64,000 nt of DNA. Source: Nitrosomonas sp. Nm33. GTDB taxonomy: Bacteria; Pseudomonadota; Gammaproteobacteria; Burkholderiales; Nitrosomonadaceae. The notes beneath the pieces were generated by a model, which did not search any database, had not been told where the DNA came from, and saw only the letters and a program-made list of their open reading frames with translations. Positions 1 through 64,000 of the stretch are shown here, piece by piece. The position numbers and the translations under genes are program-made. Each line of letters starts with the position of its first letter. Position 1 is the first letter of the stretch. The stretch lies in contig NZ_FNPJ01000004.1 in NCBI RefSeq assembly GCF_900107265.1, positions 1 to 64,000 on the forward strand. Reading direction: 5' to 3'.

Positions 1-2
1 TG

Positions 3-179
3 CGCCCCAGGGAAGCCAGGAAATTTACATTGCTGCCCCGTCGCCGGGTAGTCGAGCGTACCTTCGGCTGGCTTAATCATTCGCGCCGACTTAGCAAAAG
101 CTACGAGTGCCTAACGCGTACAGATGAAACTTGGATTTACATCGCTATGACCCGTATTATGTCGAGGCGATTAACCTAG
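3..179 (+). mobile_element. IS5-superfamily transposase, C-terminal fragment (runs off window edge)
   Basis: An open frame enters from the left edge and ends at a TAG at 177-179. Its last 58 residues include [18 protein letters not shown] and a following SKSYECL segment. This is the C-terminal signature of IS5-superfamily DDE transposases (the E of the triad lies in VVERTFGWL), as in the IS427/IS1031 groups. The sequence just after the stop (about 185-202) reads like the terminal inverted repeat of such elements, which typically contain CTGTTTGGAAA on the other strand. The 5' part is outside the window, so it is unknown whether the element is intact. Confidence 0.8.
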
Positions 180-671
180 AGCAGGAGTTTCCAAACAGCT
201 TCTTAGTGGCTGTTATGAAGTATAGATTGATGATTGATTTAAGGATATTAGACGCTAGTTGCAGAGCTTTTCACCTTTAGGAATAAAACGTTCAAGCCCT
301 AATAATAATCTTTTTCAAAAGAAATAAGCACAGGATCTGAATTATACAATTCTTGATGTCAAATTTGACATCAAAAGTGTATTTTCAGTAATTTTGATAA
401 AACTTCTTTGTCCTACTCCGTAAGAGTAATACAAACTGCTTAGTCTGATTACCCGCGTTTAGCAATAATCAGATTAATAACAGTGTTAATCTTTACTTTC
501 ATAAATTACAGCTGATTGAGAGTATCAATGCCGCTTAATTAGCAAAGTATTGATTAAGCGCTAAAAGTTTTTGATATTTTATTTTGATGGAATGTCGCTT
601 AAACGAATCAAACAATTTATACAAAGCATGTATTAAATCGATAAGGAGCATTAATTATGAATGATACTTAA
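180..671. other. Intergenic region with IS end and a 22-bp palindrome
   Basis: AT-rich stretch between the transposase fragment and the 3' end of the rrn operon. It contains the probable right end of the IS (about 185-202) and a perfect 22-bp palindrome at 353-374 (half-site TTGATGTCAAA). I see no convincing coding region. Confidence 0.5.
353..374. repeat. Perfect 22-bp palindrome
   Basis: The half-site TTGATGTCAAA at 353-363 is followed directly by its exact reverse complement at 364-374. It could be an operator for a dimeric regulator or a cruciform. No gene starts close by, so no regulatory role can be assigned. Confidence 0.5.
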
Positions 672-698
672 TCATCTGATTATTTCCAGATCAGATGA
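672..698 (-). terminator. Hairpin downstream of 5S, possible rrn terminator
   Basis: TCATCTGAT (672-680) pairs with ATCAGATGA (690-698) around a 9-nt loop. It lies 18 bp past the 3' end of the 5S gene on the minus strand. The T-tract is weak, so termination is inferred from position and stem. Confidence 0.5.
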
Positions 699-715
699 CT
701 TATAAAAATGAGAGA

Positions 716-829
716 GCTTGGCGGTGACCTACTTTCACATGTGATAACACACTATCATCGGCGCAACTTCGTTTCACGGTTCTGTTCGGAATGGGAAGAG
801 GTGGTTCCAAAGCGCTATTGCCGCCAAGC
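716..829 (-). rRNA. rrf: 5S ribosomal RNA
   Basis: Minus strand reads TGCTTGGCGGC at the 5' end, with the conserved CCCATTCCGAACAG core in the middle and a 3' end complementary to the 5' end (GCCAAGC). Length about 114 nt is normal. It is the last gene of the 16S-Ile-Ala-23S-5S operon. The ends are estimated from the terminal helix. Confidence 0.95.
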
Positions 830-932
830 ATAACCTTTTATGTTTTAAAGTAGATTAAAACAAATAAACTTTTAATTAAATTTTTCTATCAAGAAATAAC
901 AATAAGAAACAATAACTTATTCTCAAAATTAT

Positions 933-3821
<2,889 letters not shown>

Positions 3822-4012
3822 CTATAATTTTGAGAACTTCTTTTTCTTGATACACAACTCCAGAATTTCAAGTATTATCCAATTCTTCCGATAATATCTT
3901 ATGCTTAAACAAATATTAATTTTATTAACCTAATTAATATTTAGATTTCAGCTTTTCTTAGTTCTGAATCTGTTTGATATACAATCTACTTTTAATCTAC
4001 TTCTTCTATTTT

Positions 4013-4022
4013 TTAAAGAGCA
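4013..4022 (-). promoter_or_regulatory. Spacer boxA antitermination signal
   Basis: Minus strand reads TGCTCTTTAA, the boxA consensus bound by NusB/S10, in the spacer between tRNA-Ala and 23S. A second boxA-like site lies in the leader before 16S. The pair fits the usual rRNA antitermination layout. Confidence 0.75.
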
Positions 4023-4111
4023 TAGTCAAAATAAACAATCAGATACGATACGAGCTTACCTCTAATGATTTTACGAGATTTCTCTCTTTTCATTAAAATT
4101 AAAACATAGTA

Positions 4112-4187
4112 TGGTGGAGGTGAACGGGATCGAACCGATGACCCCCTGCTTGCAAAGCAGGTGCTCTCCCAGCTGAGCTACACCCCC
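4112..4187 (-). tRNA. tRNA-Ala (TGC)
   Basis: 76-nt cloverleaf on the minus strand beginning GGGGGTGTAGCTCAGCTGGG and ending in an encoded CCA. The anticodon TGC sits in the loop CTTTGCAAG. It has D-loop AGCTCAG and T-arm GGTTCGATCCC. It sits in the 16S-23S spacer next to tRNA-Ile, the common proteobacterial arrangement. Confidence 0.97.
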
Positions 4188-4191
4188 TATT

Positions 4192-4268
<77 letters not shown>

Positions 4269-4368
4269 ATAAAGGATCCTATATTAGCACAACCTTTCGC
4301 ATCGTATCTTATTTGTTTTTTTAACTTTTTAAACAACCAATAAATTGTAGGCGCTTAGCAATATTTCA

Positions 4369-5908
<1,540 letters not shown>

Positions 5909-6046
5909 TAAATTTAATTCTATTTGCTCAGCTTTTAGTATATATTTAGCATTAACATACTAATCACCTTGTATACTCTTAGTTATTAATTTGTTAACCA
6001 AATCAATAATATTTACTAAGCGCCTACATTTATTGGCTGTTTATTT

Positions 6047-6055
6047 TTAAAGAGC
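6047..6055 (-). promoter_or_regulatory. Leader boxA-like antitermination signal
   Basis: Minus strand reads GCTCTTTAA between the rrn promoter and 16S, matching nine bases of the boxA consensus. Its position in the transcribed leader supports the assignment. Confidence 0.6.
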
Positions 6056-6100
6056 TTGTTGCTTTCGTTTTTTATTTCGTCTCAAGCAACAGAGAAACGA

Positions 6101-6128
6101 ATTATACAGACCCTAATTTTTTCGTCAA
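6101..6128 (-). promoter_or_regulatory. rrn promoter (sigma-70 type)
   Basis: Minus strand carries TTGACG (6123-6128), a 16-bp spacer and a perfect TATAAT (6101-6106), about 190 bp upstream of the 16S 5' end. A near-consensus -35 and -10 at this position are expected of an rRNA promoter. Confidence 0.75.
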
Positions 6129-6404
6129 GCTTTTGAATCATTTTTTTGCAAAAAGATTTTTCAATCAGCGAACATAACAAGCTTAAATTCATTATTTGTT
6201 TGCAAATTCAATGAATTATATGCCAATCAAAAAATTTACAGCTTATTGTTTCATCTTTACACCTTGTTACTACTTTGCAAAGATTAATTGAGTTCGCTAC
6301 CAGATAATGCGATACCCCCTGACACCCTGCATAAAATCAATCTATGTATAGCTTTTTGGTTAGTGCTATAAATTAGATTAGATAGCCGACTTTCTCTCCG
6401 AATG

Positions 6405-8414
6405 CTATTCCCCCTTAACTTCCAGAGTAATAATTAATTCTCGCTCAGTAACTGGCCAGATCAACTTTAATTTGACTGCCTGCATGATCTTTTCATAGCC
6501 TCCTTCCGATTGAGATACGGAAAAGTGAGGCTGCGCATATAATCTGATTGGAACAGACGTACTAATCAACAATGCACCTTGTAGAACAACATCTTCCATT
6601 GCAATGTTAGTTACATCAGCTAAATCCAGAACTCGTCCAAAACCGCCCAACACCGTCGATTCATCTTTAACATAACATCCACCTGAGCCATCGCAACTGG
6701 GCATAGCTAAATTGATCTCGGTTTCCATATGACCCGCCAAATTCCCAGACAAGTCATATGAAACTAAAATACGGTTGCCAGAAAGCTCTAATTCCTTAAC
6801 TACTTGACATTGATCAGTTTTGGACACGAAACGGATACGACACTCATCATGTGATTCGAGCTGATAAATCAGCGATACCCTGTTTAGGCTGTCATAAAAT
6901 AAGTTTTGCGCATGGATGTCAATCTCTAAGTCAGAAAGGGTAATTTGATCCTTGAAATTGATCCGATCATGCGCAGACACAATTCCTGCACTGTTATGTT
7001 TTGGTATTTCATGCGCATCTGGTTGTATTTTGCAGTAGTAATGCTCTATTTGGCGACGCAGCGTGTCACCAAAATTATGCTTAAGCAGATAGGCATCAAA
7101 TTCACATATGCTCGCACTTCCATCGAGTTTAGCTACAACCTGGAGCATTCCATTATGCAAATAAGCCTCTTCCACACCGTCCAGATCAGTGTCTTCGATA
7201 AAAAAAGCAGGGCGTGGCGCACAGGCATCCAGCAAAGCTTCCAATTCGACAATATTATTGTATATAGCTCGTCGTAGGTGAGGGAGATACAGACCACCAA
7301 ATAAGCCATGCCAATAAGCATCATTGGCCTGTGCTGCATACAGTTTTTGTCGCATCGCATTAGTAGACTGTGTTACTGGCAGCGCAGCAAAACGGGCAGA
7401 AAGGGATAGCATACGCTTGTGCATCCAGTTCGATTCGGGATAGCGAGTAAAAAAGTTTTTCCAGATACCCCCTCGTAGAAACGATTTATTATGTTCATAC
7501 CAGCCAGCTGCTTTTGCCTGGGATACCAGATCAGTATAAGCATTAGCTGGCCCAGCAGGGAGCGTCCACTCATTCATCTCAATGTAGGAGGTAGTCGGCA
7601 GATAAATTATTCCATGAGATTTTTCTAAAGCATGATAATCATGATAATGCCGAGGAAAAATTTTGGGAGAAGCAAGTACGCCCTGAATAAATTGCTCAAG
7701 CCAGCCATTCTCATATACCCACTGATAGGTCTCAGGCCAGATGCCAAATTTCTCGATGTCGTCAAAATAAACAGCGGCAATACCTTTGTTTGTCGTTGAG
7801 TTTTCAACCAGGGACTCGATATACGCCACCGCTTCATGCACTGGAGAAAAAGGTAGCTTATAGCGAAGTGTTTCAGAAATAGGAAAAAGATCCAGCACGC
7901 GACCGTCTTCTTCAGTGGTAAAAAAACCACTGAGCTCCGCTTTGGTTTTACCTGCGCAAATAAAATGATAATCATCTACGATTGCATAGCGAATACCACA
8001 GTCTACCAGCGCGGGCACTACTGTTGATTCCCATACTCGCTCGGTCAGCCAAGCACCCTGAGGACGCTGCCCGAATCTGTTCTCTAACTTCCTGGAAAAA
8101 GTCTCGATTTGCCCGATACGATCCCGATTGGGAATAACTGCTAATATTGGTTCAGTTTCTCCCGCACCGAAAAGCTCCACTTGTCCCCGCATGACCATAT
8201 CACGTAACAAAGCCATATCAGCGGGGTAATGCTCAAACAGGAAATCAAGTAACCATCCTGAAAAATGGAGAGCAAACTTAAAATCTGGATAGCGATACAA
8301 AACCTGTAAAAAAGGCCTATAGCAACGCACATGTGCATCGACCAAAACTTCAGAAAAATTACCAACCGGCTGATGCGCATGAACACCAAATAGTAAAGAT
8401 ATAGACTGAGACAT
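6405..8414 (-). CDS. GH57 alpha-amylase / 4-alpha-glucanotransferase
   Basis: About 669 residues, the size of the two-domain GH57 4-alpha-glucanotransferases (catalytic barrel plus C-terminal beta-sandwich domains). The GH57 regions are visible: HQP at about 14-16, GQVELFG near 78-84, WLTERVWE with the presumed nucleophile Glu near 125, and FDDIEKFG with the presumed acid Asp near 219. These positions agree closely with the Thermococcus enzyme. It probably rearranges or hydrolyses alpha-1,4-glucan in the cytoplasm, since no signal peptide is seen. The start is the ATG at 8414; an in-frame GTG precedes it directly and no strong ribosome-binding site separates them. It is part of a minus-strand glycogen cluster with the next GH57 gene and glgC. 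Exact reaction (amylase or transferase) is not decided by sequence. Confidence 0.85.
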   Translation of the reverse strand: MSQSISLLFGVHAHQPVGNFSEVLVDAHVRCYRPFLQVLYRYPDFKFALHFSGWLLDFLFEHYPADMALLRDMVMRGQVELFGAGETEPILAVIPNRDRIGQIETFSRKLENRFGQRPQGAWLTERVWESTVVPALVDCGIRYAIVDDYHFICAGKTKAELSGFFTTEEDGRVLDLFPISETLRYKLPFSPVHEAVAYIESLVENSTTNKGIAAVYFDDIEKFGIWPETYQWVYENGWLEQFIQGVLASPKIFPRHYHDYHALEKSHGIIYLPTTSYIEMNEWTLPAGPANAYTDLVSQAKAAGWYEHNKSFLRGGIWKNFFTRYPESNWMHKRMLSLSARFAALPVTQSTNAMRQKLYAAQANDAYWHGLFGGLYLPHLRRAIYNNIVELEALLDACAPRPAFFIEDTDLDGVEEAYLHNGMLQVVAKLDGSASICEFDAYLLKHNFGDTLRRQIEHYYCKIQPDAHEIPKHNSAGIVSAHDRINFKDQITLSDLEIDIHAQNLFYDSLNRVSLIYQLESHDECRIRFVSKTDQCQVVKELELSGNRILVSYDLSGNLAGHMETEINLAMPSCDGSGGCYVKDESTVLGGFGRVLDLADVTNIAMEDVVLQGALLISTSVPIRLYAQPHFSVSQSEGGYEKIMQAVKLKLIWPVTERELIITLEVKGE

Positions 8415-8531
8415 CACTAAATTTCACTCATTCTGTGCTAGGGATAATTTGAAGCTCCTAAACTATATATTTCTTATTTTTATTAAAATAATTTATATAT
8501 TTGGAGCCCATTCTTTTCAACTTAACTAGAC

Positions 8532-10238
8532 TTACGATGAACGCCGCATCGTTTCAATCACTCCAGTATATCGTCCACCACGGCTGATAGGCTCAAGCAC
8601 GATTGCGGGCACAGGCAGTTTCAGCAAACGATAGAGGTTGGCAAGATTTTTGCGAAACAGTTGATCAAAGCTAGCAACTGTCTGTGGAGAGTTATAATCA
8701 CCAAACCACCAGAACCAGTCCGAACTCTCACATGATGCAAGCTGTTGTTCTGCCAATAATTTCTCTTCATCCGTCAGACGCCCGCTCTTCATTACAAGAT
8801 CATAACTCTGTTTAGCCGCACACAATAGATCCCAGGCTAAATTTTTATCATGATCACCTATCCAAGTTGAAAAAGTGCCGTAAACCCAGCTTCCTGCTGC
8901 TAGCGCAGGTAAAATTTTGGTTTCAGCCTGCGTATAAGTTAAATTCACAATATAGTCACGATAAGTCGTTGTTTGAATGAACGAGTGATTTTCAAGTAAA
9001 TCGTAAAGATCAGTAAGAAAATAGTAACCATTATAAGGATAAGATTCCCAAGCATTTTCACCATCGAGAATGACACTTACAATTGGATACGTAACCGCTT
9101 GCACCTCCTGATGAATTTTTTCAAGCGTATGAACAAAATTCTCTGCTGCATCGCGTCCAAACCATTTTGAGTATTCGAATCCGATCATATCGGATAATTT
9201 GTCATCACGAAAAAAACAAAATATCCCTTTTTTTTCATCCGATACCCGGTAGGGACGGTAAAGATAGTTACCCCGATCTGGTAAAGATTGATCCGGATAC
9301 GATTTATGCAAGCTGTTAACCAATACACCCTCACCACTGGCGCTCCACTGGCAGTCCAATTCCATGAAGATATCCAGCAGAGCTTTTGACATGGCCCCCT
9401 CAGCAGGCCAGATACCCGCAGGCTGCATATGGAAGCGCCGCTTGTGACTATTGATGGCTGTTTTTACATGAAACGTAACGCGTTCACGCCCCCCTGGATA
9501 GATTGCATTCGAAGGTAAAGTAGCATCAGGAAGACTATCACGAGCTGACGAGAAATCAATCAGTAAGGGGGCCAGCGGATGAAAATGAGGCGTAGTTGAT
9601 AATTCGATTTGACCCTTGGCAGCAAGTTCACGGTAACGTGGAATCAATTCCTGGATAAGTTTTCCAATAAGATTGAATAATTGCAATCTATCTGCATAGC
9701 TGAAATTTTTACCTTGCGTCATGAGCTTTACCACGATCTCATGACTTCGCCGCACACTTTCCCCCATCCATGCAAGGTGGTACCACGTTAACAAATCAGC
9801 CAGGTACTGACCGGAAACATAGATTAAATCCTTATCCCCGTGCCCTTTCAACATATCGTACAAATCACGCAAATGTTGATAGGGTGGGTAAGGTTTCAAC
9901 ATGGTGGCATGATTGCTCTGAAAGCAGCTATTCAATATAGCCAAGCGTTCATTTACCGTGATCCTATTCAGATCAGGAATAGCAAGTAAGCGCAATAATG
10001 GATCCCGTATTTTTTTCTGTGTAAACTGCTGAGCATAATCTTCAATTTGATCCAGCAATATTGGCACAAAATTGACGATCGCTTTGACACGAGGATGTTG
10101 TTCGAGATGATGCGCCATGTCAGTGTAATCTTTGATTGCATGCAGATATACCCACGGCAGCACAAATTCACCTGTTTCATGGTCCCGATAATCGGGTTGG
10201 TGCATGTGCCATAGTAAAACGAGATTCAGTGGTTTCAT
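8532..10238 (-). CDS. GH57 family glycoside hydrolase, glycogen-associated
   Basis: 568-residue protein of a GH57 branch commonly found beside glycogen genes. It starts with LLWHMHQPDYRD (HQP motif at 13-15). It has IWPAEGAMS with the likely nucleophile Glu280, and LDGENAWESY with the likely acid Asp392 and Glu394. It has no signal peptide, so it should act on intracellular alpha-glucan. It lies between the other GH57 gene and glgC, all on the minus strand, with gaps of 117 and 160 bp. It is clearly not a duplicate of the first GH57: length, N-terminus and catalytic motifs differ. The precise activity (debranching, branching or amylase) is open. Confidence 0.85.
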   Translation of the reverse strand: MKPLNLVLLWHMHQPDYRDHETGEFVLPWVYLHAIKDYTDMAHHLEQHPRVKAIVNFVPILLDQIEDYAQQFTQKKIRDPLLRLLAIPDLNRITVNERLAILNSCFQSNHATMLKPYPPYQHLRDLYDMLKGHGDKDLIYVSGQYLADLLTWYHLAWMGESVRRSHEIVVKLMTQGKNFSYADRLQLFNLIGKLIQELIPRYRELAAKGQIELSTTPHFHPLAPLLIDFSSARDSLPDATLPSNAIYPGGRERVTFHVKTAINSHKRRFHMQPAGIWPAEGAMSKALLDIFMELDCQWSASGEGVLVNSLHKSYPDQSLPDRGNYLYRPYRVSDEKKGIFCFFRDDKLSDMIGFEYSKWFGRDAAENFVHTLEKIHQEVQAVTYPIVSVILDGENAWESYPYNGYYFLTDLYDLLENHSFIQTTTYRDYIVNLTYTQAETKILPALAAGSWVYGTFSTWIGDHDKNLAWDLLCAAKQSYDLVMKSGRLTDEEKLLAEQQLASCESSDWFWWFGDYNSPQTVASFDQLFRKNLANLYRLLKLPVPAIVLEPISRGGRYTGVIETMRRSS

Positions 10239-10398
10239 GACCTAAAAGCAGATTGTCTAATTACTTAAAAGAAATCTAAATACATGAGTAAGGGCAATAT
10301 ATTGGCACATTCCATAGTATACAATGCCTATTCTGCTACCATGATAATGAGCTCAGGCTTGCATTACCTTCTACTACCCCCCTCTTTTTAGATTTTCT

Positions 10399-11643
10399 TT
10401 AACGAATATAGTGTATGCTTTGACCTAGCATTTCCGGCGTAATGAGTGTTATCCCCTTTTTTGTTACATAGAATCGCTTACTATCTTCTTCTGGATCGAA
10501 TCCAACTTTCAATCCTTCGGGTATGACGCAGTTTTTTTCAACGACTACTCGCTTCAAATGTACGTGCCGACCTATGTCTACATTGGGGAGCACGACCGAG
10601 TCCTCGACGACCCCATAACTGCGAACTTGAACATTGGAAAATAATAATGAGCGACGAATAGTTGCACCACTAATAATACAACCTCCTGAAACCATAGAGT
10701 CAAGTGCATGCCCTCGTCGATCCTCATCATCAAAAACAAATTTAGCAGGCGGCAATTGTTCTTGGTAGGTCCAGATCGGCCAGTCTTCATCATATAGATT
10801 CAGATCAGGCGTTACTGTCGTAAGATCAATATTGGCTTCCCAGTATGCATCCACTGTTCCCACGTCGCGCCAGTAAGGAACACCTGCAGCCATATTGACA
10901 CAACTGCTCTGGAAGCTATGCGCATAAACACGATGATTGCTGACCAGGTATGGAATTAAATTTTTACCAAAATCGTGCGAGGATTGACTATCATCGTGAT
11001 CGCGAATCAATTGCTCAAACAGAAATGAAGCATTAAAGAGGTAAATACCCATACTAACCAATGCACGATCTGGCTGTCCTGGCATGGGTGCGGGATTGTC
11101 TGGTTTCTCAGTAAAATTAGTAACATGCCATTTATCGTTTACAGCCATAACCCCAAAAGCAGAGGCTTCTTCCAGCGGCACTTCCAAGCAAGCAACAGTA
11201 ATGTCCGCTCCTCTTTCTACATGCTCGGCAAGCATTCTACTGTAATCCATTTTATAAACATGATCGCCACCTAATATCAGAACATAATTAGGATCATGAT
11301 AACGCAAGATATCAAGATTCTGAAAAACAGCATCTGCGGTACCTTGATACCAGGTTTCTTCAGTTCGCTGCTGCGCTGGAAAAAGCTCAACATATTCTTT
11401 GAATCGCCCATCAAGAAAACTCCAGCCGCGCTGGATATGGCGAATCAGACTCTGCGCTTTGTATTGAGTAAGAACTCCAATACGCCGCACACCCGAATTG
11501 ACACAATTGGACAGTGGGAAATCTATAATGCGGAATTTACCGCCAAACGGAACCGCTGGTTTAGCACGCCAGTCTGTTAGATGATGCAAACGGCTGCCAC
11601 GTCCGCCTGCCAGTATTAATGCAAGCGCATTATGTGTAAGCAT
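10399..11643 (-). CDS. glgC: Glucose-1-phosphate adenylyltransferase
   Basis: 414 residues, normal for bacterial GlgC. It makes ADP-glucose from ATP and glucose-1-phosphate, the committed step of glycogen synthesis. The N-terminal nucleotide-binding motif [13 protein letters not shown] (about 11-23) is followed by [15 protein letters not shown]. The central motifs [12 protein letters not shown] and FTEKPDNP are present, and a C-terminal left-handed beta-helix follows (repeats such as [18 protein letters not shown]). The start has a GGGAG ribosome-binding site. It is divergent from glgB across about 258 bp. No glycogen synthase (glgA) occurs in the window. Confidence 0.96.
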
Positions 11644-11901
11644 TCAATATCTCCCGATCTGAGAAGATCCATCTACTTGACAAGGGTAACCAATACATCA
11701 ATCGCAACGCGGGCAACCCACCATAGAAAATAAAATAATCTAGTAAATGTTACATATTTACCACGATCAAGCTTCGCTACTTTAAAATATGAGCTGTAAT
11801 ATGTAATCTATTGTATTTATACGATCTCATCTTACTGGATCTTAATTGTCATTTCCAGACATAACGGCCTCTTGTTCTCTTGTTAGTTACGATTTAAGCC
11901 T
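11644..11901. promoter_or_regulatory. Divergent glgC/glgB intergenic region
   Basis: 258 AT-rich bases between the divergent starts of glgC and glgB. Promoters for both directions must lie here, but I could not single out a convincing -35/-10 pair or an operator. Confidence 0.4.
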
Positions 11902-14106
11902 ATGAAATCTGAACTTGTACATATAAATACCGATTCATTGCGAGAAGCATTGCTGGCCGCACGATTACATAATCCATTTGATTATCTGGGCCTGCATAAG
12001 GAGCAGGATGATGAGTTGGTAGCAAGAGTATTTCAGCCTTATGCTGCCAATGCATGGATCCAGACAGCCAATGGTTTTGAGTCAATGAGGCGGATACAGG
12101 ATGACGGTATCTTTGAATGGCGTGGCAAAACACTTCCGGTACGCCCCTATCTCCTGCGGATCGAAGAAAATACTCCAATGGGAGCTGTGCGTGAATTATA
12201 TGATGCCTATGCTTTTCCTTTGCAAATTTCCGATCATGATTTGTATTTATTCAATGAAGGCAATCTGCACCAGGCTTATCGAACCTTGGGTGCACATCCA
12301 GTAGCCATTGATGGAATTGCTGGTATCCGCTTTGCAGTCTGGGCACCCAATGCTGAACGGGTCAGCATAGTGGGTGATTTTAATCGTTGGGATGGGCGAA
12401 TACATCCGATGGCTGTTCATCCTCATAGTGGCGTATGGGAACTATTTATTCCTGGCTTACCGAGTGGCACCCTTTACAAATATGAGATTCGCAATCGTGA
12501 TACTGGCGAGATCCTGATTAAGACAGATCCTTACGCAAATTACCATGAGTTGCGCCCCAGCAATGCAGCCCGTACTCCACTGGCAGAAAATTTTGTTTGG
12601 CAGGATGCAGACTGGCTGCAAAAACGTGCTAACTGGGACTGGCTACATGCGCCGCTGAATATCTATGAAATCCATGCAGGTTCATGGAAGCGGCATCCAG
12701 ATGGACGTTTCTATACCTATCGTGAGCTTGCCCAGCACTTGATCCCCTATCTACTCGAAATGGGTTATTCACATGTTGAATTATTGCCGATATCAGAGCA
12801 CCCACTCGATGAATCCTGGGGCTATCAGACAACAGGTTATTTCGCAGTAACAAGTCGTTATGGTTTACCAGAAGATTTTAAATTTTTTGTCAACGCTTGT
12901 CATCAAGCAAACATCGGAATTATCCTGGACTGGGTGCCAGCCCATTTCCCACAGGATACCTTTTCCTTAGCCCGCTTCGACGGCACTGCCCTGTACGAAC
13001 ATGAAGATCCTCGTCTGGGATTTCATCAAGACTGGGGAACATTTATCTTCAATTACGGGCGCAATGAAGTGAAATCATTTTTACTATCGAGCGCACATTA
13101 TTGGTTAAATGTATTCCATCTCGATGGATTACGCGTTGATGCGGTAGCTTCAATGCTCTACCTCGACTACTCACGCAAAGCAGGAGAATGGTTACCCAAT
13201 AAATACGGTGGCCGGGAAAATCTCGATGCGATAGATTTCCTGCGCGAGTTAAATATCATGGTACATGAAGAGTTTCCCGGTGCAATCACTTTAGCGGAAG
13301 AATCTACCGCCTGGCCAGCAGTATCACGCCCCACTTACGTAGGCGGATTAGGGTTTTCCATGAAATGGAACATGGGCTGGATGAATGACACGCTCACTTA
13401 TATGAAATTTGATCCTATCCACCGTCGCTATCACCACAATGAGCTGACTTTCAATCAACTATACGCCTACACCGAAAATTTTGTATTGCCATTATCACAC
13501 GATGAAGTGGTGCATGGCAAAGGCTCCTTGTTAGCCAAAATGCCGGGAGATGCCTGGCAGAAATTTGCCAACTTGCGTTTGTTGTTTACCTACCAACTGA
13601 CTTGTCCTGGCAAAAAGCTTAATTTCATGGGGAACGAGTTTGCTCATGGATCTGAATGGCAAGTTAGTAAAGGGCTTGACTGGAATTTGCTAGAACATGA
13701 GTTTCATCGTGGCGTAAAGATGGCTTTGCATGACCTGAACCATCTTTATATGAATACACCCGCATTGCATCAGCTTGATTTTTTCGCGGAAGGGTTTAGC
13801 TGGATTGATTGTCATGATGCAGATCAATCTGTAATTAGCTATCTGCGCCGCGCGCAGGATGGTTCGTTTAGGCTGATCGTATTAAATTTTACGCCAGTGC
13901 CGCGCGTGAAATACCGTATTGGTGTTCCTTTTAGCGGCTCCTACCAAGAAATATTTAATAGTGACTCTATTTATTATGGCGGCAGTAATATAGGAAATGC
14001 TGGCTGGATTATCACGACTGGAGAATCCTGGTTGGACTTTGCAGATTCCCTCATGATCACTCTGCCACCATTAGCCGGGATTATCTTGGCGCCGAGTAAT
14101 GCTTAA
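11902..14106 (+). CDS. glgB: 1,4-alpha-glucan branching enzyme
   Basis: 734 residues, GH13 family, making alpha-1,6 branches in glycogen. It has an N-terminal early-set domain, then a CBM48-like module (FAVWAPNAERVSIVGDFNRWDGR, about 148-170), then the catalytic barrel. Conserved regions seen are DWVPAHFP, GLRVDAVASMLY with nucleophile Asp413, LAEEST with acid Glu466, and LSHDEVVHGKGS with the third carboxylate near 534. The Asp-Glu spacing of 53 is the same as in E. coli GlgB. It is transcribed away from glgC. Upstream ribosome binding is weak. A MITE sits just downstream. Confidence 0.96.
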   Translation: MKSELVHINTDSLREALLAARLHNPFDYLGLHKEQDDELVARVFQPYAANAWIQTANGFESMRRIQDDGIFEWRGKTLPVRPYLLRIEENTPMGAVRELYDAYAFPLQISDHDLYLFNEGNLHQAYRTLGAHPVAIDGIAGIRFAVWAPNAERVSIVGDFNRWDGRIHPMAVHPHSGVWELFIPGLPSGTLYKYEIRNRDTGEILIKTDPYANYHELRPSNAARTPLAENFVWQDADWLQKRANWDWLHAPLNIYEIHAGSWKRHPDGRFYTYRELAQHLIPYLLEMGYSHVELLPISEHPLDESWGYQTTGYFAVTSRYGLPEDFKFFVNACHQANIGIILDWVPAHFPQDTFSLARFDGTALYEHEDPRLGFHQDWGTFIFNYGRNEVKSFLLSSAHYWLNVFHLDGLRVDAVASMLYLDYSRKAGEWLPNKYGGRENLDAIDFLRELNIMVHEEFPGAITLAEESTAWPAVSRPTYVGGLGFSMKWNMGWMNDTLTYMKFDPIHRRYHHNELTFNQLYAYTENFVLPLSHDEVVHGKGSLLAKMPGDAWQKFANLRLLFTYQLTCPGKKLNFMGNEFAHGSEWQVSKGLDWNLLEHEFHRGVKMALHDLNHLYMNTPALHQLDFFAEGFSWIDCHDADQSVISYLRRAQDGSFRLIVLNFTPVPRVKYRIGVPFSGSYQEIFNSDSIYYGGSNIGNAGWIITTGESWLDFADSLMITLPPLAGIILAPSNA

Positions 14107-14390
14107 ACAGCCTTGCACCTCCCAATCTGTCGATTTAGAGTAGCAGCGATCTACATCCACAACAGCACCACGAACAAATAGGATTTGTTTAGGGTTAATT
14201 TGCATTATCTACAGAAACAAAAATTGCGCTTAGCAGGCTATTGAAAAACGTATTCGAGACAGTCGATGATAGGCAAAAACAGGCAAAAAAAAGCGGAGTT
14301 TATACCTGATAAATGAGCATTTTGAACCTGTTTTTAACACCGCAGCGGCAACGTAGATAGTTTTTCAACAACCTGTTAGAACACTTGACT
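14107..14390. other. Intergenic region carrying a MITE
   Basis: 284 bp between the convergent ends of glgB and the amidotransferase gene. Half of it is the MITE at 14234-14375. No other feature is seen. Confidence 0.6.
14234..14375. mobile_element. IS5-group MITE with TTAG target duplication
   Basis: 142-bp element bounded by inverted repeats: CAGGCTATTGAAAAAC at 14234-14249 and, on the other strand, CAGGTTGTTGAAAAAC at 14375-14360 (14 of 16 match). It is flanked on both sides by TTAG (14230-14233 and 14376-14379). A 4-bp YTAR target is what IS5-group transposases duplicate. The interior has no coding capacity. It is probably mobilised in trans. Confidence 0.75.
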
Positions 14391-15098
14391 TCAGTTTTTC
14401 AATGCATTAATCCATTTGCTATACAATCGATCAGCAATAGTATTCAGTAGCGGCACACGAAACTCCAGATCCATTTGCATTGCCTCAGCTGGTTGCACTG
14501 CGGGACTTGCCAGGTTCTGTGCAATTTCTGCCGCATTGACTTTACTCCAGTTACGCACCATTTCTTCAGTCATCTCCACATGGCACTGCATCCCCAGATG
14601 AATTCCTAATGCAAATGCCTGATTTTGGCAATAAACGCTGGAAAGCAGCAACGCTGCTCCAGCAGGCAAAGAAAATGTTTCACCATGCCAATGAAATGAT
14701 TCAAATTCCTTTAAATCTCCTAACCACTCGTGGGCAACTGGATTATCTGCCACGCTGACTTTTCCCCAGCCTAGTTCTTTGATAGGGTTCGCCTCAACGA
14801 TACCTCCTAACGCTTTGGACATGAGTTGCCCACCTAAACAATGCCCCAATACAGGTACATCATGAATTACCGCTTGCTTGATCAAAGCAAGTAATGGCTC
14901 AATCCAGGGCAGGCTATCGTTGACGCTCATGGGGCCTCCCATCAGAACCAACCCACTGAATGGATGAATATTGACAGGAAGATGCTTTCCCTGGTCGATG
15001 CTAATTAGCTGCCAGGGAATATGATTGTTATCAAGAAATGTGGCAAAATAACCAGGTCCTTCGATAGGGGAAAATCTAAAGATTGCAACTGATTTCAT
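14391..15098 (-). CDS. Class-I glutamine amidotransferase-like protein
   Basis: 235 residues with a complete class-I amidotransferase (GMP-synthase-type) triad: Cys87 in VLGHCLGGQL, His173 and Glu175 in CHVEMTEEM. It resembles stand-alone GATase1 proteins annotated as GMP synthase-like, which act on glutamine or gamma-glutamyl substrates. The true acceptor cannot be read from the sequence. It is a single gene, convergent with glgB and divergent from the DUF2868 gene. The start gives the expected MKSVAIFRF beta-strand. Confidence 0.85.
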   Translation of the reverse strand: MKSVAIFRFSPIEGPGYFATFLDNNHIPWQLISIDQGKHLPVNIHPFSGLVLMGGPMSVNDSLPWIEPLLALIKQAVIHDVPVLGHCLGGQLMSKALGGIVEANPIKELGWGKVSVADNPVAHEWLGDLKEFESFHWHGETFSLPAGAALLLSSVYCQNQAFALGIHLGMQCHVEMTEEMVRNWSKVNAAEIAQNLASPAVQPAEAMQMDLEFRVPLLNTIADRLYSKWINALKN

Positions 15099-15318
15099 GG
15101 CAATAACCTTTCTGGCGATAACAAATCTTGTACTGCTAATTGTAACTTTTTTCCATTGAGTTCTTTCTTCTGATTGTACTTTTAAATGCTTTTGTGTACT
15201 GGAACAGGCATACGCACTTTTTTCAAATTCAAATTAATCGATCGCTATTCACTTTTCAATCAGGTTGACAGACCAAGAGGAATAACACTCTGTTTTTCCA
15301 TTCTTTTAATCAATAGTT

Positions 15319-16707
15319 ATGACAATAAACAATACCACGTTTTCTGATTTAGTTCGTTTAGAGCAATTGCGCCACATTGAAACGAGCAAAGCAGAAGCAC
15401 TGTCATACGCAAGCATCGCTGACATGGAAAGCCATGCTGCTTCTAATTTCAATTACACTGTTTTTCTAAAACGGTTAACAAGCCGTGCTCGGCGCTTGAT
15501 TCAGGACAATGCGCTAGCCATAACATTACAACATCCTCAAAAATTGTTTATTCGTGCCAGCCGAATAAGTTTGATGGTCGCGGCAATTCTGGGAGCATTG
15601 GCAGCGGGTAATGCAGTTGGCGAGTCTTCCACGCTGAACATATACTGGTTATTAGCGGTTTTGCTTGGCTTTAATTTGATTTCCATCATGCTGTGGATGG
15701 CAGGCATTTCATTTAATTTACAAGGATTGAGCGCAGGGGTTGTCGCTCAGCTGACTTGCTGGTTACCTTATCGACATAAGGAAAAGGAAAGTGATTCGAT
15801 TGCTTCACTTGCCGCACGCGGCTGGTGGGAAACCAATTTAACTGGTACAGTCGGCAAATGGCGTATCAGTGTCCTCACTCATCAATTTTGGCTGACTTAT
15901 CTAGCGACTGGCCTAGTCTTACTAGTGCTGCTCATGATGGCGAAGCAATACGACTTTATTTGGGGAACCACATTACTGCCGGAAAGTAGCTTTCCTGAAC
16001 TGACTCAATGGCTGAGTAAGCCTATGGAATTTTTGGGGTTGATTCCTCCCGACAGCTACCAGATTGCAGCAAGCCGGGTTGGTGCAGTTTTCCAAGATGC
16101 AGAGACAAGAGGTGCTTGGGCCAAATTTTTGCTGGGAGCCTTATTGCTCTACGGCATTCTACCTCGCCTCATATTGCTGCTAGTTTCTATGATGATGCAA
16201 AAACTGGCTGAACATCGTTTCAAGCTGGATCTTTATTTGCCTTACTATATAACGTTACGACAACGCTTAATGGCGCACGAATTTGAGTCTATCGTCATCG
16301 ATGCAGACCCTAATATAGTAATAGAAAAAAAGATTACTCCCCGACAAGCTGGCCAGGGAATACCGCAGAATGCACTCGCAATTGGGATTGAGCTTGATGA
16401 TCATATCGTTTGGCCAAATGGTATGAACTGTAGCAAAAATGTCATTGATCAGACGTCGTTTTCGGAAGCAACTAACATCATCAAAAAATCTGATAGTGCG
16501 TTGCTGATTGGTGTGGCCGCTCATCGCCTGCCAGATAGAGGCGTGCAGCGGACCATCAGGGAGTTGATTACCCATACCTCAGGGGGGGTCTGGCTGATTT
16601 TATTGCGTAGCCGCGCAGCCATTCCCGTTGCAGACACACGCAAAATCGCATGGTTCCGAACGGCTGAGGCATGCGCTATTTCCGCTGAATGCGTCATCAC
16701 TCAATAA
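15319..16707 (+). CDS. DUF2868 membrane protein
   Basis: 462-residue protein with a cytosolic N-terminus, a pair of transmembrane helices around 91-137, another near 190-210 and one around 270-292, then a soluble C-terminal part. The pattern and the downstream partner fit the DUF2868 family, which is found almost always in front of a DUF3482 GTPase. The role is unknown; co-occurrence suggests that it anchors or is switched by the GTPase. The gene ends at 16707, two bases before the most likely start of its partner. Confidence 0.75.
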   Translation: MTINNTTFSDLVRLEQLRHIETSKAEALSYASIADMESHAASNFNYTVFLKRLTSRARRLIQDNALAITLQHPQKLFIRASRISLMVAAILGALAAGNAVGESSTLNIYWLLAVLLGFNLISIMLWMAGISFNLQGLSAGVVAQLTCWLPYRHKEKESDSIASLAARGWWETNLTGTVGKWRISVLTHQFWLTYLATGLVLLVLLMMAKQYDFIWGTTLLPESSFPELTQWLSKPMEFLGLIPPDSYQIAASRVGAVFQDAETRGAWAKFLLGALLLYGILPRLILLLVSMMMQKLAEHRFKLDLYLPYYITLRQRLMAHEFESIVIDADPNIVIEKKITPRQAGQGIPQNALAIGIELDDHIVWPNGMNCSKNVIDQTSFSEATNIIKKSDSALLIGVAAHRLPDRGVQRTIRELITHTSGGVWLILLRSRAAIPVADTRKIAWFRTAEACAISAECVITQ

Positions 16708-16709
16708 TC

Positions 16710-18128
16710 ATGAAAGCAGCAAACGAGACATCACACCAGGATATTCACTCATTGCTAAATGTTGCAGTTGTAGGTCACACTAATACCGGTAAGACCTCGC
16801 TGATTCGCACCATGCTGCGAAGCACTCAATTCGGTGAAATTGAAGATGGTGCAGGAACTACTCGCCATGTAGAACGGGCAACTATTTTTGCTGATAATGA
16901 AGCCATATTGAATTTACATGACACCCCGGGCATTGAGGATTCTCATGCGTTGTTAAGGCAACTTAAATCGATCAGCGCGCAGCATAAATCGCTTTCACCA
17001 GTTGAAATATTGGAAAAGTTTATTGCAGCTACGACTATCGATGATCCGTTAGAGCAAGAAGCTAAGGTCATCAGGCAAATATTACGCAGTGATGTCTTAT
17101 TGTACATTATTGATGTGCGCGAGCCTGTATTGGAAAAATATCTGATTGAAATCGAGATACTCACCAAGGCCATGAAACCCATCATCCCGGTTTTCAATTT
17201 TATTGCTGACCATACAGCAGAGCTCGCCATCTGGCGAAAAAAACTGGCCGCTTTTAATATTCACGCTTCACTAGAATTCGATACAGTTGCTTTTTCTTTT
17301 GAAGCAGAGAAACGGTTGTATCAGAAAATACAAAGCCTGGTGGAATTACACTATGATCGATTGCAGAAACTCATCAATTACCGCGCCAAGGTATGGGATC
17401 AACTCTGCCTATCTGCAGCTAAACGCATCGTTGAGCTAATTGTGTCCGTTGCCTGCTATCGGGAAAGTAAACGGAGCCAGAGCGATAGTAGTACAAATTC
17501 AATCGCCGTCCAAAAATTAAAGGATTTTGTAAGAAAATCCGAGCAAAGCTGTTTAAGGGATTTGTTAACCATTTTTAATTTCTCAGAAAAAGATATTGCT
17601 CTCCAAAAAATTCCTGTAAGCAATGGCCAATGGCAGCTTGATATATTCGCCCCCGGCGTACTCAAAGCTTATGGTCTTGATGTTGGCAGCGCTGCACTCA
17701 AAGGTGCAGCAACAGGAGCAGGAATTGATCTGATGGTGGGTGGATTAAGTTTAGGAGCAGCCACTGCCCTGGGCGCGATTGCTGGCACTGGTTGGTCAAC
17801 ATTCAAACGCTACGGCAAGGAAATCAAAGCCAAAATTCAAGGTACACAATGGTTGTGTGTTGATGAAAATACGCTGCAGATACTCTATCTCCGTCAACAG
17901 CAATTGTTGTCAAAACTGATGCATCGCGGTCATGCTGCTTACCATGTAGACCAGATCGATACTGCTACTGTATCTACTTCAGAAAAATTACCCAGTAACT
18001 GGCTCGACATTATTAGTACCCTGCAACAAAATCCGGCATGGTACAAATCTTCTACCTCTCGAAATCAAGATCCACAATATCAAAATATTGAAGCCAAGCT
18101 GATCAATACCTTGCTAGCTAACGGGTAA
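16710..18128 (+). CDS. DUF3482 family GTPase
   Basis: About 472 residues. An N-terminal TRAFAC-type G domain has P-loop GHTNTGKTS at 22-30, switch-I GAGTTRHVE, and G3 HDTPGIED near 70-77. The G4 motif is poorly conserved (FNFIAD). The C-terminal half has a glycine-rich hydrophobic hairpin (GAATGAGIDLMVGGLSLGAA, then ALGAIAGTG) that could insert into the membrane. An in-frame start at 16689 would overlap the upstream gene by 19 bp; the ATG at 16710 is preferred because it follows the stop directly. The DUF2868/DUF3482 pair is a conserved operon of unknown function. Confidence 0.8.
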   Translation: MKAANETSHQDIHSLLNVAVVGHTNTGKTSLIRTMLRSTQFGEIEDGAGTTRHVERATIFADNEAILNLHDTPGIEDSHALLRQLKSISAQHKSLSPVEILEKFIAATTIDDPLEQEAKVIRQILRSDVLLYIIDVREPVLEKYLIEIEILTKAMKPIIPVFNFIADHTAELAIWRKKLAAFNIHASLEFDTVAFSFEAEKRLYQKIQSLVELHYDRLQKLINYRAKVWDQLCLSAAKRIVELIVSVACYRESKRSQSDSSTNSIAVQKLKDFVRKSEQSCLRDLLTIFNFSEKDIALQKIPVSNGQWQLDIFAPGVLKAYGLDVGSAALKGAATGAGIDLMVGGLSLGAATALGAIAGTGWSTFKRYGKEIKAKIQGTQWLCVDENTLQILYLRQQQLLSKLMHRGHAAYHVDQIDTATVSTSEKLPSNWLDIISTLQQNPAWYKSSTSRNQDPQYQNIEAKLINTLLANG

Positions 18129-18458
18129 GCCCACCCTGAACTCGTTAAGAAACATGCAGCGGCAAGCCTTCAAGAGCATGGCACATGGAACGCACTGACA
18201 CCGCCAAGATAACTCACAGTCATCTTATATTTGAAGAAATCCGGTAGATTCAGCTTTCATTCAGGATCTGCTCGATAAGATGACAATCAGTATCGTGCAT
18301 AACGAATCCATCTCGATTGCTAGCAATTGAACCCAGCATAATGAGAATCACTAAATAATGTTTAATTTGATCATTAATTTTGTTTAACCCGGATATTTCG
18401 CCAGGTCGGCCTGGCGGAATATCCAGGTTAACTCCATTAAACTCAAATAAAGATTGCT
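18129..18458. other. Intergenic region with long hairpin
   Basis: 330 bp with no coding signal. The only strong element is the inverted repeat at 18391-18424, just before the next gene. Confidence 0.5.
18391..18424. repeat. REP-like inverted repeat
   Basis: GGATATTTCGCCAGG (18391-18405) and CCTGGCGGAATATCC (18410-18424) form a 15-bp stem with one T/G mispair and a TCGG loop. A few extra flanking bases (TTAACC / GGTTAA) also pair. It has no T-tract, so it looks more like a REP-type palindrome than a simple terminator. Confidence 0.6.
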
Positions 18459-19811
18459 ATGAAAAGATTCAGACTGATTTGTATGACTATCGCCTTGGTT
18501 GGATTGGTATCGGCAGCTCCGGTATGGACCGCTGACAGAGAAAATGCCGACTTTGACGGTGGTGATTTCGGAGGTGATTTTGATGGCGTTGGTGATTCTG
18601 GAAGTGACTACGGGGGCAGCGATTTTGATGCCGGTGGTGATTTTTGGAGTGATTTCGGTGGGAATGATTTCAGAGGTGACTTTGACCAGAATGAAGACTT
18701 TGCAGATAATTTTGAGCAACCAAACGATTCTGCGGTAGACAATGACGCTCGCTATGATCTTGGGTCTGCTCAAAGCGAAGGGTTCTCCCAGGAAAAAACC
18801 TTAATTCAAGACAATCAATCTACCGAGTTCGATCAGCCCCCTAAGGAAGGTGAGCTTGTTCAGGGTGATTTTCAGGATGATTTATATGCTGGAGCGGCTA
18901 AGACTGACGAATCTGCCCAGGTTGACCAAGCATCTCAGGATGGTAAATTTACCCAACCAGCTCAATCTCCTCAAAGTGACGAATCAACTCAAACTAGTCA
19001 ACCTGGTCAGGAAACTGGAGCCACACAGGATGATCAATTAACACAAAATGATGAATCTGCTCCAGTCAATCAAGCTGCTAATGGAGATGGCTCCACCCAG
19101 AATGATCAGCCTACACAGAGAGGGGAATCGACTCAGTCAGAGCTATTAACGCAAAAGGGTGACACCACACAAATAGTCCAGCCTACCCAGGAAGGTGAGT
19201 CAGTTCAGGTAGATCAATCCATCCAAACCAATGTTGTTGCTACGGGTGATTCCTTGACCCAGAACATTAATATCCAAAACGTTCAATCGGTTCAAAATGA
19301 TGGATTTAGTCACGGTATTTGGCATGGCCATCATCATGAACATCACCATCATCATGATTTTGATATTGGATTTGGGCTAGGTGTCGGCCTAGGATTGGGA
19401 CTTGATCCTTTTTATTCTTTTACTCCTTTCAGCGGCTTTGGTTATTATGGATATGATGGCTTCGCGCCTTATAGTGGTTTTGGTTTCTACCGTGGTTTCG
19501 ATTCTTTTGGAGGAATTGGTTTTTATAGTAGTTATGTTCCTTTTGGTTATGTTGGCTCTGGTCCCTATAGCCATTTTGGCTACTATCCGTTAGGTGGTTT
19601 CCCTGCAGTAGTTGCCGCGCCGGTATTGCCAATAACCATGATCAGTGCACTGCCCGGCAAATCGACTTATATGCAGCAACAAAATGTCCCACAATCTGCT
19701 CCTGAGCCAAAAACCAATTACTGGCACTATTGTCGAAATCCAGAAGGGTATTACCCTTATGTCAGAAAGTGCCCTGATGGCTGGGTAAAAATTCCTCCAG
19801 AGCCTTCTTAA
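18459..19811 (+). CDS. Secreted low-complexity Asp/Gly- and Gln/Thr-repeat protein
   Basis: 450 residues with a Sec signal peptide (cleavage near 25). Successive zones follow: an acidic Gly/Asp/Phe tract (about 30-95, units like GGDFGGDFD), a long degenerate TQ-x-Q/GEST repeat (about 100-275), a histidine cluster (HGHHHEHHHHHDFD near 287-300), a Gly/Phe/Tyr-rich tract (about 302-380), and a short conserved-looking tail with two Cys (YWHYCRNPEGYYPYVRKCP). It resembles exported surface proteins of unknown function with a YYPYV-type tail. The His cluster could bind metal. It precedes a glycine-zipper lipoprotein gene by 24 bp, so the two are probably co-transcribed. Confidence 0.65.
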   Translation: MKRFRLICMTIALVGLVSAAPVWTADRENADFDGGDFGGDFDGVGDSGSDYGGSDFDAGGDFWSDFGGNDFRGDFDQNEDFADNFEQPNDSAVDNDARYDLGSAQSEGFSQEKTLIQDNQSTEFDQPPKEGELVQGDFQDDLYAGAAKTDESAQVDQASQDGKFTQPAQSPQSDESTQTSQPGQETGATQDDQLTQNDESAPVNQAANGDGSTQNDQPTQRGESTQSELLTQKGDTTQIVQPTQEGESVQVDQSIQTNVVATGDSLTQNINIQNVQSVQNDGFSHGIWHGHHHEHHHHHDFDIGFGLGVGLGLGLDPFYSFTPFSGFGYYGYDGFAPYSGFGFYRGFDSFGGIGFYSSYVPFGYVGSGPYSHFGYYPLGGFPAVVAAPVLPITMISALPGKSTYMQQQNVPQSAPEPKTNYWHYCRNPEGYYPYVRKCPDGWVKIPPEPS

Positions 19812-19835
19812 TCAAATCATAAAGGAAATCTAGTT

Positions 19836-20378
19836 ATGTCTAGAATTGCCAAATTCTCCATGCTGCTGCTACTTACGCTGCTAGCAGCATGTGTTCACAT
19901 ACCGACGGGACCAAGTGTAATGGTCTTACCCGCTGCAAATAAAACCTTTGATCAATTTAGATCTGATGACTCTTCCTGTAGACAATTTGCCAGCGAACAA
20001 GTCAGTGGTCAAACACCACGCCGCGCGTCCATATTGAGTGGCGTAGAAACCGCCGCTGTTACAACTGCATTAGGCGCCATCGCAGGGGCTGCTTTTGGAG
20101 GTGGGCGAGGTGCTGCAATTGGTGCAGGGGGTGGCTTATTAGCGGGAGGATTGGCTGGAAGCAGTGCTGCCCAATCTTCAGGAAATATCAATCAACAGCG
20201 CTACGATACAGCTTATATGCAGTGCATGTATGCCAATGGTCATCACATTCCCTCCCCAGGACGCTTTGTCAATGAAGGATACCCAAGCAGTAGTGGCAGG
20301 CCGACACCTCAGCGCGCTCCTTCGGGCAGCTATCCACCTCCGCCTCCAGGTAGTCCGCCACCGCCCCCTCCTGACTAA
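19836..20378 (+). CDS. Glycine-zipper lipoprotein
   Basis: 180 residues. It has a lipoprotein signal (LTLLAAC, Cys about 19) and a glycine zipper (ALGAIAGAAFGGGRGAAIGA, then GGGLLAGGLAG, about 79-108) typical of outer-membrane-associated proteins. The C-terminus is proline-rich (PPPPPGSPPPPPPD). A Shine-Dalgarno AAAGGA precedes the start. It follows the low-complexity secreted gene by 24 bp. Its role is unknown, perhaps envelope structure. Confidence 0.7.
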   Translation: MSRIAKFSMLLLLTLLAACVHIPTGPSVMVLPAANKTFDQFRSDDSSCRQFASEQVSGQTPRRASILSGVETAAVTTALGAIAGAAFGGGRGAAIGAGGGLLAGGLAGSSAAQSSGNINQQRYDTAYMQCMYANGHHIPSPGRFVNEGYPSSSGRPTPQRAPSGSYPPPPPGSPPPPPPD

Positions 20379-20501
20379 ATTTAGTTAATGATACTACTTC
20401 AAACGTAAATAAGGAGAACCATGAAATAAACTCATAGCGTAAATAGCGTAGTTAGTTGGATTCAGAATCTTTTAACTTTTTAGGAGAAATTAGGAGAAAG
20501 T

Positions 20502-21008
20502 ATGAAAAATATGTTTTTATCATCAAGTCTTGTCGTTATAGGTTCAGTTTTATCCATGTCGAGTCACGCTGATCCTATGGCAGTATTTAAAGGACAAGCT
20601 ATTTTTTTGACAGCTAACAATAGTCTCACTGTTATGCCGGATTCACCCGCTCAGCTATCCTGCCGCTATGACGAAGTTAATAACGTTTTTATTTCAGCTT
20701 CTACCACTACTCCCTCTAGCGTACGAATTCCAGGCGCATTTGATGTAAAAGTAGTAGGGAATGATGCCTATGTAGCGACTTCAACTTTAGTAAATGATGT
20801 TCCAACTACAAATTATGTTAAATACAATGTAAGTGCCTGCTTACCCGAGGGATCGTTTACTCCTTCCATAGTTCGCGCTGATCTCTCTGCGGGTAAAATG
20901 ACCATACCTTGCGTTCTAGCTGATGGTCATGAATATAGAGTCGAAATGGATCAACGCGGTAATTCCATGAACTGGGAAGTGACTTTTGCAGAACCAGGCT
21001 GTCAATAA
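20502..21008 (+). CDS. Hypothetical exported protein
   Basis: 168 residues with a signal peptide ending near SSHADP (about 23). The mature part has four cysteines (CRYD, SACLPEG, IPCVLADG and the C-terminal GCQ), which could form two disulphides. The predicted character is beta-rich. I do not recognise the family. The start has two Shine-Dalgarno-like AGGAGAAA sites in a row. The preceding 120 bp contain a miniature ATG-AAA-TAA with its own ribosome-binding site (20421). Confidence 0.6.
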   Translation: MKNMFLSSSLVVIGSVLSMSSHADPMAVFKGQAIFLTANNSLTVMPDSPAQLSCRYDEVNNVFISASTTTPSSVRIPGAFDVKVVGNDAYVATSTLVNDVPTTNYVKYNVSACLPEGSFTPSIVRADLSAGKMTIPCVLADGHEYRVEMDQRGNSMNWEVTFAEPGCQ

Positions 21009-21037
21009 TCGCATTCACTGTTAGTAACAACCCGCTC

Positions 21038-21068
21038 GGTGGGCGGGTAGTTTACAACCCCGCCCACC
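21038..21068 (+). terminator. GC-rich hairpin, possible terminator
   Basis: GGTGGGCGGG (21038-21047) pairs with CCCGCCCACC (21059-21068) in a perfect 10-bp stem, 30 bp after the stop of the exported-protein gene. There is no T-run, so it may be a factor-dependent or mRNA-stabilising hairpin. Confidence 0.5.
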
Positions 21069-21212
21069 TCCATAAATAGGCACATTAACCATCATTCTTG
21101 TGCTCTCTCTTCTTCTGAAAAAGCTATTCTGAAAAGCCAGTCATGCATGAACCATACCCTATATTATCAATCAAATTTTTGCCGAGCTTATTTCAAAAAA
21201 TGAGGATCTCCC

Positions 21213-21755
21213 ATGAAAAGACGTACTTTACTGGAAAGGTTGGTTGCATTGACAACATTGCCTTTTCTATCATCCTATTCACGAGAGTTAGTTGCTGAAC
21301 AACACAGGAGCACGAAAATTAAAATCGATCCGATAACCGTTACTCCCCTCAATAAACCGCACGAAGAATGGCGCCCCTTATTGTCACCAGAGACTTACCG
21401 AGTATTGTTTGAAGAAGACACGGAGCGCCCTGGAAGCAGTCCTCTTAACAAAGAATACCGTGAGGGTACCTATATTTGTGCCGCCTGCTATTTACCATTA
21501 TTCGAGAGCAAACATAAATATGATAGTGGTACCGGATGGCCTAGTTTTACCCAGCCCATTTCTGGCCATATGGGTACCAAACGTGATTTCATGCTGATCT
21601 GGCCTCGCACTGAGTATCACTGTGCACGCTGCGGAGGACATCAGGGCCATGTTTTCGATGATGGTCCACCGCCACGCGGAGAACGCTGGTGTAATAATGG
21701 ATTAGCGCTACGGTTCATCCCTAAAGAAGAAGCGCTCCCTGAACTCAGGGAGTAA
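21213..21755 (+). CDS. msrB: Peptide-methionine (R)-S-oxide reductase
   Basis: 180 residues. It reduces the R-epimer of methionine sulfoxide in proteins. MsrB marks are four zinc Cys (CAAC at 89/92, CARC at 137/140), the core DSGTGWPSF, and catalytic Cys160 in RWCNNGLALRF. The usual RYCIN has become RWCNN, as in several exported MsrB. The N-terminus (MKRRTLLERLVALTTLPFL) is a twin-arginine-like or Sec export signal, so it should work in the periplasm. msrA follows after 3 bp: an oxidative-damage repair operon. Confidence 0.93.
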   Translation: MKRRTLLERLVALTTLPFLSSYSRELVAEQHRSTKIKIDPITVTPLNKPHEEWRPLLSPETYRVLFEEDTERPGSSPLNKEYREGTYICAACYLPLFESKHKYDSGTGWPSFTQPISGHMGTKRDFMLIWPRTEYHCARCGGHQGHVFDDGPPPRGERWCNNGLALRFIPKEEALPELRE

Positions 21756-21758
21756 AAC

Positions 21759-22445
21759 ATGAAAGTCATAAAAGAGTTAACGAAATTATATGGAAAGAAT
21801 TGCCGATGGGCAGGCATGTGGCTATTTTTAATATTGGCTACCCTTGCTGGCTGCCAACAGTCGAATCGTATTGATCTAACCGATACTGACACTCAACTCC
21901 CAAACCAAGCTGAAGAAAAGGGGCTAGAGATCGCCATCTTTGCGGGAGGGTGTTTTTGGTGTACAGAAGCAGATTTTGATAAAGTTCCTGGTGTGGTCAA
22001 GACCATTTCGGGATATGTCGGTGGCACAGTAACAAACCCTACTTACGAGCAGGTTAGCAAAGGAAAAACCGGCCACGTCGAAGCCGTGCAGATATATTTT
22101 GATCCAACCAAAACCAGTTACGCAAAATTGCTTGCTGCTTACTGGCCGACGATTGATCCGCTAACAGCGGGTGGTCAGTTCTGCGATGTCGGCTCACAAT
22201 ATCGCAGTGCAATTTTTTATCGTGACGCTCATCAACACATGCAGGCTGAAGCATCCAAGTCTGCACTCATTGCTTCCGGTCGCTTTGATCAACCTATAGT
22301 AACCGAAATATTACCTGCCACAACATTCTATCCTGCGGAGGAATATCATCAAGATTTCTACCTCAAGAATCCTATCCGTTATTCATACTACCGCAGCAAA
22401 TGTGGTCGCGATGCGCGTCTTGCCCAATTATGGGGAAACCAATGA
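21759..22445 (+). CDS. msrA: Peptide-methionine (S)-S-oxide reductase, lipoprotein
   Basis: 228 residues. It repairs the S-epimer of methionine sulfoxide. The family motif GGCFWCTEADF carries catalytic Cys65, followed by VSGYVGG-like and YEQVSKGKTGHVEAVQ motifs. A lipobox LAGC (Cys32) predicts a membrane-anchored periplasmic enzyme, matching the exported MsrB encoded 3 bp upstream. Length beyond the catalytic domain is explained by the leader and linker. Confidence 0.94.
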   Translation: MKVIKELTKLYGKNCRWAGMWLFLILATLAGCQQSNRIDLTDTDTQLPNQAEEKGLEIAIFAGGCFWCTEADFDKVPGVVKTISGYVGGTVTNPTYEQVSKGKTGHVEAVQIYFDPTKTSYAKLLAAYWPTIDPLTAGGQFCDVGSQYRSAIFYRDAHQHMQAEASKSALIASGRFDQPIVTEILPATTFYPAEEYHQDFYLKNPIRYSYYRSKCGRDARLAQLWGNQ

Positions 22446-22588
22446 TAAGCCGATAAAATTGGCCATTTAGCAGCAATAACTAGAGAATTCTTGTATAAAA
22501 CATCACTTCTGGGCGATATATAATTCCTATTTGAATATCTAATGTACCTGATCTCCAGAACTAACCTGTTTATTAAACAGCATTATCC

Positions 22589-23287
22589 ATGTCTTCCTCA
22601 AAACACGATCATACAACAGCTGGCTCCCTCAATTCGCTTCTAGAATGGAATCTGGAGCAATGGCAGCAAGCATGTCCTTCCATTCAGGAAATCGAAATTC
22701 CTGATAAACATTTCCTCTATCGCCAAGGAGAAAGTTGCGCTGGTTTCTTCTGGATAAAAGCAGGAATCGTTAAGCTTACTTACCTCACGGCCCAGGGCAA
22801 TGAGCTAACACTTACTTTATTACAGTCAGGGGATGTCATCGGACAACTGCAGCACGGTTGTGCTAATCCAGCCATGGAAGAAAGCGCGCAGGCTCTGGGA
22901 AAAGTCTTGTTCTATCGGATCGAATACGAAGATTTCAAAAAATTGATTTATCGCTGGCCTGAGTGGTCATGGTCTGTTTTCAAGGCAATGTCTAACCGTC
23001 AGCAACAAATTGAACGAAAACTCCGCACTATTCTTACCCAGCCAGTTGACAAACGTGTTATTGCAACACTCCTGGAACTTGCTCAATTATTTGGAACACG
23101 ATGTAGCCATGGATATTCACTGGAAATTTTCCTCACTCAGCAGGAGCTGGCAGATTTAGTAGGTGCCAGCCGTTCCGTAGTCAGTACAATCATGAATGAA
23201 TTCAGAAATCGAGGAATACTGAACTATACCCGCGAACAAATTTGTATTAACGATGCAGCATTGATCAATGCACAATTACTTGATTAA
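22589..23287 (+). CDS. Crp/Fnr family transcriptional regulator
   Basis: 232 residues. It has an N-terminal cyclic-nucleotide-binding-like beta-roll (about 30-125; FLYRQGESCAGFFWIKAGIVKL), a dimerisation helix, and a C-terminal winged HTH (LTQQELADLVGASRSVVSTIM about 182-202). The Cys pattern of an Fnr [4Fe-4S] sensor is absent, so the signal is unknown. It stands alone between msrA and a small membrane-protein gene. Targets cannot be inferred from position only. Confidence 0.88.
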   Translation: MSSSKHDHTTAGSLNSLLEWNLEQWQQACPSIQEIEIPDKHFLYRQGESCAGFFWIKAGIVKLTYLTAQGNELTLTLLQSGDVIGQLQHGCANPAMEESAQALGKVLFYRIEYEDFKKLIYRWPEWSWSVFKAMSNRQQQIERKLRTILTQPVDKRVIATLLELAQLFGTRCSHGYSLEIFLTQQELADLVGASRSVVSTIMNEFRNRGILNYTREQICINDAALINAQLLD

Positions 23288-23400
23288 ATTCATTTGCTGC
23301 GAAACTTACTAAAACGACTGTTATCTAGCTAACAGACATTGACAAGGGCGTTACAGTAAAGTGCTGGCTGTTACCAACCAACAATGAAAGGAACAGCAAA

Positions 23401-23778
23401 ATGAAAATAATTTCACCACGTAACCATGGCTATTTAGATTTCCTGACAGTCGTTATATTTTTACTGGCGCCCACCTTATTAGGTTTAAGCGAAATACCCG
23501 CAATGCTTGCATATGGGTTGGCTGCGGTTCATCTTGCTGTTACCTTGGTTTCCGGTTTTCCCTTTAGTGCCATCAAGCTAATTCCCTTTACTCTGCAAGG
23601 CTGGATTGAGCGTATAGTCGGACCAGTATTGGTCGCTATTCCCTTCATCCTGGGTTTTTCTGATGAGTCTCTCGCTCGAAATTTTTATATTGCCGTGGGA
23701 ATTATTATTATTGTGGTAGGATTACTGACAGACTATCGAGGAGAAAATCGCTCATATTTTGCGGGTAAAGAAGAGTAA
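23401..23778 (+). CDS. Small four-helix membrane protein (SPW-repeat-like)
   Basis: 125 residues with four hydrophobic helices (about 14-32, 34-55, 70-88, 92-113) and a KIISPRNHGYLDF start. The hydropathy and the HGYLD opening recall short SPW-repeat or DUF-type membrane proteins; I make no firm family claim. A good Shine-Dalgarno (AAAGGA) precedes the ATG. Its function is unknown. Confidence 0.6.
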   Translation: MKIISPRNHGYLDFLTVVIFLLAPTLLGLSEIPAMLAYGLAAVHLAVTLVSGFPFSAIKLIPFTLQGWIERIVGPVLVAIPFILGFSDESLARNFYIAVGIIIIVVGLLTDYRGENRSYFAGKEE

Positions 23779-23915
23779 TTTTCTAAAGAAAGCTATTAGC
23801 AGGATAAGAAATAAGCATAGGCACCACAGCCAGATAGAAATGCCTACGTAAAACGCAGAGAGCACCAGGATTCAAACCTCGAATGCTTTTTAAGCACATT
23901 TCTGGAGAAAGTGTT

Positions 23916-24290
23916 ATGCCTATGCAAGCCGTTACTTTGATACGGTTCTTACTGATTATTTGCGCAATGCTGTTTATTATTCCAATCAAACCAGCTGAAA
24001 GCGCCTCGCCATCTCTCTTTTACTCTGTTCTACCCTTGAACCATAGTAAAAAAGACTGCTTGAATCGAGCATACACAGCGGTTGCTGCTGCAGTAACAGG
24101 ACAAATCCTCGAGCGTGCGGATGATGTTGCGCTTGTTAACAATGACTATAACCTGGTCGTGCATTGCCGGCGAACTGCTGATAAAACGAGTTTTGTTACG
24201 ATTATTGTTAGCCACCAATCAAGTTTCCAGGAAGCTAAAGAACTGGTCTTGAATATCCAGCATGGAATGGAAACCGGATCAATCAAATGA
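23916..24290 (+). CDS. Hypothetical exported protein
   Basis: About 124 residues from the ATG at 23916, chosen because GGAGAAAG lies at the right distance; an earlier in-frame start at 23883 lacks a site. It has a signal peptide (IRFLLIICAMLFII, cleavage near ESAS), two Cys in the mature part (DCLNR, VHCRR) and a compact alpha/beta-like sequence. I do not recognise the family. Confidence 0.5.
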   Translation: MPMQAVTLIRFLLIICAMLFIIPIKPAESASPSLFYSVLPLNHSKKDCLNRAYTAVAAAVTGQILERADDVALVNNDYNLVVHCRRTADKTSFVTIIVSHQSSFQEAKELVLNIQHGMETGSIK

Positions 24291-24813
24291 ATCCGCTAAC
24301 TGGAGAATTCTTACCTAGCAGGCCATAGTGCTACGCCTTGTACAAAATTTACCCTACTATCGCTTTTAGATGAACTATAAAGTCTAAGTGCTTCTTACTC
24401 TTTCCAATCCTGTTTCAACTGCCTCTTTGTTATTCCCTAATATCGTCACACGAAAATCAAAAAGACTCATGTGAAATTTGCGGGGAACAATTTTAGTTTT
24501 ACCTTAACCCTTATCAATTCAAAAAGTTTCCTGCTCTTGTTTTTTTAAGCATTTTCCTGAGATCAAATTAAAGATTTTGCTTATATCAATTTCCTTTAAG
24601 GAAAAATAAAGTATGGGCCAGTTAAATGCAGTTTCGCCGGCTCAATAAGTTCAAAAAATACTCTGTTTTTTAACATTCAGATTAATGCTCCGTTAGGTGA
24701 GAAACCTCACAGCGATTGATTGCACTTAACACGGAAAATTTTTCCATAGTTGGGGTGCTTTGTGCACACAAAGGGAATATCAATCTTATCTGATTTTAAG
24801 AAAGACAGGGATT
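24291..24813. other. Long intergenic region upstream of the decaheme gene
   Basis: 523 AT-rich bases without a coding signal. Near the mtrA-like gene it contains a perfect 16-bp palindrome (24758-24773) and a small GGTGAGAAACCTCAC hairpin near 24696. This is the likely control region of the decaheme/porin operon. Confidence 0.5.
24758..24773. promoter_or_regulatory. 16-bp palindrome before decaheme gene
   Basis: CTTTGTGCACACAAAG is a perfect palindrome centred 48 bp upstream of the chosen ATG of the decaheme cytochrome. It could be a regulator site or an mRNA hairpin in the leader. Confidence 0.45.
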
Positions 24814-25764
24814 ATGTTAAATAATTTAGAGAAATTAATCTCCATGATGTTGCGGCTGCTGATATTGGTGTTCTTGCTAGGCTTTATGCAAAATGCAATG
24901 GCACAAGAAGATGATTCTGATGAAGAATGGCCAGACATCGTTCTCAGAGACGATGGAAAATGCACAAAATGCCATGATGAGAGCAGCGGCAATCCTGTGT
25001 TATTTATTGGCAAAACTAAACATGGGACTGTAGCTGATGGTCGTACCCCAACTTGTACTAGTTGTCATGGAGAAAGTGATGAGCATATGGATGGTGATCA
25101 AGCAATTCCACCGAAACCATCACGCACCTTCGGGAAGAATCCGAGAACTTCTATTCTGGATAGAAATCAGGTGTGTTTGAACTGCCATCAAGGAGGCAAG
25201 CGCATGCATTGGATCGGGAGCGCTCATGCGAATCGGGATACGGTGTGTACTGCTTGTCATGAGATCCATACCGTATTAGATAAAGTCCGCGACAAAAACA
25301 CTCAATCCAATGTATGTTTTACCTGTCATAAGGAGCAACGGGCCCAGATCAACCGTCCTTCACGCCATCCTATTCGCGAAGGGAAAGTGGTGTGCTCAGA
25401 TTGTCATAATCCGCACGGCTCAGCTGGTCCAAGCATGACAGTGCGCGACAGTGTCAATGAAACCTGTCTCACCTGCCACATGGAAAAACGCGGGCCATTT
25501 ATCTATAACCATCCACCCGTCCAGGAAAATTGCGCCATCTGCCATAACCCACACGGCACCACAGCGCCAAACTTGCTCAAAGTGCGTGCTCCTTTCCTTT
25601 GCCAGGAATGCCATGAACCCAATGCCCATCAGGGTTCCCTTGGAACTATCACCGGAGCTTACGCTAGAAATACGATAGCGAGAGGTTGCATGAATTGTCA
25701 TACCAACATTCATGGCAGCAATAACCCAGAGAATGTTCGTAATGACAGACTCTTTCAACGTTAA
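24814..25764 (+). CDS. Decaheme c-type cytochrome, MtrA/DmsE family
   Basis: 316 residues from the ATG at 24814; an earlier in-frame start at 24760 would put 18 charged residues before the signal peptide. A Sec signal ends at NAMAQ (about 29). Ten CXXCH haem sites follow in order (CTKCH, CTSCH, CLNCH, CTACH, CFTCH, CSDCH, CLTCH, CAICH, CQECH, CMNCH), matching MtrA/PioA/DmsE periplasmic decahemes that pass electrons through an outer-membrane porin. The mtrB-like porin gene follows. The last about 185 bp of the gene are included in a tandem duplication, but this copy is intact. Confidence 0.92.
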   Translation: MLNNLEKLISMMLRLLILVFLLGFMQNAMAQEDDSDEEWPDIVLRDDGKCTKCHDESSGNPVLFIGKTKHGTVADGRTPTCTSCHGESDEHMDGDQAIPPKPSRTFGKNPRTSILDRNQVCLNCHQGGKRMHWIGSAHANRDTVCTACHEIHTVLDKVRDKNTQSNVCFTCHKEQRAQINRPSRHPIREGKVVCSDCHNPHGSAGPSMTVRDSVNETCLTCHMEKRGPFIYNHPPVQENCAICHNPHGTTAPNLLKVRAPFLCQECHEPNAHQGSLGTITGAYARNTIARGCMNCHTNIHGSNNPENVRNDRLFQR

Positions 25765-25783
25765 GCAAACGGAGGGCAAGGCA

Positions 25784-26146
25784 ATGAAAACACACATTTT
25801 CTCTCAAGCTAAAATTGGCGCTGTCTTACTGATCATGGCAAACTCAGTTTTGGCAGAGCAAGATCATAGTATCCAACAGTTTACCAAGCCTCAAAGTACG
25901 GTTAATTTTGGCGCAGGCTATTTATTCAATGAAAATACCCGCTTTGGTCAATATAGCGGCCTACGTGACCAAGGGGCTTACGGTATTTTCAATGTCGATA
26001 TATCGAGAAGAAATGACGATACCGGCACCTGGTTTAAGGTAATAGGCCGTAACCTGGACTACCAGAATCGTGATATTCGGCTTGAGCATAGTCGGCAAGG
26101 TAATCAGGGTTACTTTTTTGAATTCAACCAGACACCGCAGTATTAA
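25784..26146 (+). pseudogene. Truncated mtrB-like 5' copy
   Basis: Codes for 120 residues starting MKTHIFSQAKIG with a signal peptide, closely matching the first part of the complete porin downstream. One extra base near 26138 relative to the full copy leads at once to TAA (26144-26146), and the duplication junction follows at 26161. It could at most make a short exported peptide, not a barrel. It keeps its GGAGGG ribosome-binding site and lies 19 bp after the decaheme gene. Confidence 0.85.
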
Positions 26147-26163
26147 GCCATTCACTGCCATAA

Positions 26164-26346
26164 GTGCGTTCTCCTTTCCTTTACCAGGAATGCCATGAAC
26201 CCATGGCCCATCGGGGTTCCCTTGGAACTACCATCGGAGCCTACGCTAGAAATACATTAGCGAGGGGTTGCATGAATTGTCATACCAACATTCATGGCAG
26301 CAATAATCCAGAGAATGTTCGTAATGACGGCCTCTTTCAACGTTAA
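26164..26346 (+). pseudogene. Duplicated 3' fragment of the decaheme gene
   Basis: About 60 codons equal to the C-terminus of the decaheme cytochrome. One haem site has decayed (CQECH to YQECH) while the last, CMNCH, is intact. There is no signal peptide, so no holocytochrome can be made. It is a by-product of the tandem duplication. Confidence 0.85.
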
Positions 26347-26365
26347 TCAAGCGGAGGGCAAGGCA

Positions 26366-28456
26366 ATGAAAACGCATATTCTTTCTCAAGCTAAAATTGG
26401 TGCTGTCTTACTGATCATGGCAAACTCAGTTTGGGCAGAGCAAGATTATAGTATCCAGGAGTTAACCAAGCCTCAAAGTACGATTAATTTTGGCGCAGGC
26501 TTTTTATTCAATGATAATGCCCGCTTTGGTCAATATAGCGGCCTACGTGACGAAGGTTTTTACGGAATTTTCAATGTCAATGTATTGAGAAGAAATGACG
26601 ATACCGGCACCTGGCTTAGGATAATGGGCCGTAACCTGGGCTACCAGAATCGTGATATCCGGCTTGAGCATAGTCGGCAAGGTAATTGGGGTTACTTTTT
26701 TGAATTCAACCAGACACCGCGATTTGAGCCATTCACTGCCATTACTGCAGTTAAAGGAATCGGTAGTTCTCACCTTCAAGTTCCCACTACTCCTACTACC
26801 GGAGACCCCTTGCGGCTCAAAACTGAACGAGAGATTATCAGCTTGGGTGCTCATAAATTTCTTCCGGGTAATTTTGAATTGCAGCTTCATTTCAGGAATG
26901 AAGAAAAAGATGGTGCACGCATATTCGGACGGGGCAATCGGCTAGGTCCACCTGGACCTACTGCAGTGGGTGGCTATGAATTCATTCCTGAGCCTATTAA
27001 TTTCACTACGCGTATATTTGGAGCAACACTCAATTATAACGGTAAAGATCTTCAGCTATCGGGAGGATACTATGGAACACTTTTTGAAAATAAAAACACG
27101 GCTTTGACCACTACTGGCGGCAGCAGTGTGGGCGGAATTTTTGCTCCCAGCTTGTTTACTCCTATCGCACTACCACCCGATAATCAAGCACACCAGGCGT
27201 TCTTGTCTGGAGGATACAGCTTCAACCCATACACCCGGGGTACATTCAAAGCTGCCTATACTATAGCAAGTCAAACAGATGGTTTCTTTCCGACCCAGCT
27301 TACAGCTCCTGGCACTCCCAGTAATCTGCATGGGAAGGTTGACACATCATTAGTGCAAGCAGCCGTCACTTCTCGACCGTTATCCAAGCTTACCTTACTT
27401 GCGAATTTCCGCTATGAAGATCGTGATGATAAAACTCCTGTTTTTCTTTACAACCCGAATGCATTTAATGTTGATTTAAATGGAAATCGTTGGAATGGAT
27501 TTAATACCCCACGTTCTTTCACGACTTTTACCAATAAATTTGAGGCGAGCTACGCATTGCCTATGAATTTGCGCCTGATTGGTGGTATTGATTATGAGCA
27601 CTGGGATCGGACTGGGACGCCTCAAACAACGAGCCATCGAAATCATACCGACGAATTATCTGGTCGCGTTGAATTGAGACGCTCATTGGCAGAAGCTTTG
27701 ACAGGAACCATCTCATATATACACAGCGATCGCTCTGGTTCACATTTTTTAACCAATGTCAAAGCAACGGGTGATCCATTCTTTAACCTGATCGCTCCGA
27801 TTAATCTCGCTGATCGCAATCGGGACAAAGTGCGGTTATTGCTTAATTGGGAACCTCTTGAGCCTCTATCCGTGCAAGTCGCAGTAGACCAGTCATGGGA
27901 CAACTTTGATGGAGACCGCAACAACTCAGGCTTAGGTATTCATAAAGGTATTGCACGAAACTACTCACTAGATGCTGTTTACACATTTTCTGAAGATTTG
28001 CAAGCAAATGCATGGTTCTCAAGAAACGAAACACAAATCGATCAAGCATCCAGAACACCAGAACCGCGCGTGCCCTGGTCTGTTAAGCTGGAAAATTTAG
28101 GTACTTCATTTGGCGTTGGAATGAATGGCAGACCTCATGAGAAACTCGAAATAGGCACCAACCTTACTTACTCTGATATTACTGACAAGTTTAAACAATC
28201 AATCACTGAGGTTGCTTGCTGCCCTGGTAATACGCCTGTACCCGATATTAATTTCAAACAAGGTAGATGGAATTTATTTGCAAGATATGCATTACAAAAA
28301 AATCTTGGCCTTCGTTTGGATTATATTCTTGATTATTTTAAAACCAACGAGTGGACCTGGAACAGATGGACTTATACCGATGGAACACAATTAACACAAG
28401 ACACAAACCAGTTGGTCAATTTCCTGGGTCTTTCTGCTTATTACAGCTGGCAATAA
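26366..28456 (+). CDS. MtrB/PioB-family outer-membrane beta-barrel
   Basis: 696 residues from the ATG at 26366 (Shine-Dalgarno GGAGGG; an upstream in-frame ATG at 26294 lies inside the mtrA fragment). The signal peptide ends at WAEQ (about 24). The rest is alternating beta-strands with Gly and aromatic residues and a C-terminal strand ending in LSAYYSWQ, as expected for the porin that sheaths a decaheme cytochrome. It would conduct electrons between periplasm and exterior together with the MtrA-like protein. The N-terminal CXXC of Shewanella MtrB is not seen; a CCPG pair occurs late in the chain. No MtrC/OmcA-like outer cytochrome is nearby. Confidence 0.85.
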   Translation: MKTHILSQAKIGAVLLIMANSVWAEQDYSIQELTKPQSTINFGAGFLFNDNARFGQYSGLRDEGFYGIFNVNVLRRNDDTGTWLRIMGRNLGYQNRDIRLEHSRQGNWGYFFEFNQTPRFEPFTAITAVKGIGSSHLQVPTTPTTGDPLRLKTEREIISLGAHKFLPGNFELQLHFRNEEKDGARIFGRGNRLGPPGPTAVGGYEFIPEPINFTTRIFGATLNYNGKDLQLSGGYYGTLFENKNTALTTTGGSSVGGIFAPSLFTPIALPPDNQAHQAFLSGGYSFNPYTRGTFKAAYTIASQTDGFFPTQLTAPGTPSNLHGKVDTSLVQAAVTSRPLSKLTLLANFRYEDRDDKTPVFLYNPNAFNVDLNGNRWNGFNTPRSFTTFTNKFEASYALPMNLRLIGGIDYEHWDRTGTPQTTSHRNHTDELSGRVELRRSLAEALTGTISYIHSDRSGSHFLTNVKATGDPFFNLIAPINLADRNRDKVRLLLNWEPLEPLSVQVAVDQSWDNFDGDRNNSGLGIHKGIARNYSLDAVYTFSEDLQANAWFSRNETQIDQASRTPEPRVPWSVKLENLGTSFGVGMNGRPHEKLEIGTNLTYSDITDKFKQSITEVACCPGNTPVPDINFKQGRWNLFARYALQKNLGLRLDYILDYFKTNEWTWNRWTYTDGTQLTQDTNQLVNFLGLSAYYSWQ

Positions 28457-28500
28457 CTGAGTGCAGCAGTGATTTTATTGGAATGGACGCATATGATCTC

Positions 28501-28527
28501 GAAAGGCATTCAAGTAAAATGCCTTTC
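28501..28527 (+). terminator. Hairpin after mtrB-like gene
   Basis: AAAGGCATT (28502-28510) pairs with AATGCCTTT (28518-28526), 45 bp past the porin stop. There is no clear T-run, so a terminator or mRNA-end hairpin is inferred. Confidence 0.5.
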
Positions 28528-28611
28528 CATAATCCCGTATCTTGCTAGCATGCGAAGAAAATCGGTCTAGTTAATGATCTTGCTGATTAAAAAATTCTCA
28601 AGATAACGGAG

Positions 28612-29487
28612 TTAGGGTCCAACACTTTGTTCAGGCTTTACCGTCTTCATCGCTGTTAGATAAGCAATAATTTTTTCTATCACCTTCTCCCGTGCTGGAA
28701 TCTCAGCTGTCAGCGTCGGCATGGTCGTGTTATAGCGAATACTGGATGGATCATCAATCCAGCGTTTCAGATATTCTGGCTTGATATACTCGGTCACACT
28801 AAGCGGATAATTCAATTCTGGCGCCTTGCCGCCACCTTGACCATTAATGGTATGACATGCAATACAGTGCTTGCGAAAATGCAGGAACCCCTGCTGCACT
28901 TCCTGAGATGCATTGACCGGTGGAAAAAGAGCCGGGAAACGAGCTGCAAAAGAGGTCAGCTCAATCCCTTTTATCTGGTAAGGCATGTCTGCTGCCCCTT
29001 CTTCGAGTAATTCAGATGTATTCAGATTATCCCATACCAGGTAGAGCGGTTCTAATCTGACCATTTCGTTATTCTGCAGGACGTTATTCAACATGAACGG
29101 AGTATCGTCTGCACTAGCAAAAGCAAAATAGGCATCGTAAGCAAGGAACTTTGCTACGGGAATGCTTGGCTGGTAACCATCTACGCAGAGAAAAACGATC
29201 TCTTCCGCCTCCCTCCAGTTTTTGCCAAAGACCTGATCCAACAGCAATCGTGCAGGGTAAACCTGATAAATGCGCATTTTTTTCTCATGCACCTCAAAAA
29301 TCTTGAGGAAACTAGCTGATGCAAGCTTATCAAGTTCATGCAGATTCAGCATTCGCACGATCTCGCCCTTGTTTTTAAATTCAATAACCGTATTTACTCC
29401 ACTGTCTTGAGCAAATACCAGCTTGGTTAAACTGGCAAGCATGCAGAGAGCAGCAATCACGAATCCGCCATACCAAAGATTTTTCAT
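28612..29487 (-). CDS. Exported monoheme cytochrome c with N-terminal accessory domain
   Basis: 291 residues. The signal peptide ends near VFAQD (27). Residues 30-170 form a domain reminiscent of molybdopterin-oxidoreductase-like folds without cofactor residues that I can name (VYPARLLLDQVFG, VFLCVDGYQPSIPVAKF). A class-I cytochrome c domain follows with CIACH at 208-212 and a probable axial Met256 in TTMPTL. It converges on the decaheme/porin operon, so it may be a periplasmic electron partner; that link is positional only. Confidence 0.8.
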   Translation of the reverse strand: MKNLWYGGFVIAALCMLASLTKLVFAQDSGVNTVIEFKNKGEIVRMLNLHELDKLASASFLKIFEVHEKKMRIYQVYPARLLLDQVFGKNWREAEEIVFLCVDGYQPSIPVAKFLAYDAYFAFASADDTPFMLNNVLQNNEMVRLEPLYLVWDNLNTSELLEEGAADMPYQIKGIELTSFAARFPALFPPVNASQEVQQGFLHFRKHCIACHTINGQGGGKAPELNYPLSVTEYIKPEYLKRWIDDPSSIRYNTTMPTLTAEIPAREKVIEKIIAYLTAMKTVKPEQSVGP

Positions 29488-29651
29488 TCTTGTTCAACCC
29501 TTATAGCTTCCACTATGCCAATCATCATTTCATTCTTCTTCCAGATGAGACCAAAGTACGGTGTACCTCGGTACGATAGGCATAGAACAAATAATTAGCC
29601 ACAATGCCTTCCATTGTCATTGTATAACCGCAACAAAGGAGTATTTCACTT

Positions 29652-30143
29652 ATGGCGCCTCTAGAAACCCTGTTTAAATCCTTTCCACTAACCCTGGTTT
29701 TAGCATTTGCCAGTGCTAGTACGCAGGCAATTCCGCTCACCCCAAGTGTAACAGTTGGCAACACACTGCAGAGCGATGTCTCTTCAAGAGAAGGTATCGA
29801 ATTGGATCTTATCACTGGGAATGGTGATATTTTAATCCCAACAGCTAATCCGACTGTATTTGCCAATTTAGAAGCAGGAAATAATAATGATTTGTTTACT
29901 TTCCTCAATAATTCCAGCTCGAAGGGATTGAGCGCAATTTATTATCCAAACCTGCCAAGTGCGAATGTTAGCACTTCCTCTCATCACGCCTCCTTTGATG
30001 ACCACCTCACCCCAAACCCGAGTGACGCAGTAGTCGAGAAGTCGCCCCCAGCAGCGCCTAGTCCTGAGCCTTGCGCGCTCGCTCTTGTTGGTATCGGCTT
30101 GCTCGGTTTCCTTGGAATGAGACGACGGCAAGATTATTATTGA
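29652..30143 (+). CDS. PEP-CTERM sorting-domain protein
   Basis: 163 residues. The signal peptide ends near TQA (26) and a Ser/Asn-rich mature part of unknown fold follows. The C-terminus has the full PEP-CTERM signal: PEP at 138-140, a hydrophobic helix ALALVGIGLLGFLGM, then RRRQ. Such proteins are processed by exosortase and sent to the surface or exopolysaccharide. AAAGGAG lies upstream of the ATG. No exosortase gene is in the window. Confidence 0.85.
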   Translation: MAPLETLFKSFPLTLVLAFASASTQAIPLTPSVTVGNTLQSDVSSREGIELDLITGNGDILIPTANPTVFANLEAGNNNDLFTFLNNSSSKGLSAIYYPNLPSANVSTSSHHASFDDHLTPNPSDAVVEKSPPAAPSPEPCALALVGIGLLGFLGMRRRQDYY

Positions 30144-30527
30144 TCCAGCAAATGAAATCTTTAAGCGCTCAATGCATTGCGAGTCAGTAATTTTTTGTAC
30201 ATGCTCATATGCTCGCCGGCGGTTGCTATTGAAATTATGCTGGCTGAAAAAAACATAAACAATCGCCGCTTTTCCATATTCTCCATGGGATTACAATTTA
30301 TTTCGACAAACATGTCGAAATAGGTATCTGTAAACGCTTAAAAAAGGTGGTCGGGTGATAAAAACTGCTAGCTGGACAAAATTTGATATAAACCGAACGA
30401 GGATGCCGTCGATTGACTTCATTCCAATGAGTCAAGCGCGATGAATGAAAAGGCGCTACCTTCACCTGCTAAAAAGAAAAGCTGTTTCTTCTCTCTTAGC
30501 AAATTTTGTTCATCAGCCTACTTAATG
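30144..30527. other. Intergenic region with inverted repeat
   Basis: 384 bp without a coding signal. It contains a perfect stem TATTTCGACA (30299-30308), loop AACA, TGTCGAAATA (30313-30322). Confidence 0.5.
30299..30322. repeat. 10-bp-stem inverted repeat
   Basis: TATTTCGACA and its exact complement are separated by 4 nt, in the gap after the PEP-CTERM gene. The short loop fits an RNA hairpin or a dimeric operator. No T-run. Confidence 0.5.
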
Positions 30528-30746
30528 CTATAAACTTAAATCAAACTCCTCAATATCCGCTTTTATCTTGCGTGCTAACGCTTCCAGCTGATCAGCCACC
30601 TCTTCCCTATCACGCGAAAGCGCATCTTTGATCAGCACGGTAAGTCTGTCGAAATCAGAAGGCGATAAGCTACTCAACGCCTCGGCAGAAAGCCCCTGCT
30701 TAAAATGAGCTACCACTTGGTTTGCAGTTCTTTGAATACCATTCAT
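30528..30746 (-). CDS. Small hypothetical protein
   Basis: 72 residues from the ATG at 30746, chosen because GGAGGTG is at normal spacing; the first in-frame ATG (30752) is too close to that site. It is acidic, all-helical in appearance (EEVADQLEALARKIKADIEEF), with no signal peptide or Cys. I do not recognise the family. Confidence 0.55.
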   Translation of the reverse strand: MNGIQRTANQVVAHFKQGLSAEALSSLSPSDFDRLTVLIKDALSRDREEVADQLEALARKIKADIEEFDLSL

Positions 30747-30752
30747 ATGCAT

Positions 30753-31128
30753 TCACCTCCAACAAAATATGTATATGTTATGGAGATCTTCCTTTATTCA
30801 ATTCTACAGCTATCTTACAGAGTGTGAATCGCTACCTGACAATTAACACCAGTGATTTATAAAAACCCTATCCACGCAACAATAACGTTAGTAGCCAGCT
30901 GCGGTCGCTTGTTCCATCCAGTCGAATAAGTTACCCAGAGAAATGATCTGGTTATCGGACGCAGGTTCCATAAGCGTTATTTATGCCTATTGTCGTGCCG
31001 GACGTGATACTCGCTATCACTTGGTAGTCGCACGGCAAATCTGGTATCTCGATAATCGAAGTCAGCCGATCTAAATGGTCTATGTGATAAAGCCTAGGTT
31101 GGGCGATTGCAGGCATATACAGATTTTC
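30753..31128. other. Intergenic region after the Kiwa/type I operon
   Basis: 376 bp. The minus strand has a short open frame of about 27 codons (start near 30968, MEPASDNQIISLGNLFDW) that may be a remnant or chance. No terminator with a T-run is seen after kwaB. Confidence 0.35.
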
Positions 31129-31959
31129 CTAATCTAAAGTTTGAACTGAGTTTGCCAAACGTTTTTCTTTTCCAATAGGTGTTGTATAAAAGCGTTGTTC
31201 GATACCGTAAAGCAAATACTTCAGTTCTTCGTCAGATGTAATCTCAAATTTTTTATTCTCCGCATCAAACTTCAATTTCTCCTCACAATAGCTGTGGATA
31301 TAAGACAGCATCTGATCCCGATCTTCAGTTGGCATTGAAGCTAGTGTACTCATGGCTAACGCCACTCGCTTGCGATTCGGCTTGGATACTTTTTCAACAC
31401 CATAGTCGCCTGATAATTCAATAAATGATTCATCAAGAAACGTCTCCACTTCCTCCTTTGTCGCCTCCTTGTATAGCTCGTCTATTCCTTTAAAAATGCT
31501 GGATATGGTCGCCAGATTTCGGAACACTAGCGTATCGGAGTCCTCTTGGTAAATCGCGTCAGGCATTGCATTGACCACTAATCGCCTGCCACTATTTTCC
31601 ATTTTAGCTACCTCACCAAATACAATCATCTTTCTAGTTACAAACAGCGATGGGGTGATTTTCTGGAAATAGTAGCAATTTCCCTGAATGGCGCACAGAT
31701 AAGCGATTTGGGAGAATTTATCTTTGGGGAGATCATCATATTCTGAAGATACAAAATCCTTTTTTAGCAGATCCATGCAATATGGCTGCTGGCTGAACTG
31801 TTCAATCTTGAACCAGGAATCTTCATCTAGGTTATGGTCTGGATTGTATTCAACAAAATCCAGTCCTTGTAAGGAAACGTCAAAGAGTGTCTGATCTGAG
31901 AGTAACTTGAAGAATTTCTTTTTGCCATTTCCTTTAATCTTAGCAAGCACCTGATCCAT
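31129..31959 (-). CDS. kwaB: Kiwa anti-phage protein KwaB (DUF4868)
   Basis: 276 residues, no signal peptide or membrane segment. Overall composition, length and segments such as YLCAIQGNCYYFQKITPS, LVVNAMPDAIY and the C-terminal KYLLYGIEQRFYTTPIGKEKRLANS fit DUF4868, the cytosolic effector of the Kiwa defence system. From published work on the family, it binds DNA and interferes with phage DNA functions once KwaA senses membrane perturbation. The gene starts 3 bp after the kwaA stop, its Shine-Dalgarno being in the last kwaA codons. It is the last gene of the operon hsdR-hsdM-hsdS-kwaA-kwaB. Base composition is more AT-rich than hsdR/hsdM. A profile search would settle the family. Confidence 0.75.
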   Translation of the reverse strand: MDQVLAKIKGNGKKKFFKLLSDQTLFDVSLQGLDFVEYNPDHNLDEDSWFKIEQFSQQPYCMDLLKKDFVSSEYDDLPKDKFSQIAYLCAIQGNCYYFQKITPSLFVTRKMIVFGEVAKMENSGRRLVVNAMPDAIYQEDSDTLVFRNLATISSIFKGIDELYKEATKEEVETFLDESFIELSGDYGVEKVSKPNRKRVALAMSTLASMPTEDRDQMLSYIHSYCEEKLKFDAENKKFEITSDEELKYLLYGIEQRFYTTPIGKEKRLANSVQTLD

Positions 31960-31962
31960 GCA

Positions 31963-32508
31963 TTAACCTCGTTCGATAAATGTGTAATTGTTGATTCGAT
32001 ACGCTGCCGATATGTCGATATCAGCCGGTGTTTTATAGCATTGGCGACTAATTAAAAAGATTGCAGCGCCGTTCTTAGTGGTGATGTTATAAAACTCAAA
32101 GCCGAAAAGCAGAAACAACGGATTGAAATACAGTGCCTGCGATAAGAAAGTAAATACAAAGAGCACACCGTAAACAAAGGCAAGGGTTTCACAGTTACCC
32201 ACGCTTAACGCTACAAAAAAGTAGCCTAAATAACTGGGTAGGAAACTGTTATTGGCATGTTCAATACTGGCAATCTCGCCCAGTTTAAAGCTATCTCTTC
32301 CTAACTTTGAACTCAGCAAAATACTTAAGCCAGTCAGCAAAATAGGTACCAGTAAATAAACGGCGTAAGAAATAACGTTTGGCAGCGCTACTAGATGTTG
32401 GCATTCAGGAAAGAATTTCCCCAAAGTCTGCCCCTTTTGAACCAAAAAGATAATGACCAATAACGACGTCGCATTAAAGGTCAGCAGCAGCCGAAACGCG
32501 ACATTCAT
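31963..32508 (-). CDS. kwaA: Kiwa membrane protein KwaA
   Basis: 181 residues with four predicted membrane helices (about 5-24, 46-66, 94-112, 115-137) and a short cytosolic tail. The SFLPSYLGYFFVALS segment and the position directly before a DUF4868 gene fit KwaA, the inner-membrane sensor of Kiwa. The start codon overlaps the hsdS stop by 4 bp (ATGA), which means translational coupling to the specificity subunit of a type I system. This is unusual for a stand-alone Kiwa locus. Confidence 0.72.
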   Translation of the reverse strand: MNVAFRLLLTFNATSLLVIIFLVQKGQTLGKFFPECQHLVALPNVISYAVYLLVPILLTGLSILLSSKLGRDSFKLGEIASIEHANNSFLPSYLGYFFVALSVGNCETLAFVYGVLFVFTFLSQALYFNPLFLLFGFEFYNITTKNGAAIFLISRQCYKTPADIDISAAYRINNYTFIERG

Positions 32509-33770
32509 TGTTTTACCGTCACTTGGCCATTCATCAACATGGGAAGGAGCCAGTCGCGTAATTTTATGAGTTCATAATTTTGAAAGGCTAAGTTCATTAC
32601 TTGCTCATAAATGGGGGTTGTAATTTCATAATAGCTTTCAAGAATATCGTCAGGAGGTAGAGCAATAGAACTATCTTCAATTACACCTTTGTTGATATGA
32701 GGTTGCTGAGCTCCGGTTCGCAATCCCATAAGCCTTGGAACCTCGCCACAGAAATAGGGATAAATGAATGAACTCTTCAGCCTTGAACATTCTTTGATTC
32801 CGACAACAGATTGATTAGTCGCCGCATCAATGCCGAGAATCGAAGAACGAATATAACGAACAATCGAAATTACAACAGTTCCTTTGGGTAAGATGGTTGC
32901 CGCAGAATTTTCAATACCTTTTTGAGTTGTTTTTTGTTCTGAAGTTATTACCGGAAAAGAAGCAATTTCCGCTGAGCTTAGCCAAGGAATATCAGCATTT
33001 TTCCAGTACTCATCAACGCCTGTATCTGGCGTGCCGCCCAATACGGTCTTAGCAATTTTGCCAATCTTAGTAACCTCCCACCCCTCTGGTATTTTCCGTT
33101 TTAGAGCCGGGTTGTAGACCATTTTGCCGCCGGAGGTTTTGTAGGGTTTGCCGTTGGCGTCGGACTTGCCCTGAGCGAAGTCGAAGGGAAAGTCGAATTG
33201 CACAAACCAGTAGTCGTACAAGGTCTTCGCCATCGCCTCCAGCTCGGCGTTGATGCGGTTGTTGAGTTCAATTTTGGCGTCTAAAGATTTTAAAACAGAC
33301 GCAATTTTAGTTTGTTCATCTTTAGTTTTAGGTAAACGTATTGGGTAATTTTTTATGTCATTAGAGTTAAGATTTTTTCTTACTCCTGATGATAAATTAC
33401 GGAGTTCCTCATATTGAGTTTTAAGGAAATAATAAATATATTCATAGTCAGCCTTATCAGAATCAATTTCCACATTACAGCAGGCTTGGTTCGTAGCCAT
33501 TGGTTTTTTAATTATGGATAAGTTTCCCCTCGTTTTACCTTCCCCATACATCGCAATTGATAAAGTGTTTCTAGGAAAAACTTTAATACTCGTTTTCTCA
33601 ACAGCTGCTACAGAAATATATTCGTTTGTATCGTAAATGTATTTCTCACCCAACTGTTCAGTTTTTAACCATGGAATAGTGCCGTTCTTCCAAAATTCAG
33701 GATTGCTCCTTAATGGTGTTAACCCACTTGAAATACGAGTTGAAATTTCAGAAAGCCGTTTAGTTGCCAT
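32505..33770 (-). CDS. hsdS: Type I restriction-modification specificity subunit
   Basis: 421 residues with two target-recognition domains (about 1-150, opening ISSGLTPLRS, and about 220-370, opening LGGTPDTGVDEYWK). They are joined by helical conserved regions (INAELEAMAKTLYDYWFVQFDFP and, near the end, YELIKLRDWLLPMLMNGQV). It sets the DNA sequence recognised by HsdM and HsdR. The central spacer holds an extra FDFAQGKS encoded by a short repeat (33162-33185) between the usual FDFP and DANGKPYK. It overlaps hsdM by 11 bp and kwaA by 4 bp. Confidence 0.93.
   Translation of the reverse strand: MATKRLSEISTRISSGLTPLRSNPEFWKNGTIPWLKTEQLGEKYIYDTNEYISVAAVEKTSIKVFPRNTLSIAMYGEGKTRGNLSIIKKPMATNQACCNVEIDSDKADYEYIYYFLKTQYEELRNLSSGVRKNLNSNDIKNYPIRLPKTKDEQTKIASVLKSLDAKIELNNRINAELEAMAKTLYDYWFVQFDFPFDFAQGKSDANGKPYKTSGGKMVYNPALKRKIPEGWEVTKIGKIAKTVLGGTPDTGVDEYWKNADIPWLSSAEIASFPVITSEQKTTQKGIENSAATILPKGTVVISIVRYIRSSILGIDAATNQSVVGIKECSRLKSSFIYPYFCGEVPRLMGLRTGAQQPHINKGVIEDSSIALPPDDILESYYEITTPIYEQVMNLAFQNYELIKLRDWLLPMLMNGQVTVKQ
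33162..33185 (-). repeat. 24-bp in-frame insertion in the HsdS spacer
   Basis: Minus strand inserts eight codons (FDFAQGKS) containing TTCGACTTCGCTCAGGG, which is close to an imperfect palindrome with its flank and like a short repeat dispersed in many bacterial genomes (from memory). Without it the protein would read FDFPDANGKPYK, the common form in HsdS proteins. Confidence 0.55.
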
Positions 33771-35397
33771 ACTTCAACCCCGCCAACTGCTTTTTGATTT
33801 CCGCTTCCAACTCGCGCGATTGGCTGAACAAACTTTCCAGATTGTCGCTAAAGCCTTTCATTTTGGCGGCGAATTCCTCGGGCGTGATATTCACGTAGTC
33901 GATCTTCACATCGAAATACTGACCTGCGCTGAGCGAATAGTTCTTGGCGGCGATGTCGTCATAGCTGACGGCGACCGAGAAATCCTCTTCTTCCTGCTTG
34001 GCGTTGAACACATCGATGATACGTTGCTCTTCTGCCGGCGTCAGCACGGTTTTCTGATTTTTGCCGTCCTTGATTTTTTCGCCCAGATTCGAGGCATCAA
34101 TCAATACCACGTCGCCTTTGTTGCCAGCGTCGATGAACAGAATCGACACATTGGTGCCAGTGGTCGCGAAGATATTGCTCGGCATAGACACCACGCCGGC
34201 CAGCATCTTGTGCTCGACCAGATGCTGGCGAATCGCCTTGTCAATGCCGGCTTGCGCGGTGATGAAACCGGTGGGTACCACCACCGCCGCTTTGCCGCCG
34301 GGTTTCAGCGAGGTAATGATGTGCTGCAAGAACAATTGGTAGATTTCCATCTTGTCCGTGGCCTTGGCTTTGACCTTCGGAATGCCGGCAAAGAAGCGCT
34401 CCTTGTTGGCTTTGGTGTCCAGCTCGTCGCGATAATCGCTGAAATCCATTTTGAACGGTGGATTCGAGACGATGTAATCGAAACGCTTCAGCTCATTGCC
34501 GTCCTTATGGTACGGATGCAGTAGAGTGTTGCCCTGAATGACATTGGGGATGGAATGCACCAGATTATTCAGGATCAGATTCAGGCGCAGCAGGTTGGAG
34601 GATTTTTGCGAAATATCCTGGGTGTAAATGCTGCAACGATTTTCGCCTATCGCGTGCGCCACGTTCATCAACAGGGTACCGGAACCGGCGGACGGGTCGT
34701 AGCAGCTGACGTTTTTGATTTTGCCTTGCTGCTCCTCGGGCACCAGAATCGCCGCCATGATGCGAGCGACGGCATGGGGCGTGTAGTATTCGGCGTACTT
34801 GCCGCCGCTATTGCTGTTGTAGTCCTTGATCAGGTATTCGAAGATGGTGGCGTAGAAATCGAATTTTTGGTTGAAGATGCGCTCGAAGCTGAACTCCACC
34901 AGTTTGTTAATGATCGCGCGGCAAAAGTTATCGCGTTTGGATTCGTCGGCAATATAGTTGCTGAGCCGGTCGAACAGCACCACTTTGGCGCCGCCATCCG
35001 TTTTGACCGCAAATACGTCGTTATTGCTGATCGCGATGTCCATCAAGGTATCGTCAAACAGCTTGGCGAAATCCGGCGCATTCTGCTGACTGAACAGGTA
35101 GTTGATGAAATGGGTGGGGTTCAGACGCGCCGTATCCGCTCCCATTTGCAATTGCAGCATTTCCAGATCGTCTTCGCTCAGCGCTGCCAGGGCTTCTTCC
35201 CATTTCTCCGCTTTGGCGATAGATGGGTCGATTTTCTTGGCTTCAAAGGCGAATTTGTCGTTTAAAAACTTGTACAAAAAGGTTTGCGTGATGATTTTGA
35301 ATTCGTTGCCATCATTGCCCAAGCCATAGTTAGCGCAGATACTTTTCAGGCTGTCGATCAGGATTTTGGTTTTTTGTTGGAACTCCAGTTCTACCAC
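33760..35397 (-). CDS. hsdM: Type I restriction-modification methyltransferase subunit
   Basis: 545 residues. An N-terminal helical HsdM domain precedes the N6-adenine methyltransferase domain, with AdoMet motif DPSAGSGTLLM at 234-244 and catalytic SNPPF at 311-315. It methylates the target chosen by HsdS and is also part of the nuclease complex. It overlaps hsdR by 7 bp and hsdS by 11 bp. Confidence 0.96.
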   Translation of the reverse strand: MVELEFQQKTKILIDSLKSICANYGLGNDGNEFKIITQTFLYKFLNDKFAFEAKKIDPSIAKAEKWEEALAALSEDDLEMLQLQMGADTARLNPTHFINYLFSQQNAPDFAKLFDDTLMDIAISNNDVFAVKTDGGAKVVLFDRLSNYIADESKRDNFCRAIINKLVEFSFERIFNQKFDFYATIFEYLIKDYNSNSGGKYAEYYTPHAVARIMAAILVPEEQQGKIKNVSCYDPSAGSGTLLMNVAHAIGENRCSIYTQDISQKSSNLLRLNLILNNLVHSIPNVIQGNTLLHPYHKDGNELKRFDYIVSNPPFKMDFSDYRDELDTKANKERFFAGIPKVKAKATDKMEIYQLFLQHIITSLKPGGKAAVVVPTGFITAQAGIDKAIRQHLVEHKMLAGVVSMPSNIFATTGTNVSILFIDAGNKGDVVLIDASNLGEKIKDGKNQKTVLTPAEEQRIIDVFNAKQEEEDFSVAVSYDDIAAKNYSLSAGQYFDVKIDYVNITPEEFAAKMKGFSDNLESLFSQSRELEAEIKKQLAGLKYGN

Positions 35398-38300
35398 GTA
35401 CGTGCTCCAGTATTAAATTCTTTCAAATATTCCGCGACGACCAGATGATTGATATAACGCGAGGCGTCGGGATTGAGTTTGATTTGTTGTTGTTTCATAA
35501 AGCGGTGGATAACCAGCGGCATCATGACCCGTTCGAAATAACTTTCATTGTCGAGAATCCGGGTGTTTTGCAATACTTGCTCGTCGGCATCCTGCTTGAC
35601 GCCAATCAGGGCCTCGAAGATTTTACGCTCCGAATCGGAAAGACCGCCGCGCTCGATCAGCCGTTTATGAATGCGGGTGTATTTGGCGTCGCCGTTATAT
35701 TTCTGGCGCAGCTGGTTGTTCTGGCGATTGAGCTCTTTGATGCGCTCATGGATTTTGTTCAGTGCATCGATGTTGGCATTCATCTCTTCTTGAGTGACTT
35801 CGGACAGATTCTTTTTCTTGAACAGCCGTTCCAGTTCTTCCTTCAACGTGACGAACTTGGGATCTTGCTGGTCAAAATTGCTCGCCAGCGCTTCGCGGGT
35901 ACGGCGCAGGGTATTTTTCAGCTTGTCGGCCAGCACCAGTTCTTCTTCGCCGATTTTGGTGAACTTGAAGATTACCTCTTCCAGCGCCACGTTCAGCAAA
36001 TTGGCGGTATCGGTGCCTTGCTCAATGGTCTCCTTGAGATTGAGCAAGTCGAGATGGTTGCTGGTTTCCCGATACAGCAGATTGAGTTTTTGGAAGTCCA
36101 AATGCTCTAAAAAGGCATATTCGCCCTTCAGGCGGATCAGGTTGTACAGGCTCTTGGCATCGGCCAGCGCCTTTTTCAGCGTCAGTACGGTTTCCCGGTC
36201 TTGTATCTCGCTGATCTGCTGAGAAAACACTTCGGCATTTTCGGTATCAAAACGGAACAGCACATCCTTGATGTGCTCAATCTCGGTGGCGATTTCTTCC
36301 TGCGATTTGAACAGGTTGGAGTAATGCTCCATCTCATCACCGAGTTCGGCTTGCAGTTCGTCAAAATAAGCCTTGTTGGTCGCATCGAACTCCTGGCGGA
36401 TGTCGGCAAAATCTACCACATAGCCATAGCGGAAGTCTTTGTAGGTACGGTTTACCCGCGTCAAGGCTTGCAGTAGATTGTGTTTGCGGATCACACGGCC
36501 CAGGTAAAGCTTTTTCAAGCGCTTGGCATCAAAGCCGGTAAGCAGCATGTTGTAAACAAACAGGAAGTCGATTTTGCCGGCTTTGAACTCTTCCACCCAG
36601 TCTTTGCGCGCCTCCTTGGTGCCGACATCGTGCAAAATCAAAGCGGCGGATGTCACTCGATTGCTCTGTTTGCGCTGGAATCGATAGGTGCCTGGTGTCT
36701 CGGCGACCTTCAAATAGGGGAAGTCATCTTCATTAACCTGTTCTACTGCCGGGATGTGGCCTTTTGCATACTTCGCGTTAAATATCTCAAGCATCTGTTT
36801 GGCTTGTTCCGAGCTGTCACAGATTACCATGCCGCCGATGCTGGTATCATTGAGCGCGCCGCGGCTTTTTTCAAAATCGGTGACGATGTAATCGAGCATC
36901 GGTTTGACAAAGGTGGGATGAGCATAGACCAGCTTTTTGTCGATGTCGCCTTGCTGTACTTCCACTTCTGCCAGTGCCTGCTGCAGAGCAATTTTGTAAT
37001 TAGTGGCGATTTCTTCCCGGATCAGCCGCAAGGTGTAACCGTCAGCAATAGACGCATTGTAGTAGTACTTGTGGATATAGTCACCGAATAGAATGCGTGA
37101 GTTGTAATCATCACCCAAGAGCGGCGTTCCGGTCAGGCCGATTTTGATCGCGTTGCGATCCGACTGATCCAGATTGGCCAAGAAGCTGCCTTTGGGATTG
37201 TAGCTACGGTGCACTTCATCCAGAAAATAAACGCGCTGAATAGCAACGTTGTAATCTTTAGTGGATACGACATCCGGGTCGTCTTCGAATTTTTGGATGT
37301 TGACAACTGTGATCTCGGGCTTGCCGGAGTGGTTGTGGATGACTTGCGTGGCTTTGATGTCTCGGCTGAATGCCTCGCGCGAGTCAATCATGTGCACGGT
37401 CAAGCCGCGGCTGGTGAATTCTCGGTGCGTCTGAATCAGCAAGTCGAGCCGGTCGACGATGAAATAGAATTTGGGGATGATTTGTCGTCGTTGGAAGTAA
37501 TCGGTTAAAAAGCGCACGTTATAGTAGGCAAGCGCGGTTTTGCCGCTGCCCTGTGTGTGCCAAATGATGCCTTTTCTACCTCCGTCGTTTAGCTTGCGTT
37601 CAATGGCTTTGGTGGCGAATAACTGCGGGTAACGCATGACGTGCTTTTGCAAGCCGTCGGTTTCGAACACGTAGGCCAAGGCGTAACGCAAAACGAAAGC
37701 AAGCCGCTCGCGATTCAGCAATGAGGTACAAATACGATTGGTCGGACGGTTAGGGTCTTTGTTGGTAATGAACTCGGGATTACTGCGGATGACTTCCAAA
37801 TTGTTGTCTTTTAGTACCTTGAGTTCTGTCTCATCAGACAACGGCTTGAGCAAAGCCGTCAGATTCAAAACCTCTTCTTCGCGGAAATAGTTGAATACGG
37901 GTTGGTGGTAAGAAGGGCTGGCATAAAACGCCCCCTGAATGGGCTGAACTTCACCATCATCGTACTCCATGTTGTTGGAGAAGATCATGAATTGGGTGAT
38001 ATTTACAAAACGCTTGAATTTGGCATTCTGAAAACGTTTATTGATCCGGTCGCGCTCCGCCAGTATACCCTCGCGGTTATTGGGCTTTTTAACCTCGATA
38101 AACACCAGCGGCATACCGTTGATGAGCAGAATGATGTCGGGTCTGAACTCTTCATCGCCGTTTTGGTAGGTGAGCTCGGTGACCACATGAAAGCTGTTAT
38201 TGTCGAAGTTCTCAAAGTCAATCAGCTTGGTACCCGAGCGGCCGGTAAGTTTCTCATGGAAAGCCTTGCCTAGATCCTCGTTATCTAACGTCAGTTTCAC

Positions 38301-38495
38301 ATCTTCCAACAGGCGACCGATATCATTCTCTTCTAGGCCAGGGTTGATCTTGCCAATCGCTTTGTGGAATAACTCCGGAAATATATTGGTTTCCAAGTCC
38401 CAATGCTGGTCTTTAAGTGAAAGATATTGGTAACCCAGACGAACTAAATGCAAGATGGCAGGTATCTTGACTCGCGTATCTTCTGTGAATTTCAT
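35391..38495 (-). CDS. hsdR: Type I restriction endonuclease subunit R
   Basis: 1034 residues, normal for HsdR. The nuclease motif is Asp120...Glu134-Val-Lys136 (FRPDIILL...FIEVKK). The helicase Walker A is WHTQGSGKTALA (about 312-323) and the DEVH box is YFLDEVHRSYN, followed by motor motifs such as GLTGTPLL and LTGFDAKRLKKLYLGR. It cuts unmethylated DNA after ATP-driven translocation. It is the first gene of a five-gene operon, with the next gene overlapping its stop by 7 bp. Confidence 0.96.
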   Translation of the reverse strand: MKFTEDTRVKIPAILHLVRLGYQYLSLKDQHWDLETNIFPELFHKAIGKINPGLEENDIGRLLEDVKLTLDNEDLGKAFHEKLTGRSGTKLIDFENFDNNSFHVVTELTYQNGDEEFRPDIILLINGMPLVFIEVKKPNNREGILAERDRINKRFQNAKFKRFVNITQFMIFSNNMEYDDGEVQPIQGAFYASPSYHQPVFNYFREEEVLNLTALLKPLSDETELKVLKDNNLEVIRSNPEFITNKDPNRPTNRICTSLLNRERLAFVLRYALAYVFETDGLQKHVMRYPQLFATKAIERKLNDGGRKGIIWHTQGSGKTALAYYNVRFLTDYFQRRQIIPKFYFIVDRLDLLIQTHREFTSRGLTVHMIDSREAFSRDIKATQVIHNHSGKPEITVVNIQKFEDDPDVVSTKDYNVAIQRVYFLDEVHRSYNPKGSFLANLDQSDRNAIKIGLTGTPLLGDDYNSRILFGDYIHKYYYNASIADGYTLRLIREEIATNYKIALQQALAEVEVQQGDIDKKLVYAHPTFVKPMLDYIVTDFEKSRGALNDTSIGGMVICDSSEQAKQMLEIFNAKYAKGHIPAVEQVNEDDFPYLKVAETPGTYRFQRKQSNRVTSAALILHDVGTKEARKDWVEEFKAGKIDFLFVYNMLLTGFDAKRLKKLYLGRVIRKHNLLQALTRVNRTYKDFRYGYVVDFADIRQEFDATNKAYFDELQAELGDEMEHYSNLFKSQEEIATEIEHIKDVLFRFDTENAEVFSQQISEIQDRETVLTLKKALADAKSLYNLIRLKGEYAFLEHLDFQKLNLLYRETSNHLDLLNLKETIEQGTDTANLLNVALEEVIFKFTKIGEEELVLADKLKNTLRRTREALASNFDQQDPKFVTLKEELERLFKKKNLSEVTQEEMNANIDALNKIHERIKELNRQNNQLRQKYNGDAKYTRIHKRLIERGGLSDSERKIFEALIGVKQDADEQVLQNTRILDNESYFERVMMPLVIHRFMKQQQIKLNPDASRYINHLVVAEYLKEFNTGARTW

Positions 38496-38617
38496 GAAAT
38501 CCTTTAAAAGAAATTAAATCACCATCAATTTCATTATTTGCCTTATCTGTTATCTCCCGAATTATTAAGCATTAGGCTTAGGGTGGTAATTACTTATATC
38601 TATAAAATGTAAACAAT

Positions 38618-38656
38618 AAAAAAACCCAGATAAGGAAACGCTCTCTGGGTTTTTTG
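38618..38656. terminator. Bidirectional terminator
   Basis: AACCCAGA (38623-38630) pairs with TCTGGGTT (38644-38651), flanked by an A-run on the left and a T-run on the right. It lies just after the ssb stop on the minus strand and upstream of hsdR, so mainly it ends the ssb transcript. Confidence 0.8.
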
Positions 38657-38681
38657 GTTACTAAAATAGTTTTAGTATATT

Positions 38682-39146
38682 CTAAAACGGAATATCGTCT
38701 TCCAGATCGTCAAATCCGCTATTGGTTTTGTTATGGTTGGCAGGCTTGTCAGCATAGCTCGCACTGTTGTTGTATTCACCCTCTCTGCCTGAGGATTCGA
38801 AGTTAGCTCCAGCCGCGCGACTACCCAACATTTGCATGCGATCGGCGATGATTTCGGTGGTATAGCGCTCAATGTTAGATTTATCCATCCATTTACGCGT
38901 CTGTAAACGACCTTCGATATAAACCTGCGAACCCTTTTTGAGGTATTCACCCGCAATCTCAGCCTGCTTGCCAAACATCACCACACGATGCCATTCGGTT
39001 CGCTCCTGTTTCTCACCGCCTTTATCTTTCCAGGTATCAGTTGTAGCAATATTCAAATTAGCCATGGCGTCACCGCTTGGCATATAACGTACTTCCGGAT
39101 CCCGTCCCAGGTTTCCAATCAGGATAACTTTATTAACTGATGCCAT
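38682..39146 (-). CDS. ssb: Single-stranded DNA-binding protein
   Basis: 154 residues. The N-terminal OB fold ([21 protein letters not shown]...) is followed by a Ser/Asn/Gly-rich linker and the acidic tip DDLEDDIPF that recruits repair and replication partners. The stop of the MFS gene immediately precedes the ATG (one base apart), so the two are co-transcribed. A strong hairpin ends the transcript. Confidence 0.97.
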
Positions 39147-40532
39147 TTATGCGTCCCCCCTTAATAATCGGACAACTTTTTCCTCATCAAACCCTTTGAG
39201 GTCGACTTTTAGATAAGCCACCTGCTCATTGGCCAATACCAGCGCTTCATAAACGCCGGGCAATGCTGCCAGTTCACGCGACAGTCCACTGGCTTGAGTC
39301 GCATCCATCTCTTCAACATGATACATTTTGGAGCGCACTGCTGCAGGTGCTTTCATGGTCGCTGCCAGATACAACCAAATAATCAGCAACAGCGCGCAGA
39401 AGGCAGCAATCGCGTACACCCCGTAATGCTGATAAAAATAACCGCCTGCACTTGCGCCAACAAATGCACCCAGAAACTGGGTGCTGCTGTAGACTCCAAT
39501 GGCAGTCCCTTTGGCGCCAACCGGTGCGATCTTGGAAATGAGCGAAGGCAGACTGGCTTCCAGCAGGTTGAAGGCAGTAAAAAATACCAGTAGCGCCGCC
39601 GCGGTTCCCCATAAAGATTGATGCATGAGCGCCAGCAAAATCTGCCCCGCCAATAGCAGGACGACTGCGGCAACGAAGACGGGTTTGAGTTTGGCTTTCT
39701 TTTCTCCATAGATGATGGCAGGCACCATCAGCACAACCGATAAAACCAGCACTGGCAGATATATCTGCCAGTGCTGCTCTGCCGCCAGCCCCGCATTACG
39801 CAGCGACAGTGGCACGACCAGCCAGAGCGCCATCAACACTGCATGCAACGCGAAAATACCGTAGTTCAGGCGCAGTAATTGCGGATCACTCAGGACGCTG
39901 GCAAAGCGTCCGGTGGATACTTCCGTATCGGAATGAAAGCGGCTGATGGCGGGCTCTGGAATCACTTTGTTAACCACAACAATCGCCGCTATCGCCAAGA
40001 TACCTGTCATGATGAAAATACCCGGTACGCCGATCCATTGGTTCAGTAAAGGCGCAAGCATCAGTGAAATTGCAAAGGTAGCACCGATGGTCATCCCGAT
40101 CATGGCCATGGCTTTAGTGCGATGCTCTTCGCGAGTCAGATCAGCGGCAAGCGCCATGACTGCCGCGGAAATCGCACCTGCACCCTGAACGATGCGACCG
40201 GCGATCACCCAATAAATATCAATGGCAGTAGCTGCCATAAAACTGCCGATGGCAAATAGTACTAACCCCATATAAATGACAGGTTTACGTCCGATGCGAT
40301 CAGACATCCAGCCAAACGGGATTTGCAGAATCGCCTGAGTCAGTCCGTAAGCACCCAGTGCGATCCCCACCAGCGTGTAATTATCACCACCGGGAAGATG
40401 TTCTGCAAATAGAGCAAAAACGGGCAAAATAATGAATAATCCAAACATGCGCAATCCATAAACGCCAGCCAGGCCGATGGAGGAGCGCATTTCTACGGGA
40501 GACATTTTTTCGGAAGTTGATAATGCAGACAT
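39147..40532 (-). CDS. MFS transporter, YajR type with C-terminal YAM domain
   Basis: 461 residues with twelve helices and the MFS motif [18 protein letters not shown] after helix 2. After the last helix comes a soluble ferredoxin-like domain ([15 protein letters not shown]... to RLLRGDA, about 400-461), which corresponds to the YAM domain of E. coli YajR. The substrate is unknown. It is divergent from uvrA and directly upstream of ssb, a ssb/MFS/uvrA neighbourhood that I recall as frequent in betaproteobacteria. Confidence 0.85.
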
Positions 40533-40598
40533 GAATCAGATTGTGAGAAAACTGGAAAGTTAGGTATATTAGCAGGTTGACCCATACTTAGGTAGCTG

Positions 40599-43451
40599 AT
40601 GGAACTGATTAAAATTCGCGGGGCACGCACCCATAATCTCAAAAATATCAACCTCGATATTCCACGCAACAAGTTGGTGGTGATTACCGGCTTATCCGGT
40701 TCAGGTAAGTCTTCGCTCGCATTTGACACGCTGTATGCAGAAGGACAGCGCCGCTATGTCGAGTCGCTGTCTGCTTATGCCCGGCAGTTTCTGCAATTGA
40801 TGGAAAAACCCGATGTCGACCTGATCGAGGGGCTTTCGCCTGCCATCGCCATCGAACAGAAAGCCACTTCGCATAATCCACGCTCAACGGTTGGAACCGT
40901 CACCGAGATCCATGATTACTTGCGTTTGCTGTTTGCCCGCGTGGGCGAGCCGCAGTGCCCGGAGCACGGCATTATCCTGTCCGCCCAGAGTGTCTCGCAA
41001 ATGGTGGACCAGGTACTGCAATTGCCGGAAGACACCAAGCTCATGATACTGGCACCGAGTGTGGTTGGACGCAAAGGTGAGCAACTCGATCTGTTCGACG
41101 AGCTGCGTGCACAAGGCTTTGTACGCGTACGGCTCGACGGAGAAACGTATGAAATCGACAATCTGCCAAAACTGGAGAAAAACAAGAAGCATACCATCGA
41201 AGTAGTCATCGATCGGCTGAAAATCTCGCCTGACGCCAAGCAACGATTGGCCGAATCGTTTGAAACTGCCTTGTGCCATGCTGATGGCCGCGCCCTGGCG
41301 GTAGAAATGGAGAGTGGCAAGGAACATCTGTTTTCTGCCAAATTCAGTTGCCCGGTGTGCAGTTATGCCTTATCGGAGCTGGAACCTCGCTTGTTCTCCT
41401 TCAATAACCCGGTCGGTGCCTGCCCCAAATGCGATGGGCTGGGACAGATTACCTTCTTTGATCCTGAGCGGATCGTTGCCTTTCCACATTTATCGCTTGC
41501 TTCCGGTGCGATCAAACATTGGGACCGGCGTAATCAGTTTTACTTTCAGATGCTGATGGCTCTGGCCAGACATTATGATTTTGATCTGGAAACTCCCTTC
41601 CAGCAATTGGATGAGAAAATCCAGCACATCATTCTGCACGGTTCTGGCAAGGAAAAAATCAAGTTCTCCTACCTGAATGAAAGTGGCCGATCCTCCCAGC
41701 AAACGCATGCTTTTGAGGGTGTCATTCCCAATCTGACGCGCCGCTATCATGAAACCGACTCACAAACCGTGCGCGAGGAATTGGCGAAATTCATCAACTC
41801 GTGCACGTGCCCCGACTGTGAAGGTACGCGCTTGTGCCGTGAAGCACGACATGTGCACGTCAATGGAAAAGCTATCTATGAAATCAGCGCATGGCCACTC
41901 AAGCAGGCCAGGCTGTTTTTCGATCAACTAACACTGGCAGGACACAAACAAGCAATTGCGGAACGAATCATCCGGGAAATCGCCTCCCGTCTGCAATTTC
42001 TCAACAATGTTGGACTTGATTATTTGTCGCTCGATCGCTCTGCCGATACCTTATCGGGCGGAGAATCCCAGCGCATCCGCCTGGCAAGCCAAATTGGCTC
42101 TGGCCTAACGGGTGTCATGTATGTGCTCGATGAACCTTCGATCGGCTTGCATCAGCGCGACAATAGCCGCTTGCTGGAAACGCTGCAGCACCTTCGCAAT
42201 CTCGGCAATAGCGTGATCGTGGTGGAACATGATCAGGATGCCATTCAGCTGGCCGATCATGTGGTCGATATGGGACCTGGCGCTGGGGAACATGGTGGCT
42301 TCGTCATTGCTGAGGGTACCCCGGCAGACATTCAGCAGAACGCATCCTCGCTGACCGGTCGCTATCTTTCTGGCCAATTAACCATCGAGGTACCGCCAAC
42401 CCGCACTCTCCCCAATCCTGAACGCATGCTGAAAATTACCGGTGCATCTGGCAACAATCTAAAGAATGCCGATCTCAATCTGCCTGTTGGTTTGCTGGTC
42501 TGTATCACCGGGGTGTCGGGTTCAGGCAAATCCACGCTGATCAACGACACGCTGTATTGTGCTGTGGCACGTCATCTCTACGGCAGCAGCACGGAACCCG
42601 CACCGTATCAAGAGCTTGATGGCATGGCTTTTTTCGATAAGGTGATCAATATGGATCAAACACCGATCGGCCGCACACCGCGCTCCAATCCAGCCACCTA
42701 CACTGGCCTGTTTACCCCGATCCGTGAACTGTTTGCTGGTGTTCCGCAAGCGCGGGAGCGTGGCTATAATCCCGGGCGTTTTTCGTTCAACGTCAAAGGC
42801 GGACGTTGCGAGGCCTGCCAGGGAGATGGCGTCATCAAGGTAGAAATGCATTTCTTGCCGGATATCTATGTCGCCTGCGATGTGTGCCATGGCAAGCGTT
42901 ATAACCGTGAAACGCTGGAGATTCAGTACAAAGGCAAAAACATCAACGAGATCCTGAAAATGACTGTGGAAAACGCCTTTGCATTCTTTGATTCTGTGCC
43001 GGTGGTCGCGCGCAAACTGCGAACCTTACTCGATGTGGGATTGGGCTATATCACCTTGGGGCAATCGGCTACTACGCTCTCAGGGGGGGAAGCGCAGCGT
43101 GTGAAGCTGTCACTGGAGTTGTCCAAGCGTGATACCGGCCGCACGCTTTATATCCTCGATGAGCCCACCACCGGCCTTCATTTCCAGGATATTGATCTCT
43201 TGCTAAAGGTGCTGCACCGACTGCGTGACCATGGCAATACCGTTGTCGTTATTGAGCATAACCTCGATGTGATTAAGACAGCCGATTGGATCATCGATCT
43301 TGGGCCAGAAGGTGGCGATGGCGGCGGCCAGATCATTGCCGAAGGCACGCCGGAAAGCATCGCGCAAAACCCGATGAGCGTCACCGGTGAATATCTGAAA
43401 CCCATGCTTGCTGCAGCGAGTAAAAAGGAAAGCACTGAGGTCAGCGCTTGA
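40599..43451 (+). CDS. uvrA: Excinuclease ABC subunit A
   Basis: 950 residues, full-length UvrA. It recognises DNA damage and loads UvrB. It has two ABC ATPase modules with Walker [10 protein letters not shown] (about 32-40) and GVSGSGKST (about 640), two LSGGE signatures, and zinc-finger Cys pairs (CPVC...CPKC and CEAC...CDVC). Its TGA overlaps the TTG start of the next gene, suggesting coupling. Confidence 0.97.
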
Positions 43452-44719
43452 ACCCGCGCGAACTGTTGCTCAACAGTTTCCAGGTGGCGCTAGACGCAGC
43501 CGACCCGCTAAAAATCGTCCCAGCTCATTTACCGAGTCCGCCAAAAGGAAAAACCTTGGTGGTGGGCGCAGGCAAGGCTGCCGCAGCCATGGCGCAGGCG
43601 GTAGAGGCGCATTGGCCAGCAGAGGCCAATCTGGAGGGCATCGTCATCACGCGTTATGGCCACGGCCTGCCCACCCGAAAAATTGAAGTCATCGAAGCTG
43701 GTCATCCGTTACCCGATCAGCACGGCGAACTCGCCACACGAGCGATTCTGGCAAGAGTGCAAGCACTCACCGCCAATGATCTGCTGCTGGGTTTGTTCAG
43801 TGGTGGTGGATCGAGCTTGCTGTCGCTGCCGATTGCGGGTATCTCGATGGAGGAACTCAAGGATATCACCCAGCAACTGCTGCTTTGTGGTGCTTCTATT
43901 CAGGAAATCAATATGGTGCGCAAGCATCTATCCGCCGTGCTCGGTGGCAGACTGGCGGCCGCCTGCCGCGCGCCGATCCATTGCCTGATCATTTCCGATG
44001 TCACCGGAGATGACCCGACCCATATTGCCTCAGGCCCTTGCGCGCCTGATCCGACCACTTATGCCGACGCGCTTGCCGTGATCAAGCAATATGCGATCAA
44101 TGTTCCCCCCCATGTCATGAATATTCTGCAGGAAAGAAGTCAGCATGCCGGAGATGAAACACCCAAGCTGGGTGATCCCATTTTCAGAAATGTGCAAAAT
44201 CGCGTCATTGCTACCGCTCACCAATCGCTCAAGGCTGCTGAGCATTTTTTTCGAGCGCATAACATCTCTCCGCTGATACTGGGCGATACCGTCACCGGGG
44301 AAGCACAGGAAGTAGCCAAAGTGTATGCGGCCCTGGTAAGAGAAATTCGCCATTACGGCAATCCGTTTAAACCACCTGTGGCGCTGATTTCTGGTGGAGA
44401 AACCACCGTGACGGTAAAAGGCCGTGGCCGAGGGGGACGCAATGCCGAATTTTTACTTTCGCTTGCCGTTGTACTGGATGGACAGGAACAAGTCTACGCA
44501 CTCGCCTGTGATACCGATGGTATCGACGGCACAGAAAATAACGCAGGTGCTATCCTCACCCCCGACTCACTTAGCCGCGCCCGTCAGCTTGGCCTCGATC
44601 TTGTCGCTCTGCTGAATGACAATGATGCCTATACTTTCTTTGAACAACTCGATGACCTGATCATCACCGGCCCCACCCGCACTAATGTAAACGATTATCG
44701 GGTAATTCTGGTTTTATAG
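43448..44719 (+). CDS. Glycerate kinase (GckA/TtuD, MOFRL family)
   Basis: 423 residues. It phosphorylates D-glycerate, to 2-phosphoglycerate in this family. Motifs are [58 protein letters not shown], and the MOFRL end [24 protein letters not shown]. The start is TTG and overlaps the uvrA stop by 4 bp; the next ATG lies far inside a conserved domain. Confidence 0.93.
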
Positions 44720-44870
44720 GGATTTTTATATGTTTTGTGCTGTAATTTTTTTAATTCAGTTAAATGAAGCGCTAACTCTGTCCAGATTAATTCTATCGAA
44801 AATTTCACACTTCGATAAACGAACTTAAATCCGTTCTGGCTGAAATTATCGAACCAGTTTGTTATAGGGA

Positions 44871-45536
44871 TCACAGTAGTTTTTTCTGCTTAAAAGAAAC
44901 AACATTTGATCGTGAATGATTAGAGTAGGTGTCCCAGGTAGGAGCGTATTCCTCAGCCTGGTTACCCCATACGAACCACCCCTTTCTAGGTCCTCTTGCA
45001 AAAAGCTCGATATACGGTCCAGGACTGCATGATTCTATTACTTGATACTGTTCATCAGGTTTCCGGCTATGCTCCCGTTTCTGAGATGAGATGATATTTT
45101 CCTGGCTTCGGCCGGGTTGTAGTGTCCGGGCATTTTTACCTCGCACTCCAAACAAAATCATTTCCGTAACATTTCTGAAGTAAAAGCCAACGCCGCGTCT
45201 GTCTGGTCCGCCATCTTTTCTGATCTTGTACCAGATTAAATTTGTCTTGTAGGTAAAACCCCAGTGTTCCATGACTTGTAACCCATCTGCCAGCAGCGCA
45301 TTCGGTACCCACAAATAGAGATGTGCGGTATCTTTTACGATCGCCTCAACAGGCAAATCCTTGATTTCCTGCAAGGTCATAGTCGGATAGCGGGATAAAC
45401 GCTTATGTTCGGGCGCCATTTTCCCTGTGCGGTTTTGAAACTGCCAAGGTGGATCTGCAAGCACGGTAGCAAATTTTCTTTTCCCTACTTCTTCAAGAAG
45501 ATCATCAGATGCACTCATGTTATTCGTCGTCTGCAT
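44871..45536 (-). CDS. MT-A70 family DNA adenine methyltransferase
   Basis: About 221 residues from the ATG at 45536; the open frame continues upstream but overlaps the nuclease gene. The DPPW catalytic motif (about 28-31; TVLADPPWQFQNR) and the later YLWVPNALLADGLQVMEHWGF block mark MT-A70 N6-adenine methyltransferases. Its start overlaps the 3' end of the nuclease gene by 17 bp, so it is the modification partner of that enzyme. It is AT-rich relative to the uvrA-glycerate kinase pair, which suggests acquisition. Confidence 0.88.
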   Translation of the reverse strand: MQTTNNMSASDDLLEEVGKRKFATVLADPPWQFQNRTGKMAPEHKRLSRYPTMTLQEIKDLPVEAIVKDTAHLYLWVPNALLADGLQVMEHWGFTYKTNLIWYKIRKDGGPDRRGVGFYFRNVTEMILFGVRGKNARTLQPGRSQENIISSQKREHSRKPDEQYQVIESCSPGPYIELFARGPRKGWFVWGNQAEEYAPTWDTYSNHSRSNVVSFKQKKLL

Positions 45537-46119
45537 AGAGTAATTTTGTGATACCAAAAACCAACAAAGGACATCCCCCTCCACCACCGCCCTCAATTCG
45601 CGGAAGAAGCTTACTCATGTGGGTTGTCGAAGCTCCATATGATGTCCCTCTACCAAGCTCATTGAAAATATCTTGAAGATCGTCACACCGAGTAATGATT
45701 ACTCCCACACTAATTACCCTTAGATCAAATAATAACCTGAAGTTGTTAAGATCTCGATCATAGAATGGATCTTTGTTGTTCCATTCTATTTCCAGCGCCA
45801 CACGGTTCCGAAAGCAATCTACCTTATGCGTCGGCGTATCCATTTTGTTTTGATCAACAACCACCTGCGTTTTAAATTCCTTCTCTGTCCATCCTCGCTC
45901 ATACAAGTAATTGTCAATGAACTCAGACACCTTGGATTTTCTTCCGCCAGGATTGGTGATCCAGCTTTTATTAAGTTTAAAATCTGTCAAAACGGAAAGA
46001 ATATCACTCCATTCGTCAGAAAAATCTTCCTTCAAAATTGCACAAGCGTGCTTCCACTCTCGCACTTCATATCTTTCCCGAATAAATTCTGGAAGCAATT
46101 CAATACCCATGTATTCCAT
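45520..46119 (-). CDS. BglII/BstYI-family type II restriction endonuclease
   Basis: About 199 residues from the ATG at 46119, the first start with a purine-rich site; the open frame extends to 46206. The segment VDCFRNRVALEIEWNNKDP gives Asp, Glu nine residues later and a second Glu two further on, the same spacing as the BglII catalytic Asp84/Glu93/Gln95 (from memory), with the Gln replaced. This matches the RE_BglII family, whose members cut around GATC (AGATCT or RGATCY). It overlaps the MT-A70 methyltransferase, a nuclease-first type II system. A glycine run (EGGGGGGCPL) near the C-terminus is odd. Confidence 0.8.
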   Translation of the reverse strand: MEYMGIELLPEFIRERYEVREWKHACAILKEDFSDEWSDILSVLTDFKLNKSWITNPGGRKSKVSEFIDNYLYERGWTEKEFKTQVVVDQNKMDTPTHKVDCFRNRVALEIEWNNKDPFYDRDLNNFRLLFDLRVISVGVIITRCDDLQDIFNELGRGTSYGASTTHMSKLLPRIEGGGGGGCPLLVFGITKLLYADDE

Positions 46120-46576
46120 ACTCGTTTCTTTTTTTAACGTTCTAGCCAGCTTGCCGCAAATATCCACTATCCAATGAATCAGAAAATACTTCTTTTGCCA
46201 AATCAATGCCTATAATTGTAATCTTTATGTTGGGCACTCCTTCTCTGTTTTAGCAGCATTATCTCGAAAAATCCTGCATGTGCCCGGGTATCTTCTTTCT
46301 TGTGATGGAGAACTAAACCTAGATGGTTGAAGGTTGAAGATTGATAACATCATTTTACCCTTCCTTTCTTTAATAAATGTTTATCAAATTGGATGGTTGA
46401 TGAATAATCCTAAAAAAGCCGCAATAGATTATTAAAATATGCAAATTTAAAAAATACGTACTAATACGTAAAACAAAAACGTTCTTTCGCTGGATGAAAT
46501 ATGTAATTCGATTTGTAAGCGTACTCAGGTTATCCAGTACGACCTGGACCAAATGCTCCAGCCCTTGCGACCGAGT
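46120..46576. other. AT-rich intergenic region before the R-M genes
   Basis: About 460 bp upstream of the nuclease gene. It has no supported coding region; the short frames present are very AT-rich and chance-like. It should contain the promoter of the R-M pair, not identified. Confidence 0.4.
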
Positions 46577-46747
46577 TCATGAGAGGGTTCCCTTGAAGTG
46601 TCGATAGCGACGTATCAGATGATTGGTGGAGCTATCATGTCCGAGCGCGGGCTCTGTCTTGCTTTCCAGTTCAGGGATGATGCGTTGAGCCAGCACCTTG
46701 CCCAGCTCCACGCCCCACTGGTCGAAGGGATTGATTCCCAAATGGCA
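46577..46747 (-). pseudogene. pgi: Glucose-6-phosphate isomerase C-terminal remnant
   Basis: About 56 codons on the minus strand read [20 protein letters not shown], then PELESK, and end at TGA (46577-46579). GIN[11 protein letters not shown] is a strongly conserved Pgi signature near the C-terminus. The upstream about 490 codons are missing: sequence before 46747 is unrelated. It shows that pgi was disrupted here, probably when the R-M cassette or IS debris came in. A complete pgi could exist elsewhere. Confidence 0.85.
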
Positions 46748-46802
46748 CCTTCCCAAATCGCACCTTGGGTGAAGACCGAGTTTTTATGCAGTGAAAGACG
46801 AA

Positions 46803-46835
46803 CTCAGGCTAAAAGAGGAATTTAGGTTTATTTTT
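46803..46835 (+). repeat. 33-bp inverted repeat, left copy
   Basis: Begins CTCAGGCTAAAAGAGGAATT; the other copy lies at 47450-47482 in opposite orientation with three mismatches by eye. The pair encloses about 650 bp with the small lipoprotein gene. Confidence 0.7.
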
Positions 46836-47125
46836 CCTATACGTACACGATGTGACAGCAAGATCACATGACTATTTTGTTCGATGTTTCTGGCACCAAG
46901 AAATAAAAATTGTATGCAAATGCATTATTGCCTGCCTATTCGCTATCCCTTAGCATCCACATGCAGCGAAACTAAATTGGTTTAACCCGTTGCTTCTGTT
47001 CTGCTTCAGGAATCAATCTTTAGGAGTCGATCAGAAAATTAAGGATTAAATAATATTAAGGATCAAATAATTAAACCACTCTGAGTCCAATTATTTGTAT
47101 TTTTTCTATATAGGAGACTGCAAAA
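46836..47125. other. Upstream region of the small lipoprotein
   Basis: 290 AT-rich bases with no coding signal. GATTAAATAATATTAAGGAT-type near-direct repeats (AAGGATTAAATAATATT / AAGGATCAAATAATT, about 47040-47070) precede the lipoprotein start. Confidence 0.35.
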
Positions 47126-47326
47126 ATGAAATTTTCACTCATATTAGCTGCACTCTTACTAGCATCCTTACTAACTGCCTGCATGGATCCAAAACCCGGT
47201 CAGTATCCGCCAAGCGCAATGATGGACCGTGATTCTATGCCCAGCAACAATTTTTTACCCAGCAACGATTCTTCATCCTCGAACGTGACGGGTGTCCGCC
47301 AATACTTGACGGGTATTCGCCAATAA
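47126..47326 (+). CDS. Small lipoprotein
   Basis: 66 residues with a clear lipoprotein signal (LLASLLTAC, Cys19). A short Ser/Asn/Pro-rich mature part contains SNNFLPSN and a repeated pair GVRQYLTGIRQ. It resembles small entericidin-like or hypothetical lipoproteins, without a specific family call. Ribosome-binding AGGAG lies 12 bp before the ATG, and a terminator follows at 47361. Confidence 0.65.
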   Translation: MKFSLILAALLLASLLTACMDPKPGQYPPSAMMDRDSMPSNNFLPSNDSSSSNVTGVRQYLTGIRQ

Positions 47327-47360
47327 TGGAACGCGTTCTATGCTGGATAAGCAGGATACA

Positions 47361-47391
47361 AAAAAACTGTCCTTTTAGGGCAGTTTTTTTA
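47361..47391 (+). terminator. Rho-independent terminator
   Basis: AAAAAACTGTCC, loop TTTTA, GGGCAGTTTTTTT: a stem with a strong T-run 35 bp after the lipoprotein stop. Confidence 0.85.
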
Positions 47392-47449
47392 TAATCAGGA
47401 TCACCGAGCAAATTTATTAGTTGGCTTTGGCATTATTCTTCTTTTTACC

Positions 47450-47482
47450 AAAATTAACCCTGAATTCCTCTTTTAGCCTGAG
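47450..47482 (-). repeat. 33-bp inverted repeat, right copy
   Basis: On the minus strand starts CTCAGGCTAAAAGAGGAATT, matching 46803-46835 in 30 of 33 positions. It adjoins the IS1380-type transposase remnant. Confidence 0.7.
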
Positions 47483-47611
47483 CTGGAAGTCCAGTGCGCC
47501 TGCCCGCGCTGCCAAGAGATTGCAGCGTTGCAGGTCATGGGTGATATAACCACCCCAGCCCCATTTAATTAGAATCCAAGCATTGCAGAATGCTACTGCT
47601 GAATTTTGCAA
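47483..47611 (-). pseudogene. IS1380-type transposase remnant
   Basis: The reading frame contains KWGWGGYITHDLQRC and LLAARAGAL (47492-47566). This is the C-terminal segment of IS1380-family transposases, which typically read NQWGWGGYTTHD...LAARAVALVYNWW. Sequence on both sides is unrelated, so only a scar remains. The next 240 bp to the peptidase gene hold nothing recognisable. Confidence 0.65.
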
Positions 47612-47849
47612 GCAGATAAGTGATAGTTGTGTTGGTTAGCATATTAACTGGATGGGTATGGAACTCTTGGGGTCTGCAGCAAAGATTTTGGTTTGCTAGA
47701 CTGAAATACTGCCTCTTATTGATTATCCGCTGTACCGTTCGGGATGGTATCTATCTTTAGATTGTCGTTCTTTCTGTACGTAATATTAACAGGAGCAGGC
47801 TAATGGGCGATCCTGATTATTCATCGTGATGATAGTATGGAACATGTGA

Positions 47850-48821
47850 ATGAGTTTACCTGGCTTTATTCTCATTTGCCTTATACTGACATGGAGCAAA
47901 GTGGTTTTTCCAGAAAATATGCCAGCCATGAAAGAAACAGTTAAATCTTCTACGCCTACTCTCTCCGACCGTTTGCATAACCATGTTTCTCATCTTGCGT
48001 TGAAAATCGGGCAACGTAACATCCTTCATTTGCATGCACTTAATGCTGCAGCAGCGTATATTCACAATGAATGGACTGCCCAGGGCTATCAGGTGAAAGT
48101 ACAGTATTACCAAGCCAATGGCGTGCAAAGTAAAAATCTGGAAGTCAGCCGGATAGGCACGACAAAGCCTCATGAAATTATCCTTGTTGGGGCGCACTAT
48201 GACACAGTGGAGGGTTCACCCGGTGCGAATGACAACGCTAGCGGCATTGCTGCGCTTCTTGAACTTAGTCGGTTTTTTGCCACAGTCGAAACAGAACGCA
48301 CCTTGCGTTTCGTAGCTTTTACCAACGAGGAATCGCCTTTCTTTTTCTGGGGTCAGATGGGCAGCACCATTTATGCCCAGCAGGCAAAGGCGCGTAATGA
48401 GAATATACGCCTTATGATCTCACTGGAAATGCTGGGCTCATACAGCGAAAAGCCAGGCAGTCAAAGTTACCCCTTATTTCTTAAATATTTCTACCCAGAT
48501 CGTGCAAACTTCATCGCGATGGTCTCCAACTTGGCATCACGCAAGGAATTGAATCAGCTGGTTTTAGCCTTCAAATCCCACTCGGATTTCCCACTAGAAT
48601 CTCTGGCTACCTTTGAATTCATCCCGGGAGTAGCATGGAGCGATCATCTATCCTTCTGGCGAGAAGGCTACCCCGCGGTGATGGTCACCGATACAGCTTT
48701 TTATCGCTACGAAGCCTATCATACGGAGAAAGACACACCCGAAAAGCTGAACTATTCAGCGATGGCACAAGTAGCAGAAGGATTGTTTCATGCTTTGCGA
48801 ACATTAAAGTTGCCCAAATAA
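47850..48821 (+). CDS. Exported M28-family metallopeptidase
   Basis: 323 residues. The N-terminal hydrophobic segment (FILICLILTWSKVVF) is a signal peptide or anchor. M28 zinc motifs are visible: HYDTVEGSPGANDNASG (His/Asp ligands, about 112-128), TNEESPFF (general base Glu and Glu ligand), EMLGSYS, and a late His in YEAYHTEKDTP. It would be a periplasmic aminopeptidase or a glutaminyl-cyclase-like member. It is a single gene. Confidence 0.87.
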   Translation: MSLPGFILICLILTWSKVVFPENMPAMKETVKSSTPTLSDRLHNHVSHLALKIGQRNILHLHALNAAAAYIHNEWTAQGYQVKVQYYQANGVQSKNLEVSRIGTTKPHEIILVGAHYDTVEGSPGANDNASGIAALLELSRFFATVETERTLRFVAFTNEESPFFFWGQMGSTIYAQQAKARNENIRLMISLEMLGSYSEKPGSQSYPLFLKYFYPDRANFIAMVSNLASRKELNQLVLAFKSHSDFPLESLATFEFIPGVAWSDHLSFWREGYPAVMVTDTAFYRYEAYHTEKDTPEKLNYSAMAQVAEGLFHALRTLKLPK

Positions 48822-49574
48822 ATTAACTAACCTGGGCTCCTTGTTGCGGACAACTCATTTTATTATTGAATGGATCAGGAACAGAGCATGGTCTTTTCTT
48901 TACCTTCTTCTGATCAATGCACCAATTAATACGCTGGACTCTATTCAGGTACAAATAAACAATAAACCGAGTTTCAGACAGTTGCGGTTTATGCCTTTTT
49001 TCTTCCCTTTTGTATTTGACTCTATTGCTGACTGGCAATTGGCGGTTCCGAGATAACCGCATGCTGCTACGAAATCAGGTCTAAAAAACTCAGAAGTCAT
49101 TTTTTAACAAAGCGTTACTCTCCCTCAAAAGACAGAATCATGTTGGTTGAAAGACTTTGGTTAGTCCTAGATCAACTCGATCCAATCATTGAATGGGATC
49201 AGGAAATTGAAAATCGAATCACTGTTTACGAAACTGATTCCAGAAATAAGTAACTCCAATTTCCAATTAACTCAGATACTCCATACAGCATATACTCAAT
49301 TAGCGACAATATATTTATTTTAGAAACATAGTCTTATGCATTATAAATAAAAATACGTCTCTAATTAGAGACAAGGTAAATCTTTTAAAAAATATGGGAT
49401 TATACATTTTGCATATTTTTTGTATAAAACCAATGTGTTGTCGGCGACTTTTCCTCCATATCCTTCTTATAAGATATCATATAACTATTTGTTATTAATA
49501 TATAAATTATATTGGCACAGATAGTGCTATATATAAAGCAAAGTCATTTTTATTACGGGATTAAAAGAAGATTG
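48822..49574. other. AT-rich intergenic region
   Basis: About 750 bp without a supported gene. A 37-codon frame starts at 49140 (MLVERLWLVLDQLDPIIEW) but has no clear ribosome-binding site and no recognised relative. Confidence 0.4.
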
Positions 49575-50116
49575 GGACTTATCATGAAGATGTCGTCATA
49601 TCAAGAATAATGAATATGTCATTTTCTTCCCAGCAACCCTGGTTTTACTGCCAGGATTAATTTTGTTTATACCGATCATCCCGAAAATGGCTTGATAAAG
49701 GTTAGAGATAACGAATAGTCGATCAATTGCAAAATAATTGGATTTGTCTGCAAAACCCTTTAAGTCTTTGCATCCTGCCAATATATAAGCTTTTGTTTAC
49801 CTGTAAGAATTATATTTAAATTTTTGCACCGACTGTCGATATCTAAACCAGGTTTAATTGCAAAAGCTAGATTAATCAGCAAGTTATCGTCTGTTTTATG
49901 CAATTAAATTCTAAAAAGCGCTGAATGATTTAATGCAATTAAGTACGAGGGAGCCATTTCAGCAAAATTACTTCTGTTCGAAGCAAGTTTGCTGAATCAA
50001 ATCGAGTTAACGATGATTTCCAAGAGACTCTAAGCGGACGTCATATAACACCTGTATCGCTCTATTTAACATGATTCATGCGAATTTATTCATTCATTTT
50101 AAGGAGACTCTAAATA
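49575..50116 (+). promoter_or_regulatory. Conserved long leader, copy 1
   Basis: About 540 bp before the first His/Gly-rich gene. It is nearly repeated before the second gene (50866-51410): I count about two dozen differences in the first 420 bases. It contains TTTAATTGCA (49853-49862), its complement TGCAATTAAA (49899-49908) and a third TGCAATTAA (49934-49942). A hairpin TTCAGCAAA...TTTGCTGAA lies at 49958-49996 with an inner CTTC/GAAG stem. It has no coding signal in common with the second copy. It is probably a promoter plus a structured 5' UTR. Confidence 0.6.
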
Positions 50117-50710
50117 ATGGCACATGATTCATTAGGTGGTGGACACGGACATGGGCATGGAAATAGTAATGGACATGGAAATGGACATGATCAGCATGGA
50201 AACGGCCATGGGTATGGACATGAGCAACATGGAAATGGACATGGGTATGGACATGTGGAAAATTTTCTAAATGATCACATGCCGGATCATGTAGCAGATG
50301 CACATTCAGAACATTTTAATCTTTCGGAACCTTCTGAATATTTAGTATATTCAAGAGATGAAAATTCAGAACATTCAGAGCACTCAGAAAATTCTGAAAA
50401 TTTAAATCTCAATGTGGAGCATGAAAATAGCAACGGTGGTAGCGATTCCCTAGTTGGTGGCCATGGCAATGATATCTTCGATTTCAATGCCCTTGGTGAT
50501 GACATCGCTCAGATTGACAATGGCGATATGCTGCCCATCTCACCGGATGATATCCCTACGGGTGCTGATCTGCAGCTTTTCATGACTGATACTTCTGAAA
50601 CCCATAGCAACGTCACCCCTGAATCCACGGATGGCGAATCATCGATTACGCTGGTTGGTGTGCCCGCTAGCGAAATTACCACCCATATGGAGACATTTGA
50701 TTTGTCGTAA
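50117..50710 (+). CDS. His/Gly-rich RTX-like secreted protein, copy 1
   Basis: 197 residues. N-terminal MAHDSLGGGHGHGHG is followed by GNGH/HGYGH repeats to about 48, a Ser/Glu/His zone with SEHSEH units, then SLVGGHGNDIFDFNALGDD (about 113-131), one RTX-type calcium turn (GGxGxD). The C-terminus ESSITLVGVPASEITTHMETFDLS is like the tail of small type I-secreted RTX proteins. There is no Sec signal. The repeats could bind Ni, Zn or Cu. AAGGAG precedes the ATG and a hairpin terminator follows. A paralogue lies 700 bp downstream. Function unknown. Confidence 0.7.
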   Translation: MAHDSLGGGHGHGHGNSNGHGNGHDQHGNGHGYGHEQHGNGHGYGHVENFLNDHMPDHVADAHSEHFNLSEPSEYLVYSRDENSEHSEHSENSENLNLNVEHENSNGGSDSLVGGHGNDIFDFNALGDDIAQIDNGDMLPISPDDIPTGADLQLFMTDTSETHSNVTPESTDGESSITLVGVPASEITTHMETFDLS

Positions 50711-50727
50711 TTCAACAAACGAATACT

Positions 50728-50763
50728 TCAAAAAGCCCGCAGATGTTTTGCGGGCTTTTTTAT
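50728..50763 (+). terminator. Rho-independent terminator
   Basis: AAAAAGCCCGCA, loop, TGCGGGCTTTTTT directly after the first His/Gly-rich gene; the same terminator follows the second gene. Confidence 0.9.
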
Positions 50764-50865
50764 ATATGGATATTTCACATATCTGGACCAAAAGATATGC
50801 AATGGTGCGAGCATTTTGGTGTGAGCTACGTGGCTGTGAGCCGGACATGAAAGTGGGGGAAAATG
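50764..50865. other. Spacer within the tandem unit
   Basis: Includes GATATTTCACATATC and an AAAGATATG-type segment that recurs after the second gene (near 52164). The duplicated unit therefore extends past the terminator. Confidence 0.5.
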
Positions 50866-51410
50866 GCAACTTATAGTGAAGATGTCGTCATATCAAAAAT
50901 AATGAATATAGTCATTTTCTTCCCAGCAATCCTGGCTTTACTGCCAGGATCAATTTTGTTTATACCGATCATCCCGCAAATGGCTTGATAAAGCTCAGAG
51001 ATAACGATAGTCGATCAATTGCAAAATAATTGGATTGGTCTGCAAAATCATTTAAGTCTTTGCATCCTGCCAATATATAAGCTTTTGTTTAGCTGTAAAA
51101 ATTATATTCAAGTTTTTACACCGACTGCCGATATCTAAACCAGGTTTAATTGCAAAAGTTAGATGAATCAGCAAGTTATCGTCTGTTTTATGCAATTAAA
51201 TTCTAAAGAGCACTGAATGATTTAATGCAATTAAGTACGAGGGAGCCATTTCAGCAAAATCACTTCTGTTCGAAGCAAGTTTGCTGAATTGCCAAGTCAA
51301 GTTAATGATGATTTCCGCGAGACTCTAAGTGAACGTCATATAACACTTGTATCACTCTAATTAACATCATTCATGCGAATTTATTTATTCATTTTAAGGA
51401 GCTATTCGAT
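50866..51410 (+). promoter_or_regulatory. Conserved long leader, copy 2
   Basis: Second copy of the 540-bp leader, carrying the same TTTAATTGCA/TGCAATTAAA pair and the TTCAGCAAA...TTTGCTGAA hairpin (51250-51288). The last 100 bp before the start codon are less alike but keep ATTCATGCGAATTTAT and the ribosome-binding AAGGAG. Confidence 0.6.
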
Positions 51411-52082
<672 letters not shown>

Positions 52083-52494
52083 TTTAACAAACAAATACTT
52101 CAAAAAGCCCGCAGATGTTTTGCGGGCTTTTTTATGACTAAATAAAAGAAACAATCTAGTATAGATATTTCACATATCGGATCGAAAGATATGTAATAGG
52201 GCGAGCATATTGGAGCCGGCACTATACGTTATTTCAAGTGAGCAGGCATTTTGGGGACATGAAAGCGGAGAAAAACAGGGAATGAAAATGCCAAATGTGA
52301 GGCATGACCCTGTGATCTACTGTAATTCTACAGCTCTAGCGGTTAGGAACCTTCGCTTCCTCCGAATATCCAATTAATACTAGGTATTTCCCGATATCGG
52401 AAAACACAGGTGACGTGCAACGCAAATCACCCATGTCGGTCTCGATGGAACATGTTATCGTGGAATAGGATTGTCATTGTTTCGGAGGTGTGAG
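52083..52494. other. Intergenic region after the tandem pair
   Basis: Starts with the second copy of the terminator (52098-52134) and the tail of the duplicated unit to about 52285. The remainder has no supported gene. A CCGATATCGGAA palindrome lies near 52391. Confidence 0.5.
52098..52134 (+). terminator. Rho-independent terminator
   Basis: Same AAAAAGCCCGCA...TGCGGGCTTTTTT hairpin as after the first copy, here 16 bp past the second His/Gly-rich stop. Confidence 0.9.
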
Positions 52495-52683
52495 ATGGTA
52501 AATCATGACACAATGCGCCAAGCTGATGTTGAAGGAAACTATGCCATGTTAGAAAATTTCAATGTCCTCGATATCGTCGAATCTGACAATCTCAAAGAGA
52601 TCGAAAAAATTACTATGATCGACGGGCTTACAGGTATGCCGGGATGGAAACGCTGTTGGCATACTCTGGAAGGAATTGCTTGA
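52495..52683 (+). CDS. Short protein, possible GGDEF-domain remnant
   Basis: 62 residues from the ATG at 52495 (GGAGGTG ribosome-binding site). The end ITMIDGLTGMPGWKR resembles the opening of diguanylate cyclase domains (DxLTGLPNRR). The sequence after the stop, in the next frame, reads KELLDALWSQKV, as if a frameshift had broken the domain. The real SDR gene then starts. It is either a broken GGDEF gene or an unrelated small protein. Confidence 0.4.
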   Translation: MVNHDTMRQADVEGNYAMLENFNVLDIVESDNLKEIEKITMIDGLTGMPGWKRCWHTLEGIA

Positions 52684-52714
52684 TGCACTTTGGTCGCAGA
52701 AAGTCATCACCATT

Positions 52715-53410
52715 ATGCCAAACGTTCTAATTACCGGCAGTAACCGCGGTCTCGGCTTGGAGTGGTGTCGTCAATATGCGGAAGCTGGTTGGCGTGTTTT
52801 CGCCACTTGCCGATTTCCTGCGCAAGCGGAAGAACTGCAGCGGCTGGAAATCGAGCACAACACCTTAACCACACATCGTCTAGACGTGACTGATCCCGAT
52901 CAAATTGACGCCTTGGCAAAGGAACTTGCGGATAATCCCATCGATCTCTTGATCAATAATGCAGGGGTTTATTTCGAGAAATACATTCGGCCGGAGCAAG
53001 CCACTGATTATGAAGCCTGGGCCCACACTTTCAGCGTTAATACTATGGGTGCTTTACGCGTAAGCCGCGCGTTCCTTGATCATATACGGCATGGTCAAAA
53101 GCGTTTAATCGTCGCTATCAGCAGCCACATGGCTTCCATTGCCGAGATCGAAAGCCCCGGTAGTTATTACTACCGCTCCAGTAAAGCGGCATTGAATGCC
53201 GCCATGAAAGGATTCTCATTAGAACTAAGGCCGCAGCAGATCGGAGTGTTATTGCTGCATCCCGGTTGGGTGCAAACGCGGATGGGCGGCCCGGGTGCGC
53301 CGCTGTCTACCCAAGAAAGTGTCGAGGGTATGCGCTCCATAGTCGACGCTTTTACCCTGGCGGACAATGGTCGTTTCTTACGCTATGATAGCAGCGAAAT
53401 TCCCTGGTAA
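52715..53410 (+). CDS. Short-chain dehydrogenase/reductase
   Basis: 231 residues from ATG 52715, which puts the Rossmann motif TGSNRGLG at the N-terminus (about 7-14) as normal; upstream in-frame starts lie in the preceding remnant. NNAG and the catalytic YYYRSSKAA (Tyr/Lys) with a preceding Ser in AISSHMAS are present. It resembles the C-factor-like SDR group. The substrate is unknown. Confidence 0.85.
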   Translation: MPNVLITGSNRGLGLEWCRQYAEAGWRVFATCRFPAQAEELQRLEIEHNTLTTHRLDVTDPDQIDALAKELADNPIDLLINNAGVYFEKYIRPEQATDYEAWAHTFSVNTMGALRVSRAFLDHIRHGQKRLIVAISSHMASIAEIESPGSYYYRSSKAALNAAMKGFSLELRPQQIGVLLLHPGWVQTRMGGPGAPLSTQESVEGMRSIVDAFTLADNGRFLRYDSSEIPW

Positions 53411-53568
53411 TAAGACAAAACCATATCATGAGCATAGCAAGTCGCTTGAGCGATTTGAGCTAAGGCAGAGCTATCTCGCTTGCGGAGCAGGGGTTTGCTG
53501 TATGCTTTATAAATTCGTTATAGAAAAAAAGAAGTTTAATTTTTTATGCACAAAATTGTGTGACAGCT

Positions 53569-53979
53569 ATGGGCAGAGTCTTGGAGCTTTTTGATTCACG
53601 CGTAAGTAACCTTCGCTTCCAGGATGAAAAAGCGGAGCTACACTTTTCCTATACCTGCATTTATTTGGAGCACAAGCCGGATGTCGTCTGGAGCCAGGAA
53701 GTGATCATATTTATGGAGCATGCCCAACTTGAGGTGCCCTTACCAGCACTGCCAAATACTGTGGTCGGGGGTTATTTGGAATTGGATGGAAAATATTATG
53801 ACTTGATTCCCCTTCCACTGCCACAGAAGCAAAATGGCCGATTATATTTGCAGTTTGCCGACGAAAGTGCACTCGTATTACATGGTGAGTATCCGGAAAT
53901 CAGATTGGTGGGAGAAAAGATATTTTTGAGCGACCGATCATGGGATCGAAGAACAAAAATAACTCCCACGAAAAAATAA
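53569..53979 (+). CDS. Hypothetical protein
   Basis: 136 residues from the ATG at 53569, with a GTG alternative at 53560. It is predicted beta-rich with regular alternation (RLYLQFADESALVLHGEYPEI) and has one Cys. No signal peptide and no family recognised. It is flanked by an intergenic 160 bp upstream and the convergent hydrolase gene. Confidence 0.6.
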   Translation: MGRVLELFDSRVSNLRFQDEKAELHFSYTCIYLEHKPDVVWSQEVIIFMEHAQLEVPLPALPNTVVGGYLELDGKYYDLIPLPLPQKQNGRLYLQFADESALVLHGEYPEIRLVGEKIFLSDRSWDRRTKITPTKK

Positions 53980-54045
53980 ATTCTGAAAAAAGACTCAAAA
54001 TTGCTGAGTCATTTCTGGTTCAGTTTAATTGATTCTTAACAACGA

Positions 54046-54996
54046 TCAATGTTTTCTGTCTCCAGCCGAATGGTCAGAAGTGAATTTTTTATTGTATCGT
54101 GGCCGCGCTGATAAATGATCTTGCAAGAACCGAACGATCTCGTTTTGGATTTTCATATCGTTCAGCAGACTAGTATGGTATTGAGGTGGAACTGGGTGTC
54201 GTGGAATAAGAAACTGCTTGTCACCTTGATAGGCGCTGAAAAGATCAAACGCTCGTTCGAAGGGAGTAACCGCATCGTCAGGGTGGTGTATAAAAATAAT
54301 TGGAATATCACTATATGTGGTCACACATTTCGCCACATCAAGTTCGTCAGGTATGGTAGCGCTCACAGCTACGGCAGTGGGTAAAAGAATCGGATACAAC
54401 GGAAACAGATACCAAAGTTGTTTTAGTTTGCTATATGCGATAGATCCGGGATCGAACACACCTTCTACAATAATTGCGGATAGCACAGCCACCCTGAGTG
54501 GTAGGCACAATGCCACAGCGCTACTGATAGAATGCCCCATGTAAGCAACTTCTTCACCAGGATATTCATATTTTAAAAAAGTATAGTAGGCTGCAGCATC
54601 ACCAATAAGTGAATTAAGATTAGAGCGACCTTCATTTTCGTCATATCCCTGGAAACTGAATACCAACACTCGGAAACCATGACCAAGCAGGAATTTGTAA
54701 TATTCCAAGGCATGGCTTCTTGCCATCGCATTACCACCCGACACCATAACTGTGCCAGAATCACCCTCAGCTTTGAACAAAAGGCCATGCAGCTCATATC
54801 CTGAATCGTTTTTAACCATTACCTTTTTCGCCCGGTGCTGGTTTGATATTGGAGATGGCAAATAGCGAGCTTCCATTCTTCGTGCCAGCTCAGGATAAAG
54901 CATCAATCTCGTAGCACAACCACCGAGAAACGATGCAAGAGTGACTACTACTAATATGACAATACTGAACTGATTTGATGGCGGCTTCACCCTCAA
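54046..54996 (-). CDS. Alpha/beta-hydrolase lipoprotein
   Basis: 316 residues. A lipobox FLGGC (Cys27) predicts anchoring. The alpha/beta-hydrolase core has nucleophile Ser156 in YMGHSISSA, likely acid in HHPDDAVTPF and His in PPQYHTSLL. The family resembles BEM46/YfhR-like serine hydrolases. The substrate is unknown. Single gene, with the nearest neighbour (Nudix) 108 bp upstream on the same strand. Confidence 0.82.
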   Translation of the reverse strand: MRVKPPSNQFSIVILVVVTLASFLGGCATRLMLYPELARRMEARYLPSPISNQHRAKKVMVKNDSGYELHGLLFKAEGDSGTVMVSGGNAMARSHALEYYKFLLGHGFRVLVFSFQGYDENEGRSNLNSLIGDAAAYYTFLKYEYPGEEVAYMGHSISSAVALCLPLRVAVLSAIIVEGVFDPGSIAYSKLKQLWYLFPLYPILLPTAVAVSATIPDELDVAKCVTTYSDIPIIFIHHPDDAVTPFERAFDLFSAYQGDKQFLIPRHPVPPQYHTSLLNDMKIQNEIVRFLQDHLSARPRYNKKFTSDHSAGDRKH

Positions 54997-55104
54997 TTCC
55001 TTTAACGATCTTCTTCGCTCCTGACCAGTTAATCATAAAACTTTGATAGCCACCGGCTAAGAAAATTTGGGAAGTATTTTGTTTTACTTGATCGTAACAC
55101 TTTA

Positions 55105-55602
55105 TTACTCAAAATAATGCGACGCTCCTGCACTCTCCGGTGTGTAATCAAGTTGCTCTATCAATCTTTCAAGAAATGCTCGCTGCCCTTTCAAGATTTT
55201 CTCCCTGGCTTCCTGTACTTCAAACCATTGCGCTCTATCGACTTCAGGAAACTGTTGAATTTTGCCACTATGGGGTGGCCATTCAAGGCTAAACAGGTTA
55301 CTTACGATCTTTGAAGTGTCAAAATCATGCTTTAAGGCCCACGCATGCACTATTTTCCGACTAGGCTGCTTTACCTCCCCGAGATCAATAAACATTCCGT
55401 CTACTTCGTGTCCTGTTTCTTCTCGAAACTCTCGTTTGGCCGCAGCGAGCGGATCTTCATCTTTTTCGTATATTCCTTTTGGGATTGACCATGCCCCATC
55501 GTCCTTTTTTGCCCAGAAAGGCCCACCAGGATGAACAAGCATGACTTGAAGCTCACTTTCAATAAAGCGATACAAAATGATGCCTGCACTCTGAACGCTC
55601 AT
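55105..55602 (-). CDS. Nudix hydrolase
   Basis: 165 residues with a complete Nudix box at 43-65 (GIYEKDE...REFREETGHE; pattern Gx5Ex7REUxEExG). The opening SAGIILYRF and WSIPKG fit the NTP-pyrophosphohydrolase-type family sometimes called MutT-like/DR1025-like. The substrate is undecided. Confidence 0.9.
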   Translation of the reverse strand: MSVQSAGIILYRFIESELQVMLVHPGGPFWAKKDDGAWSIPKGIYEKDEDPLAAAKREFREETGHEVDGMFIDLGEVKQPSRKIVHAWALKHDFDTSKIVSNLFSLEWPPHSGKIQQFPEVDRAQWFEVQEAREKILKGQRAFLERLIEQLDYTPESAGASHYFE

Positions 55603-55827
55603 GAGCCACCTTTACAAAAGTAGGGATTCCTCAGTCTTCGATCCCAATTTTCCTCTCTCAAACTATTTCCATCAATCAGTAAACACTCCGTTCATATAGT
55701 TTAATTAAAGAAAGCTCCCGAAGCTTTATCTGCATGTCAACGGAAAAATGTCTTACTGCGTTATTAATTAAAATAATATTGACTTTTAATAAAAAAGAGC
55801 GTTTTTTACTAAACGTTTCTCCTCAAT

Positions 55828-56916
55828 ATGAATAAACTCAATATTGCTTATACTTGTAACGTAAGAAAGTCGGACATGGATGGCGAACGTTATGGCGAAT
55901 TTGAAAGCCCAGCTACCATCGAAGCTGTGATAGCAGCGCTAGAACGTCTCGGCGCGAATGTAGAATTGATTGATGTTGGTTCTGATATATATCATCAACT
56001 CGAAAAGCGCAAAAATCATATCGATTTAGTCTTCAATAACGCAGAAGGTCTCGATGAGAAGGAATTGCGTGAAGCTATTGTCCCATTTTTCTGTGAATAC
56101 CTAAGCATTCCTTATACAGGCAGCAGCCCAAAAACATTCATCAACAAGATGGATAAAGCAACGGCAAAAAGGATCGTCGCGTATGACGGCGTGCCGACTG
56201 CACGATTTCAGCTCATGGTGCCAGGAGAGCAGCTCAAAGATTTGTCTTTCCCTTTGATGGTAAAACCCTATAGCGAAGGAACCAGTATTGGTATCAGCCA
56301 AAAAAGCAAAGTGCACGATTTGTTAGAACTCAATGATGCCATCGAAGCGATCTACACACAGTTCAATCAACCCGCGCTCGTCGAAGAATTCCTGCCCGGA
56401 AACGAGTATACGATAGGCCTTATCGGAAACTATGTGCTCCCGATCTTGGAAATCGACTTCGCAAAGATTCCAGGACAGCCTCAGGTACGTGATCCCCACG
56501 TAAAAGACATCGAGAATCCCTATATTTCACATCTTTCCTGGACTGAAAAGGCACAAAGCTTCGCGAAGCTCGCCATTGCAGCGCACGAAGCACTTGAAGT
56601 GCGTGATTATAACCGTATGGATTTTCGCGAGCGCGATGGCCAGCTCTATTTCCTTGAAGCCAATGTAATTCCTGGTATTCACCCCACAGAAGCTGATCTT
56701 ACCAATATGTGCCGTCACGCAAACATCGCACACAATGATATGGTTGCATTGATCGTCAATACAGCCGTACAACGACTCTCCCCACTATACCCGGAACGAT
56801 TCAAAGGAAAGACCCTGCTGCTTGAGGAATTAGCGGACTCCGCCATGGAACAAGCAACCATAGCTGGCACGATTATCCATCGGGACCGGCAGTATACCCT
56901 TCTAGGTAAACAGTAA
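55828..56916 (+). CDS. ATP-grasp ligase related to D-Ala-D-Ala ligase
   Basis: 362 residues. It joins a carboxylate to an amine through an acyl-phosphate. Visible are MVKPYSEGTSIGISQ (ATP-lid lysine and glycine loop, about 145-158), VEEFLPGNEYTIGL, RMDFRERDG and metal-ligand LEANVIPGIHP (276-286), the Ddl-type pattern. The N-terminal HGxxGEDG of true Ddl is not found, so the amino-acid substrates are likely different. It starts a plus-strand cluster with a GNAT gene 15 bp on and a DapF-like epimerase, suggesting a small peptide-like product. Confidence 0.82.
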   Translation: MNKLNIAYTCNVRKSDMDGERYGEFESPATIEAVIAALERLGANVELIDVGSDIYHQLEKRKNHIDLVFNNAEGLDEKELREAIVPFFCEYLSIPYTGSSPKTFINKMDKATAKRIVAYDGVPTARFQLMVPGEQLKDLSFPLMVKPYSEGTSIGISQKSKVHDLLELNDAIEAIYTQFNQPALVEEFLPGNEYTIGLIGNYVLPILEIDFAKIPGQPQVRDPHVKDIENPYISHLSWTEKAQSFAKLAIAAHEALEVRDYNRMDFRERDGQLYFLEANVIPGIHPTEADLTNMCRHANIAHNDMVALIVNTAVQRLSPLYPERFKGKTLLLEELADSAMEQATIAGTIIHRDRQYTLLGKQ

Positions 56917-56931
56917 ACAAATAAGCAAATC

Positions 56932-57378
56932 ATGATCATACCTATTACGAAAGAATTCTATCCCAATCTTGAGAAGATTGCCCTGCAGGATATTGGTCCT
57001 ATGTACCAATCTGCAATTCATGATGAACTGGAAGACATCTCCTCTGGCAAATGCTTTGGACACTGCGTAATAGAGAATGGCAATCCTGTCGGCTATGTTA
57101 TTGTTAAAAAAACGGTTGATACCTATCACCTACTGACCATTGCAGTCGACGAGCATCATCGTGGCAAAGGATATGGCTCTCTGATGTTAGATAGCATTTT
57201 TGCTGAGATTGAGAAGCAAGGAGGAAGAATCCTCAATGTCATTACTGATGCCGATGCAAATAAAAGCCTGCGATTCTATCTTAAAAATGGTTTTGTCCTG
57301 GCTGGCATTGTTCAAGATGAATTTATCTCAGGCGTTGCTCAAGTACATCTTACAAGACGGACGGGATTTAAACCGTAG
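56932..57378 (+). CDS. GNAT N-acetyltransferase
   Basis: 148 residues with the acetyl-CoA motif A: TIAVDEHHRGKGYGSLML (about 64-81; R/Q-x-x-G-x-G). It lies 15 bp after the ATP-grasp gene and before the epimerase, so it may acetylate that ligase's product or substrate. No specificity can be read. Confidence 0.85.
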   Translation: MIIPITKEFYPNLEKIALQDIGPMYQSAIHDELEDISSGKCFGHCVIENGNPVGYVIVKKTVDTYHLLTIAVDEHHRGKGYGSLMLDSIFAEIEKQGGRILNVITDADANKSLRFYLKNGFVLAGIVQDEFISGVAQVHLTRRTGFKP

Positions 57379-57391
57379 AACCGTAGTTAAA

Positions 57392-57414
57392 CGCAGGGGT
57401 CTTTAATCCCCTGC
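57392..57414 (+). terminator. Hairpin between GNAT and epimerase genes
   Basis: GCAGGGG (57393-57399) pairs with CCCCTGC (57408-57414). There is no T-run, so it may be an attenuator or processing hairpin rather than a full stop between the cluster genes. Confidence 0.45.
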
Positions 57415-57460
57415 TATTCCACACAACACTTATTAATCAGTTCATAAAGGAAATAAGACG

Positions 57461-58297
57461 ATGAGAATCAAAGCAACTAAAATGGATGGGTGTGGCAATT
57501 CTTTCTTGATAGTTGATGAGATGAGAACTCCTCTGGCTGGATTTGATCGCTCGCAGATTTCAAACGCATTAGCAATGCAGCACGAGACCGATGGTGTTAT
57601 TTATCTGGATCGACAACAAGGGCTCCCGACAATGAGGATTTTTGATTGTGATGGAACCGAAGAGACCATGTGCGGCAATGGCTTGCGATGTGCGACACGT
57701 TATTTGCGTGACACCTATATTTCCAGCGACATGTTTTCCATCATCACCGGCGACGGAAAGAAGGAAGTGCTCGTCCATGATGATCTTGTCGAAGCGAATC
57801 TAGGAGAAGCACGAAACTACCGGCAGATTAATCATCAGCTTCATTTCGTCTTTACCGGTGTCCCACACGTGGTGGTGATTGGTTCTGAGGTTGATATAGA
57901 AACCGCAAGAGTATTGGGTAAATCCTTACGGGAAGAACAGTCTTTATGTGAGTTCGTCGGTCATCCGGAAGGTGTCAACGTTGATTTCATTTGGCGCGAC
58001 CAGGAAGGCATTTCGGTACGCACGTATGAAATGGGTGTCGAAGATGTCACCAAAAGTTGCGGAACAGGAAGCGCAGCGAGTGCTTACGTGGCGGCTAAGG
58101 TCTTTGGGATAACGCTGCCGATCATCACGAACTCGATCGGAGGAAGCCTGCAAATCAGAGAGAACAATGGACACTTGTCAATTTGTGGTCCGACACGTTA
58201 TCAAGGAAAGGTCATCGGGTTTGCGAATACTACTCATCCAAAATCAGCAATGCCAATCGATCACTTGCAGCGAGGGTATGCTTGGCTAAGTATGTAG
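57461..58297 (+). CDS. DapF-like amino-acid epimerase, probably not diaminopimelate-specific
   Basis: 278 residues with both catalytic Cys of the DapF fold: Cys71 in EETMCGNGLRC and Cys200 in VTKSCGTGSAA. Substrate-reading residues differ from diaminopimelate epimerase. The Asn of RIFNADG is Asp62, the Asn of GNPH is Val (TGVPH), and the Arg of YERG is Met191 (YEMG). The first and third normally bind the far end of diaminopimelate. It may therefore racemise another amino acid, as CntK does with histidine. It follows the ATP-grasp and GNAT genes, with its own Shine-Dalgarno AAAGGA. Confidence 0.8.
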   Translation: MRIKATKMDGCGNSFLIVDEMRTPLAGFDRSQISNALAMQHETDGVIYLDRQQGLPTMRIFDCDGTEETMCGNGLRCATRYLRDTYISSDMFSIITGDGKKEVLVHDDLVEANLGEARNYRQINHQLHFVFTGVPHVVVIGSEVDIETARVLGKSLREEQSLCEFVGHPEGVNVDFIWRDQEGISVRTYEMGVEDVTKSCGTGSAASAYVAAKVFGITLPIITNSIGGSLQIRENNGHLSICGPTRYQGKVIGFANTTHPKSAMPIDHLQRGYAWLSM

Positions 58298-58547
58298 GAA
58301 GGTTTATTCATCTTAATTGGATAGTGCCGCATGAGATATTAGCCCTGAGGGTGAAACATCGAATTTGAATAGTAGCGAGGAAGAATGCTGAAGTTTTGAC
58401 ATAGCGTGTAGCCATGCTGCACGATAGTATTGTCATCATAGGCCGCGTTCTGCATGCAAATATTCTGTTACTATCGCAATTCTCAAAACGACGCACAGCC
58501 ACTTATAAACTGTTCGATTCAGTGTAGGTTTTTTTAAGGGTGATCGT

Positions 58548-58817
58548 ATGGAATTTTCAATTGTGACTTTTTTATTAATTATGGCCGCAATGGCACTTGC
58601 AGATGTGTGCTGGACACTCTATTTCATTGATGTAGAAGAAAGAAGAGCACACCCTGCTGCATTCTGGTCAGCCATGATTATTCTAGTCACAGCATTTACG
58701 GTCACGAATTATGTCGAGAACAAAATCTATATATCTGCTGCCTTCCTGGGTGCATATTTAGGAACCTATGTAACCATTAAGTGGAAGGTGAAAAAAGAAA
58801 GCAATCAAAAATTTTAA
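58548..58817 (+). CDS. Small membrane protein
   Basis: 89 residues with three hydrophobic stretches (about 2-24, 37-55, 60-76), ending in a basic tail KWKVKKESNQKF. It has acidic residues DVEERR in the first loop. No family recognised; the topology is like small DUF-type or transporter-accessory proteins. The start follows AAGGGTG. Confidence 0.6.
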   Translation: MEFSIVTFLLIMAAMALADVCWTLYFIDVEERRAHPAAFWSAMIILVTAFTVTNYVENKIYISAAFLGAYLGTYVTIKWKVKKESNQKF

Positions 58818-58857
58818 GCCTGATAAGTCAGAATCAAAGAAATTAAAATCTGCATAG

Positions 58858-59880
58858 CTACTTTTCTGAAGCAGAGGTTTCAGCTTCCGAGAAAATGCTC
58901 ACCCGCGCAACGCCATCGTTACCGATGACACCGCGGTACATTCCTGTGGTATTGAAGCACATGGCATAATTGCCTTTTCCATCCAACACAATCAAACCAC
59001 CATCACCACCAATGGCGGCAATTTCCGCTAGAACATTATTGGCCGCTTCGGCAATCGGTTTGTGCTGTAATCGCACCTGTGCCGCCGTGTTAAATGCGGC
59101 TGCAGCACGGATGAACATTTCTCCGGTACCGGTTGCAGATACCGCAACCGAGTGATTGTCCGCATAGGTACCAGCGCCAATGATCGACGAATCCCCCACG
59201 CGCCCGAAGCGCTTGTTCGTGAGTCCGCCAGTTGATGTGCCAGCAGCGAGATTGCCATAACAATCCAGCGCCACAGCACCAACCGTGCCGCGCTTTTCAT
59301 TCTCGCCTGGCAATGGTGTAACCGGAGCAGCGTCATGATCGCGCAGCACGCGTTCCTTGGCAATCGCTTTTTGTAACTGATCCCAGCGGTATTGCGTATA
59401 AAAATAAGATGGATCCACGATCTCAAGACCCTGTTCGGCAGCGAAAGTTTCAGCACCCTCGCCCATCAGCATCACATGCGTGCTTTTTGTCATTACAGCG
59501 TGAGCGGCACGGATCGGATTGCGAATCGTTGTGACCGCAGCAACAGCACCAGCCATGAGTGTGGAACCATCCATAATCGATGCCTCCAGTTCATTATGGC
59601 CAGCATGGCTGAACACCGAGCCCTTGCCAGCATTAAACAAGGGTGAATCTTCCATTACCACGATTGCTGCAATCACAGCATCAATGCTGCTGCCGCCAGC
59701 TGCAAGTATCGCATAACCAGCGATCAGAGATTGAGCAAGTGCCTCTGTATAAGCCTGCTTACGTTCCGTTGTCAGCTTACTGCGAATGATAGTACCGGCG
59801 CCACCGTGGATCACCAGCCGAATCGGTGAAGCATCTGCCATTAGTAAGCTGGTCACCATTTCTTCCAAGGACAAGAGCAC
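58858..59880 (-). CDS. Isoaspartyl peptidase / L-asparaginase (Ntn-hydrolase)
   Basis: 340 residues. It is an autoprocessed N-terminal-nucleophile hydrolase removing beta-aspartyl dipeptides. HGGAGTI (25-31) and the processing site KRGTVGAVALD with Thr199 as the expected nucleophile are present, then TSTGGLTNKRFGRVGDSSIIGAGTYAD. About 12-15 extra N-terminal residues precede the usual start, so MADASP (in-frame ATG near 59838) is a possible alternative. It faces the small membrane protein tail to tail. Confidence 0.9.
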   Translation of the reverse strand: MLLSLEEMVTSLLMADASPIRLVIHGGAGTIIRSKLTTERKQAYTEALAQSLIAGYAILAAGGSSIDAVIAAIVVMEDSPLFNAGKGSVFSHAGHNELEASIMDGSTLMAGAVAAVTTIRNPIRAAHAVMTKSTHVMLMGEGAETFAAEQGLEIVDPSYFYTQYRWDQLQKAIAKERVLRDHDAAPVTPLPGENEKRGTVGAVALDCYGNLAAGTSTGGLTNKRFGRVGDSSIIGAGTYADNHSVAVSATGTGEMFIRAAAAFNTAAQVRLQHKPIAEAANNVLAEIAAIGGDGGLIVLDGKGNYAMCFNTTGMYRGVIGNDGVARVSIFSEAETSASEK

Positions 59881-60021
59881 CGATCTGTTTTTTCGGTATT
59901 CATAAGCGTTTTGTTCATCACTGGACTCAGAGTATATTTACATCTGCGCCACCCTTCATGCCGACCAATTTTTGTTCGAATTTGCATGGCGCAATTGAAT
60001 ACTTGTGTTCTTTATTCTAAA

Positions 60022-60561
60022 TCATGCTTCTGCAAACTCACCAAGAATTTGCTCGTATAGCTGTCGATCAGTATCGTTAAACAAAACAAAGCGAATATGT
60101 TTAACAGTCAAAAGTCTGGGAAGCATATCGAAAATTGTCTGGAAAGCGATCCTTGTAGCCGATTCTAATGGGTAGCCAAAAAAGCCCGTTGAGATTGCCG
60201 GAAAAGCAATGGAACTGATGCTATTATCCTCAGCCAGTTGCAGCGCATTACGATAACAACAGGATAACAGTTGATCAGAAGGCTCTTCTTTGCCGTAGAC
60301 CGGCCCAAGACAATGAATAACATAGCGGTTTGGCAGATTATATGCTCTGGTTATGACCGCCTGGCCAGGCTGAATAGGCGCAAGCTTGCGGCATTCCTCT
60401 TCGAGGTCAGGGCCCGCCCCCCGATGGATCGCGCCCGCCACACCTCCTCCCATCCGCAACATGGCGTTAGCCGCGTTAACAATGGCATCCATATCAGATT
60501 GAACCGCAATGTTTCCCTGAACACACTCAATGGTTACGCCGAAGAATTCACGCTTAGTCAT
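60022..60561 (-). CDS. Macrodomain ADP-ribose/O-acetyl-ADP-ribose hydrolase-like protein
   Basis: 179 residues. The macrodomain motifs are NAANAMLRMGGGVAGAIHRGAG (about 29-50) and AFPAISTGFFGYPLE with VLFND near the end, as in YmdB/MacroD proteins that deacetylate O-acetyl-ADP-ribose or remove ADP-ribose from proteins. It is a single gene, divergent from nothing close. Confidence 0.92.
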   Translation of the reverse strand: MTKREFFGVTIECVQGNIAVQSDMDAIVNAANAMLRMGGGVAGAIHRGAGPDLEEECRKLAPIQPGQAVITRAYNLPNRYVIHCLGPVYGKEEPSDQLLSCCYRNALQLAEDNSISSIAFPAISTGFFGYPLESATRIAFQTIFDMLPRLLTVKHIRFVLFNDTDRQLYEQILGEFAEA

Positions 60562-60930
60562 AAATTACATCTCCCATTATTGTATTAGAGTAAATTTATA
60601 TCCCTTAACCGCTTTACTCTTTTACCACCTCAATGGCCTAGCTGCTGCAGCTTGCTCTTTGTCGACCTACCGTGACTGCGACCAACCGCTGGGCAAAGGC
60701 CAGGACTGAGATCTTTGATAGCACATAACCACTCACTCAGCAGATTGGGCAATATTACTCATGATGCTACGCATCATCAACCTTGAAGCTATACAAATCT
60801 ACTTTTAACAAAACCTAGTTTAGCTTTTTCATCTTTGAAAATGATTGGAAACTACTTCGGTTAAAAAACTTTTGTGATCAAAATAAGATCAAAAATTATC
60901 AAGCTTTTTGCACGTAAGGAATAAGAATGC
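60562..60930. other. Intergenic region before the kinase/tRNase Z fusion
   Basis: 369 bp, AT-rich near the downstream start. I see no coding region. TGTGATCAAAATAAGATCAAAAATTATC contains two GATCAAAA words near 60875-60890. Confidence 0.4.
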
Positions 60931-62928
60931 ATGTATAGCGATATTAGACACAACTTGCCTGTTTTAGCTTATCGTGCGGCTGATATCGCCACCATTGTGT
61001 TAATGCACAATCGGCGAATATTGTTGTATGGTCCACCTGGAGTCGGCAAATCGACCTTGGCAGCACAATTGGCGCATGAACTCAACAAGGCTGGTCGAAG
61101 CTGTTACTGTATCTGTGCCGATCCCGGTTCGCCCGCCTTTGGTTTTCCAGGTGCTGTTTCTCTCGCTAGATGGCAATCGGATGACTGGCAGATTCGCAGT
61201 TATGAAGCTATCTGCAGTCTCAATGCAGGCCGTTTCCGCCTGCCGCTGGTTTTAGCGATACGACACCTCGTCCAATCCCTTGCCCAATCGCTTGATTACG
61301 ACGTATTGTTAATTGATGCCCCTGGCGTAGTCCGTGGCGTTGCCGGCAGTGAATTGTTACAGGGTTTGTTCGAGGTGGTAGCTGCCGATGCTGTGCTCGC
61401 GCTTACTGCGGCTGATGGCCATCCAGCGCTGCTGGATGAATTGCGTAACTTGACAGACCAGCTCTTCGTGGTCCAAGCCAGCGTGGAGGCCAAGCGACCA
61501 GGGAAACGCAGTCGCGCTCGCCAGCGGACAATGCTGTGGAATAACTACCTTAAGCACGGTATTGAACACACAGTCGATCTTGCGCAAGTAAATATTATCG
61601 GCACACCGCCCCCCTTAGGCGAAGCCAGTGCCTGGCCAGGAAGACAGATCGCACTATTGAATCGCAATCAGACCCAGGTCATGGCCGAAGTGAAGCACTT
61701 GCACGGAAAGCAATTAACTGTCAGATTGCCATACTTACCGCACGCTTTCGATAGTTTATTGATCCGGGATGCGCAGCGCTCACTCAACGGTCTGGTAGAA
61801 ACGGCTATACCGTTTGCGGCAGAGCCGCTCGAATACCTGCCGCCATCTACTGTGAATCGCCCACCCCAGCAAAATGGAGGAATGCGGATCATAGGTCGAG
61901 TCGGCCAAATCGATTTCTGCCTGGTTAATGGTATTTTTGGCGATCCGCTATTGCACGTGCGCTTGCGGCAGCAAAGGCGAAGCCTGCTGTTCGATTTGGG
62001 AGAGGGTGTGCGTCTGCCCGCACGCATTGCTCATCAGGTAACGGATGTTTTTATCAGTCACGCCCATATCGACCATATTGGTGGCTTCATGATGTTATTG
62101 CGGTCACGCATTGGTAAATTTCCACCATGCCGCCTGTATGGACCGCCAGGATTGGCTCAACACATTAAAGGATTCCTGCAAGGTATATTATGGGATCGGA
62201 TCGGTGAGCACGCGCCCTGCTTTGAGGTAACGGAAATGCATACAGACCGATTGCTACGTTTTCGACTGCAGGCAGGCCAGGAAGCATGTGTGCAGCTCGA
62301 CGAGGTCAAGTTGGAAGCAGGGGTTATCCTGCAAGATACGGGTTTCCGTATTCGAGCACAAATGCTGGATCACCATACGCCGGTGCTGGCCTACGCCTTC
62401 GAGCCGACAAAGGAGATCAATATCCGCAAAGATTACTTGCAAGCACATAACCTGAAGCCAGGACCTTGGTTGGCTCAGTTGAAAAAACACCTGTTGGCCG
62501 AAAATGACAGAGCAATAATTACTCTGCCTGATGGAATGGTGACTAATGTGGCTGCTATCGCAACTGATCTGACTCTGATCAAGCCAGGCAAGAAATTAGT
62601 TTATGCAACCGATCTTGCTGATACCGTGGATAATCGCAAGCGTCTCCAGGCTTTAGCCCGATACGCCCATACCTTTTTCTGCGAAGCTTGCTTTATGGAA
62701 AGGGATGTCAGCCAAGCTGCGCAGACTGGTCATTTAACCACACGCGCTTGCGGCGAAATTGCGACGGCTGCTGAAGTTGCCAGACTGGTACCCTTCCACT
62801 TTTCCCAGCGCTATGCTGACAAGCCACAGCAGGTTTATGATGAGATACATGCCGTCTGCTCACGTGTTGTCATGCCACCTCCCTTGCAGCCCATTGGGAT
62901 TACCAACGAACAGGATGAACTAACCTAG
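60931..62928 (+). CDS. Fusion: Clp1-like P-loop polynucleotide kinase-type domain plus tRNase Z-type nuclease
   Basis: 665 residues. N-terminal domain (1-about 300): Walker A YGPPGVGKST (33-42), ADPGSPAFGFPGAV and DAPGVVRGVAGSELL, the layout of Clp1/Grc3 RNA 5'-kinases. C-terminal domain (about 310-650): metallo-beta-lactamase of tRNase Z type with ISHAHIDHIGG (HAHIDH at 377-382), YATDLADT (metal Asp near 560) and the tRNase Z signature HFSQRY at 623-628. Such a protein could join 5' phosphorylation and 3' trimming of RNA, but this is inferred from the domains. The start has TAAGGA. No other RNA gene sits next to it. Confidence 0.82.
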   Translation: MYSDIRHNLPVLAYRAADIATIVLMHNRRILLYGPPGVGKSTLAAQLAHELNKAGRSCYCICADPGSPAFGFPGAVSLARWQSDDWQIRSYEAICSLNAGRFRLPLVLAIRHLVQSLAQSLDYDVLLIDAPGVVRGVAGSELLQGLFEVVAADAVLALTAADGHPALLDELRNLTDQLFVVQASVEAKRPGKRSRARQRTMLWNNYLKHGIEHTVDLAQVNIIGTPPPLGEASAWPGRQIALLNRNQTQVMAEVKHLHGKQLTVRLPYLPHAFDSLLIRDAQRSLNGLVETAIPFAAEPLEYLPPSTVNRPPQQNGGMRIIGRVGQIDFCLVNGIFGDPLLHVRLRQQRRSLLFDLGEGVRLPARIAHQVTDVFISHAHIDHIGGFMMLLRSRIGKFPPCRLYGPPGLAQHIKGFLQGILWDRIGEHAPCFEVTEMHTDRLLRFRLQAGQEACVQLDEVKLEAGVILQDTGFRIRAQMLDHHTPVLAYAFEPTKEINIRKDYLQAHNLKPGPWLAQLKKHLLAENDRAIITLPDGMVTNVAAIATDLTLIKPGKKLVYATDLADTVDNRKRLQALARYAHTFFCEACFMERDVSQAAQTGHLTTRACGEIATAAEVARLVPFHFSQRYADKPQQVYDEIHAVCSRVVMPPPLQPIGITNEQDELT

Positions 62929-63184
62929 TAAAACTAACATAGCTTAGCAGCGTCAGTAGAAATCAAGTAATCATTAGAGTTTGCGTGACTAAGTGTTTAA
63001 TTTTTTTATGCCCCTGATTTCCTTGCACCTCGATCCCGGTTTTTTCCGTATGAAGACTCAATAGCTGTTATTTAGTAATCACCCTGCTTGATGGTACCAG
63101 TAGCCAAAACAGAGCCCTGTGATGTCAAAGTAAACAAAAATATAAACTGGGCTTTTTGTTAGCCGACAAAATCGGGCAGGTAAA
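62929..63184. other. Intergenic region
   Basis: 256 bp between the convergent fusion gene and the carboxypeptidase gene; no terminator with a clear stem and T-run seen. Confidence 0.4.
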
Positions 63185-64000
63185 TTAGCTATGGGATCGT
63201 ACCACCAGGCATTCTATTCCCTGCCGGGCCAGACTCTGGCAGGCGGTGTGCGCTTCGTTTTTCTGCAAACCCACCAATTGGGCTCGATAGAACTTACGAT
63301 TGCTAATCTCAATCTCGGTTACCACTATTTCACCTGGTACCCAGCGGGTGGCAGCTTGCGCCTGGGCCTGGGCTCGATCGTACGCCTGATAGGAACCTAT
63401 TTGAATTCCCCAGCTGTTGCTATCCACCACCGCAACCCTCTGGAGCGCAACATTGACCTCTGACGAAGTAGGCCGTTTCATCATGGCCAGTTCGGGAGTC
63501 TTTGGTTGCAAGGGAACCGGTTTAGAGACAGGAGCAGACATACTAGCCTTCATAGCTACGGCTGGCGCCGCATCGATATTGCTGACATTACGGGCTGACT
63601 TGGTTGCCAGTTCGGGGGTCTTTGGCTGCAAGGGAGCCAGTTTAGAGACAGGAGCAGACGTACTAGCCTTCATAGCTACGGCTGGTGCCGCATCGATATT
63701 GCTGACATTACGGGCCGACTTGGTCGCGACTGATTGCGTAAAGCTGCGATCCAGCAGCTGGGCCATTTGCCGATCGCGCGAGGCGGCGCTTTGTCCACCC
63801 ATCACCACCGCAACTATCCGTCGATTACCCCGCTTGGCGGAAGTGGCCACATTGAACCCTGAGGCCCGGATAAAACCGGTTTTCAGGCCGTCAACACCCG
63901 GCGTGTTTCGTACCATGCGGTTGTGACTGTTATAGGTGATACCTTTGTAACGAAACGACTGGGTCGAAAAATAATGGTAGTACTGAGAAAAATCCTTCAT
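63185..64000 (-). CDS. D-alanyl-D-alanine carboxypeptidase (PBP5-like), C-terminal part with SPOR domain
   Basis: 271 visible residues; the gene continues beyond the window, so the SxxK and SxN motifs are not seen. The KTG box is VDGLKTGFI (about 35-43), followed by NVATSAKRGNRRIVAVVMGG. A linker with two copies of a 40-residue unit (TKSARNVSNIDAAPAV...) leads to a C-terminal SPOR domain (about 195-268, GIQIGSYQAYDRAQAQA). SPOR binds denuded glycan at the division septum, so the enzyme probably trims peptidoglycan there. Confidence 0.88.
   Translation of the reverse strand: MKDFSQYYHYFSTQSFRYKGITYNSHNRMVRNTPGVDGLKTGFIRASGFNVATSAKRGNRRIVAVVMGGQSAASRDRQMAQLLDRSFTQSVATKSARNVSNIDAAPAVAMKASTSAPVSKLAPLQPKTPELATKSARNVSNIDAAPAVAMKASMSAPVSKPVPLQPKTPELAMMKRPTSSEVNVALQRVAVVDSNSWGIQIGSYQAYDRAQAQAQAATRWVPGEIVVTEIEISNRKFYRAQLVGLQKNEAHTACQSLARQGIECLVVRSHS
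63486..63725 (-). repeat. Two 120-bp tandem repeats in the carboxypeptidase linker
   Basis: Units 63486-63605 and 63606-63725 differ at few positions and encode 40 residues each (TKSARNVSNIDAAPAVAMKA...PKTPELA). The duplication lengthens the linker between the enzyme and the SPOR domain. Confidence 0.85.

Follow-up and report, generated by a model that had tools for sequence, protein, structure and literature searches.

A single bacterial chain that joins a divergent Clp1-like P-loop domain to an RNase-Z-like metallo-beta-lactamase in Nitrosomonas

In the 64,000-nucleotide stretch of Nitrosomonas sp. Nm33 DNA that was analysed as a whole, here called the window, one intact gene with an ATG start fills its open frame exactly and encodes 665 amino acids, and the profile matches indicate that a single chain joins a Clp1-like P-loop domain and, after it, an RNase-Z-like metallo-beta-lactamase (Table 1). 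That both domains lie in one 665-residue chain had been proposed in the initial annotation of this DNA, and the intact frame and the profile matches bear this out; the P-loop, HAHIDH and HFSQRY motifs that it named are all present. A scan for promoters and terminators gave none above chance. The divergently oriented macro-domain gene listed in Table 1 was not found at the fusion loci of L003 and L004. A structure prediction of the whole chain (mean pLDDT 38.5) was discarded and every statement below is made without a whole-chain model.

Table 1. Features of the fusion gene and its surroundings in the window
Feature	Positions	Strand	Support
Macro-domain protein, divergent neighbour	60022..60561	-	Also adjoins the fusion or is close to it in L002, L005 and L006
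RBS-like AAGGAA	60916..60921	+	Nine bases before ATG, read from sequence
Whole fusion gene, Clp1-like P-loop domain plus RNase-Z-like metallo-beta-lactamase	60931..62928	+	Profile and relatives
Clp1-like P-loop domain (residues 34-208)	61030..61554	+	Pfam CLP1_P, hhalign, fold search
Walker A GPPGVGKST (residues 34-42)	61030..61056	+	GxxGxGK[ST] in 22/22 fusions
Asp64, matching the Asp of the Clp1 Walker B (ADPGSP vs DADIGQ)	61120..61122	+	D in 22/22
Fusion-specific signature CSLNAGRFRL (residues 95-104)	61213..61242	+	Counterpart in unfused Clp1 is [SDN]PxxHxLP
DAPG (residues 129-132), clasp-segment equivalent	61315..61326	+	Gly 22/22; T/S/L before it 5/22
Lid-like RPGKRSRARQR (residues 189-199)	61495..61527	+	Arg195 and Arg199 align with arginines of unfused Clp1
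RNase-Z-like metallo-beta-lactamase (residues 330-648)	61918..62874	+	NF002558, TIGR02651; PDB RNase Z 1y44, 2cbn
HAHIDH (residues 377-382), metal-binding motif	62059..62076	+	HxHxDH in 22/22
His481	62371..62373	+	In 22/22 fusions
Gly-Pro motif segment (residues 488-521)	62392..62493	+	[PA]G[PA]WL in 21/21 fusions, G844 outside count
Asp561	62611..62613	+	In 22/22 fusions
His601 in GHLTT	62731..62733	+	His in 22/22
HFSQRY (residues 623-628)	62797..62814	+	HFSxR[YH] in 22/22

A survey of genomes found both domains in one frame in 22 genomes from at least two classes of bacteria, seven of Nitrosomonas and 15 others, and the catalytic residues that were checked are kept in all 22. The count of 22 includes G820, whose frame runs off its contig at about residue 636, and is made without G821 (L172) and G798 (L179), where fusion-type nuclease frames meet contig ends before the kinase. 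G531 and G647 gave partial matches, and G018 (L049) only an 81-residue frame matching fusion residues 603-659. The fusion is no assembly accident, because the same fusion is present in six other Nitrosomonas genomes (the five public genomes L002-L006, and G010; 78-86% identity) and in the 15 more distant ones. Its occurrence is patchy, with 7 of 125 genomes of the family and, for the fused frame, 12 of the 350 genomes of the class sample. The class survey by CLP1_P scored eight candidates per genome, and G546, G555, G571, G577 and G844 came up with NF002558 only and not in that survey. When the N-domain profile was run against 399 genomes of the order it found only the genome of the window, which is weak as an absence because the cut-off was E 1e-8 and five candidates were scored per genome. 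Purifying selection acts on both halves in Nitrosomonas, the dN/dS in the 21 pairs of the seven copies being 0.13-0.31 for the kinase half and 0.11-0.32 for the nuclease half.

The best family for the N-terminal domain was Pfam CLP1_P (53.6 bits vs a cut-off of 26.6, E 3e-14, residues 34-208), and at E 0.001 no other family was matched by all of the 12 fused N-domains compared. In hhalign the fused N-domain aligned with unfused bacterial Clp1 across 196 columns at E 5e-17, the comparison values being E 0.04 for a ParA/MinD-like protein and E 2e-6 for FtsH. A structural model of the N-domain covering only residues 6-190 is of low confidence (mean pLDDT 51.9, pTM 0.43) and is used as one line among several. 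All 19 Foldseek matches of this weak model at E <=0.001 were Clp1 or Grc3-complex entries, and in the VIA fold search Clp1/Grc3 took the first 15 rows (Z 15.0-11.8; best match Z 15.0, rmsd 3.3, 166 aligned) followed by SRP GTPases at Z of 10.3 or less. The model thus suggests, with low confidence, that the N-domain has the Clp1 fold. The domain had been called Clp1/Grc3-type in the initial annotation, with a nearer likeness to a different kind of P-loop protein, MinD for example, as the contrary outcome; profiles, hhalign and the weak model all favoured Clp1. No Clp1 for the N-half was among the best 60 of 95 PDB sequence matches of the whole protein, nor among the best 60 of 267 matches of the fused N-domain profile, and these matches to the N-half were short P-loop stretches of other ATPases; solved Clp1/NOL9/GRC3 chains were reached via unfused bacterial Clp1 (9 of 9 matches). 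Residues 225-320 looked by eye like a plausible C-terminal part of unfused Clp1, and this likeness was dropped and is not claimed because hhalign ended near residue 222.

The motifs of the kinase half are partly kept and partly lost. The Clp1-family Walker A, GxxxxGK[S/T], is present in all 22 fusions. The Walker B of the family is defined as [D/E]hhQ (PMC6777427), and in the fusions its Asp is kept in 22 of 22 and its Gln is gone in 22 of 22, the position being occupied by S, T or N. The clasp, [T/S/L]xGW, reads DAPGV in the window, and among the fusions the T/S/L is lost in 17 of 22 and the Trp is found in 0 of 22; in unfused bacterial Clp1 the Thr is kept in 5 of 5 and the Trp is likewise absent from all five. 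When the alignments were stacked at the lid, RxxxxR, the second Arg was Arg195 and a further Arg four residues on was Arg199 (22 of 22 for each), and the counterparts of both are invariant in five of five unfused Clp1 proteins. The first Arg of the lid does not line up, its place being taken by Pro190 in the window; 21 of the 22 fusions have an Arg or a Lys at 188 or 189. Walker A, Asp64, Arg195 and Arg199 are present in every fusion, and judged by its residues the kinase half has diverged from Clp1. What the initial annotation said of RNA-kinase motifs holds for the Clp1-type domain, but 5'-OH RNA kinase activity appears less certain than the motifs implied because of the lost Walker-B Gln and the clasp Thr/Ser/Leu lost in most fusions.

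These two losses would fit an explanation in which the N-half binds ATP without phosphorylating RNA, serves to recognise RNA, to position it or to act as a switch for the nuclease, and leaves the chemistry to the RNase-Z-like half. It is also favoured by the fusion-specific segment of the form [CS][ST]L[DN][AG][GAS]RFRL that stands in place of [SDN]PxxHxLP, by a dN somewhat higher in the kinase half than in the nuclease half among the Nitrosomonas copies, and by the report that yeast Clp1 is without kinase activity, so that a Clp1 can lack it (PMC6777427). However, all 22 fusions, across at least two bacterial classes, retain the Lys of Walker A, the Asp of Walker B and two arginines of the lid, and we consider this explanation unlikely.

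The C-terminal half had been described as tRNase Z-type, and here the description is upheld by the matches to NCBIfam NF002558 'ribonuclease Z' (276.7 bits, E 2e-82, residues 330-648, under the curated cut-off of 315) and to Pfam Lactamase_B_2 (50.6 bits vs a cut-off of 27) and by the catalytic motifs. TIGR02651 RNase_Z scored 117.7 bits with a cut-off of 293. By these scores the nuclease half is related to RNase Z yet outside the curated families as drawn. By analogy with the RNase Z family we take His481 and His623 of HFSQRY to be metal ligands, Asp561 the bridging metal ligand and His601 the phosphate-binding His, and on these presumed equivalences each of the 22 fusions retains all of them together with HxHxDH; residues 488-521 are presumably the flexible-arm region. 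The unfused RNase Z proteins of NF002558 (PRK02126), for example those of G681, G119, G122, G630 and G744, share the best subfamily model with the fusion and are 32-39% identical to its nuclease half, but they exceed the curated cut-off, as seen in 15 of 350 genomes of the class, whereas the fused nucleases fall short of it (276.7 vs 315 bits for the one in the window) and branch apart from them in a single FastTree tree.

The genome of the window was searched for a normal rnz, and no other full-length RNase Z or ordinary rnz was found in it. With TIGR02651 at E <=1e-9, moreover, no match but the fusion itself extended beyond roughly position 162 of the 302 in the model, in any of the 17 fusion genomes searched. 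This would be expected if the fusion were the housekeeping tRNase Z that matures tRNA 3' ends, with the kinase as an accessory. Against this, a full-length RNase Z was absent from 26 of 26 fusion-less Nitrosomonas genomes searched, of which 10 gave no match and 16 only partial matches ending at position 149, and CCA is encoded in 42 of 42 tRNA gene matches of the genome of the window. For these two reasons the fusion is hardly a housekeeping tRNase Z, and we regard that explanation as improbable. The tRNase Z-type assignment of the initial annotation stands for the domain, but since the tRNA genes encode CCA, the principal role of the fusion is unlikely to be ordinary 3' cleavage of pre-tRNA.

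Gene context hints at RNA repair. In G555 rtcA (L199 5671-6819) is followed on the same strand, with 34 bases between, by the fusion frame (6854-8872), an adjacency noticed after the fact and observed at one of the 22 fusion loci. G681 has the two genes unfused: a canonical clp1 and, some 130 bases further along the same strand, an rnz that belongs to the NF002558 subfamily. In G562 a THUMP-rtcA-archease-rtcB group lies 8-12 kb from the fusion on the fusion's own contig, and homologues of its THUMP protein, which themselves reach no Pfam family, are found close to the fusion in G693 and adjoin the unfused clp1 in G097. Since G097 has clp1 and gave no RNase Z match, one function can occur without the other. 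Three of the four unfused-clp1 genomes also have an unfused rnz, and the hypergeometric p of 0.0003 is given no weight because two of these three genomes are congeneric and the two class samples are unequal in size (369 and 350). Most fusion loci have no repair gene within the flanks examined, whose length varied, and apart from G555 and G562 the search for rtcA, rtcB and archease beside the fusion gave none, either in the window or at the other loci.

Long-type RtcB (E below 1e-160) was present in 19 of 21 fusion genomes, in 4 of 4 unfused-clp1 genomes and in 6 of 20 clp1-less Nitrosomonas genomes. Fisher p for this comparison, which has these 20 fusion-less Nitrosomonas as its only background and does not include G840 and G844, was 2e-5, uncorrected for descent; within Nitrosomonas (7 of 7 vs 6 of 20) it was 0.002, again uncorrected. 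Archease adjoined long-type RtcB in 11 of 11 loci examined, in the genome of the window and 10 others, seven of the 11 loci being from fusion genomes, and such pairs are present in fusion-less Nitrosomonas too (G022, G034). The proposal in the initial annotation of an RNA end-processing or repair enzyme gains from the rtcA-fusion pair, the clp1-rnz pair and the co-occurrence with RtcB, and is weakened by the divergence of the kinase and, as regards ordinary pre-tRNA cleavage, by the CCA-encoding tRNA genes.

The fusion probably remodels the ends of broken RNA, because it recurs in scattered relatives and stands once directly behind an RNA-repair gene. That it is a two-headed RNA end-processing enzyme working beside RtcB is the likeliest reading, to which we give about even chances, and we infer its chemistry, that is both activities, the substrate and the relation to RtcB, as follows. 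The domain identities, the residues kept in every fusion, the purifying selection on both halves and the gene context speak for this reading, and the lost kinase residues and the single case of rtcA adjacency speak against it. The N-terminal half, a divergent Clp1-type NTP-dependent kinase, would phosphorylate 5'-OH RNA ends, and the C-terminal half, an RNase-Z-type zinc nuclease, would trim 3' ends to 3'-OH, so that between them the 5'-OH and 2',3'-cyclic-phosphate termini of a broken RNA, most likely a tRNA, would become 5'-phosphate and 3'-OH. In cells with RtcB and archease such ends would be withdrawn from the direct-ligation route of RtcB and could be turned over, matured again or joined by a different route. 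A reported precedent is the competition of CLP1 phosphorylation with RTCB ligation in animal tRNA splicing, of which the fusion, if its kinase is active, would be a simple bacterial counterpart (PMC13247085). A bolder form of this reading, possible and in our view rather doubtful, is a second and independent two-ended RNA healing, in which the kinase resets the 5'-OH and the nuclease removes the cyclic-phosphate 3' nucleotide, as a counter-branch to RtcB-archease-RtcA in Gammaproteobacteria and relatives, the altered Walker B and RFRL segment marking a new substrate preference.

A couple of the Las1-Grc3 kind could also be imagined, with the nuclease half cutting a precursor RNA and the kinase phosphorylating the new 5'-OH for 5'-phosphate-dependent nucleases; the fold search with the kinase half placed chains of Las1-Grc3 complexes high among its matches, and nuclease and kinase share one chain. 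RNase-Z-type cleavage leaves 3'-OH and 5'-phosphate, however, so that its product would need no kinase, and we find such a couple quite improbable. It is very improbable that the fusion is a phage-defence or counter-defence factor for RNA damage during infection, for which its patchy spread would speak, since no fusion was found in phage records, in viral contigs queried with the fused kinase and with unfused Clp1, or in plasmids (of 26 plasmid records with a match, none was covered over 80%), and its chromosomal neighbours are partly conserved in Nitrosomonas.

The fusion, the unfused clp1-rnz pair and the rtcA-fusion pair link the Clp1 of bacteria with the processing of RNA ends, and the fusion offers one protein for probing what Clp1 does there. 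Among complete bacterial genomes no more than 0.9% were reported to have Clp1 proteins (PMC6777427). The fusion was not described in the titles and abstract openings of the literature searched, and the main text of PMC6777427 has zero occurrences of lactamase, RNase Z or Nitrosomonas.

A two-ended enzyme of broken RNA as favoured here can be compared with several known systems. Human ELAC1, the short RNase Z, belongs to the RNase Z family like the nuclease half of the fusion but, unlike the fusion, has to our knowledge no kinase. The RNA-healing enzymes T4 Pnkp and Trl1/Rlg1 carry a 5'-OH kinase and a 3'-end-processing head per chain and would be comparable in how they work, but their folds differ from those of the fusion, and the fusion is without a ligase domain. 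The Trl1 kinase has been reported to have no significant similarity to Clp1 (Saito et al., PMC6777427). In the archease-RtcB operon archease adjoins RtcB (PMC3973293), as it does in the genome of the window and the 10 others, but the fusion locus is separate from it and only rtcA was seen directly beside the fusion, once in 22 loci. In the Las1-Grc3 complex a nuclease is partnered with a Clp1-family kinase, and Grc3 entries are top fold matches of the low-confidence model of the N-domain; there, however, the two are separate subunits and the nuclease is of another family. Bacterial Clp1 members average 333 +/- 74 aa (Saito et al. 2019, PMC6777427), and in Thermus scotoductus Ts-Clp1 the Clp1-type P-loop domain lies near the N-terminus, as in the fusion (PMC6777427). 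Compared with bacterial Clp1 the fusion adds a nuclease, replaces the Walker-B Gln and alters the clasp.

The initial annotation had placed a Clp1-type P-loop domain and an RNase-Z-type nuclease in one chain, and this was borne out. The open reading frame is intact, with AAGGAA nine bases 5' of its ATG, its N-terminal half matches Pfam CLP1_P, and its C-terminal half matches metallo-beta-lactamase families in Pfam and, far more strongly, the ribonuclease Z models NF002558 (E 2e-82) and TIGR02651 (E 5e-34), the scores lying under the curated cut-offs of both models. The top PDB sequence match of the fusion was RNase Z 1y44 (E 1e-12). The window contig (C89) is part of a 3.23-Mb genome. This genome probably belongs to the N. 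communis lineage: among named genomes, the nearest copies of the fusion come from N. communis Nm44, Nitrosomonas sp. Nm34, Nm132 and Nm166, and one N. communis MAG.

Positions of the fusion and of other features in the window and in fetched loci (L) of surveyed genomes (G)
Feature	Location	Strand	Basis
Fusion gene, 665 codons, intact, ATG start	window 60931-62928	+	open reading frame
Clp1-like domain of the fusion	residues 34-208		Pfam CLP1_P, E 3e-14, 53.6 bits, cut-off 26.6
Complete rRNA operon with tRNA-Ile and tRNA-Ala in the 16S-23S spacer	window 716-5910	-	tRNAs by anticodon
Window gene matching the G097 asparaginase-like gene	window 58858-59880		
120-base unit, two tandem copies	window 63486-63724		94% matches
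81-residue frame	G018:C94:9458-9601 (L049)		
Macro-domain and asparaginase-like genes, unfused clp1 (G097)	L069 2472-5932		
CheR-like methyltransferase genes	L072 6780-7634; L198 4347-5162		Pfam CheR for the L072 protein
DUF6763 genes	L071 5739-6047; L201 2193-2486; L160 813-1109; L161 2888-3187		Pfam for the L071 copy

The assignment of the N-domain to the Clp1 type also held. CLP1_P was the sole family common to 12/12 fused N-domains, with MeaB next (10/12), and when five unfused bacterial Clp1 from the survey were examined, all five matched CLP1_P, one matched NOL9_C, and their PDB matches (9/9) were Clp1, NOL9, GRC3 or CLP1_P-domain chains. The fused and unfused Clp1 profiles aligned over 196 columns in hhalign (98.8%, E 5e-17), and the fused N-domain gave E values of 7e-14 with a single unfused Clp1 and 2e-6 with FtsH. 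The weak model of residues 1-305, built from six close relatives (pLDDT 51.9, pTM 0.43), had 19 Foldseek matches at E <=0.001, every one from Clp1 or Grc3-complex entries, and in VIA the first 15 matches were such entries (Z 15.0-11.8), followed by SRP GTPases at 10.3 and below. Against a MinD-like P-loop family the test favoured Clp1: hhalign gave E 0.04 with a ParA/MinD-like protein compared to 5e-17 with unfused Clp1.

In 22/22 fusions the kinase half kept Walker A (GxxGxGK[ST]), Asp64, Arg195 and Arg199 (window protein numbering), and the nuclease half kept HxHxDH, His481, Asp561, His601 and His623, which we take to have their RNase Z roles in the fusion. Among the Nitrosomonas copies (21 pairs) dN/dS was 0.13-0.31 for the kinase half and 0.11-0.32 for the nuclease half; purifying selection acts on both. 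By the Clp1 motif definitions given in the text of Saito et al. 2019 (PMC6777427), the Walker-B glutamine position was S, T or N in 22/22 fusions, the clasp Thr/Ser/Leu was missing from 17/22, and a strict [CS][ST]L[DN][AG][GAS]RFRL segment was present where unfused Clp1 has [SDN]PxxHxLP. At the sequence level, the kinase half differs from unfused Clp1 at these three places.

A check for an ordinary rnz in the genome holding the window found the fusion to be the only full-length RNase-Z-like match, and the TIGR02651 search gave the same result in 17/17 fusion genomes, where the remaining matches ended by model position 162 of 302. The same search, positive in 13/14 control genomes, found no full-length RNase Z in 26 fusion-less Nitrosomonas, 16 of which had a partial match stopping at position 149 and 10 none. 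All 42 tRNA matches in the window's genome had an encoded CCA. Because of this and of the 0/26 result, tRNA maturation in these Nitrosomonas seems to do without RNase Z; probably the fusion has an additional job and is not a plain housekeeping tRNase Z.

A phylogenetic survey, as suggested in the initial annotation, detected the fusion in 7/125 family genomes, every one from the genus of the window. When the survey was widened (class samples of 369 genomes by CLP1_P and 350 by NF002558, plus 398 genomes sampled across the phylum), both domains were found in a single frame in 15 more genomes, spanning at least two classes (G518, G546, G555, G562, G571, G577, G693, G705, G808, G820, G844, G867, G920, G1006 and G1211). 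The 350-genome sample held 12 with a fused frame, the window's genome counted, and 2 additional ones with a fusion-type nuclease broken off at a contig end. In quick trees, one per half, the fused copies stood apart from their unfused relatives, a pattern consistent with a single old fusion whose halves descended together, with losses or later transfer. Separately, the frame at L049, from a fusion-less Nitrosomonas genome, has 47-50% identity to the fusion end (about residues 603-659) and is perhaps a remnant of it.

Long-type RtcB (E below 1e-160) was present in 19/21 fusion genomes tested, in 4/4 unfused-clp1 genomes tested and in 6/20 Nitrosomonas without clp1 (Fisher p 2e-5; within Nitrosomonas p 0.002), p values that ignore shared descent and, with Nitrosomonas as background, are silent on other Gammaproteobacteria. 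Archease was next to long-type RtcB in 11/11 loci read, two of them from fusion-less Nitrosomonas; in the window's genome it adjoins a 475-residue RtcB on a contig other than that of the fusion. In G681 an unfused rnz of the NF002558 subfamily lies ~130 bases downstream of an unfused canonical clp1, in the same orientation, and by family assignment this pair is both predicted functions of the fusion as separate adjoining genes. In G555 rtcA and the fusion frame share a strand, rtcA coming first and stopping 34 bases short of the fusion, and the rtcA product is 56% identical to a G562 protein named RNA 3'-terminal phosphate cyclase by Pfam and NCBIfam; G562 itself carries THUMP-rtcA-archease-rtcB on the fusion's contig, 8-12 kb off. 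Homologues of the G562 THUMP protein (30-47% identity, reaching no Pfam family on their own) are encoded one gene from the fusion in G693 and beside unfused clp1 in G097. Among the 22 fusion loci, rtcA was adjacent in one and a THUMP-like gene was one gene away in one; in most, no repair gene was found within fetched flanks of about 0.5 to 12 kb.

A CheR-like methyltransferase gene adjoins the fusion in two Nitrosomonas loci (L003, L004) and in the distant genome G693, and lies a few kb from it in L002, L006 and the window's genome. The fusion has a DUF6763 protein gene immediately upstream in G562 and G546; in G645 and G819 such a gene lies near unfused rnz. In G097, from another genus of the same family, unfused clp1 comes after a gene for a macro-domain protein and another that by eye is asparaginase-like and has 77% identity to the window gene; their window counterparts flank the fusion. 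The 120-base repeat lies inside a D-alanyl-D-alanine-carboxypeptidase-like gene (named by eye) on the minus strand and gives a 40-residue in-frame duplication; L002 and L005 seemingly have one copy of the unit, as judged by eye.

Human ELAC1 reportedly has a role in the repair of cleaved tRNAs, as named in a paper title. Taken together, the findings are best read as pointing to an enzyme that would process both ends of broken RNA, with the kinase half acting on the 5'-OH and the nuclease half on the 3' side. The fusion would combine CLP1-like and ELAC1-like roles in cells with RtcB and archease; that both heads are active, and on RNA, is our inference. According to passages of a review (PMC13247085), 5'-OH phosphorylation by animal CLP1 takes away the substrate of RTCB, and CLP1 silencing in insect cells leads to more ligation. 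The chief rival to an enzyme working on both ends is that the first half of the fusion merely binds ATP, and yeast Clp1 is described in PMC6777427 as being without kinase activity.

Among the papers listed by literature searches, none was on a Clp1-like/RNase-Z-like fusion, and neither RNase Z nor lactamase occurs in the main text of PMC6777427. What is new is the conserved union of two known folds, with a diverged kinase. The bacterial Clp1 described in the text of PMC6777427 is short (333 +/- 74 residues) and occurs in 0.9% of complete bacterial genomes, whereas the window protein has 665 residues and a nuclease attached.
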